A DNA stretch of 34,742 nt from Gallionellaceae bacterium (lineage in GTDB: Bacteria; Pseudomonadota; Gammaproteobacteria; Burkholderiales; Gallionellaceae): contig SCUU01000040.1 of assembly GCA_004297065.1 (NCBI GenBank), positions 1 to 34,742 of the forward strand, read 5' to 3'. Below the pieces are notes generated by a model. It was not told the DNA's origin. It saw only the letters and a list, made by a program, of their open reading frames with translations, and ran no database searches. Positions 1-34,742 of this stretch are shown here, piece by piece. The translations under genes were made by a program, and so were the position numbers. Every line of letters begins with the position of its first letter. Within the stretch, counting starts at the first letter, position 1.

Positions 1-222
1 CACCAAAGGTAGGCAATCCGCATCCAGCCTGCGGCTGGGCGGAATTGACACCGCGCTGCCGCAAGCTTCCATTCCAATCAGGCACGGCTCCAAATTGGCG
101 AAGAACTTTGCCATCTCGCCACGTCGTAGCTGCCTCCGCAGCCCGGTTTTGCCGTGCGCATTGACTCCGTGAATTTGAAAAACTTCCTTTGCCAGATCAA
201 TACCTGTCGTTGTAATCTTCAT
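1..222 (-). mobile_element. IS110-family transposase, N-terminal fragment
   Basis: The minus strand starts at an ATG at 220-222 behind a GAGGAG ribosome site and reads MKITTTGIDLAKEVFQIHG, then a LEPCLIGMEACGSA stretch. This is the start of the DEDD-type (RuvC-like) recombinase of IS110/IS1111 elements, with the first catalytic Asp in GIDLAKEVF and the Glu in GMEACGS. After GSA (near base 56) the reading no longer looks like the family, which normally continues with HYWAR or similar, although the frame stays open to the window edge. The element therefore seems broken or rearranged there, or the copy is an unusual variant. I am sure of the family; whether it is intact cannot be seen because the window ends. 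Confidence 0.85.
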
Positions 223-577
223 GGCGGACGCTCCTCTCTATTTAGTGGGCTTTACTGCCCCACTACTTTGGCACTTCGATGCCGTTTAGGGTAGTGGGCG
301 TCCATTCCATTATTAGAGAATGCAGCCCACTTCCCCCTTTCACCCGCAAGGGGTACGCCGTTGGGTGTCCCGTTGCTACGCAACGACCCTTCCGCAGGCA
401 AAGGGGGGAAAGCGGCTTCGCAACCCGATTCGGGGCTAATGGTCGCGGTAGGGATGCTGGTTACCCAAACTTGAAACAAGAATTCAAAAGGCTTTGCCCC
501 AAACGAAGATCGTTGACTATACTTCGGCAGGCCGCAATTTTTATTGATCGGCAACCGAAAAACGCCAACTGGAGCGA
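223..577. other. non-coding flank of the IS110 fragment
   Basis: This stretch holds no convincing gene; open frames on both strands overlap each other and have no ribosome site. It contains small hairpins: AGTGGGC/GCCCCACT around 244-264, a second TAGTGGGC copy at 292-299 that could pair with the same arm, and CGTTGC-TAC-GCAACG at 371-385. In part of the IS110 family the region 5' of the recombinase encodes the bridge RNA that picks target and donor DNA. Nothing here proves that, but the position fits. The right part also serves as the upstream region of the PilZ gene; no clear promoter was recognised. Confidence 0.4.
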
Positions 578-586
578 TTGCTTAAT

Positions 587-1528
587 ATGAGTCTCATCCA
601 AGTCAACAGTAGCGAAATCGCCGTCGGCAAACCGGTATCCTGGACCTTGTACGATCAAGAGCAAACCCCGTTATTGGCTTCTGGAGAGATGATTCGCGAT
701 GAGACGCATAAAGATGCCCTGTTAGCCGCCGGGGCCTGCCGCGAGTTGTCCTGGGAAACCTCCGGCACTGCGGGCAAGGGCGATGACAACGCTTCTGCCG
801 CTCAAGAAAGTCCGCTGGAACTGCCTGCCGGAAGCAAACCCGATCCCCGCTTCACCTTCGACGACATGAAGCTGAAAACCGAGGACAGGTTGCAGCTCGA
901 ACCTCCCGCCCAACTGGCCCGCGAGCGTTTTACGGTCAAGGTAATCGGATTCCTGAGAGAAGCCAGCCTGTTGGTAACGATGCCGATCACCGCCAACGGC
1001 TTGCGGCTACAACTCATGGAGAACGAAAAGGTCGTTATGCGTTCGTTTTCGGGGCAAAATGCTTTCGGTTTTGCCTGCGCCATAGAGCGCATAATAAAAA
1101 TCCCTTACGAATATTTGCACTTGTCGTTCCCGGATAATATTCAGGGCATCGTTATACGCAAAGCGCCCAGGGTGAAGACCCGCATCATCGCGACGGTGCA
1201 GGACAGCAAGGCTGGCGCGGCGCAGCAAGTATCCGCACTCATTTCCGACATTAGCGCCAACGGGGTATCGCTTGAAGCCAGGCGCGCGCTGGGGAACAAA
1301 GGGGACCTCCTCGTCATGGCATTCCGGGTGCAGTTGCACAATATTGACGCCTACCTGTCGGTCAAAGGTGCCGTGCGTGCCGTATTCAACAGCGAGGCCG
1401 CCGATACCTCAACTCCGCCTTTTATCCGCCACGGCATTGAGTTCCAGGATCTGCAACCGAACGACTCGGTTGTGCTGCAAAGCATGATTTACCAGCAAAT
1501 GATCGAGAACCCGCACAAATTGGTTTAA
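587..1528 (+). CDS. YcgR-like PilZ-domain c-di-GMP effector
   Basis: A 313-aa cytosolic protein. The C-terminal third carries the PilZ c-di-GMP signature: RKAPR (RxxxR, Arg191 and Arg195) followed by DISANG (D/NxSxxG, Asp221). Residues of about 90-180 resemble the YcgR N-terminal (PilZN) domain. In YcgR proteins c-di-GMP binding lets the protein act on the flagellar motor as a brake; other PilZ proteins act on pili. The first 75 residues are a poorly conserved leader. ATG 587 is chosen because it begins MSLIQV; a TTG at 578 lies only 3 bases after GGAG and is too close, while ATG 587 is 12 bases away. The gene converges on talB across a MITE-like element. Which organelle it acts on is not shown by the sequence. 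Confidence 0.8.
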   Translation: MSLIQVNSSEIAVGKPVSWTLYDQEQTPLLASGEMIRDETHKDALLAAGACRELSWETSGTAGKGDDNASAAQESPLELPAGSKPDPRFTFDDMKLKTEDRLQLEPPAQLARERFTVKVIGFLREASLLVTMPITANGLRLQLMENEKVVMRSFSGQNAFGFACAIERIIKIPYEYLHLSFPDNIQGIVIRKAPRVKTRIIATVQDSKAGAAQQVSALISDISANGVSLEARRALGNKGDLLVMAFRVQLHNIDAYLSVKGAVRAVFNSEAADTSTPPFIRHGIEFQDLQPNDSVVLQSMIYQQMIENPHKLV

Positions 1529-1544
1529 TGCGCGGATTCTGCCC

Positions 1545-1751
1545 CTAGCAGCCTGTCGGACTTAAAGGAAATCGGCTGCAAATCCGTCTGGCCGGTGCAT
1601 ATTTCGCCGCTTTTTTGGTCAATAGAATGACTATTGACCTGCAAAACCGACAAAATCTGCCCTCGCCCAGCCGAATTTTGCGAGCAGCCGCTACGCGGCT
1701 TGCCTGCTTGAACCACTTCGCTTCGACTCTTCAAGTCCGACAGGCTGCTAG
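1545..1751. mobile_element. 207-bp MITE-like element, perfect 19-bp terminal inverted repeats
   Basis: The ends are CTAGCAGCCTGTCGGACTT (1545-1563) and its exact reverse complement at 1733-1751. Inside are a 9-bp perfect hairpin (GGTCAATAG, loop AATGA, CTATTGACC, 1617-1639) and a 6-bp hairpin (AGCCGC-TAC-GCGGCT, 1686-1700). No coding sequence is present, so this looks like a non-autonomous miniature transposon. No clear target duplication is seen. It fills the gap between two convergent genes, where it may act as a bidirectional terminator. Its right end supplies the TAG stop codon of the transaldolase gene (1748-1750). Confidence 0.75.
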
Positions 1752-2707
1752 CCGGATAATTTTTCTGCCAGTGTTTTTTCCAGCTTGATCTGGTCGGCGG
1801 TAAAACCGCGAATGCCCTCGGCGAGCTTTTCCGTTGCCATCGCATCCTGGTTCATTTCCCAGCGGAATTCGGCCTCGGTCATCGAAGCGGGGCGCGCTTT
1901 GACCGCGCCGATATAGTGCAGGCGGCGCTGCAAAATACCCTCTGTTTTCTGCAACTCTTCCAGCAATGACGGGCTGATAGTCAGGCGATCACAGCCCGCC
2001 AGCGCCAGTATCTCGCCGCTATTGCGGAACGATGCGCCCATCACGGTAGTCTGGTAGCCGTATTGCTTGTAGTAATCGTAAATGCGGCGTACGGACAACA
2101 CGCCCATATCCTCTTCCGCCGCAATATCGGCACGGCCTTCCCTGGCTTTTTGCCAATCGAAAATACGCCCGACAAAAGGCGAGATGAGCGTGATGCCAGC
2201 TTCGGCACAACTGCGCGCCTGCGCAAAACCGAACATCAGGGTGAGATTGCAATGGATGCCTTCGTGCTCGAGAATTTCGCCGGCGCGTATGCCTTCCCAC
2301 GTCGAAGCGATTTTAATCAGCACGCGCTCGTTGGGAATGCCCGCCTCGTTGTACAGGCGGATCAGCTTGCGCGCTTTGGCCAGCGTGGCCTGGGTGTCGA
2401 ACGACAGGCGCGCATCGACCTCGGTGGAGATGCGTCCGGGCACGATCTTCAACACCTCCACGCCGACGTCCACCGCGAGCCTGTCCATCGCATCGCGGGT
2501 TTGCTGTTCGCGCCCCTTGCTTTGCGCTTGCGCCCAGACAATGGCATCGGCGATCAGCGGCGCATACTCGGGCAGCGTCGCCGCTTTCAGCAACAACGAA
2601 GGGTTGGTCGTCGCATCTTCGGGCTGATGGCGGCGTATCGCTTCGATGTCGCCGGTATCGGCAACGATGGCGGTCATGGATTTCAATTGCTCAAGAAAAT
2701 TGGACAT
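1748..2707 (-). CDS. tal: transaldolase
   Basis: A 319-aa class I transaldolase of the pentose phosphate pathway. It moves a dihydroxyacetone unit from sedoheptulose 7-phosphate to glyceraldehyde 3-phosphate, giving erythrose 4-phosphate and fructose 6-phosphate. The length is normal for the TalB type. Visible family motifs are [13 protein letters not shown] near the N-terminus, the Schiff-base lysine in [25 protein letters not shown], and [11 protein letters not shown]. The open frame extends 19 codons further upstream, but [20 protein letters not shown] is the usual start, with AAGGG upstream. It lies on the same strand as, and downstream of, the pil/chp genes and the small gene at 2860, so it may be read from the same transcript, though no functional link is evident. 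Its TAG stop lies within the terminal repeat of the adjacent MITE-like element. Confidence 0.95.
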
Positions 2708-2859
2708 CTGCTTACCCTTGCGCTGGATCGGTATGGTTTCGCTACGGTTCGGGACGCAATACATCCGCGCTGCCGAATTGCCGGGTCAGTGTACCACCGG
2801 GGATGTGTCAGGCTCGTGACGGCGGCATCCGTCGTCAAACGGGCGGCATGGGAATTACA

Positions 2860-3072
2860 TCAGCGTTGGCAGGCGTACATTTTTTGCAGGAACGTTTCCG
2901 CGTCGGCCTCCGCCAAGCTCGCGGGTAACGCAGCATGCCTGTCCATCAGGGTTGCTACGTGCTGCCGGGTAGCCAGTTCCAATTGGGGATTCCAGCCCGC
3001 ACACATCACTTCGTCGTCGTAGCCTTCCTTCTCTTCGACGACGTAACTGCCCATATTCATCACGATAGCCAC
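2860..3072 (-). CDS. small conserved-looking hypothetical protein, 70 aa
   Basis: I do not recognise this protein. A GTG start at 3070-3072 follows a perfect AGGAGG (3079-3084) by six bases, the best ribosome site in this part of the window, which argues strongly that it is a real gene. The product begins VAIVMNMGSYVVEEKEGY, is acidic in the first half, and contains DDEVMCAGWNP, then a helical stretch and a C-terminal MYACQR; two cysteines are present. There is no signal peptide or membrane segment. It starts 88 bases after the pilL stop on the same strand and precedes the transaldolase, so it may be the last member of the chemosensory transcript. A longer frame to 3093 lacks a ribosome site. 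Confidence 0.6.
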   Translation of the reverse strand: MAIVMNMGSYVVEEKEGYDDEVMCAGWNPQLELATRQHVATLMDRHAALPASLAEADAETFLQKMYACQR

Positions 3073-3160
3073 GGCACACCTCCTGTCGCACAATATTTAC
3101 CTTCGTGATTAGGGTATCGGCTGAAATTGCGGAAGGTTTAGGGCGGCGTCCGGGCAAGCT

Positions 3161-6100
3161 CTAAAGCTGCATGTCGATCTCGGACAGCGGTGCGAAACGC
3201 GTGATAAACGCCAGGAGCGCGTCGTCCTGGTAGGGCTTGCCCATGTATTCGTTCACGCCGATCTCCAGCGCGCGGTTGCGGTGTTTTTCCGCCGTTCTGG
3301 AGGTAATCATGATGATGGGCAGGTCTTTGGTCTTGCTGTCTTGGCGCAGCCGCTTGGCCAATTCGAAACCGTCCATGCGCGGCATTTCGACATCCAGCAA
3401 CATGACTGCCGGTGACAAATCGACCAGTTGCTCCATCGCATCCACGCCGTCTTTGGCGGTAACCACCTGATAGCCCGCGCGGACCAACAGACGGCTGGTG
3501 ATCTTGCGCACGGTGAGGGAGTCGTCCACCACCATCACCAGCGGTATCCGGTGTACGGGTTCCGCCGCCGGGGTGTCTTGTACCGTTTTGCGCGCAAACG
3601 AAATCTGCTGGGCAAACATGATCGGATTGATGATTAATACGACCGCGCCGCTGCCCGTGACGGTCGCACCCGCGATCCCCGGCAGGCGCGCCAATTGCGG
3701 GCCGATATTTTTCACCACGACTTCCTGGTTGCCGATCATTTCATCCGCATGCAGGGCGATGCGGTTCTCGCCGCTGTGCAGCAGCAGGATCGCGTTGTAC
3801 GGGCGGCTGACGATTTCTGTTTTTTCGTTACCCAGCAAACGCTGCAGGTAATGCAGGGGGTAGGTCTTGCCTTGCCATTCAACCTGACGCGCGCCGTACA
3901 TCGCTTCCAATGCCTGCGGCTTCACTTGCTGTACCTGTTCGATCATCGTCGCGGGGAGGGCGTATACGTCCTTGCCCGCGCGCACCATCAGGGTTCGCGT
4001 CACCGCCAGCGTCAAGGGCAAATGGATGGTGAAACACAGTCCCTTGCCCACAGCCGTCACGACATCGAGACGGCCGCCCAGCGCGCTGACTTCGCTGCGC
4101 ACCACATCCAGGCCAACGCCGCGACCGGAAATCTCCGTTACTTCCTTGGCTGTGGATAGGCCGGGTTTGAAGATCATCTGGATCGCCTGCTCGTCGCTGA
4201 TTGCTTCACCCTTTTGCAGCACGCCGTATTCCAGCGCTTTTTGCTGCAAGCGCGCCATGTCCAGACCGGTGCCGTCGTCGCTGAACTCGAATACGACCTC
4301 GTTGCTTTCCTGGCGCAGCGACAGGCGAATTTCGCCGATGGCGGTTTTACCCTGGCGCTCGCGCTGTTCCGGCATTTCGAGTCCGTGCGCGATGGCATTG
4401 CGCAGCAGATGCTCGAACGGCGCGGTCATTTTTTCCAGCACGCTGCGGTCCAGTTCCACCGTGGTGCCGGCCAATTCCAGATTGGCGCGTTTGTTCAACT
4501 CCTTGCAGGTCTGGCGCACGATGCGGTACAGGCGCTCGCTGATGCTGGAGAACGGCATCATGCGCACGTTCATCAGCCCTTGCTGCAATTCGCGGTTGAG
4601 GCGCGCCTGCGCCGATATCGCCGCCGCCGTCTCGTCGATATTTTTCAGCAGAGACTGCTGCACGGTCTGCACGTCATGCACGCTTTCCGACATGAAGCGT
4701 GTCAGTTCCTGCAGGCGCGTGAAGCGGTCGAACTCCAGCGGGTCGAATTGTTCGGTGCTGTCCTGGAGCAGCGAGACGCGTGCCTGCATCTGGCTATCCG
4801 CCTGAATTTCGACCTCGCGCAATTGTTTGCGCAAACGCGCCACGCTGCCGGTCAGCTCCAGCAAACCTTCCTTGAAGGCGCGCAACTCGGCTTCCATGCG
4901 GGAACGCGCCACGCTGATTTCGCTGGCCTCGTTCACCAGACGATCCACCACGTCGGAACGCACGCGCAACATGCTGAGCAGCGCGCGCTCGGCACCGATA
5001 TCCAGCGCGCGGCGTTCGCCGTTCGCCGGTCCGATCATGCGTCGCCCGATCTCTGCGGCATCTCCTTCCGCCGTTTTGGATTTGCCGCCGCGCAGCTCTC
5101 CGAGCAGGGCGGTGATGCGATCGGAATCCGCGTCCAGCGCGTCCCAATAGCCGGCCTGGTCTTGCGTCGGTGCGGCGGATTGCACGCGATCTTCCATTTC
5201 GTGCGCGATCTCGCCGATGCGCATCGCGCCCGCCATGCGCGCGCTGCCCTTGAGGGTGTGCAGCAGGCGTTGCAGCATCTGCGGGGGCTGTTTGTCGTCG
5301 GGCTGTTCGCGCCATGCGCGCAGTTCGCTGCCGATCTTCGGGATCAGATCGTCGGCCTCTTCCAAAAATACCGGGAGTAATTGCTCGTCCACGTCGTCGC
5401 GCACTTGCGGTTTCTTGGGCTTGCTCTGCTCCGTGGCTTGCTTGGCTTCGGCAGCTGCGGGGGCGAGAACAGGCGGCGCGGGTGCTTCGGTTTCCTGCGG
5501 CAGCGCGACTTCCTCGTCCAACCTGTCTTTGTCGGCGAGCAACTGGTTGGTGAGGTCGGTGTGTGCTTGCGGCATTTGCTTGCCGCACACGCTCTGCGCC
5601 ATTTCGCCCAGTGCGGAAATCGCCTGCTCCAGCATGTGTAATTGCACCTCGCCCAAAACAAAGGGCTGCTCGATGCGCGTTTGCAACCAGCCTTCCAGCG
5701 CGTAGGCCAGTTCCGCCACCGTCTTGAATCCCATGGTGCGGTTGACCCCGGCCAGCGTGTGCGCGGCACGCATGAAGTCGTATTGCACCCGGCAGGGCTG
5801 GAACGCGCGCATCTCGGCAAATTGTTTTTGCAATACGAGTGCGTTTTGTTTGGCTTCTTCGCTGGCGATCTTGAATAGCGTCGGCGACAACGCGATTTCC
5901 CCGATGACCACCTGCTCGGGCTCGGGGGGCGATTCGGCAAGCGCCAGTACGGGAGCTTCCGCTGTCTCAATGCGGGGGGCGACATCCGGGTCGAGACCCC
6001 GCTCGATTTGCTGCGCCATCGCGACCAAGTCGGCGGCCTCGATGCGCACTCCACCCTGGCTACCGAGCGCCTCCACCCAGCCGGAAAAAGCCTGTTCGGC

Positions 6101-8125
6101 CCGCATGATGAATTGCAGCAGATTAGGGCTTGCCGTTTGCTTGTCCAGCAGCCATTTGTTCAGACCGCGCTCGATTGCCCAGGCTACTTCGCCGAGATCG
6201 GCCAGGCCGACCATGCGCCCGCTGCCCTTTAACGTATGGAAGCCGCGCCGGATAGTGATAATCGGTTCCTGGCTGTCGGGATGCAGCAGGCAGATATCCA
6301 AATTATCGCGCATGATGGACAGCACTTCCTGCGCTTCTTCCAGGAACACTTCGAGCAGTTCCTGATCTTCGTCCAGCGGGCGCTGCAACTCCGCGCTCTC
6401 GCCGGGTTGCGCGGCAGGTGCGGTCGCGGTCGGCGCGGCCGGCTGGCGCAGTTCGGTCAACTCCTCCAGTGCCGCAAGCAAGGCTTTGCCGCCATCTTTT
6501 TGCCCATGCACCAAATGCTGCAGGCAGCTTTCCAAAGCGCTCACCGCGCTTGCCAGCGCCAGACTCTCTGCCGGCCTGAATAGCGTTCCGGCCTGTTCAC
6601 AGGTGTTTACACTGTCCAAAATGGCAAGCAGCAATTGCTCGGCACGTTCCAGAGAAAGGATGCGCAATCCCCCATGTATCTGTCCCAGCAGGCGCGGCAA
6701 GCCCTTCAGCTCACCGAGTTTGGAGGCGTCGCCAAAGAAAGTATTGAGGCTTTGTTCGACGTGTTGCAGGTTCACCAGCATTTCGCTGGCCAGCGACACC
6801 GTCACCTCATCCTGCCCCATCCGGCAGTGCAGGTCGACCAGCTCTTCCAGCCGTTGCGCATTTTCCGGCTGTTGGTTGAGCACCGCTTGCATGCGCTCGG
6901 ACAGGATGCGCACTTGTTCCTGAAAGCCGCTGCCCAAATGGCTGTAATGCGCAATCCCGCTGTTCAACAACAACAGCGCCATGGCCATATCCATGGCACC
7001 CAGCCGCGCGAGTTCAATGTCGCTGACATACCGCGATGAGGCTTGGATATGCTTGGTCAACAGTTGCAGGGGGCCGCGTTCGAGCTTTTCGCCCTGTTGC
7101 GCCAGATGCCCGACATTGCCGGCAAATCTTTTGCACGCCATTTCGTCGCCCTGGGTGCAAAGCTCCCAGTTTTCTTCGGCGGCGCGCAGCTGTTCGTGCA
7201 TCAGTTCCAATATCTGGGTAATTTCGCCCGGCGGCAATTCGGAGAGTTCCGGCAAATACAGGTCGAGCGCGTACAGGCTCTTGATGCGCTCCACAAGTTC
7301 GCTCACGCTGTGGCTGCGCCCGATCAGATAGAGCATCTCGTTCATCACCGGACGGAGATCGGTCCCGTTGCCTTCGATGACCGCGCGCATCTGCCGGTCA
7401 ATGCGGCCAAACAATTTGCGTGCGCTCAGGTCGGGAGGCAGTCCGTCCAGCCGCACGCAATCGAGCAACCCCTCGGCAACCCACCAGAACGCGCGGCTGT
7501 CGTCTTGCGGTGCGCAACTGAGCACGATGTCGAGCGCCTGTTGCATTATGTGCAGCGCGGCCGGGACGTCGTCCTGGCGCAGGTAGCGCATCAGCCCCTG
7601 CTGGTACTGGCTGCGAGCGGTCTTCACGTGGGCAATCGCATCGTTCTGCCGGGGGATGCTGCGGACGCTGTCGGGAAGCGGTACCGTAAGATCGGGGAAG
7701 AACAAATCCGACTCGAATGCCATTTCCATGCCGCGCAGTTGCAGCAATTCCTGATATTGTGGGAACAGGTACAGCGCGGCGTTGACTCCGCTGCGGGACA
7801 GCGAATCGAGGAAGTTGGCTAGGCCGAACAGGGCGCGGCGCAATACATCGCGATGCAAGGCGGAAACCAGAGCCGGGGTCTCGGACAGTTCGTCCAGGAC
7901 GGTTTCCAGCTCGGTGCAGAATACCGCCACGCCGTCCAGATGCACCATCTTTAGGACACCCAACAAACGGTGAAGCTCGCCGCGCACGGTGCTCAACGCG
8001 TTCGCGTTACGGGTTGGAGCCGCCAAGTACTGCTCCAGATGCACGCTCATTTCGGCCAGCGCGGCATCCATGCCCGGTTTTACACCGGAAAGCAGCGTGG
8101 GGTCGAATTGTGGCTGATCAGACAT
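3161..8125 (-). CDS. pilL: ChpA/PilL-type hybrid chemotaxis histidine kinase
   Basis: A 1654-aa CheA-like kinase of the Chp (type IV pilus) chemosensory system. Domains in order: an N-terminal FimL-like region with a degenerate Hpt (ELHRLLG, His52); three recognisable Hpt domains at FHTLKGSGRM (His630), AHTLAGVNRT (His789) and LHTLKGSARM (His956); dimerisation helices; an HATPase with N-box HLLRNAIAHGLE (about 1242), DDGTGLD (about 1285) and GRGVGLDVV (about 1335); a CheW-like domain (about 1380-1510); and a C-terminal receiver with LLDVEMPRMDG (Asp about 1578). Pseudomonas ChpA is longer, with more phosphotransfer domains. The kinase should take signals from PilJ through PilI and phosphorylate PilG and PilH. 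ATG 8125 is chosen; a TTG at 8140, just after the pilJ stop, is an alternative and neither has a strong ribosome site. Confidence 0.95.
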   Translation of the reverse strand: MSDQPQFDPTLLSGVKPGMDAALAEMSVHLEQYLAAPTRNANALSTVRGELHRLLGVLKMVHLDGVAVFCTELETVLDELSETPALVSALHRDVLRRALFGLANFLDSLSRSGVNAALYLFPQYQELLQLRGMEMAFESDLFFPDLTVPLPDSVRSIPRQNDAIAHVKTARSQYQQGLMRYLRQDDVPAALHIMQQALDIVLSCAPQDDSRAFWWVAEGLLDCVRLDGLPPDLSARKLFGRIDRQMRAVIEGNGTDLRPVMNEMLYLIGRSHSVSELVERIKSLYALDLYLPELSELPPGEITQILELMHEQLRAAEENWELCTQGDEMACKRFAGNVGHLAQQGEKLERGPLQLLTKHIQASSRYVSDIELARLGAMDMAMALLLLNSGIAHYSHLGSGFQEQVRILSERMQAVLNQQPENAQRLEELVDLHCRMGQDEVTVSLASEMLVNLQHVEQSLNTFFGDASKLGELKGLPRLLGQIHGGLRILSLERAEQLLLAILDSVNTCEQAGTLFRPAESLALASAVSALESCLQHLVHGQKDGGKALLAALEELTELRQPAAPTATAPAAQPGESAELQRPLDEDQELLEVFLEEAQEVLSIMRDNLDICLLHPDSQEPIITIRRGFHTLKGSGRMVGLADLGEVAWAIERGLNKWLLDKQTASPNLLQFIMRAEQAFSGWVEALGSQGGVRIEAADLVAMAQQIERGLDPDVAPRIETAEAPVLALAESPPEPEQVVIGEIALSPTLFKIASEEAKQNALVLQKQFAEMRAFQPCRVQYDFMRAAHTLAGVNRTMGFKTVAELAYALEGWLQTRIEQPFVLGEVQLHMLEQAISALGEMAQSVCGKQMPQAHTDLTNQLLADKDRLDEEVALPQETEAPAPPVLAPAAAEAKQATEQSKPKKPQVRDDVDEQLLPVFLEEADDLIPKIGSELRAWREQPDDKQPPQMLQRLLHTLKGSARMAGAMRIGEIAHEMEDRVQSAAPTQDQAGYWDALDADSDRITALLGELRGGKSKTAEGDAAEIGRRMIGPANGERRALDIGAERALLSMLRVRSDVVDRLVNEASEISVARSRMEAELRAFKEGLLELTGSVARLRKQLREVEIQADSQMQARVSLLQDSTEQFDPLEFDRFTRLQELTRFMSESVHDVQTVQQSLLKNIDETAAAISAQARLNRELQQGLMNVRMMPFSSISERLYRIVRQTCKELNKRANLELAGTTVELDRSVLEKMTAPFEHLLRNAIAHGLEMPEQRERQGKTAIGEIRLSLRQESNEVVFEFSDDGTGLDMARLQQKALEYGVLQKGEAISDEQAIQMIFKPGLSTAKEVTEISGRGVGLDVVRSEVSALGGRLDVVTAVGKGLCFTIHLPLTLAVTRTLMVRAGKDVYALPATMIEQVQQVKPQALEAMYGARQVEWQGKTYPLHYLQRLLGNEKTEIVSRPYNAILLLHSGENRIALHADEMIGNQEVVVKNIGPQLARLPGIAGATVTGSGAVVLIINPIMFAQQISFARKTVQDTPAAEPVHRIPLVMVVDDSLTVRKITSRLLVRAGYQVVTAKDGVDAMEQLVDLSPAVMLLDVEMPRMDGFELAKRLRQDSKTKDLPIIMITSRTAEKHRNRALEIGVNEYMGKPYQDDALLAFITRFAPLSEIDMQL

Positions 8126-8144
8126 GCCTGTGCTGTTCAACGGC

Positions 8145-10169
8145 TTACAGCTTGAAGCCGGCTACCGAGCCCTTCAGATCGGAAGCCAGACTGCTCATCT
8201 GCGCCACCGACTTTGCCGTCAGGCGCGTCCCCTCCGTGGTTTGCCCGGTGATTTGCAGAATATCCTGCATCACTGTCGATACCTCGCCGGCCATGTCGGT
8301 CTGCACTTGGGTGGACACCGAAATGCTGTTGATCAGCCGTGCCAGTTCGTTCGACACCTGTTCAATTTCCTTCAGCGATTGTCCGGCCACTTCGGAAAGC
8401 TTTGCCCCTTCCACCACGCCCACGGTGCTCTTTTCCATTGCCACGACCGCATCATGGGTGTCGCTTTGAATTGTCTTGACCAGTGCGCCGATCTGTTTGG
8501 TCGCCTCGGCGGAGCGTTCCGCCAGACGCTGCACTTCTTCCGCCACCACCGAGAAGCCGTGCCCGGCTTCCCCGGCCGATGCGGCCTGGATCGCCGCATT
8601 CAATGCGAGCACATTGGTTTGTTCGGTGATGTCCGAAATCATATCCACGATTTCGCCGATTTCCTGCGAGCTCTCGCCGAGCCGTTTAATACGTTTGGAG
8701 GTATCCTGAATCTGCTCGCGAATGCCGTCCATGCCGCTAATCGTATTGCGCACCGCCAAGGCGCCCTGTTCGGTTGCCGCCAGCGTGCGCCGCGCCACTT
8801 CAGCGGATTGCGACGCGCTGGCATCCACTTCCTTGATCGACTTGGCCATCAATTGCACGGATTCTTCGGCTTCCTGAATTTCGCGTTTTTGTTTTTGCGC
8901 CGCCTCCATCAGGTCTTTGGAAACATCCGTAGCGTCTTTGGTGGCATGGCTGATCTGGCCTGCCGCAACGGTAATGCCCGCAACCAGTTTGCGCAGTTCT
9001 TCGGTGGTGTAGTTAACCGAGTCGGCAATCGCACCGGTGATGTCTTCCGTCACCGTTGCGCGCACCGTCAAGTCGCCTTCCGCCAAATCGCTCAACTCGT
9101 TCATCAAACGCAAAATCGCGTTCTGGTTCTGCTTGTTGATGCGTTCCGACTCTCTGGCGCGGCGGTTCGAATCGTCCAGATATTCCTTGAAAATAAGCAG
9201 CAACAGCAACAGGGTCAGTACGCCGGCCAACAGCGCAACCGCTCCCGAGATGCGCGAGGTCAACGCCAGTTGGTAGCTGTTGACCAAAGCCTGCGATTTG
9301 GCCAGCAGCAGGTTCGAGTCATCCAGAATTGCTTTGGCGGCGGCTTTCGCATCCACCAGGTTGCGCGATTGCGAAACCAGAATTTCGATACTGTTGCGAT
9401 AGGGTTCGAAGCGATTCAGCGCGCCCTGCACTCTGGGGTCGGTTGCGGGCAATGCCGCGAGCGCATCTGCAGCGGCAAAAGTATCCACTCCCATTTGCGC
9501 CAATTGTTCCAGCGTCACATCGTTAGCCAGCATCTTCGCGGCGTCTTTGGCGAGCCGTTCCACGGCGAGCGCAAGTCGGATCGCCTGCACTTTCTGGTCG
9601 CCGGAATAACTTTCGATCAATTGCTGGTTGATGCCGCGGAATGTTTCGCTGGTGGTATCAATCACTTCGATGGCCTTGCCCAGAGTCACGAGGCCGCTGC
9701 GCCCGCCTTCCACCGTTTGCGCGTCCGCCAGCGTTTTGTTCACGGATACCTTCAGGGAATTCAACGCGTCGCGCGCGTCGCCGGCGGTGGCTGGCAGCGA
9801 GCTATCGCCTTTGTCCAGCAATTCCAGAATGCCGGAAATTTCTTTCTTGCTTTGGCCTATGCTCCCGAATGCTTCGGACTGTCCCGTCAAACTGGATTGC
9901 GCATCCTTGGCCAGCCGCTGCGACAGCATCAGCAACTTTCCGGACTGGGCGATATAACTGGAACTGAATCCGTTCTCGCGGTTATTGATATATGCCGCCA
10001 CCGCCGCAATGACCAGACAGGCCACTGTCGCAATACCCAATATTTTCATCTGTTGCGCGATCGGCAGGCGACCGATTACAGGTAACGGAGCGTTCGCCAC
10101 TTTGGACACATCGTCCGCGCCGATTTTTGTGAACAGTTTGAATTGGGGTAATTTCAGCTTGAATGCCAT
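8145..10169 (-). CDS. pilJ: PilJ-type methyl-accepting chemotaxis protein
   Basis: A 674-aa inner-membrane chemoreceptor. It has a cytosolic N-terminal tail, TM1 at about 42-61 ([18 protein letters not shown]), a periplasmic region with a PilJ-type helical sensor, TM2 at about 306-329 (leucine-rich, ending [11 protein letters not shown]), a HAMP-like linker, and a long coiled-coil signalling domain. The conserved hairpin tip is visible as [20 protein letters not shown] at about 525-545. PilJ is the receptor of the Chp system, which senses pilus and surface contact in Pseudomonas. The start ATG at 10167-10169 follows GGGGAGA; a GTG at 10187 overlaps that site and is rejected. No CheR-tethering pentapeptide is seen at the C-terminus (ends SVAGFKL). 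It lies between pilI (41-base gap) and pilL (19-base gap). Confidence 0.95.
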
Positions 10170-10210
10170 GTTATTTTTTCTCCCCACACGGGAACAGATA
10201 ACGGAAATTG

Positions 10211-10705
10211 TTAAATTGCCACTTGCAAAAATTCAGCCTGCTCCAGCAAGCCGACGATATCCAACTTGTGCCAGGTACCGCCCTGATTGTCGCGATACTC
10301 GCTTTGTCCCTCGGCTTCGCTTTGCTGCCATGTCCGCGCGTCGCGCAATCCCAGCACGCGATCCACCAGCAATGCGGCATTGAAGCCGTGCCGCTCGGCG
10401 AGCAGCAACACGCGGTTGGCGATGTCGCCGGACGCTTCCCCATTGTGCTGGTACGCGGCCATATCGGCCACGCAGTACAAGTTGCCGCGCACATTGGTGA
10501 CGCCGCGAAACCAGGATTTGCTCAACGGCACGCGCGTCAGTGGCGGCAAGGGCAACACTTCGCTGACATCCCCCATGTCCACCAACCAGTTTGCTCCGGC
10601 GATCTGTACACCCAGCGTGGAAACCTGATTGCCGGCGCGATCCTTCGCCTGAATGCGGTTGCTTAAACCCTGCTGGAATTCGCGCAGATTGAGACGTTTT
10701 GACAT
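10211..10705 (-). CDS. pilI: PilI, CheW-like adaptor
   Basis: A 164-aa CheW-domain protein. It links the receptor PilJ to the kinase PilL in the polar chemosensory array. The CheW fold is visible in [20 protein letters not shown], the conserved [19 protein letters not shown] segment (compare RG(V/I)xNxRGxxxxVxDL), and [10 protein letters not shown]. The ATG lies six bases after the pilH stop, so translation is probably coupled; no strong ribosome site is visible. The gene order pilG-pilH-pilI-pilJ-pilL identifies it as PilI rather than a general CheW. Confidence 0.93.
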
Positions 10706-10711
10706 GACAAA

Positions 10712-11077
10712 TCAGCCGAGCGCCGCGACTTTGCCCAGCAGTTCAGCCGCTATGATCGGCTTGACCACGTAATCCTTGGCCCCCTGGCGTAGCCCCCAAA
10801 TTTTGTCTGTTTCCTGGTCTTTGCTGGTGCAGATCAGCACCGGGATATGTTGCGTTTCGGGATCCTTGGTGATTGCGCGCGTTGCCTGAAAACCGTTCAG
10901 ACCCGGCATAACCACATCCATGATGATCAGATCGGGCTTGCCCAGTTTGGCTTGGGCTATACCCGATTCGCCGCTCTCCGCGTACAAAATCTCAAAGCCC
11001 TGTTTGCTCAATATTTCCCCGATAACATGGCGCTCGGTGGCCGAGTCGTCCACAACCAATATTTTCTTAATAGCCAT
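10712..11077 (-). CDS. pilH: PilH, single-domain response regulator
   Basis: A 121-aa CheY-like receiver with no output domain. The acidic pocket is in ILVVDDSAT, the phosphorylated Asp in LIIMDVVMPGLNGFQ, then the Thr/Ser in VLICTSK and the Lys in DYVVKPI. In the Chp system PilH is one of two receivers phosphorylated by the kinase; it is thought to affect pilus retraction or to act as a phosphate sink. The ATG follows AGGAGG by nine bases, and the start overlaps the end of pilG by 11 bases. The second position in the cluster and the MPGLNGF motif support PilH rather than PilG. Confidence 0.93.
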   Translation of the reverse strand: MAIKKILVVDDSATERHVIGEILSKQGFEILYAESGESGIAQAKLGKPDLIIMDVVMPGLNGFQATRAITKDPETQHIPVLICTSKDQETDKIWGLRQGAKDYVVKPIIAAELLGKVAALG

Positions 11078-11480
11078 GGCGCAGTTCCTCCTGTTGCTGT
11101 GTGTGGGCCAAGACCGTTTCGATCAGGCTTTTTTTGTTGAAGGGCTTGATAAGATATTGATCCGAGCCGGCCAGTTTGCCGCGTGCGCGATCAAACAAAG
11201 TGTCCTTGCTGGTCAGAATAACGACGGGGATGTCGCGGAAATCGTGGTGGCTTTTAATCAGGGCGCAGGTCTGGTAGCCATCCAGACGCGGCATCATCAC
11301 ATCCACAAGAATAATGTCGGGGCGAGTATCGACCACCTTGCACAAGCCGTCGAAACCATCTTCGGCCAGTACGACGCGGCAGCCTGCTTGCGACAGGAAA
11401 ATTTCACCGCTGCGCCGAATAGTATTGCTGTCATCGATCAGCACCACTTTCACCCCAGATAATGGCAGGCTATCGTTCAT
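11067..11480 (-). CDS. pilG: PilG, single-domain response regulator
   Basis: A 137-aa CheY-like receiver, first gene of the chemosensory operon. Motifs: VVLIDDSNTIRRS, phospho-acceptor Asp in IILVDVMMPRLDGYQ, VVILTSKD, and YLIKPFNK. PilG of Pseudomonas promotes pilus extension and twitching and feeds surface sensing. The frame is open well upstream, but two tandem ATGs (11483 and 11480) follow an AAAGGGGGG ribosome site; 11480 has the better spacing. No promoter could be named with confidence in the roughly 146 bases upstream. Confidence 0.93.
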   Translation of the reverse strand: MNDSLPLSGVKVVLIDDSNTIRRSGEIFLSQAGCRVVLAEDGFDGLCKVVDTRPDIILVDVMMPRLDGYQTCALIKSHHDFRDIPVVILTSKDTLFDRARGKLAGSDQYLIKPFNKKSLIETVLAHTQQQEELRHGY

Positions 11481-11626
11481 CATTCCCCCCTTTGGCACTG
11501 TTGTGCTCTTCAATCGGCCTGAATGCGTTTGAAGCGGCAATGCTAACGTATCCCGCCTCATATGTCATGGCGTATTCGCCGCTCCGTGCATCACGTGTAC
11601 AGGATGTTGGCGGCAGCGGAGATGGA

Positions 11627-11885
11627 TCAACTTTTGGTTTTTTTGCCCATCCCATAGATCAGGTACTCAAAGAACAGCTCATACCAGTCCCGGTCGTTTC
11701 CCTTGAGGGAGTTCAACAGTTTTTTTGACCTCTCCGACAGGCCATTTCGGGTTGAACGACACCGGCATATGTCCGGGATAAAACTTGAGTGTCTCGCACA
11801 GATGATCCGCCGTTTTGCCAATCTCTGTCAGCATCAGGGCAAGGTCTTTGTCCGAATCGATTTCGGCGGTCGGATCACCATACAT
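11627..11885 (-). pseudogene. small unknown gene frameshifted at an A7 run
   Basis: Two overlapping minus-strand frames read as halves of one protein. The first runs from ATG 11885 (MYGDPTAEIDSDKDLALM) through GHMPVSFNPKWPVGEVKK. The second continues LLNSLKGNDRDWYELFFEY and ends GMGKKTKS. Removing one A from the seven-A run (seven T on the plus strand, about 11720-11726) joins them into an 85-aa product that stays sensible on both sides. I do not recognise the family. Just upstream of the ATG, the same frame meets a TAA inside a MITE-like terminal repeat, so the 5' end may also have been cut off. Possible causes are a decayed gene, a sequencing error in the homopolymer, or slippage on the A run. 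Confidence 0.5.
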
Positions 11886-11905
11886 TTGGCGTCTTGCATT
11901 TGGGC

Positions 11906-11930
11906 GAAATCTGCATTTTTAGAAGCGCCC
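11906..11930. repeat. solo terminal repeat of the 200-bp MITE-like family
   Basis: These 25 bases match the right terminal repeat of the element at 12285-12484 at 23 of 25 positions, including ATTTTTAGAAGCGCCC. The matching left end is not found to its left, so this is a truncated copy or a recombination scar. It sits immediately upstream of the frameshifted small gene. Confidence 0.65.
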
Positions 11931-12284
11931 TTGAGCAAGGGCTGGGTCGAGATAGGTGCGCTCAACATCGCCAAAGTTACCCAGGGCGTCGGTGTCACGC
12001 GCCTTATCCAAGCCGTTGCCGCACCAGGATGCCGGGCAACTTGCCTGGGAGCAGATTCGCACAGGAGTTGGGTGCGTAAAGAAAAGGCGCGCAAGGCGTT
12101 TTGCCGCAAGTACCGGTGCCGCTACGAAAACCACGATGGGCGGCAGTGGATGCATACGGGTACGCGCGAGCGATACGGCGAGGAAGTCTGGTCGATATTG
12201 CAAGGCTGGGGATGCGTATTTTTGCCCGCAGAGTCTGCATATTTCCGTCAGGTTTCGGCTGGAGCTTCACCCCAGCCGATTTAA
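11931..12284. other. unassigned stretch between two MITE-like ends
   Basis: These 354 bases contain overlapping open frames on both strands, none with a ribosome site or a recognisable motif. The plus-strand frame that ends at 12284 is arginine-rich in its second half and looks like chance or decayed coding sequence. No RNA gene is recognised. The stretch is bounded by outward-facing ends of the same repeat family. Confidence 0.35.
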
Positions 12285-12484
12285 GGGCGCTTCTAAAAAT
12301 CCAAATTTCGTCGCAATACTGCGTTGCTCACAAAAAATTACTCCTTACATATCACATATATGCTGCGTCGTAATTTTTTGTTCGCGCCTTGTCTTGCTTA
12401 TAACCAGCGACTTAGCGCATGCTTCATCGCGCTTAGTCGAATGGCTAGTAGTTTCATCAGAAATTTGAATTTTTAGAAGCGCCC
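12285..12484. mobile_element. 200-bp MITE-like element, 25-bp terminal inverted repeats
   Basis: The left end at 12285-12309 (GGGCGCTTCTAAAAATCCAA and five more bases) and the reverse complement of 12460-12484 agree at 24 of 25 positions. A possible TAA duplication flanks it (ATTTAA before, TAAATA after). Inside is a perfect 11-bp inverted repeat, CAAAAAATTAC at 12331-12341 and GTAATTTTTTG at 12370-12380. No gene is encoded, so it depends on a transposase elsewhere if it is mobile. It lies between the decayed region and flhA. Confidence 0.75.
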
Positions 12485-12557
12485 TAAATAGCCGCCTAAA
12501 TCCCCTTCTATTCTGCCGCTCGCTTTTTTCCGGACTTCCGATAATAGGCATCACTAA

Positions 12558-12578
12558 AAGACCCATTGGGTCTTGTTT
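12558..12578. terminator. terminator-like hairpin upstream of flhA
   Basis: AAGACCC-ATT-GGGTCTT forms a 7-bp stem with a 3-base loop, followed by TTGTTTC on the plus strand and preceded by an A run, so it could work in both directions. It lies about 35 bases before flhA and may insulate the flagellar operon from upstream read-through, or form part of the flhA leader. The T tract is weak. Confidence 0.45.
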
Positions 12579-12613
12579 CGGGCGGTGCAAATTCGGAAGG
12601 AAGGTTGCGGCAA

Positions 12614-14695
12614 ATGAATTTTCTACAACTGCTTCAAGATACGTTCAAACGCCTGGGTTTGCGCAGCATGGCGGGACCGGTGCTGATCGTGATGATCCTG
12701 GCGATGATGGTGTTGCCGCTGCCGCCGTTTCTGCTCGACATCCTGTTCACCTTCAATATCGCGATGGCGATCATGGTGTTGCTGGTCAGTATGAATACCC
12801 TGAAACCGTTGGATTTCGCTTCTTTTCCGACCGTGCTGCTGATTTCCACTTTGCTGCGTCTGTCGCTTAACGTCGCTTCCACGCGCGTGGTGTTGATGGA
12901 GGGGCACACCGGCCCGGATGCGGCGGGTAAGGTGATCGAGTCGTTCGGCCATTTTCTGGTGGGCGGCAACTATGCGGTGGGTATCGTGGTGTTCGCGATC
13001 CTGGTGGTCATCAATTTCATGGTCATCACCAAGGGTGCGGGACGCATCGCCGAAGTGGGCGCGCGTTTCACTCTGGATGCGATGCCCGGCAAGCAAATGG
13101 CCATAGATGCCGACTTGAATGCGGGTTTGATCGGCGAAGATGAGGCTCGCCGCCGCCGTGCGGAAGTGGCGCAGGAAGCCGATTTCTACGGTGCAATGGA
13201 CGGTGCGAGCAAATTCGTGCGCGGCGATGCCGTAGCCGGCATCATCATCCTGGCGATCAACCTGGTGGGCGGTTTTGTGGTGGGGGTGTTGCAGCACAAT
13301 CTGGATATGGCTGCCGCGGCCAAGACTTATACCCTGTTGGCGATTGGTGACGGCCTGGTGGCACAGGTGCCCGCGCTGGTGATTTCGACCGCTGCCGGTC
13401 TGGTGGTAAGCCGTGTGACCAGTAATGACAACATCGGCCAGCAGCTGATCAAACAACTTTTCACCAGCCCGCAAGTGCTGTTGCTTACGGCGGGCATCAT
13501 CGGTCTGATGGGGATGATTCCCGGCATGCCGCATTTCGCTTTCCTGTTGCTTGCCGGTGTGATGGGCTGGCTCGCTTACTTCTTGTTGCAGCGCAGCAAG
13601 AAGGTTGCCGAACAACCTGTTATGGAAGCGGTGGTGGCACCTCAATCCGAGACCCCCGAAGCCAGCTGGGAAGATGTGGCGCAGGTGGACGTGCTGGGTC
13701 TGGAAGTGGGCTATCGCATCATCTCGCTGGTGGACAAGGCGCAAGACGGCGATCTGTTGCGCCGCATCAAAGGCATACGCAAGAAATTCACCCAGGAAAT
13801 GGGCTTCCTACCGCCGTCGGTGCATATCCGCGACAACCTCGATCTGCGCCCCAACGCTTACCGCATCACCTTGAAAGGTGCCGAAATCGGTACCGGCGAG
13901 GCTTATACCAATATGTTCCTCGCGATCGATCCGGGCAGTGCGAGCGGCGTGTTGCCGGGCATGCAAACGACCGATCCAGCGTTCGGCCTGCCTGCTACCT
14001 GGATCGAGGCGGAGATGCGCGAAAACGCACAAGCGATGGGCTTTACCGTGGTGGATGCCGGCACCGTGGTGGCAACCCACATGAGCCACCTCATCCATAC
14101 CTATGCGGCCGAATTGCTGGGGCGTCAGGAGTTGCAGCAGTTGCTCGATCATATTGCCAAGATCGCGCCAAAGCTTATCGAAGACCTCGTGCCGAAGCTG
14201 TTGCCGCTCTCGACCGTACAGAAAGTCATGCAGAGCCTGCTCGACGAAGGCATGCATATCCGCGATATGCGCACCATTCTGGAAACGCTGGTGGAACATG
14301 CGACCCGTACCCAGGATGCTGCAGTGTTGACCGGTCTGGTGCGTGTTGCGCTCGGCCCGGCTATCGTGCAGCAGTTCTACCCGTCGGCGCAGGAGTTGCA
14401 AGTCATCGGCATGGACAAGGAGCTGGAATACGTGTTGGCGCAGGCAATGCAGGCCGGCGGCGGTTCCGCTATCGAGCCGGGCCTGGCCTCCACGCTGTTG
14501 CGCGAAGCGCGTTCCGCCGCACAAACGCAGGAACAAATGGGCTTACCCACGGTGCTGCTGGTGCCGGGACAGATACGCGATCTGCTGGCGCGTTTCCTCA
14601 AGCGCTCGTTGCCGCAGCTCAAAGTTATTTCGCATGAGGAAGTGCCGGGATTCAAAACGGTTAGGGTCACATCTTTGGTAGGGGGTAGAGCATGA
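12614..14695 (+). CDS. flhA: FlhA, flagellar export gate protein
   Basis: A 693-aa inner-membrane protein of the flagellar type III secretion system. About eight hydrophobic segments fill residues 20-330. The conserved cytoplasmic FHIPEP loop region is visible in STLLRLSLNVASTRVVL, TKGAGRIAEVGARFTLDAMPG and the QEADFYGAMDGASKFVRGD stretch. A cytosolic domain of about 350 residues follows; it forms the nonameric ring that docks substrate-chaperone complexes, including FlgN with FlgK and FlgL. ATG 12614 follows GGAAGGAAGG at good distance; the open frame upstream is not coding. It is the first gene of flhA-flhF-flhG-fliA-motC-motD and its TGA overlaps the flhF ATG (ATGA). flhB, often its upstream neighbour, is not in the window. 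Confidence 0.97.
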   Translation: MNFLQLLQDTFKRLGLRSMAGPVLIVMILAMMVLPLPPFLLDILFTFNIAMAIMVLLVSMNTLKPLDFASFPTVLLISTLLRLSLNVASTRVVLMEGHTGPDAAGKVIESFGHFLVGGNYAVGIVVFAILVVINFMVITKGAGRIAEVGARFTLDAMPGKQMAIDADLNAGLIGEDEARRRRAEVAQEADFYGAMDGASKFVRGDAVAGIIILAINLVGGFVVGVLQHNLDMAAAAKTYTLLAIGDGLVAQVPALVISTAAGLVVSRVTSNDNIGQQLIKQLFTSPQVLLLTAGIIGLMGMIPGMPHFAFLLLAGVMGWLAYFLLQRSKKVAEQPVMEAVVAPQSETPEASWEDVAQVDVLGLEVGYRIISLVDKAQDGDLLRRIKGIRKKFTQEMGFLPPSVHIRDNLDLRPNAYRITLKGAEIGTGEAYTNMFLAIDPGSASGVLPGMQTTDPAFGLPATWIEAEMRENAQAMGFTVVDAGTVVATHMSHLIHTYAAELLGRQELQQLLDHIAKIAPKLIEDLVPKLLPLSTVQKVMQSLLDEGMHIRDMRTILETLVEHATRTQDAAVLTGLVRVALGPAIVQQFYPSAQELQVIGMDKELEYVLAQAMQAGGGSAIEPGLASTLLREARSAAQTQEQMGLPTVLLVPGQIRDLLARFLKRSLPQLKVISHEEVPGFKTVRVTSLVGGRA

Positions 14696-15945
14696 ACGCT
14701 AGAAAATTTATCGCGGTAAATTCGCGCGAGGCATTGAAGCTGGTGCGTGTCGAACTGGGGGAAGACGCAGTTATCCTGTCCAACCGCAAAGTGGCGGACG
14801 GCGTCGAGATCGTGGCGATGGGCAGTGCGGAATTGTCGCGCCTGAGCGAAACCAAAGTAAGCGCGCCGAAAGCGGCTCCGGCGGCACTCAACAAACAGGC
14901 GCTGAATCAGGCTGCGGCTCTGGGTGCCAAGGTGCTGGATGCCAACACCCAACGCGAAATTGCGACTGCCAAAAAAGAGGAAGTTGCGGCGACGCCTGCG
15001 GCGGAACAGGCGGGCATCCTGAGCGAGATCAAAACCATGCACAATATGCTGAAAGAGCAGATGGCGTGCATGGCCTGGAGCGACATGCAGCAGCGCGACC
15101 CCAAACGCAGCACCTTGATGCGCGACATGATTAATGTGGGTTTCAGCCCGGCCCTGTCGCGTCAGTTGCTCGACAAGATGCCGGTCAACGGAGACAGCGC
15201 CTGGGTGCGCCGCATTCTCGCGCATAACATCCGCACCGCCTCGGCAGCCGACGATGTGGTGACACGCGGCGGTGTCTATGCGCTGGTCGGCCCGACCGGC
15301 GTGGGCAAAACCACGACCACGGCCAAGCTGGCCGCGCGTGCCGTGGTGCGCTACGGTGCCGACAAGGTCGCGCTCATCACGACCGACAGCTACCGTATCG
15401 GCGCGCACGAACAATTGAAAATCTACGGCAAGATACTCGGCGCGACCGTGCATGCCGTGCGCGATACGGAAGACCTCAAGCTCACCCTGTCCGGCCTGAA
15501 GCACAAACATCTGGTGCTGATCGACACCATGGGGGTAGGCCAGCGCGACAGCCGTGTGGCCGGGCAGGCGGAAATGTTCGATGCCGCCGGTGTGCGACGC
15601 CTGCTGCTGTTGAACGCGACCAGTGCGGGCGGCACGTTGGACGATGTGGTGCGCATGTACCACGGAAGCGGGGTGGTCGGCTGCATCCCCACCAAGCTGG
15701 ATGAGGCGGTGACTTTGGGTACGGTGCTGGATGTGGTGGTGCGCCATAAGCTGACCATGCATTACATCGCGAGCGGCCAGCGCGTACCGGAAGACCTGCA
15801 CGAAGTGAATCTGGACTATCTGCTGCACCGCGCGTTCAAGGCGGGTGCCAAACCCACGGCATTTGCGATGCAGGAATTGGAGTTCCCCGCGTTTATGGCG
15901 GGTTCCGGCGCGGCACCCATGATGCGGGCCGAATATGCTGCATGA
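14692..15945 (+). CDS. flhF: FlhF, SRP-like GTPase for flagellar placement
   Basis: A 417-aa SRP-family GTPase that recruits early flagellar parts to the cell pole in polarly flagellated bacteria. The N-terminal domain starts MNARKFIAVNSREALKLV, followed by a variable linker and a four-helix N domain. The G domain carries GPTGVGKTTTTAKLA (about 200-214), the DSYRIGAHEQLKIY segment, LIDTMGVGQRD (about 275-285) and TKLDEA (about 333). Translation is coupled to flhA through an ATGA overlap. FlhG is the usual activator of its GTPase, and it follows directly with an 11-base overlap. Confidence 0.96.
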   Translation: MNARKFIAVNSREALKLVRVELGEDAVILSNRKVADGVEIVAMGSAELSRLSETKVSAPKAAPAALNKQALNQAAALGAKVLDANTQREIATAKKEEVAATPAAEQAGILSEIKTMHNMLKEQMACMAWSDMQQRDPKRSTLMRDMINVGFSPALSRQLLDKMPVNGDSAWVRRILAHNIRTASAADDVVTRGGVYALVGPTGVGKTTTTAKLAARAVVRYGADKVALITTDSYRIGAHEQLKIYGKILGATVHAVRDTEDLKLTLSGLKHKHLVLIDTMGVGQRDSRVAGQAEMFDAAGVRRLLLLNATSAGGTLDDVVRMYHGSGVVGCIPTKLDEAVTLGTVLDVVVRHKLTMHYIASGQRVPEDLHEVNLDYLLHRAFKAGAKPTAFAMQELEFPAFMAGSGAAPMMRAEYAA

Positions 15946-16912
15946 TACTTTTTCCGCCGGATACCTGACGAGTGTTCCCTCGCCCCAACCCTCCCCCATC
16001 GGGGGAGGGGGCGATGGCGAAAAGCAATTTTTCGATTCTGACCAGGCCGAAGGGCTGCGCCGTTTGCTGGCGCGATCCGCGGCACGGGTGGTCACTGTCG
16101 TCGGTGCCCGCAGCGGTCTGGGTGCCACCAGTGTGGTGGTCAATCTGGCTGCGGCATGGGCGCGCTCCGGCAAGGATGTGCTGGTACTGGACGAGCACCT
16201 GACCCAGAACAATGTGGCCAACACGCTGGCGCTCAAGCCGCGTTACGACCTGTTGAACGTGGTGCGCGGTGACAAAACGTTACGCGAAGTTATGTTGCGC
16301 GGCAGCGATGGTGTCCAGATATTGCCGGTTGCCCGCGCCATGCAGGCACTGCCCAGGCTGGGCGAAGACGGGCGCGAGCAATTATTGGAGTCGTTGACGC
16401 AGGCGGCCAGAGGCATGGACGTGGTGCTGGTCGATGCTGCCGCGCGCGCGGGGCATTCGGTGTGCGCGAGCCTGTCCGGCGACGAGCCGTTGATGCTGGT
16501 GCTGAACGGCACGGCGAGCGGGATTACCGAAAGCTATGCCATGCTCAAGCAGATGGCGCTGCACAATGGTCGCCAGACCTTCGATATCGCGGTCAACAAA
16601 ATCAACGACGCGGGCGATGCGCGCGCGATTTTCGACAATATGGCGCAACTGGCATGGCGCAATTTACAAGTACGGCTGGGATATATGGGATATATTCCGG
16701 TTGATGAAAAGCTCAAACGTGCGACACAATTATGCCGCCCGGTCGTCGAAGCATTCCCGAGCGCGCAAGGCTCCGTGGCGTTCGGCGAACTGGCACACAA
16801 TCTGATGCATGCAAAAAACGTGACGGACGAAAAAATGAGCGGTTTAACCAGAGTCATGCAACGCCTGATCCGGCAGGCGCACCCCTTGAGCGCGGTGTCT
16901 GCCATTACATGA
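15935..16912 (+). CDS. flhG: FlhG/FleN-like MinD-family ATPase, flagellar number regulator
   Basis: A 325-aa MinD/ParA-like protein limiting flagellar number. The FlhG hallmark DQAEGLRRLL, the helix that activates FlhF, is at 36-45. The P-loop region at about 57-66 reads GARSGLGATS instead of the usual KGGVGKT, so both P-loop lysines are absent; nucleotide handling is probably altered. The next strand and acidic residue are kept (DVLVLDEH), and the C-terminus has an amphipathic helix. Codons of about 15-29 are made of a palindromic repeat (CCCTCCCCC-ATC-GGGGGAGGG at 15989-16009), giving PSPQPSPIGGGGDGE. No ATG, GTG or TTG lies in frame between the repeat and DQAEG, so it must be translated unless a CTG is used. 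The start overlaps flhF by 11 bases. Confidence 0.9.
   Translation: MLHDTFSAGYLTSVPSPQPSPIGGGGDGEKQFFDSDQAEGLRRLLARSAARVVTVVGARSGLGATSVVVNLAAAWARSGKDVLVLDEHLTQNNVANTLALKPRYDLLNVVRGDKTLREVMLRGSDGVQILPVARAMQALPRLGEDGREQLLESLTQAARGMDVVLVDAAARAGHSVCASLSGDEPLMLVLNGTASGITESYAMLKQMALHNGRQTFDIAVNKINDAGDARAIFDNMAQLAWRNLQVRLGYMGYIPVDEKLKRATQLCRPVVEAFPSAQGSVAFGELAHNLMHAKNVTDEKMSGLTRVMQRLIRQAHPLSAVSAIT
15982..16015. repeat. palindromic repeat inside the flhG coding sequence
   Basis: A perfect 9-bp hairpin (CCCTCCCCC, loop ATC, GGGGGAGGG) in a C-rich then G-rich setting. It resembles the intergenic palindromes found between other flagellar genes in this window, but here lies in frame within flhG. Confidence 0.6.
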
Positions 16913-16929
16913 GAAGCAATGTAAACGCT

Positions 16930-17640
16930 ATGTACACGGCAAACGGCCTAAGCGACAAAGAAGAATGCCTGAAAGAGTATGCGCCCCTGGTGAAGCGCAT
17001 CGCGCACCATATGATGGTCAAATTGCCGGGCAGCGTGGAGGTGGACGACATCATACAGGCCGGCATGATGGGCTTGCTGGATGCGGCAGGGCGCTATGAC
17101 GAGTTGCGCGGCGCGCAGTTTGAAACCTATGCCGCGCAGCGCATACGCGGCGCCATGCTGGATGAACTGCGCGGCGCGGATTGGCTGCCCCGGAGCCTGC
17201 GCCGCGACATGCGCCGCATCGAGGCGGCGATCCATCGTTTGCAGCAGTTGTTGGGCAGAACGCCCGCCGAATCGGAGATCGCGAAAGAGCTGGGCGTGAC
17301 TCTGCCGGAATACCAGCAAATGCTGCTGGAAGCGCGCGGCGCGCAACTGGTCTATTACGAAGATTTTCATGGTGAGGGTGACGAAGACTTCTTTGACCGC
17401 CACGAGTTCGATGGCGATGCAAATCCTATGGAGCTATTGCAGGATGACCGTTTCCGTGCGGCTCTGGTGCGGGCAATTGATGTGTTGCCGGAGCGCGAGC
17501 GCCTGATGATGGCATTGCATTACGAACAGGATTTGAATTTGCGCGAAACCGGCGAAGTGATGGGGGTGAGCGAGTCGCGCGCGTGCCAATTGCATAGCCA
17601 GGCTGTCGCCCGTTTGCGCGCCGCGTTGAAGGGGCATTGA
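16930..17640 (+). CDS. fliA: FliA, flagellar sigma-28 factor
   Basis: A 236-aa alternative sigma factor that directs RNA polymerase to late flagellar genes. Region 2 is in YAPLVKRIAHHMMVKLPGSV through ETYAAQRIRGAMLDELR, region 3 around LGRTPAESEIAKELGV, and region 4 in LPERERLMMALHYEQDLNLR with VSESRACQLHSQAVARL. ATG 16930 gives MYTANGLSDKEE, the usual betaproteobacterial start; an ATG at 16909 overlaps the flhG stop (ATGA) and would add seven residues, so coupled initiation there is possible. The ribosome site is weak in both cases. FlgM, its anti-sigma factor, is encoded at 19947, and two good FliA-type promoters occur in this window. Confidence 0.95.
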   Translation: MYTANGLSDKEECLKEYAPLVKRIAHHMMVKLPGSVEVDDIIQAGMMGLLDAAGRYDELRGAQFETYAAQRIRGAMLDELRGADWLPRSLRRDMRRIEAAIHRLQQLLGRTPAESEIAKELGVTLPEYQQMLLEARGAQLVYYEDFHGEGDEDFFDRHEFDGDANPMELLQDDRFRAALVRAIDVLPERERLMMALHYEQDLNLRETGEVMGVSESRACQLHSQAVARLRAALKGH

Positions 17641-18380
17641 TGGATAAGCTGAGTCTATTCGGGCTGCTGATCGCACTGACAGGCATTATCGGCGGCCAGT
17701 TGCTGGAAGGCGGTTCGGTCTCGGTTTTGCTGCAAGGCGCGGCTTTTCTCATTGTGTTCGGCGGTACGCTGGGCGCAGTCATGTTGCAAAATCCGCAGGT
17801 AGTGTTCATGTCCGGGCTCAAAATGGGGCGCTGGGCATTCGTTACGCCCAAGATCGACTTGCAGAGTCTGGCCTACCAATTGACGGCCTGGAGCAGCGTG
17901 GCACGCAAAGAGGGCGTGTTGATGCTGGAGGCGCAGATCAGGAGCGTGAAAGACCCGTTCGTCGCCAAAGGCCTGCAACTGCTGGTGGACGGCAACAGCG
18001 CGGAAAAAATACGCGAAGTGCTCGAAGTCGATGTGCATACCTATGAGGAGTTGCGCTGGCAGGGCGCGCGGGTATGGGAATCGGCGGCAGGATATTCCCC
18101 GACCATCGGCATTCTGGGGGCCGTCCTCGGTTTGATCCACGTAATGCAGAGTTTGGGCGACCCTTCCAAACTGGGTGCGGGCATCGCCGTGGCGTTTATC
18201 GCCACCATATACGGCGTGGGCCTCGCCAATCTGGTGTTCCTGCCCATCGCCGGCAAGCTGAAAATGGTCATCATGCAACAGTTGGTCATGCGCGAAATGC
18301 TCATCGACGGTCTGGTCATGATCGCCAACGCGGAAAATCCGCGCTTCATCGAGAACAAGCTCAAGGGTTACATCTCCTAG
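17640..18380 (+). CDS. motC: MotC-type flagellar stator subunit (MotA family)
   Basis: A 246-aa inner-membrane protein with four membrane segments: two at the N-terminus (LFGLLIALTGIIGGQLLEGG; LLQGAAFLIVFGGTLGAVML) and two late (TIGILGAVLGLIHVM; GIAVAFIATIYGVGLANLVFLP). The central cytosolic loop contacts the rotor. MotA-family subunits form a ring around the B subunits and convert proton flow to torque. It sits next to fliA with a TGATG stop/start overlap, as in Pseudomonas MotC, which is why I prefer that name over MotA. Confidence 0.93.
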   Translation: MDKLSLFGLLIALTGIIGGQLLEGGSVSVLLQGAAFLIVFGGTLGAVMLQNPQVVFMSGLKMGRWAFVTPKIDLQSLAYQLTAWSSVARKEGVLMLEAQIRSVKDPFVAKGLQLLVDGNSAEKIREVLEVDVHTYEELRWQGARVWESAAGYSPTIGILGAVLGLIHVMQSLGDPSKLGAGIAVAFIATIYGVGLANLVFLPIAGKLKMVIMQQLVMREMLIDGLVMIANAENPRFIENKLKGYIS

Positions 18381-18622
18381 ACATGGAAATGAAAATGAAT
18401 TTGATGTATCCGTTTTCCTTACCCCGGCCCTGCACGGGGAGTGCCCTCTCCTCAATCCTGATGGGGCTACTAGCCAATCCACTAAGCCAGCACACCCCAC
18501 CCGCCGTTGGCGGGCAGAGTACAAGAGCTGGCAAGTGGCTGGTTATCTCCCGCTTGCGGGAGAGGAGGCAAACGAGAGGAGACATTGTTAATTCCAGAAT
18601 TACTTCGCGAGTTTAAATTCCC
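18381..18622. repeat. repeat-containing gap between motC and motD
   Basis: These 242 bases split a gene pair that is normally adjacent. They hold a perfect palindrome, TCTCCCGC-TT-GCGGGAGA (18546-18563), followed by GGCAAACGA and, further on, CGCGAGTTTAAA, the same sequence words that surround the repeat at 26721-26759. A weaker CCCCG/CGGGG pair lies near 18422-18440. No gene is evident. The stretch probably grew by insertion of a palindromic repeat and could weaken read-through from motC to motD. Confidence 0.55.
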
Positions 18623-19426
18623 GTGGCATTTCGCAGAAAAAGAGTTGATCGCGATAATCACGAGCGCTGGTTAATCTCCTACGCCGATTTCATCACGCTG
18701 TTGTTCGCTTTTTTTGTGGTGATGTATGCCATCTCTTCCGTCAACGAAGGCAAGTACAAAGTCCTGGGGTCTTCTTTGGGGCTGGCTTTCGGCGCCAATG
18801 TCCCTAAATCGGGCGAAGCCGGCACGATACGTTTGACCGAGCAGGAAATTTATTTCAAATCCATCGTGGATCGCCGCAATGCCCGCATGGCCGAGCAGCA
18901 GCGCAAACAGAGCGAGCGCATGCAAAACCTCGTGAGCACACTCAATCAGGTGATGGCGACGTTTGTGAAAAACGGCCAGATGAGCGTCTCCCAAACCAGT
19001 CGCGGCGTCGTGCTGGACATCAACGCCAGCGCACTGTTCGCCCCCGGCGATGCGGTACTGGCGGCGGCGGCGCAGAAAACGCTGGCGGAGGTGGCCAAGG
19101 TGCTGGTGGATGGCGACCAGCCCATCGAAGTCGAAGGCCATACGGATAATTTGCCGATCAGCACTGCCATGTACCCGTCGAACTGGGAATTGTCTTCGGC
19201 GCGAGCGAGCAGCGTGGTGCGTTTATTCATCGAGCAGGGCGTCGTAGCCAAACGTCTTACCGCTGCGGGCTCGGCCGACAACCATCCGGTGCTGAGCAAC
19301 GACACCCCGGAAGGCCGCACGCGCAACCGGCGCGTGACTATCACCGTGCTCACGCCCGAGCCGGAGCGCGGCACGTCCACACCGCAAGCCAGTACCGAAA
19401 CTGCCGCGAGCGGTGTTGCGCCTTGA
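18623..19426 (+). CDS. motD: MotD-type flagellar stator subunit (MotB family)
   Basis: A 267-aa protein anchored in the inner membrane with a periplasmic peptidoglycan-binding domain. The single membrane helix starts at YADFITLLFAFFVVMYAIS; Asp22 in YAD is the proton-binding residue of MotB proteins. The plug/linker follows (EGKYKVLGSSLGLAFG), then an OmpA-like domain with EGHTDNLPIS and NWELSSARASSVVRLF (about 170-240). It starts with GTG (18623) and no clear ribosome site; the protein start matches MotD relatives. It converges on flgN; the short gap has a GC-rich hairpin (CCGCC-GGAT-GGCGG) but no T tract. Confidence 0.93.
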   Translation: MAFRRKRVDRDNHERWLISYADFITLLFAFFVVMYAISSVNEGKYKVLGSSLGLAFGANVPKSGEAGTIRLTEQEIYFKSIVDRRNARMAEQQRKQSERMQNLVSTLNQVMATFVKNGQMSVSQTSRGVVLDINASALFAPGDAVLAAAAQKTLAEVAKVLVDGDQPIEVEGHTDNLPISTAMYPSNWELSSARASSVVRLFIEQGVVAKRLTAAGSADNHPVLSNDTPEGRTRNRRVTITVLTPEPERGTSTPQASTETAASGVAP

Positions 19427-19482
19427 GTTTCAACGAAGATTAAATTTGCTTGCCGCCGGATGGCGGTGCGGCGAGCCGAGAA

Positions 19483-19950
19483 TCAGCCGCTACCGAGAAT
19501 GCGTCCCATTACGGGAATGTTGGGCTGTCCGTCGCGGCCATAAAGCCCTGCGGCACTTTGCGTTGCGCCGAGCAGTGTGTTCAGTGCCTGCTGGTTGCTG
19601 CGCAGCTTGAGCTGGATGACTTCGCCGTTGGTTTGGTTGAGGTGATGCGCCTGTTCTGCGAGCTTGCGTACGGCATCCCAAACGGTTTGGCATGCCGGGG
19701 CATATTTTTGTATCCACGCGGCGGTATCCAGATTCGCGGAGTGGGTGTTCAGGAACTGTCGCCGTGTATTGGCGATCAAGGCTAGCTTATTGGCGGTCTG
19801 GGTTTTGGCTTCGGCCAACGCCAGAAGCTGGTCGTTGTCTTGCTGGAGTAGGGCTTGCTGTTCTTTTTCCAGCAAGGCAATGAACGCGCGCAGGGCGTCG
19901 CGTTCATTGTTTAGTTGAGTTTGGAAATCTGCGGAAGCGGGGTCGGTCAA
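19483..19950 (-). CDS. flgN: FlgN, export chaperone for FlgK and FlgL
   Basis: A 155-aa, mostly helical cytosolic protein. The N-terminal helix (LNNERDALRAFIALLEKEQQALL) and C-terminal helices match FlgN, which holds the hook-filament junction proteins FlgK and FlgL unfolded and delivers them to FlhA. It begins with TTG at 19950, overlapping the flgM TGA by four bases (TTGA), so translation is probably coupled. flgM directly upstream supports the assignment. Confidence 0.9.
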   Translation of the reverse strand: MTDPASADFQTQLNNERDALRAFIALLEKEQQALLQQDNDQLLALAEAKTQTANKLALIANTRRQFLNTHSANLDTAAWIQKYAPACQTVWDAVRKLAEQAHHLNQTNGEVIQLKLRSNQQALNTLLGATQSAAGLYGRDGQPNIPVMGRILGSG

Positions 19951-20255
19951 TGTTTGCTCGCGCTAATCAGGTCTTTGACGTTGCCGATCAGGCGGTCGGC
20001 AATGACGCCGGAGTTGATTTGAAAACGCCCTTCGCTGATGGCCTGTTTAATTTCCGCAACTTTCTTTGCATCGACCAGCGGCGTGCTGGCGATATTGTTT
20101 TCCATGCTGCGCAACTGGCTGGTCGTTGAACCCAGACTGACGTTCACGCCTTTGGGCGCAACAGCACTTCCCGCTGCTTTGGGCGGGTTTGCACGCGCAG
20201 TCGATTCGTTTACGGAAGCCGATGGTAAGGAGTTGCTGCTTTTATCAATTTTCAT
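19947..20255 (-). CDS. flgM: FlgM, anti-sigma-28 factor
   Basis: A 102-aa protein with a disordered N-terminal half (rich in Ser, Ala, Asn) and the FlgM sigma-binding C-terminus: VDAKKVAEIKQAISEGRFQI, then IADRLIGNVKDLI. It binds FliA until the hook is complete and is then exported. ATG 20255 follows AAAGGTGA; an in-frame GTG nine bases upstream is less likely. A FliA promoter lies just upstream at 20290-20316, giving feedback of the sigma factor on its own inhibitor. Confidence 0.92.
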   Translation of the reverse strand: MKIDKSSNSLPSASVNESTARANPPKAAGSAVAPKGVNVSLGSTTSQLRSMENNIASTPLVDAKKVAEIKQAISEGRFQINSGVIADRLIGNVKDLISASKH

Positions 20256-20289
20256 TTGAATCACCTTTTAACTGTCCTGCTCATCCCAC

Positions 20290-20316
20290 ACATCGGCAAC
20301 TTGCGCGGAAACTTTA
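20290..20316 (-). promoter_or_regulatory. FliA (sigma-28) promoter of flgM-flgN
   Basis: Read on the minus strand: TAAA (20313-20316), exactly 15 bases, then GCCGATGT (20290-20297). The sigma-28 consensus is TAAA-N15-GCCGATAA. Transcription would start near 20283, about 28 bases before the flgM ATG. Confidence 0.85.
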
Positions 20317-20388
20317 GGGTTAGGCTTAAATTATTTTCAACTCCGCGACCGCAACAATAACGCACTGTTGTTGCAGAGTAAACGGCTG

Positions 20389-21075
20389 TTATGGCCGTAC
20401 CGCCACAATCCCGTTTGCTTTGGCGATGCCGGTAATAATTTGCCCCGATAACACTTTCACCTGTACAGCCTGTCCTTCGCTCGCGTTATTCATGGCTTGT
20501 CCTTCGCTGTGCAGCTTGAAGCCGCGTCCTTCCGAAAGGAGTTGCACAGTTTGTCCCTGCGCCACCGCGTAAGGGGCGCGAAACATGTCTTGCTTCAACA
20601 GCTGGCCGGCACCAATGCTGAATTTGAGTATTTTGCCGAGCACCTGGGCTGCGTTGGTAACGATACCGGATTGGCCGAGTTCGCCGGATTGGATGCTGAA
20701 ATCATCGTTGCCGATAACTTGCCCCTGCTGCAGGGGTTTGCTCGAAACCAGCATGTTAATCGTCGTGGTGATGGTGGCACCGAGAAACAGGGACCAGCCA
20801 TTTTTTTCATTGCAGCGCACGCCGACACTGGTTTTGCCCAACATCTGGGCGCCCGCCGGCATGAATGCTTCTAACTGGGCACAGGCAGGGAAGGCAATGC
20901 GCCGGTCGGGGTCGTCGACTTTGATGGCGATTTTGCCCGGCATGCCCTGTGTTTTTGCCTGAAGAAACGCTTGCGCCACTTTGCGGATATCGGCGTGACT
21001 CTGCTTTGCATCCGACCATGCAGCTGGCGCATAAAATGAGAAAAGGCAGAAAAAGGCGAGGAGCAATTTTTTCAT
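20389..21075 (-). CDS. flgA: FlgA, P-ring assembly chaperone
   Basis: A 228-aa periplasmic protein with a clear Sec signal peptide (MKKLLLAFFCLFSFYAPAAWS, cleavage about residue 21). The C-terminal half is the SAF-type domain: SSKPLQQGQVIGNDDFSIQS, LLKQDMFRAPYAVAQGQTVQL, and a final GQAVQVKVLSGQIITGIA. FlgA helps FlgI assemble into the P ring. It is the first gene of flgA-flgM-flgN and is divergent from flgB, sharing a 141-base region. Confidence 0.93.
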   Translation of the reverse strand: MKKLLLAFFCLFSFYAPAAWSDAKQSHADIRKVAQAFLQAKTQGMPGKIAIKVDDPDRRIAFPACAQLEAFMPAGAQMLGKTSVGVRCNEKNGWSLFLGATITTTINMLVSSKPLQQGQVIGNDDFSIQSGELGQSGIVTNAAQVLGKILKFSIGAGQLLKQDMFRAPYAVAQGQTVQLLSEGRGFKLHSEGQAMNNASEGQAVQVKVLSGQIITGIAKANGIVAVRP

Positions 21076-21216
21076 GTGGGTATTGTCGCGCCAGGGCGGG
21101 GATATCTAAGGGTAAAAATAATGCATTTTCCCGCTTCTAATCGAAAGATGGTTGTGTACACGCCATGTTTAGTATGCACGCCATAGGAAGTAGTCAGGAT
21201 CAGGGAGGGAGTCGAA

Positions 21217-21621
21217 ATGACCGGCAGGATCGATAGCATGTTCCAGTTTCACCAGGCGGCGCTGAATTTGCGTGCGGCACGGCAGGAATTGATCGCGGCG
21301 AACATCGCCAATGCGGACACGCCAAATTACAAGGCGAAGGATATTGATTTTGCCAGTGCCCTGCAAGGCGCGATTGCGGGGAGCGGAGCAAAATTGCAAA
21401 TGGCGGCGACTTCCAACAGCCATTTGAGCGGCGGTAGCGGAGAAACCGTATTGGGGGCTCCTGTGTTGTACCGCAACGTGGTGCAACCCAGCGCCGACGG
21501 CAACACGGTAGATATGGATGTGGAACGCGCGCAGTTTGCCGACAATGCCCTGCGCTATGAGGCGAGCGTGAAGTTTGTGAGCGACGAGGGCAAAGACGTG
21601 TTGGCGGCATTGCAGGGGTAA
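21217..21621 (+). CDS. flgB: FlgB, proximal rod protein
   Basis: A 134-aa rod protein with no signal peptide, exported by the flagellar system. The conserved N-terminal rod/hook motif is NIANADTPNYKAKDIDF, and the C-terminus (FADNALRYEASVKFVSD) is the usual paired helix. A strong GGGAGGGAG ribosome site precedes the ATG. It is the first gene of the long flgB-flgL run. No sigma-28 site was found upstream and no convincing sigma-54 site. Confidence 0.95.
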   Translation: MTGRIDSMFQFHQAALNLRAARQELIAANIANADTPNYKAKDIDFASALQGAIAGSGAKLQMAATSNSHLSGGSGETVLGAPVLYRNVVQPSADGNTVDMDVERAQFADNALRYEASVKFVSDEGKDVLAALQG

Positions 21622-21642
21622 ATTGAAGGTTGATTTTCTCGG

Positions 21643-21682
21643 TTGTCCCTCCTCCCGTTTGCGGGGGAAAGTTGGATAGGGG
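21643..21682 (-). repeat. palindromic intergenic repeat, copy between flgB and flgC
   Basis: Read on the minus strand this is CCCCTATCCAACTTTCCCCC followed by GCAAACGGGAGGAGGGACAA. It matches the copy at 26721-26759 almost base for base over the first 20 bases, with the same palindromic second half. It occupies most of the 91-base gap between flgB and flgC. Confidence 0.75.
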
Positions 21683-21712
21683 CTTCGGGAGAGGGTAACA
21701 GGAGGGCAGGTT

Positions 21713-22117
21713 ATGTCATTATTCAACATATTCAACATCGCGGGTTCGGCCATGACCGCGCAGTCGCAACGGCTCAACGTGGTGGCCAGCAATCTGGCCA
21801 ACGCGGAAAGCACGACCGGGGCGGACGGGCAGCCGTATCATGCAAAGCAGGTTGTTTTCAGCACCACCTCCTTTGCCGGACAGCCGGGCGAAGGTGTTAA
21901 AGTCGAAGCTGTGGTGGAAGACAATGCACCCATGAAAATGGTGTACGACCCCAAGCACCCGATGGCCAACAATGACGGGTATGTCACGTTGCCCAATGTG
22001 AATCCGGTGGATGAAATGGTGAACATGATTTCGGCATCGCGGTCTTACCAGAATAACGTGGATGTGATGAATACATCCAAGGCACTATTACTCAAAACGC
22101 TCACCATCGGACAATAA
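21713..22117 (+). CDS. flgC: FlgC, proximal rod protein
   Basis: A 134-aa rod protein. It has the N-terminal [21 protein letters not shown] motif and the C-terminal [21 protein letters not shown] helix typical of FlgC. An AGGAGGGCAGGTT ribosome site precedes the ATG. The 91-base gap from flgB is filled by a palindromic repeat; flgD follows after 11 bases. Confidence 0.95.
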
Positions 22118-22128
22118 GGAGAAGAGTC

Positions 22129-22788
22129 ATGGTTAATTCCGTTCAAGGCACGAATTCGACGGCGGCTGCGGCCAGTTCGGCGAAAACTGCCGCTTCTGCC
22201 GCCAGTACGCAGGATCGATTCCTGCAACTGCTGGTAACGCAAATGAAGAATCAGGATCCGCTGAATCCGATGGATAACGCGCAGGTCACTTCGCAAATGG
22301 CGCAACTCAGCACCGTTACCGGTATCGACAAATTGAATTCGACCGTGCAATCGCTGAGCGACAGCATGGCGGCTGCGCAGACGCTGTCGGCAACCAGCAT
22401 GATCGGTCACGGCGTACTGGTTCCCGGAACGACCTTGGGTTTGAACAAGGGACAGGCGATTGCCGGTTTGAATCTCGGCCAGGGTGCCGACACGGTCAAG
22501 GTACTCATCAAGGATGGCGCAAATAACATTGTGCGCACCCTGCAAATGGGGGCGCAAAAACCCGGCGTTATTCCTCTGGCGTGGGACGGGCTCAACGATG
22601 CCGGCAAAGCGGTGCCCGACGGCAGCTACAAGATTTCCGCCGAGGCGGTTACGTCGGGTAAATCCTCTGCCGCGACCACCCTGTCGTTCGGCACAGTCGA
22701 TGCGGTTACGCCGGGCGCGGCAGGTGCCAAATTGAATGTGGGCAAGTTGGGTGAATTCGTTTTGTCAGACATTAAACAGGTTTTGTAA
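22129..22788 (+). CDS. flgD: FlgD, hook-capping scaffold protein
   Basis: A 219-aa hook cap protein. The N-terminal export and cap region contains RFLQLLVTQMKNQDPLNPMD and SQMAQLSTVTGIDKLN, and the C-terminal half has the FlgD Ig/Tudor-like fold with PLAWDGLNDAGKAVPDGSY. It sits at the hook tip during assembly of FlgE and is then replaced by FlgK. An AAGGAGAAGAG ribosome site precedes the ATG. Confidence 0.95.
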   Translation: MVNSVQGTNSTAAAASSAKTAASAASTQDRFLQLLVTQMKNQDPLNPMDNAQVTSQMAQLSTVTGIDKLNSTVQSLSDSMAAAQTLSATSMIGHGVLVPGTTLGLNKGQAIAGLNLGQGADTVKVLIKDGANNIVRTLQMGAQKPGVIPLAWDGLNDAGKAVPDGSYKISAEAVTSGKSSAATTLSFGTVDAVTPGAAGAKLNVGKLGEFVLSDIKQVL

Positions 22789-22848
22789 ATCCGACTGTCC
22801 GCGGCCCTGAGGGGAGGCGGAATGGGCGCTAATCATAAGGAGAACATC

Positions 22849-24210
22849 ATGGGCTTTCAACAGGGACTCAGTGGATTGAACGCGGCGGCCAAGAATCTGG
22901 ACGTGATCGGCAATAACGTCGCCAACGCGGGCACTGCGGGATTTAAATTGTCGCAGGCTCAATTTGCGGACGTTTACGCCAGCACGATCGGCGGCTCGGC
23001 GGGCTCTGCCGTGGGCTTGGGCACCAAGCTGTCCACCGTTGCGCAACAGTTCACCCAAGGCAACATCAGTGTGAGCAACAACTCGATGGATTTCGCGATC
23101 AAGGGACAGGGTTTCTTCCAGTTGGGGAATTCCGCCAGTTCCGCGCCGCAATTTTATAGCCGCAACGGCCAGTTCCAGATGGACAGCCAGGGCTTTATCG
23201 TTACCTCCGACGGCATGCGCCTGTTCGGTATGGACAAGAACGGCATTCCCGGCCCCCTGCAAATCCCTACCGCGCAAATTCCGGCGCGCGCGACGGGTAG
23301 CTCCGCCACGCCGAATGTGATGGTCGGGCTCAATGTTGACGCGCGCGGTGCAATCACGGCAACTGCCTCGGCGGACCCCGCCGCGCCGTTGGGGGCGCTC
23401 AATTTTAACCAGGCCGACCCGACGACTTATAACAACTCGACTTCCACCACGATTTACGACAGTTTGGGTAATCCCCATGTGGCCTCGTTGTATTTCCAGA
23501 AAGCCACGCCGATCGCGGCCGATCCGCTGGCCGTGCCCCCTCTGGCAGCCAGCAACCCGTGGAATGTTTACCTGACCATAGACAATGTGGTGCAACAGCC
23601 TGCGCCGGGGCTGGTCGTGACCGTCCCGCCCAGCGCAATTCCCATGGGCTCCCTGTCGTTCGATACCGCCGGCAAACCGCCGGCAGGCAGTTTGTTGACG
23701 ATGCCGGCAGCTTATACGCCTCCTCTTGCGGCACCCGCTGGCGGCGGGATTGCCGCAGCGGCAGACCCGATGACGCTGACCTTCAATTTCTCCGCCAGCA
23801 CCCAATACGGTTCGGCTTTCGGGGTGAGTTCATTGGTGCAGGACGGTTACACCACCGGGCTACCGAGCGGATTTAACCTCAGCGCTGACGGCACGATTCT
23901 GGGCAGCTACACCAACGGCCAGTCGCAAAAACTGGGGCAGGTAACCATCGCCAACTTCTCCAACCCGCATGGCTTGCAGCCGGTGGGCAGCAACCGCTGG
24001 GCAGCGACGTCGGGAGCCGGTACGCCTTTACCCGGAGCGCCGGGCACGGCCAGTCTGGGTGTGGTGCAGTCGGGTGCCATCGAAGATGCCAACGTGGATT
24101 TGACCGCCGAGCTGGTGAACATGATTATTGCGCAACGCGTGTATCAGGCGAACGCCCAGTCGATCAAGACACAGGACTCGGTGCTGCAAACCATCACGAA
24201 CCTGCGTTAA
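22849..24210 (+). CDS. flgE: FlgE, flagellar hook protein
   Basis: A 453-aa hook subunit. The N-terminus is MGFQQGLSGLNAAAKNLDVI followed by GNNVANAGTAGFK; the C-terminus (LTAELVNMIIAQRVYQANAQ) is the paired D0 helix. The central D1/D2 regions contain YDSLGNPHVASLYF, a FlgE hallmark. ATG 22849 follows TAAGGAGAACATC; an upstream in-frame ATG at 22822 would overlap this site and is rejected. Confidence 0.96.
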   Translation: MGFQQGLSGLNAAAKNLDVIGNNVANAGTAGFKLSQAQFADVYASTIGGSAGSAVGLGTKLSTVAQQFTQGNISVSNNSMDFAIKGQGFFQLGNSASSAPQFYSRNGQFQMDSQGFIVTSDGMRLFGMDKNGIPGPLQIPTAQIPARATGSSATPNVMVGLNVDARGAITATASADPAAPLGALNFNQADPTTYNNSTSTTIYDSLGNPHVASLYFQKATPIAADPLAVPPLAASNPWNVYLTIDNVVQQPAPGLVVTVPPSAIPMGSLSFDTAGKPPAGSLLTMPAAYTPPLAAPAGGGIAAAADPMTLTFNFSASTQYGSAFGVSSLVQDGYTTGLPSGFNLSADGTILGSYTNGQSQKLGQVTIANFSNPHGLQPVGSNRWAATSGAGTPLPGAPGTASLGVVQSGAIEDANVDLTAELVNMIIAQRVYQANAQSIKTQDSVLQTITNLR

Positions 24211-24234
24211 TGCGCTTGAACTGAGGGGGATGCC

Positions 24235-24978
24235 ATGGACCGCCTGATTTACACCGCGATGACGGGCGCTTCGCACATACTGCAACAGCAGGCGGCAGTA
24301 TCGGAGAATCTGTCCAATAATCACACGCCGGGTTTTCGCGCCGCGATCAATACCTTCCGCGCGGTTCCCCTGGTCGGCGAAGGCCTGCCGACGCGCACCT
24401 TTGTGGTGGACTCGACCGCCGGTGCGGATTTCACCCCGGGTTCGATGGAGCCGACCGGGCGCGATCTGGATGTCGCCATCGACGGCAAAGGCTGGATCGC
24501 CGTGCAGGGCACGGATGGCAAAGAGGCTTACACGCGCAACGGCAGCTTTCAAGTCACCTCTAACGGTATTCTGCAAACGCGTAGCGGGTTGAATGTGCTG
24601 GGCGATGCGGGGCCGATTACCTTGCCGCCCAACACCGAAGTCACCATTGCCAAAGACGGCACGATCTCGACCGTGCCCACCGGCACGAAACCCGCCGCCG
24701 TCGTTACGGTGGGGCGCATCAAGCTGACCAACCCGCCCGAAGACCAGATGGTGCGCGGCGAAGACGGCTTGTTCCGCACGCGCAACGGCAATGCGGCGGA
24801 AGCCGACGGCAAAGTCACCGTGGTGGTGGGCAATCTGGAAAGCAGCAACGTGAACGCCGTGGAAGCGATGGTGAGCATGATTACGCTGGCGCGCCAATTC
24901 GATACCCAGATGAAAATGCTGCAAACCGCCGATAACAATGCCAAGGCTGCCAGTTCACTGCTCAATATCAATGCGTAA
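24235..24978 (+). CDS. flgF: FlgF, proximal rod protein
   Basis: A 247-aa rod protein. MDRLIYTAMTGASHILQQQA and NLSNNHTPGFRAAINTFRAV identify FlgF; the middle has DVAIDGKGWIAVQGTDGKEA and the C-terminal NAVEAMVSMITLARQFDTQM. A GAGGGG ribosome site is present. A 223-base gap separates it from flgG. Confidence 0.95.
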   Translation: MDRLIYTAMTGASHILQQQAAVSENLSNNHTPGFRAAINTFRAVPLVGEGLPTRTFVVDSTAGADFTPGSMEPTGRDLDVAIDGKGWIAVQGTDGKEAYTRNGSFQVTSNGILQTRSGLNVLGDAGPITLPPNTEVTIAKDGTISTVPTGTKPAAVVTVGRIKLTNPPEDQMVRGEDGLFRTRNGNAAEADGKVTVVVGNLESSNVNAVEAMVSMITLARQFDTQMKMLQTADNNAKAASSLLNINA

Positions 24979-25201
24979 GCGCTGCCCAACCGATGGATAT
25001 TCCGCTGCATCAGTGATTAAGTAACGGCGGGTTTGGTCCGCTGCGGCCATTGCCGCAACATCCCCTCAGGGCGCGAATAAGCCCCATTTTTTGCCTCTCA
25101 TCACCCCTTTGATTTGTCCCGCTTTGAGTAGGATAGGCCTAGGTGTAATGGGCTGATGCCCGCCAGTCTTCAAGCAGCGCCGAAAATAAAGGAGTACCGA
25201 A
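24979..25201. other. gap between flgF and flgG
   Basis: This 223-base gap is unusually long for a gene pair that is normally nearly contiguous. It contains no gene. Small palindromes are present (ATAGGCCTAG near 25134-25143; GGCGGG/CCCGCC words). No confident promoter or terminator was recognised. Confidence 0.4.
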
Positions 25202-25984
25202 ATGATTCGTTCCTTATGGATTTCCAAGACCGGGCTGGATGCCCAGCAGACGCAGATGGACGTGGTTGCCAACAACTTGGCGAACGTGAGCACCAACGGT
25301 TTCAAACGTTCGCGCGCGGTGTTCGAGGACTTGCTGTACCAGAACATCCGCCAGCCGGGCGCGCAGTCGTCGCAGCAAACCCAGATTCCGTCGGGCTTGC
25401 AGATCGGTACCGGCGTACGCCCAGTGGCGGCGGAGCGTATCCATACCCAGGGCAACATGCAGCAGACCGGCAACAAGCTGGATGTGGCGATCCAGGGCAG
25501 CGGCTTTTTCCAGGTGCTGATGCCGGACGGCACCACCGGCTATACCCGCGATGGTTCTTTCCAGACCGACAGTCAGGGGCAATTGGTTACGTCCAGCGGT
25601 TTTGTGGTGCAACCCGCCATGTCGATCCCCGCAGGGGCAACCAGCGTGACAATAGGCCAGGACGGCGTGGTTTCCATCACCCAGGCGGGAACCGTGGCAC
25701 CCATCCAGATCGGCCAGATGCAGTTGGCGTCATTCATCAATCCGACCGGCCTGCAAAGCCAGGGCCAGAATTTGTATCTGGAAACGTCTTCTTCCGGCGC
25801 GGCGAGCACCTCCGCACCGGGCACGAACGGCACGGGAACATTGGGGCAGGGCTACCTGGAAACCTCCAACGTGAATGTGGTGGAAGAATTGGTGAACATG
25901 ATCCAGACGCAGCGCGCTTACGAGATCAATTCCAAAGCGATCACGACGTCGGATCAGATGTTGCAGAAATTGTCCCAGATTTAA
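25202..25984 (+). CDS. flgG: FlgG, distal rod protein
   Basis: A 260-aa distal rod subunit, the usual length. It starts [20 protein letters not shown] and has [20 protein letters not shown] plus the distal-rod segment between it and [10 protein letters not shown]. The C-terminus [20 protein letters not shown] is the standard paired helix. An AAAGGAG ribosome site is well placed. Confidence 0.97.
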
Positions 25985-26011
25985 TCGGATTTCAAATTGA
26001 GGAGAGATGCC

Positions 26012-26668
26012 ATGCGTAAATTAACCGGCCTGGGTTTGTTGGGAATGCTGCTGGTGGCGGTCGGATGTACGCCCACCACCAAGATCAAGTCACCGCTGAG
26101 CGTGCGTCCTGTTGCGCAGAGGGTTGCCGCTGTCGATAACGGCTCCATTTTCCAGGCAAGCGCAAGCCGCCCCTTGTTCGAAGACCGCCGCGCACGCGGT
26201 GTGGGCGATGTGTTGACCATCACCATTGCCGAAGCGACGACGGCAACCGAGAAGTCGAGCACCAATGCGGCCAGTTCGGGCAGCCTGAACGTGGTCTTGC
26301 CCAGCTTCCCGCAAGTGCAGGGTTTCGGCGGCTCGACGACGACAGGCAGCAATGCCGTCAAATCGGGCAGTTCCAGCGATAACGCCGGCAACAACGCATT
26401 TTCGGGCACGATCACCGTGACCGTGATCGAAGTGCTGGATAACGGCAATCTGCTGGTGAGCGGCGAGAAGCTGGTGACGGTGAAATATGCCAACGAATAT
26501 GTGCGCTTTTACGGCGTGGTCAACCCGAACACGATCTCCGCGAGCAACACCGTACTGTCCACGCAGGTCGCGGATATGCGCATCGAATACAAGAACGCAA
26601 ACAACATCGACTCGGCGGCGGTCTCGACCATGTTCAGCCGCTTTTTCCTGGCAATCCTGCCCTTCTAA
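26012..26668 (+). CDS. flgH: FlgH, outer-membrane L-ring lipoprotein
   Basis: A 218-aa lipoprotein. The signal peptide MRKLTGLGLLGMLLVAVGC ends with a lipobox and the modified cysteine at about residue 19. FlgH motifs include SIFQASASRPLFEDRRARGV, GDVLTITIAEATTATEKSS and VSGEKLVTVKYANEYVRFYG. It forms the L ring around the rod. ATG 26012 follows GAGGAGAGATGCC; the longer frame from TTG 25997 runs through that site and is rejected. Confidence 0.96.
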   Translation: MRKLTGLGLLGMLLVAVGCTPTTKIKSPLSVRPVAQRVAAVDNGSIFQASASRPLFEDRRARGVGDVLTITIAEATTATEKSSTNAASSGSLNVVLPSFPQVQGFGGSTTTGSNAVKSGSSSDNAGNNAFSGTITVTVIEVLDNGNLLVSGEKLVTVKYANEYVRFYGVVNPNTISASNTVLSTQVADMRIEYKNANNIDSAAVSTMFSRFFLAILPF

Positions 26669-26715
26669 CGGGCATGGCAAGCCGTCACCCCTGATAATGA
26701 AACTCGCCATGCCCG
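26669..26715. repeat. 10-bp inverted repeat between flgH and flgI
   Basis: CGGGCATGGC (26669-26678, starting right after the flgH stop) pairs perfectly with GCCATGCCCG (26706-26715), leaving a 27-base loop and followed by TTTCCCCC. The position and trailing T residues suggest a weak terminator or mRNA-stabilising stem that could lower flgI relative to flgH. It directly abuts the palindromic repeat at 26721. Confidence 0.5.
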
Positions 26716-26720
26716 TTTCC

Positions 26721-26759
26721 CCCTATCCAACTTTCCCCCGCACGCGGGAGAAAGGGCAA
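26721..26759 (+). repeat. palindromic intergenic repeat, copy between flgH and flgI
   Basis: CCCTATCCAACTTTCCCCCG then CACGCGGGAGAAAGGGCAA. It is the same repeat as on the minus strand at 21643-21682, and its right flank (GGCAAACGA ... CGCGAGTTT) resembles the motC-motD gap. It can fold into an imperfect hairpin. Confidence 0.75.
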
Positions 26760-26800
26760 ACGAATCGCTACGCGAGTTTCACGTTTAAAGAGGCCATATC

Positions 26801-27907
26801 ATGAAAACGCTACTCAAATGGATATTGCTCGGCGTCATGCTGGCGGCTTCGCTGAATGCATCGGCTGACCGCATCAAGGATCTGGCCAGCATTCTGGGCG
26901 TGCGCGAGAACCAGTTGCTCGGCTACGGTTTGGTGGTCGGTCTGGACGGCAGCGGCGACCAGACCACGCAAACACCTTTCACGGTGAACAGCACGATCAC
27001 CATGCTGGCGCAGATGGGCGTCACGCTGCCGCCCGGCACCAGCCTGCAACTGAAAAACGTGGCGGCGGTCACGGTGACGGCCTCGCTGCCGCCGTTTGCC
27101 CGCCCCGGCCAAACCATAGACATCACGGTCTCGTCGATCGGCAATGCCAAGAGTTTGCGCGGCGGTACCCTGCTGATGACGCCTCTCAAAGGCGCGGACG
27201 GCCAGGTGTACGCCATGGGGCAGGGCAACCTGCTGGTGAGCGGCGCGGGTGCGGCGGCGGGCGGATCGAAAACCGTGGTCAACCATCTGAGCGTCGGGCG
27301 CATCCCCGCCGGTGCCACGGTAGAGCGTGCGGTGCCGACCGCATTGGGGCAGGGCGACTCCATTTATCTCGAACTGAACTCGGGCGACTTCACTACCGCG
27401 ATGCGTTTGGCCGACACGATTAACCGCGAAATTTCGCCCGAGTTCGAAATCGCCGCCGCGCTGGACGGGCGCACGATACAGGTCAAAGCCCCGGCGGGCA
27501 GTGCGCGCGTGGCGTTCATCTCGCGCGTGGAAAATTTGCAGGTCGAAGCGGCACAGGCAATGGCACGGGTCATCGTCAACGCGCGCACCGGATCGGTCGT
27601 GATGAACCAGACGGTAATGCTGGACGACTGCGCGGTGGCGCACGGCAATTTGACGGTGACCATCAGCGCCGATAACACGGTCAGCCAGCCCAATCCGCTG
27701 TCGCAGGGGCAAACCGCCGGAAGCACCAATGCGACCATCGAGATCAAGGCGGACAAAGGTAACCTGTTGCATCTGAAACGCGGTGTGGCTTTGGGCGATG
27801 TCATCAACGCGCTGAACTCCATCGGCGCCACCCCGCAGGACATGCTGGCGATCCTGCAAGCGATGAAATCGGCAGGCGCGCTGCGCGCCGAGCTTGAGGT
27901 TATTTAA
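26801..27907 (+). CDS. flgI: FlgI, periplasmic P-ring protein
   Basis: A 368-aa P-ring protein with a Sec signal peptide (MKTLLKWILLGVMLAASLNA, cleavage after ASA). The highly conserved start of the mature protein is DRIKDLASILGVRENQLLGY followed by GLVVGLDGSGD. Later motifs are LPPFARPGQTIDITVSSIGN and SLRGGTLLMTPLKGADGQVY. FlgA chaperones its assembly around the rod. A 132-base gap with two repeat structures separates it from flgH. Confidence 0.97.
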   Translation: MKTLLKWILLGVMLAASLNASADRIKDLASILGVRENQLLGYGLVVGLDGSGDQTTQTPFTVNSTITMLAQMGVTLPPGTSLQLKNVAAVTVTASLPPFARPGQTIDITVSSIGNAKSLRGGTLLMTPLKGADGQVYAMGQGNLLVSGAGAAAGGSKTVVNHLSVGRIPAGATVERAVPTALGQGDSIYLELNSGDFTTAMRLADTINREISPEFEIAAALDGRTIQVKAPAGSARVAFISRVENLQVEAAQAMARVIVNARTGSVVMNQTVMLDDCAVAHGNLTVTISADNTVSQPNPLSQGQTAGSTNATIEIKADKGNLLHLKRGVALGDVINALNSIGATPQDMLAILQAMKSAGALRAELEVI

Positions 27908-27918
27908 CGGGGGCGATC

Positions 27919-28773
27919 ATGGGCATCTCTGCCAACGATATCGGTAGTCTGGCCGTAGACACGCAAAATCTGGACAAGCTGCGCCTGCAAGCCAAGCAGT
28001 CGCCGGATCAGGCGCTGAAGGGTGCCGCGCAACAGTTCGAGCAGGTGTTCCTCAACATGATGCTGAAGAGCATGCGCGAAGCGACGCCGCAGGAAGGCAT
28101 GTTCGACAACGAACAAACCAAGATGTTTACCGGGATGTTGGATCAGCAATTGGCGCAAAGCATGTCGTCCGGGCACGGCATCGGCCTGGCCGACGTTATG
28201 GTGCGCCAGCTCGGCCATGCGTCCCCGACCGCAGGTGCTGCGGCAAACACGGGCGCGGCCCCGGCCACGGGCTCCGTAGCGAAGAACGCGGTGCCTTCCG
28301 CCTACAACGAAAATTTCCAGCAGGACTTCGTGAAGAAGCTCATGCCGCATGCCGAGCAGGCCAGCCGCGAAACCGGCATTTCCGCCCATTCTATGGTGGG
28401 GCAGGCAGCGCTCGAAAGCGGCTGGGGACGGCGCGAGATCAAGATGGCGGACAGCACGAACAGCTACAACCTGTTCGGTATCAAAGCCGGCGCGAACTGG
28501 AAGGGCAAGGTGGCCGAAGTGACAACCACCGAATATCACAACGGCGTGGCGCACAAGCAAGTGGAGAAATTCCGCGCCTATGCTTCGTATGCCGAAGCGT
28601 TTAAAGACTACGCCAATACCTTGAGCAGCAACCCGCGCTACTCCGAAGTGCTGCGTCAGGGCGACAGCGCGCAGGGGTTTGCCCACGCCTTGCAGCAGGC
28701 GGGTTATGCGACCGATCCGCACTACGGGGACAAGTTGAGCAAAGTGATTAACAGCGTAAACACCTTGGCTTAA
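27919..28773 (+). CDS. flgJ: FlgJ, rod-cap protein with muramidase domain
   Basis: A 284-aa dual-domain protein. The N-terminal rod-capping domain includes GAAQQFEQVFLNMMLKSMRE. After an Ala/Thr-rich linker, the C-terminal glucosaminidase (about 140-284) has HSMVGQAALESGWGRREI with the catalytic Glu in ALESGWG, and YNLFGIKAG. It opens the peptidoglycan for the growing rod. flgI ends 11 bases before it. The fused form is the usual one in Beta- and Gammaproteobacteria. Confidence 0.96.
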   Translation: MGISANDIGSLAVDTQNLDKLRLQAKQSPDQALKGAAQQFEQVFLNMMLKSMREATPQEGMFDNEQTKMFTGMLDQQLAQSMSSGHGIGLADVMVRQLGHASPTAGAAANTGAAPATGSVAKNAVPSAYNENFQQDFVKKLMPHAEQASRETGISAHSMVGQAALESGWGRREIKMADSTNSYNLFGIKAGANWKGKVAEVTTTEYHNGVAHKQVEKFRAYASYAEAFKDYANTLSSNPRYSEVLRQGDSAQGFAHALQQAGYATDPHYGDKLSKVINSVNTLA

Positions 28774-28790
28774 CTTCAGGCAGGGTCGAT

Positions 28791-28817
28791 TAAAGTATCG
28801 GGAAAAATGGCCGATAG
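28791..28817 (+). promoter_or_regulatory. FliA (sigma-28) promoter of flgK-flgL
   Basis: TAAA (28791-28794), exactly 15 bases, then GCCGATAG (28810-28817), close to a perfect match to TAAA-N15-GCCGATAA. Transcription would start near 28824, about 37 bases before the flgK ATG. It lies in the 87-base gap after flgJ, so flgK and flgL can be expressed as late genes independently of the flgB operon. Confidence 0.88.
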
Positions 28818-28860
28818 CGGGAATGGGTAGCTCCCCAGTGGAGCGGTGGGAGAAAAAATC

Positions 28861-30831
28861 ATGGCAAGCGGTATTTACGGAATCGGTGTAAGCGCGCTCA
28901 ATGCGGCGCAAGTGGGGTTGCAGACCACGGGACACAACATCGCCAATGCGAATACGCCGGGCTATACCCGTCAGGAAGTGATATTGGCGACGCGCCAACC
29001 GCAATTCACCGGTGCCGGCTATTTGGGGCAGGGTGCCGATGTCAGCACGGTCAGGCGGGTGTACAGCCAGTTCCTGACGGGACAGGTACTGACCGAACAG
29101 AGCCAGGCGGCGATGTTGGGCACTTACCATACCCAGATACAGCAGATCGATAACGTGATTGCCGACCCCAATGCGGGTATCTCGCCGGCGATTCAGGATT
29201 TTTTCACAGCGGTCAACAATGTGTCGACGTCTCCCGAATCGACACCTGCCCGGCAAACCATGCTGAATAGCGCCAATGCGCTGGCGGCGCGTTTTCAATC
29301 TTTAAGCCAGCGCCTGACCGATACCAACAACTCCGTGAGCAGCCAGATTGCCAACAGCATTTCCCTGGTGAACAGCTATTCGCAGCAGATCGCGGCGCTG
29401 AATTACAACATCATGAATCTGCAGTCGGGCAGCAAGCAGCCGCCCAACGATTTGCTCGACCAGCGTGACCAGCTCATCTCCCAGCTGAACACGGAAATCA
29501 AAGTGAGCGTCATGAAACAAAGCGACGGTGCCTACAACGTGTTCATCGGCAACGGTCAATCGCTGGTGGTCGGCGCTACGGCCTTTACCATGGCCATTGC
29601 CCAGTCGCCTGCCGATCCGTCCAAACAGGACATCGTGTACAACAACCTCGACGGCAGCAAAACCACCATGCAGCAAAGCAGCTTGCAAGGCGGCAACCTG
29701 GGCGGATTCCTGGCGTTCCGCGATACGACGCTGGCGAATTCGCAAAACGCGCTGGGGCGGGTTGCGATGGGCATGGCCGGGACGATTAACCAGCAGCACC
29801 AATTGGGGCAGGATCTGAACGGAGCCTTGGGCGGGAATTTTTTTGTGCAGCCCGTGCCCGCAGTTTATGCCAACACCACGAATGCGGGGGTAGCTGCGGT
29901 GACGGCCACGATCAACACCGACTATGCCGCGCTGACCGGCAGCGACTACAGGCTCAAATTCGACGGCGGCACCAGTTATACCCTGACCCGCCTATCCGAC
30001 AACACGCAGACGGTATTTGCCGCCGGCTTGCCGGCAACTCCCGTGGACGGCTTGACGCTGACTTCGAGCGGCGGCGAGGTGGCGGGAGACAGCTTTATTA
30101 TCCGCCCGACGGCGAACGGCGCGCGCGATATTGCCGTCGCCGTGACCGACACGGCCAAAATCGCGGCAGGAATGCCGATACGCAGCAATGCATCGTTTGG
30201 CAATAAAGGCACAGGCAAGATTGCCTCGGGAACGGTGAATGCTCCCGCGCCGCCCCTGGCGCCCGCCGCCCCCGATCCGGTGCATCCGTTGACGGATGTG
30301 AACCTGAAAAATCCGGTCACCATCACGTTTACCAGCGCGACGACTTTCGACGTGCTCGATACGGTCACCAGTGCAACGCTGGCAGCCCAGACGTACACGG
30401 CGGGCGGCAACATCAGTTTCAACGGCTGGACGACACAAATCAGCGGAGTTCCCGCTACCGGGGATACGTTTACGGTGGGCCCGAATACCAATGCCACGGC
30501 GGATGGCCGCAATGCGTTGTTGCTGGCCGGTTTGCAAACCAAGAATACGCTGGGTGCCCCGGCGGGCGGCACACCGACTGCGACATTCCAGGGCGCTTAC
30601 GCGCAATGGGTGAGCGATATCGGCAATAAAACCCGCGAGCTGCAAGTAACCAGCACGGCCCAGGCCGCCATGGCCGCACAGTCGGTGGCAACGCAGCAAT
30701 CGTTCTCCGGGGTCAATCTGGACGAGGAAGCGGCGAATCTGATGCGTTACCAGCGCGCTTACCAGGCCGCGGGGAAGGCCATGCAGATCGCCAATACGCT
30801 GTTCGACACAATTTTGGGTTTAGGAAGGTAG
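28861..30831 (+). CDS. flgK: FlgK, hook-filament junction protein 1
   Basis: A 656-aa junction protein. The N-terminus is MASGIYGIGVSALNAAQVGL followed by NIANANTPGYTRQEV; the C-terminus NLDEEAANLMRYQRAYQAAG is the D0 helix. It is longer than the enteric FlgK (about 550 aa) because the middle (about 350-560) has two similar beta-rich modules, each ending GDSFIIRP or GDTFTVGP. ATG 28861 follows GTGGGAGAAAAAATC; the GTG at 28846 is part of that site. It has its own FliA promoter upstream, and FlgN is its export chaperone. Confidence 0.96.
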   Translation: MASGIYGIGVSALNAAQVGLQTTGHNIANANTPGYTRQEVILATRQPQFTGAGYLGQGADVSTVRRVYSQFLTGQVLTEQSQAAMLGTYHTQIQQIDNVIADPNAGISPAIQDFFTAVNNVSTSPESTPARQTMLNSANALAARFQSLSQRLTDTNNSVSSQIANSISLVNSYSQQIAALNYNIMNLQSGSKQPPNDLLDQRDQLISQLNTEIKVSVMKQSDGAYNVFIGNGQSLVVGATAFTMAIAQSPADPSKQDIVYNNLDGSKTTMQQSSLQGGNLGGFLAFRDTTLANSQNALGRVAMGMAGTINQQHQLGQDLNGALGGNFFVQPVPAVYANTTNAGVAAVTATINTDYAALTGSDYRLKFDGGTSYTLTRLSDNTQTVFAAGLPATPVDGLTLTSSGGEVAGDSFIIRPTANGARDIAVAVTDTAKIAAGMPIRSNASFGNKGTGKIASGTVNAPAPPLAPAAPDPVHPLTDVNLKNPVTITFTSATTFDVLDTVTSATLAAQTYTAGGNISFNGWTTQISGVPATGDTFTVGPNTNATADGRNALLLAGLQTKNTLGAPAGGTPTATFQGAYAQWVSDIGNKTRELQVTSTAQAAMAAQSVATQQSFSGVNLDEEAANLMRYQRAYQAAGKAMQIANTLFDTILGLGR

Positions 30832-30838
30832 GTGCGCC

Positions 30839-32050
30839 ATGTCCATGCGAGTCAGTTCCAGTACGATTTTTGATACCAACGTAGCGATGCTCAATTTGCA
30901 GCAATCGGCGATGCTGCACACGAATCAGCAGGTCGCATCCGGCAGGCGCATGTTAACTCCGGCCGACGACCCGGCGTCTGCCGCCAATGCGCTGTTGGTG
31001 GCGCAGGCCGACGGTACGAATACCCAGTTTACAACCAACCGCAATGCCGCCAAGAGTTCCGCCAGCATGGCCGAAGCGATCCTGCAAAATGTAACGACGT
31101 TGCTGACGGACGTAAAAACCACGACAGTTCAGGCGGGGAACGGGGCGCTTTCGCCAGCCGACAAACAGTCGATTGCGACAGAATTGCAAGGGCGTCTGGA
31201 TCAGTTGGTCGCGCTGGCAAACAGTACCGACGGTACTGGGAATTATCTGTTTTCCGGTTTTCAGGGGAGAACCATCCCGTTCGTCAATACCGCGCTGGGC
31301 GTGCAATACATGGCGGATGACGGTCAGCGCATGGTGCAGGTAAGCAGTTCCAGACAATTGGCGGCCAGCGGTTCCGGCGCCGATATTTTTATGCGCATAA
31401 AAAGCGGCAACGGCACATTCGTCACCCAGGCCAACGCGGCCAATACGGGTGCCGCCTCCATAGGCCAGGGTTCGGTAACCAATGCCGCGCTGCTCACCGG
31501 CAGCAGTTATCAGCTGACCTTTACCAGCCCGACGACTTACGATGTGACCGATGGCGCGGGCGGGGTGGTGTCGGCAGGCAATGCTTATGCGAGCGGACAG
31601 GCGATTACCGTTGTTCCCGGAATGCAGTTCCTGATTAAAGGGATACCGGTAGCGGGCGATATTTTCAGCGTTGCGCCCAGCACCAACGAGGGGCTGTTCA
31701 AGACCATGGCGGATTTGATCGCCTCTTTGAATGCGACCAATCCGGCGGGTGCCGCCGCCGCAAATGCGCAGCTGACGACCAATCTCGGCAAGGCGATGAG
31801 CGGGCTGGATCGCGGGCTGGACACTGTCCTGACCGCAAGAGCTTCGCTGGGCGCGCGCCTGAACGAACTGGATTCGCTGCAAATGACGGGCGAAGATTTG
31901 ACTTTGCAGTACAAACAGGCACTGTCTACCTTGCAGGATCTCGATTACAACAAAGCCATCAGCGACCTGAACCGGCAAACAACCAGTCTGCAAGCGGCGC
32001 AAAAGTCGTTCAAACAAATCGCCGACTTGTCGATGTTCAATTACATGTAA
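30839..32050 (+). CDS. flgL: FlgL, hook-filament junction protein 2
   Basis: A 403-aa flagellin-like junction protein. The N-terminus MRVSSSTIFDTNVAMLNLQQ with SGRRMLTPADDPASAANAL and the C-terminus (GARLNELDSLQMTGEDLTLQ, then KAISDLNRQTTSLQAAQKSF) are the D0/D1 helices. The middle carries one copy of the beta module also seen twice in FlgK (LTFTSPTTYDV ... GDIFSVAPSTN). Two in-frame ATGs (30839 and 30845) are both possible; the family usually begins at MRV (30845). It starts seven bases after the flgK stop and shares its transcript. Confidence 0.95.
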   Translation: MSMRVSSSTIFDTNVAMLNLQQSAMLHTNQQVASGRRMLTPADDPASAANALLVAQADGTNTQFTTNRNAAKSSASMAEAILQNVTTLLTDVKTTTVQAGNGALSPADKQSIATELQGRLDQLVALANSTDGTGNYLFSGFQGRTIPFVNTALGVQYMADDGQRMVQVSSSRQLAASGSGADIFMRIKSGNGTFVTQANAANTGAASIGQGSVTNAALLTGSSYQLTFTSPTTYDVTDGAGGVVSAGNAYASGQAITVVPGMQFLIKGIPVAGDIFSVAPSTNEGLFKTMADLIASLNATNPAGAAAANAQLTTNLGKAMSGLDRGLDTVLTARASLGARLNELDSLQMTGEDLTLQYKQALSTLQDLDYNKAISDLNRQTTSLQAAQKSFKQIADLSMFNYM

Positions 32051-32239
32051 AAAATCGGTAGGCCGGTCCGGCAACTCAGGGGAAGGGCAATTTGTCCTCC
32101 CACAAGCATCTATTCCATATCTTGTTAAGCAACGCGCGCCGAGCCGGCATGCGATTTCTCGATTGCGAGAAAACAGGTTGACGCAAGATAAATATTGTTC
32201 ATACTTCCCCCGGAGCCGCAAAGGCCGAATGGAGGGGAA

Positions 32240-33796
32240 ATGAACAAAGAGGAAGAGCTGCGTGCCATCAGCAAACTGGTGTTCGAGTTGACCGTTACCA
32301 GTAGCAATACATCGGATCTGGATGTATTGCTTGAACGCCTGTTTGGCATATTGCGCGATTACCACAACCTGCCTCTGGAATCGCGCGGAGCCGTGCTCTT
32401 GCTCAATCCGCGCGGGCGCTATTTTCAGGTCGCCCAATTCGGCATGGCACCCCCATGGAAATCCGGCATGCGCTGGGAGTCCGGGGTGTTTTCATCGGCA
32501 GACATTGCCCCGCAGTGTCTGCTTGAAACGGTGCAGTTCGGTTCGGATGACGGCGGCGGATCCGGGCAGCAGCGCCTGTTCCTCTTGCCGCTTTGCCTTG
32601 ATGGGCAAGGCATCGGCTACACCATATTGTTTGTGCCGCTCGAATACCAAGCGTCGTCCACCCATCTCGATTTCATGAACGATTTGGCACGGGCTCTTTC
32701 CGGCCTGGTGCAGCACGCATTGACCGGCGAAACGCTGCGTATCCGCGAACTGGAACTGGAAGAAGCGCGTGCGAACGCGATTCGCAGTCTGGGCGTCGCA
32801 TCCGAATACCGCGACAACGAAACGGGTTGGCACATCATGCGCATGACCAATTTTGCCCAAGCGATTGCCAAGGCGATGGGCTTGCCGCCGGATCAGCGCG
32901 AACTGCTCTATGTCGCGGCACCCATGCACGATGTCGGGAAAATCGGCATTGCGGACGCAGTGCTGCTCAAGCCGGGCAAGCTGACCGATGCCGAATTCGA
33001 CATCATGAAAAAGCACACGGATATCGGCGTGACCATCCTGACCGGGAACGATGTGTTGATCGCGGCGGCGCGGGATATTGCCGGCTCGCACCACGAACGC
33101 TGGGACGGCACGGGTTACCCGCAAGGCCTGGCGGGCGAACAAATCCCGATCCTGGCGCGGATATGTTCCGTGGCCGATGTGTTCGATGCGCTAACCTCGA
33201 CGCGCCCGTACAAAAAAGCGTGGGCGGTGGAAGAGGCGACAAACTGGATCATTTCCGAATCTGGAAAATATTTCGACCCGGCCATCGTGGACGCCTTCAA
33301 GGCGGCCATGCCGGAAATTTTGCGCGTGCGCGAACTGTATCGCGATGACATCATCGATCCCAAGCAAGTGCTGACACTTCCCTCGCTGGAGCCGAGAGAG
33401 GACGTGTGGGCACCGTGGGATGAAAATCTCAGTGTGGGCATCGACATCATCGACGAGCATCACCGCTACCTGTTCGACCTGATTAACGACCTGTACGACG
33501 TGGTCATCCACAAACGCGGCACCCGCGATGTGGCGCGCCTGATCAAATCATTGGATGCATATGCCAAAGTGCATTTCCGCGCCGAGGAGCAGATGATGGC
33601 GCACTACGGGTTTGAAGGTGTCATGCGTCAGGAAGAACAGCACCACGCTTTCGAAGCGAAAATTCGCGAGTTCTACGAAGAACTGCACGTCAATCCATTA
33701 GTGGCACAGTTCGATGTGCTGTCTTACCTGCGCGATTGGTTGGTAAAGCACATCCAGGTTGAAGACGCCAAGCTGCGTAGCCTCGTTGGCGCTTGA
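32240..33796 (+). CDS. GAF / HD-GYP / bacteriohemerythrin protein, predicted c-di-GMP phosphodiesterase
   Basis: A 518-aa cytosolic protein with three parts. Residues of about 10-165 are GAF-like. The HD-GYP domain (about 185-370) is complete: APMHDVGKIGIAD (His230-Asp231), KKHTDIG, SHHERWDGTGYP (Gly292-Tyr293-Pro294), and ARICSVADVFDALTSTRPYK. HD-GYP enzymes hydrolyse c-di-GMP. The last 125 residues are a hemerythrin with a full diiron ligand set: DEHHRYLF, HFRAEEQMM, EQHHAF, and WLVKHIQVEDAKL. Hemerythrin-linked c-di-GMP enzymes are known to respond to oxygen or redox state, so I infer the same here. ATG 32240 follows GGAGGGG; the upstream frame is rejected. It lies 189 bases after flgL on the same strand, with no recognisable FliA promoter. 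Confidence 0.9.
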   Translation: MNKEEELRAISKLVFELTVTSSNTSDLDVLLERLFGILRDYHNLPLESRGAVLLLNPRGRYFQVAQFGMAPPWKSGMRWESGVFSSADIAPQCLLETVQFGSDDGGGSGQQRLFLLPLCLDGQGIGYTILFVPLEYQASSTHLDFMNDLARALSGLVQHALTGETLRIRELELEEARANAIRSLGVASEYRDNETGWHIMRMTNFAQAIAKAMGLPPDQRELLYVAAPMHDVGKIGIADAVLLKPGKLTDAEFDIMKKHTDIGVTILTGNDVLIAAARDIAGSHHERWDGTGYPQGLAGEQIPILARICSVADVFDALTSTRPYKKAWAVEEATNWIISESGKYFDPAIVDAFKAAMPEILRVRELYRDDIIDPKQVLTLPSLEPREDVWAPWDENLSVGIDIIDEHHRYLFDLINDLYDVVIHKRGTRDVARLIKSLDAYAKVHFRAEEQMMAHYGFEGVMRQEEQHHAFEAKIREFYEELHVNPLVAQFDVLSYLRDWLVKHIQVEDAKLRSLVGA

Positions 33797-33860
33797 GCCT
33801 TGCCAGTGATTTGCAGTCAATTATTTCGGGGGAAGAATACCGTCCCGCTTGGGCGAGGGG

Positions 33861-34604
33861 TTAGATTTCTTTAGCATTTTCATCAAGCAGATTTTTAACT
33901 TCTTCAGGTGAGAATGCAATTCTTCTTGAATGAATTACAGCATGGCAATTTGGGCACACTGGGATAAGATCTGCAATTGGATCAACTTGATACTCTTTTC
34001 CAATATCGGCTAATGGCCGGATGTGGTGAACCTGAATAAATCCTCTCATGTCATCGCCGTAGTGCTTGCCAAAATCAAAATTACAAATACAACACGTTGA
34101 ACCGTAATGTTCGAGGCATTTTTCTCGCGCAGCAGAATCTCTCTCATACTGGTTGACCAAAACCTTCTTTACGCTACCTTCAATATATGTCTCCGATTCA
34201 GACAGTTCATCACGACCATCGCTTTCTTCCGCGAGGCGATTAACAGAAATTTCCCATAGCTTTTCTGCGATTTCATCAGAAGGCGTTGTGTAGGTTCTTG
34301 GATAACGGAGCCAAGCCCAATTGGGCAAAAGGCCACATAATTCATCAAGTGACAGAGGCGGGTCTATCGCAGGGCCAATGCCGATTTCTGCACGGTGAAC
34401 ATGACGGTTGCCAAACATTGAGGGCATGGGGGTGGCCAGAACTTCACCCGTACCAAAAATGGCATTCATATTACGAAAAAAGATAAGTACAGCATCTCCT
34501 GGCACAGCACTCCTTGGCACTACCCAAGAAATAACTCCATCTCGTTCAATTGCATAGCCAATGGCTTCAAGGTCTTGCTGATCGCCAATAAGGACATGGA
34601 GCAT
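33861..34604 (-). CDS. HNH endonuclease with PUA/EVE-like N-terminus
   Basis: A 247-aa protein. The C-terminal HNH nuclease has paired zinc cysteines (CCIC and CPNC) around the HNH motif: VHHIRPL, then VCPNCHAVIH. The N-terminal 110 residues (HVLIGDQQDLEAIGYAIERD, SWVVPRSAVPGDAVLIFF, AIFGTGEVLAT, WLRYPRTY) look like a PUA-superfamily or EVE-type fold; EVE-HNH proteins are suspected modification-dependent restriction enzymes, but this part of the call is inference. The gene is visibly AT-richer than its neighbours, stands alone against the motility block, and adjoins a transposase, so it was probably acquired. ATG 34604 follows AAGGA by six bases; an ATG at 34631 lacks a ribosome site. Confidence 0.75.
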   Translation of the reverse strand: MLHVLIGDQQDLEAIGYAIERDGVISWVVPRSAVPGDAVLIFFRNMNAIFGTGEVLATPMPSMFGNRHVHRAEIGIGPAIDPPLSLDELCGLLPNWAWLRYPRTYTTPSDEIAEKLWEISVNRLAEESDGRDELSESETYIEGSVKKVLVNQYERDSAAREKCLEHYGSTCCICNFDFGKHYGDDMRGFIQVHHIRPLADIGKEYQVDPIADLIPVCPNCHAVIHSRRIAFSPEEVKNLLDENAKEI

Positions 34605-34690
34605 GAGAGTTCCTTGAGAAATTTGGTTCATCGGACAATTGCGTGGGTAAAAGATAATCTATCGTCTCTGACTGGGTTAGGAGACGAGCG

Positions 34691-34742
34691 ATGGAAAGCA
34701 AAGAGCTGTACCGGCACTTGCTGGGGATTAATGAACCGTGGA
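34691..34742 (+). mobile_element. ISL3-like transposase, first 17 codons
   Basis: From ATG 34691, behind AGGAG, the reading is MESKELYRHLLGINEPW and then the window ends. ELYxxLLGIxxPW is the typical beginning of ISL3-family transposases. The start and ribosome site look intact; the terminal repeat of the element could not be located in the 86 bases upstream. Confidence is limited by the short length. Confidence 0.55.

Follow-up and report, generated by a model that had tools for sequence, protein, structure and literature searches.

The window, that is, the whole 34,742-nt stretch analysed (contig C180 in full, from an assembly of 343 contigs and 3.1 Mb with a contamination estimate of 5.72%), carries close to its right end an acquired and intact gene whose product is predicted to combine, in a single chain, an N-terminal EVE domain, a helical linker and a C-terminal HNH nuclease. 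By analogy with known enzymes of this architecture, the protein is probably a modification-dependent (type IV) restriction enzyme encoded by one gene, which would probably give protection from phages with modified DNA. Its reader appears to be of a divergent subtype, common to the window protein and one other locus (L004) among the best 80 of 302 relatives. The features on which the analysis is based are the following.

32240..33796, plus strand: HD-GYP/hemerythrin-like gene (named by eye), taken as the left host anchor of the island
33861..34604, minus strand: EVE-HNH gene, 247 aa, intact (ORF call, PF01844, fold models)
33864..34193, minus strand: HNH nuclease module, residues 138-247 (PF01844, EcoKMcrA match)
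34215..34604, minus strand: predicted EVE (PUA-superfamily) reader domain with linker helix, residues 1-130 (fold and profile comparison)
34605..34616, minus strand: Shine-Dalgarno region, CAAGGAACTCTC before the ATG, remaining between the IS flank and the start codon
34617..34624, no strand: 8-bp flank AGAAATTT at the IS edge, a presumed target-site duplication
34625..34742, plus strand: left end of a multi-copy ISL3-like element, with the transposase start at 34691 and 17 codons to the contig end

The frame at 33861-34631 (minus strand) was found to be open throughout. Because its first ATG (34631) falls within the IS end, because the ATG at 34604 is preceded by AAGGA 6 nt upstream, and because the resulting 247-aa protein (MLHVLIGD...) can be aligned to its closest relative, L004, from the third residue on, the ATG at 34604 was taken as the likely start of the gene. 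The sequence-only reading had let the gene run over 33861-34742, and this extent is corrected here to 33861-34604. Along the protein, the EVE domain covers residues ~1-105, the linker helix residues 110-130 and the HNH module residues ~138-247.

Nuclease and reader domains

The HNH half was matched by PF01844 (HNH) with an E-value of 1.2e-5, above the cut-off of that family, so that the intact HNH claimed earlier from the letters alone was borne out, and the PADLOC type IV REase model matched through the same part with an E of 1.2e-5. The match with EcoKMcrA had an E of 1e-4 when the single sequence was used and of 7e-7 with the profile of alignment A1 (16 full-length family members), with a Z of 7.0 over 79 residues. 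The NCBIfam matches, again through the HNH part, all fell far short of their cut-offs (IscB at E 4e-4, with 19.6 of 175 bits, and PT-DNA restriction at E 0.005). Judged by these matches, the HNH half is McrA-like. In all 49 family members compared (the window protein included), E142, G143, E154, R155, C171, C174, G183, I190, H193, H194, V216, C217, N219, C220, H221 and H225 were invariant. Following the alignment with EcoKMcrA, we take H194 to be the general base, H193, H221 and H225 to be metal ligands, and C171, C174, C217 and C220 to form a zinc site; the presumed zinc and catalytic positions thus appear to be intact.

The reader half had to be approached from fold and profile. No Pfam match to PF01878 (EVE) was obtained in the window protein or in L004; PF01878 was matched by 7 of the 16 members of A1 (E <= 1; best 1.4e-5), and in the relatives L009 and L038 its matches were below cut-off. 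A profile comparison (hhalign) was carried out between alignment A2, made of the N-termini of the window protein and L004 (two sequences, 28% identical), and alignment A3, made of the N-termini of 13 EVE-type relatives, and a probability of 94.8 with an E of 5.1e-8 was observed; in the negative control, in which A2 was compared with a non-EVE N-terminus from the same HNH family, the probability was 0.1. The first AlphaFold model, of the whole protein and with 16 mostly EVE-type input sequences, reached a pLDDT of 70.7 and a pTM of 0.40, with residues 127-151 below a pLDDT of 50 and the orientation of the domains not fixed, and VcaM4I was its top Foldseek match (E 4.4e-5). Since an input so rich in EVE sequences could impose the fold, the N-domain was modelled again from the window protein and L004 alone (A2); this two-sequence model had a pLDDT of 84.1 and a pTM of 0.77, and the EVE result was unchanged.

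For the N-domain model, EVE structures headed the Foldseek list, with 2gbs (E 1.2e-5), 2eve (7.2e-5) and THYN1 5j3e (5.0e-4), followed by a YTH domain (6.0e-4). In VIA-align, the first five rows, which we take to be EVE-type, were 2ar1 (Z 13.4), 2gbs (13.3), 1zce (13.2), 2eve (13.0) and 2g2x (12.7); lower rows held THYN1 (12.2), the EVE domain of VcaM4I (11.2 over 116 residues), the best YTH (10.7) and the best ASCH (10.5). Sequence identity to the solved EVE structures was 11-18% in the top structural matches. The N-domain, as modelled, is nearer to EVE than to other PUA-superfamily structures. ASCH and YTH domains were considered as the reader and set aside, as they occur among the matches but lie 2-3 Z units under EVE in VIA-align; SRA was likewise set aside, with no SRA structure among the 50 matches listed by Foldseek and VIA-align and with EVE rows in the lead, an exclusion that is not complete. 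The EVE/PUA-like N-terminus proposed from the sequence alone is therefore supported by predicted fold and profile comparison, with no Pfam match in the protein itself, and a fold of the N-terminus outside the PUA superfamily, which would have spoken against that proposal, did not occur.

The reader subtype and the family of its nuclease module

A scan of the genome collection gave 302 relatives in 371 pattern matches, and the best 80 of the 302 were kept. In 66 of these 80 the match starts at query residue 103 or later, and thus mainly the HNH part was matched. A match was present in 11 of the 369 genomes of the class, the window's own included; of 195 plasmid records and 7 phage records, none reached a coverage of 80% of the query. 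When the N-terminal residues alone were searched, no match was obtained in viral contigs or plasmids, the window's own genome was the sole match among the genomes searched from the order (300) and the phylum (398), and a second copy of the gene was not found in that genome. A search with A3 alone (hmmsearch) returned four matches, to tight junction protein ZO-1 (E from 0.41 upwards) and myosin, all of which we regard as chance.

The N-termini that precede the HNH module fell into 24 clusters among 89 proteins, 12 of them singletons, by single-linkage BLAST at 1e-3, a procedure that may split distant homologues or chain unrelated ones. The largest cluster (19 proteins) contains the W-x-P EVE type, and the other large ones (17, 12 and 9 proteins) differ from it. 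The window protein and L004 form a BLAST cluster of their own though profile and fold show EVE, and the distinct N-terminal folds are therefore likely fewer than 24. A Pfam scan of 49 of the 89 proteins found HNH in all 49, EVE in 2, and seven other families in all at E <= 0.01. The group of 17 proteins (L012, L014, L015, L016, L023, L027 and others) has a common N-terminus, MGKITNE..., which is possibly another reader.

It is in the pocket region that the window protein and L004 depart from the EVE-type relatives of A3. There, all 13 have W8-x-P10 and 12 have a further W at position 13; a W-x4-S-G motif follows towards the end of the domain, its W and its S each kept in 12 of the 13 and its G in all. 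In the window protein and L004, the W-x-P motif is absent; of the second motif W98 is kept, followed by RYPR[T/S]Y without S-G at the place where the 13 relatives have S-G or G-G. W27 and G36, invariant in 16 of 16 members of A1, are kept in both. Because motifs of the pocket region are changed, the base read may not be the one that typical EVE-HNH enzymes recognise. The base pocket of VcaM4I is formed by P24, W82 and Y130 plus N-terminal contacts, according to PMC7897488; a changed specificity of the reader is a reasoned guess, as these VcaM4I residues are unplaced on our model. We put forward tentatively, as a possible rather than a probable reading, that the window protein and L004 represent an EVE subtype with a rebuilt pocket, which would read a modification other than 5mC/5hmC and would be one of many readers carried by a common McrA-like HNH module.

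L004, from an Akkermansiaceae MAG (L004:5992-6711), shares 41% identity with the window protein. Its flanking genes were read as nuoM and nuoN, the former with a Proton_antipo_M match at 1.2e-55. As the GC3 of L004 is 0.56 vs 0.91 in both neighbours, it looks like a recent single-gene arrival; standing alone between these two genes, it occupies an unusual site for a nuclease gene. The surroundings of the relatives were scanned on mechanically called ORFs, with matches listed per family rather than per locus, and for the first 25 of the 113 PADLOC families and of the 144 Pfam families. Among the matches listed, single neighbours fell to the methyltransferase/Druantia-M, UzuA and PD-Lambda-2_B models, and two SoFic, two phage integrases and three HNH were found, the others being sulfatases, esterases and antiporters. 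The setting of the EVE-type relatives is thus mixed, with some defence genes, many ordinary ones and no uniform defence context.

Acquisition, the ISL3-like element and the flagellar locus

The gene is acquired. Its GC content is 0.441 vs 0.582 for positions 1-33796, a value as low being found in 0 of 662 overlapping segments of the same size, and its GC3 is 0.35 vs 0.69-0.80 in 14 other genes, so that the AT-richness remarked on in the sequence-only reading has been given figures. Its left neighbour is the gene at 32240..33796, which we take, reading its domains by eye, to be HD-GYP/hemerythrin-like, and its right neighbour is the IS. At E <= 1e-80 the HD-GYP-type gene was found in 9 of 40 genomes of the family, the window's own included, and its flanks were read in four of the eight other loci (G1030, G1036, G646 and G391, with L126-L129 left out). 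Two of the four other same-genus genomes (G1030 and G1036) have it, and in both it is followed, with gaps of 17 and 5 bp, by a gene that we named by eye as fliR; in G646 and G391, which belong to other genera, other genes follow. Foreign composition together with this direct succession in two same-genus genomes upholds the earlier view of the gene as acquired.

In the window's own genome, the same fliR (87% identity) is on contig C162. Beside it lies a minus-strand gene (C162 89-637) that ends inside the element and matches PADLOC PD-T4-10_B with an E of 1.7e-26 over model positions 138-308 of 353, and over positions 30-163 of a shorter PD-T4-10_B model (244 positions). This gene, part of locus L133, is truncated at the IS end and lies 183 bp from fliR, a gap so short that there is little room for an antitoxin partner on the fliR side. 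The GC content of C162:120-637 is 0.46 vs 0.61 for fliR. PD-T4-10B is described in PMC9519451 as the toxin of a two-gene toxin-antitoxin system guarding E. coli against T-even phages. Provided that the gene order of the relatives holds here, the stretch from the HD-GYP-type gene to fliR would contain at least two foreign defence-type genes and the ISL3-like element. Since fliR abuts the HD-GYP-type gene in the relatives, and here sits behind the opposite end of the ISL3-like element and a PD-T4-10_B remnant, the flagellar locus thus appears to be interrupted by an IS-eroded defence island. The expectation that an island with further defence genes continues beyond the window has found its answer, through synteny, in this truncated gene next to fliR.

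The end of the window and two other contig ends share their sequence as far as 34625 (...GATGAACC, minus strand) and differ from there on, and 34625 was therefore taken as the edge of a repeated element. The transposase border reported before stands, with the first 17 codons in the window. A related genome with a 92% copy extends the transposase to 24 codons; tblastn of this start against plasmids gave weak matches (E 0.1-0.9, 13 records), and 8 of 10 plasmid places among the matches listed carry an ISL3-family annotation, so that the link to ISL3 is made through a weak tblastn of 24 residues and through annotation. NCBIfam gave no match to the 24-residue transposase start. PF01610 had a single match in the genome, on the GC-rich contig C230 (L104, GC 0.65); it is an ISL3 transposase fragment of another type, and this stretch is probably contaminant DNA and not host.

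The sequence of C162:1-119 is present in six copies in the genome and ends in GTCTGATGAACC, a near-mirror of the left end GGTTCATCGGAC. For another copy, the left 8 bp on C9 and the right 8 bp on C126 were identical (both AGAATTAT), and the left and right ends were therefore assigned to one element with an 8-bp duplication; target duplications of 8 bp are typical of ISL3. The left flank in the window (AGAAATTT) had no partner among the six right ends, and the right flank on C162 (ACATTTTT) had none among the three left ends. Between C180 and C162 there is either one recombinant element, made from two copies with the intervening DNA lost, or an unassembled stretch. Read by eye, the right end of the element (L133:1-119) apparently includes the beginning of a divergent frame on the minus strand, which may be that of a passenger gene.

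Proposed function, alternatives and known systems

In the scheme that we infer by analogy with VcaM4I (PMC7897488), for DNA as the substrate as much as for base flipping, autoinhibition, cleavage and phage protection, the EVE domain would take up into its pocket a modified base flipped out of the entering phage DNA, a shift of the linker helix would free the HNH dimer that it otherwise blocks, and the McrA-like HNH domains would then cut both strands close to the modified site. The methylation of the host bears on the base that could be read. PF00145 (cytosine methyltransferase) gave nine matches on six contigs (C201, C126, C99, C196, C155, and a 94-position fragment on C3); four of these loci were checked and had a GC of 0.48-0.53, and some of the matches may be contaminant DNA. 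At C126 9956-12691, two cytosine-methyltransferase genes lie beside another copy of the ISL3-like element. These matches suggest that the host carries 5mC at some sites, and since the assembly has several such genes, indiscriminate cutting at 5mC is unlikely; with 5mC in the host, the enzyme should therefore pass over it at such sites, recognise a different base, or be silent.

An activity other than restriction of modified DNA may also be considered. If the EVE domain read modified RNA (tRNA or phage RNA), the HNH domain would cut RNA or be an abortive-infection effector; RNA readers of the PUA superfamily, YTH among them, do resemble the domain closely in fold (Z ~10.5), but the nuclease half is a McrA-like HNH, which is of the DNase type. 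The abortive-infection toxin-antitoxin system to which the neighbour on the island is related (PMC9519451) would fit such a role, but the EVE-HNH enzymes described in PMC7897488 act on DNA, and we regard a role on RNA as improbable. It is very improbable that the gene is a selfish, free-standing homing-type HNH gene which spreads by its own cutting, with the reader as a mere targeting domain: the lone L004 with its foreign GC3 between the nuoM- and nuoN-read genes would agree with this, as would the wide spread of the HNH module with different N-termini, but L004 and the window gene are inserted at unrelated genes, the latter on an island that also carries an IS and a second defence gene, and an unsystematic look revealed no conserved target.

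The remaining alternative concerns expression and is compatible with the restriction-enzyme reading of the protein. Because the IS edge lies 20 bp upstream of the ATG at 34604, the native promoter was probably displaced and altered or lost expression of the gene is plausible; the gene could then be a silent remnant, its protein intact and unexpressed. A consensus scan, which is weak evidence, found no promoter-like site in 34605-34742, its one site being inside the gene, and the truncation of the neighbouring PD-T4-10_B-like gene at the IS end and the target duplications that do not match point the same way. Against silence, neither the reading frame nor any of the conserved HNH residues is damaged, and an outward promoter could be contributed by the element itself. 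We consider silence rather unlikely, and retain the restriction enzyme as the preferred explanation of what the protein is.

Modification-dependent enzymes serve as tools for DNA-base mapping and in defence against phages with modified genomes. As an EVE reader is here joined to a McrA-like nuclease and its pocket region is changed, this fusion may report a base that known enzymes miss, and a nuclease module with many N-termini offers a direct route to further modified-base readers. If the tentative reading of the pocket is true, the 24 N-terminal clusters would amount to a set of modified-DNA sensors that is for the most part unexplored, even if some of them merge. We regard three things as new, namely the divergent reader subtype joined to a McrA-like HNH, the island as delimited here, and the picture of one HNH module that goes with many N-termini; a literature search over titles and abstract beginnings in one paper library gave no paper naming this reader subtype.

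The EVE-HNH architecture itself is already known from VcaM4I, TspA15I and CmeDI (PMC7897488) and appears as a putative type IV restriction architecture in the 2020 census by Bell, Wolf and Koonin (PMC7641849). VcaM4I (PDB 6yex), like TspA15I and CmeDI, has the same order of EVE reader, linker helix and HNH nuclease, whereas its chain is of 309 residues against 247 aa here, and PDB sequence searches gave no sequence-level match between it and the window protein. Its HNH is described in PMC7897488 as H224/N241/D250/D254 with a serine before the histidine, in contrast to the HH ... CPNCH ... H pattern with four cysteines in the window protein. EcoKMcrA (PDB 6ghc) shares the HNH pattern (C-x2-C, HH, C-P-N-C-H, H), but its N-terminal reader is the NEco domain (PMC7897488) in place of EVE. 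The wH-HNH enzymes, finally, are likewise single-chain reader-HNH fusions of 224-283 aa, with a winged helix as the reader where the window protein has a predicted EVE domain.
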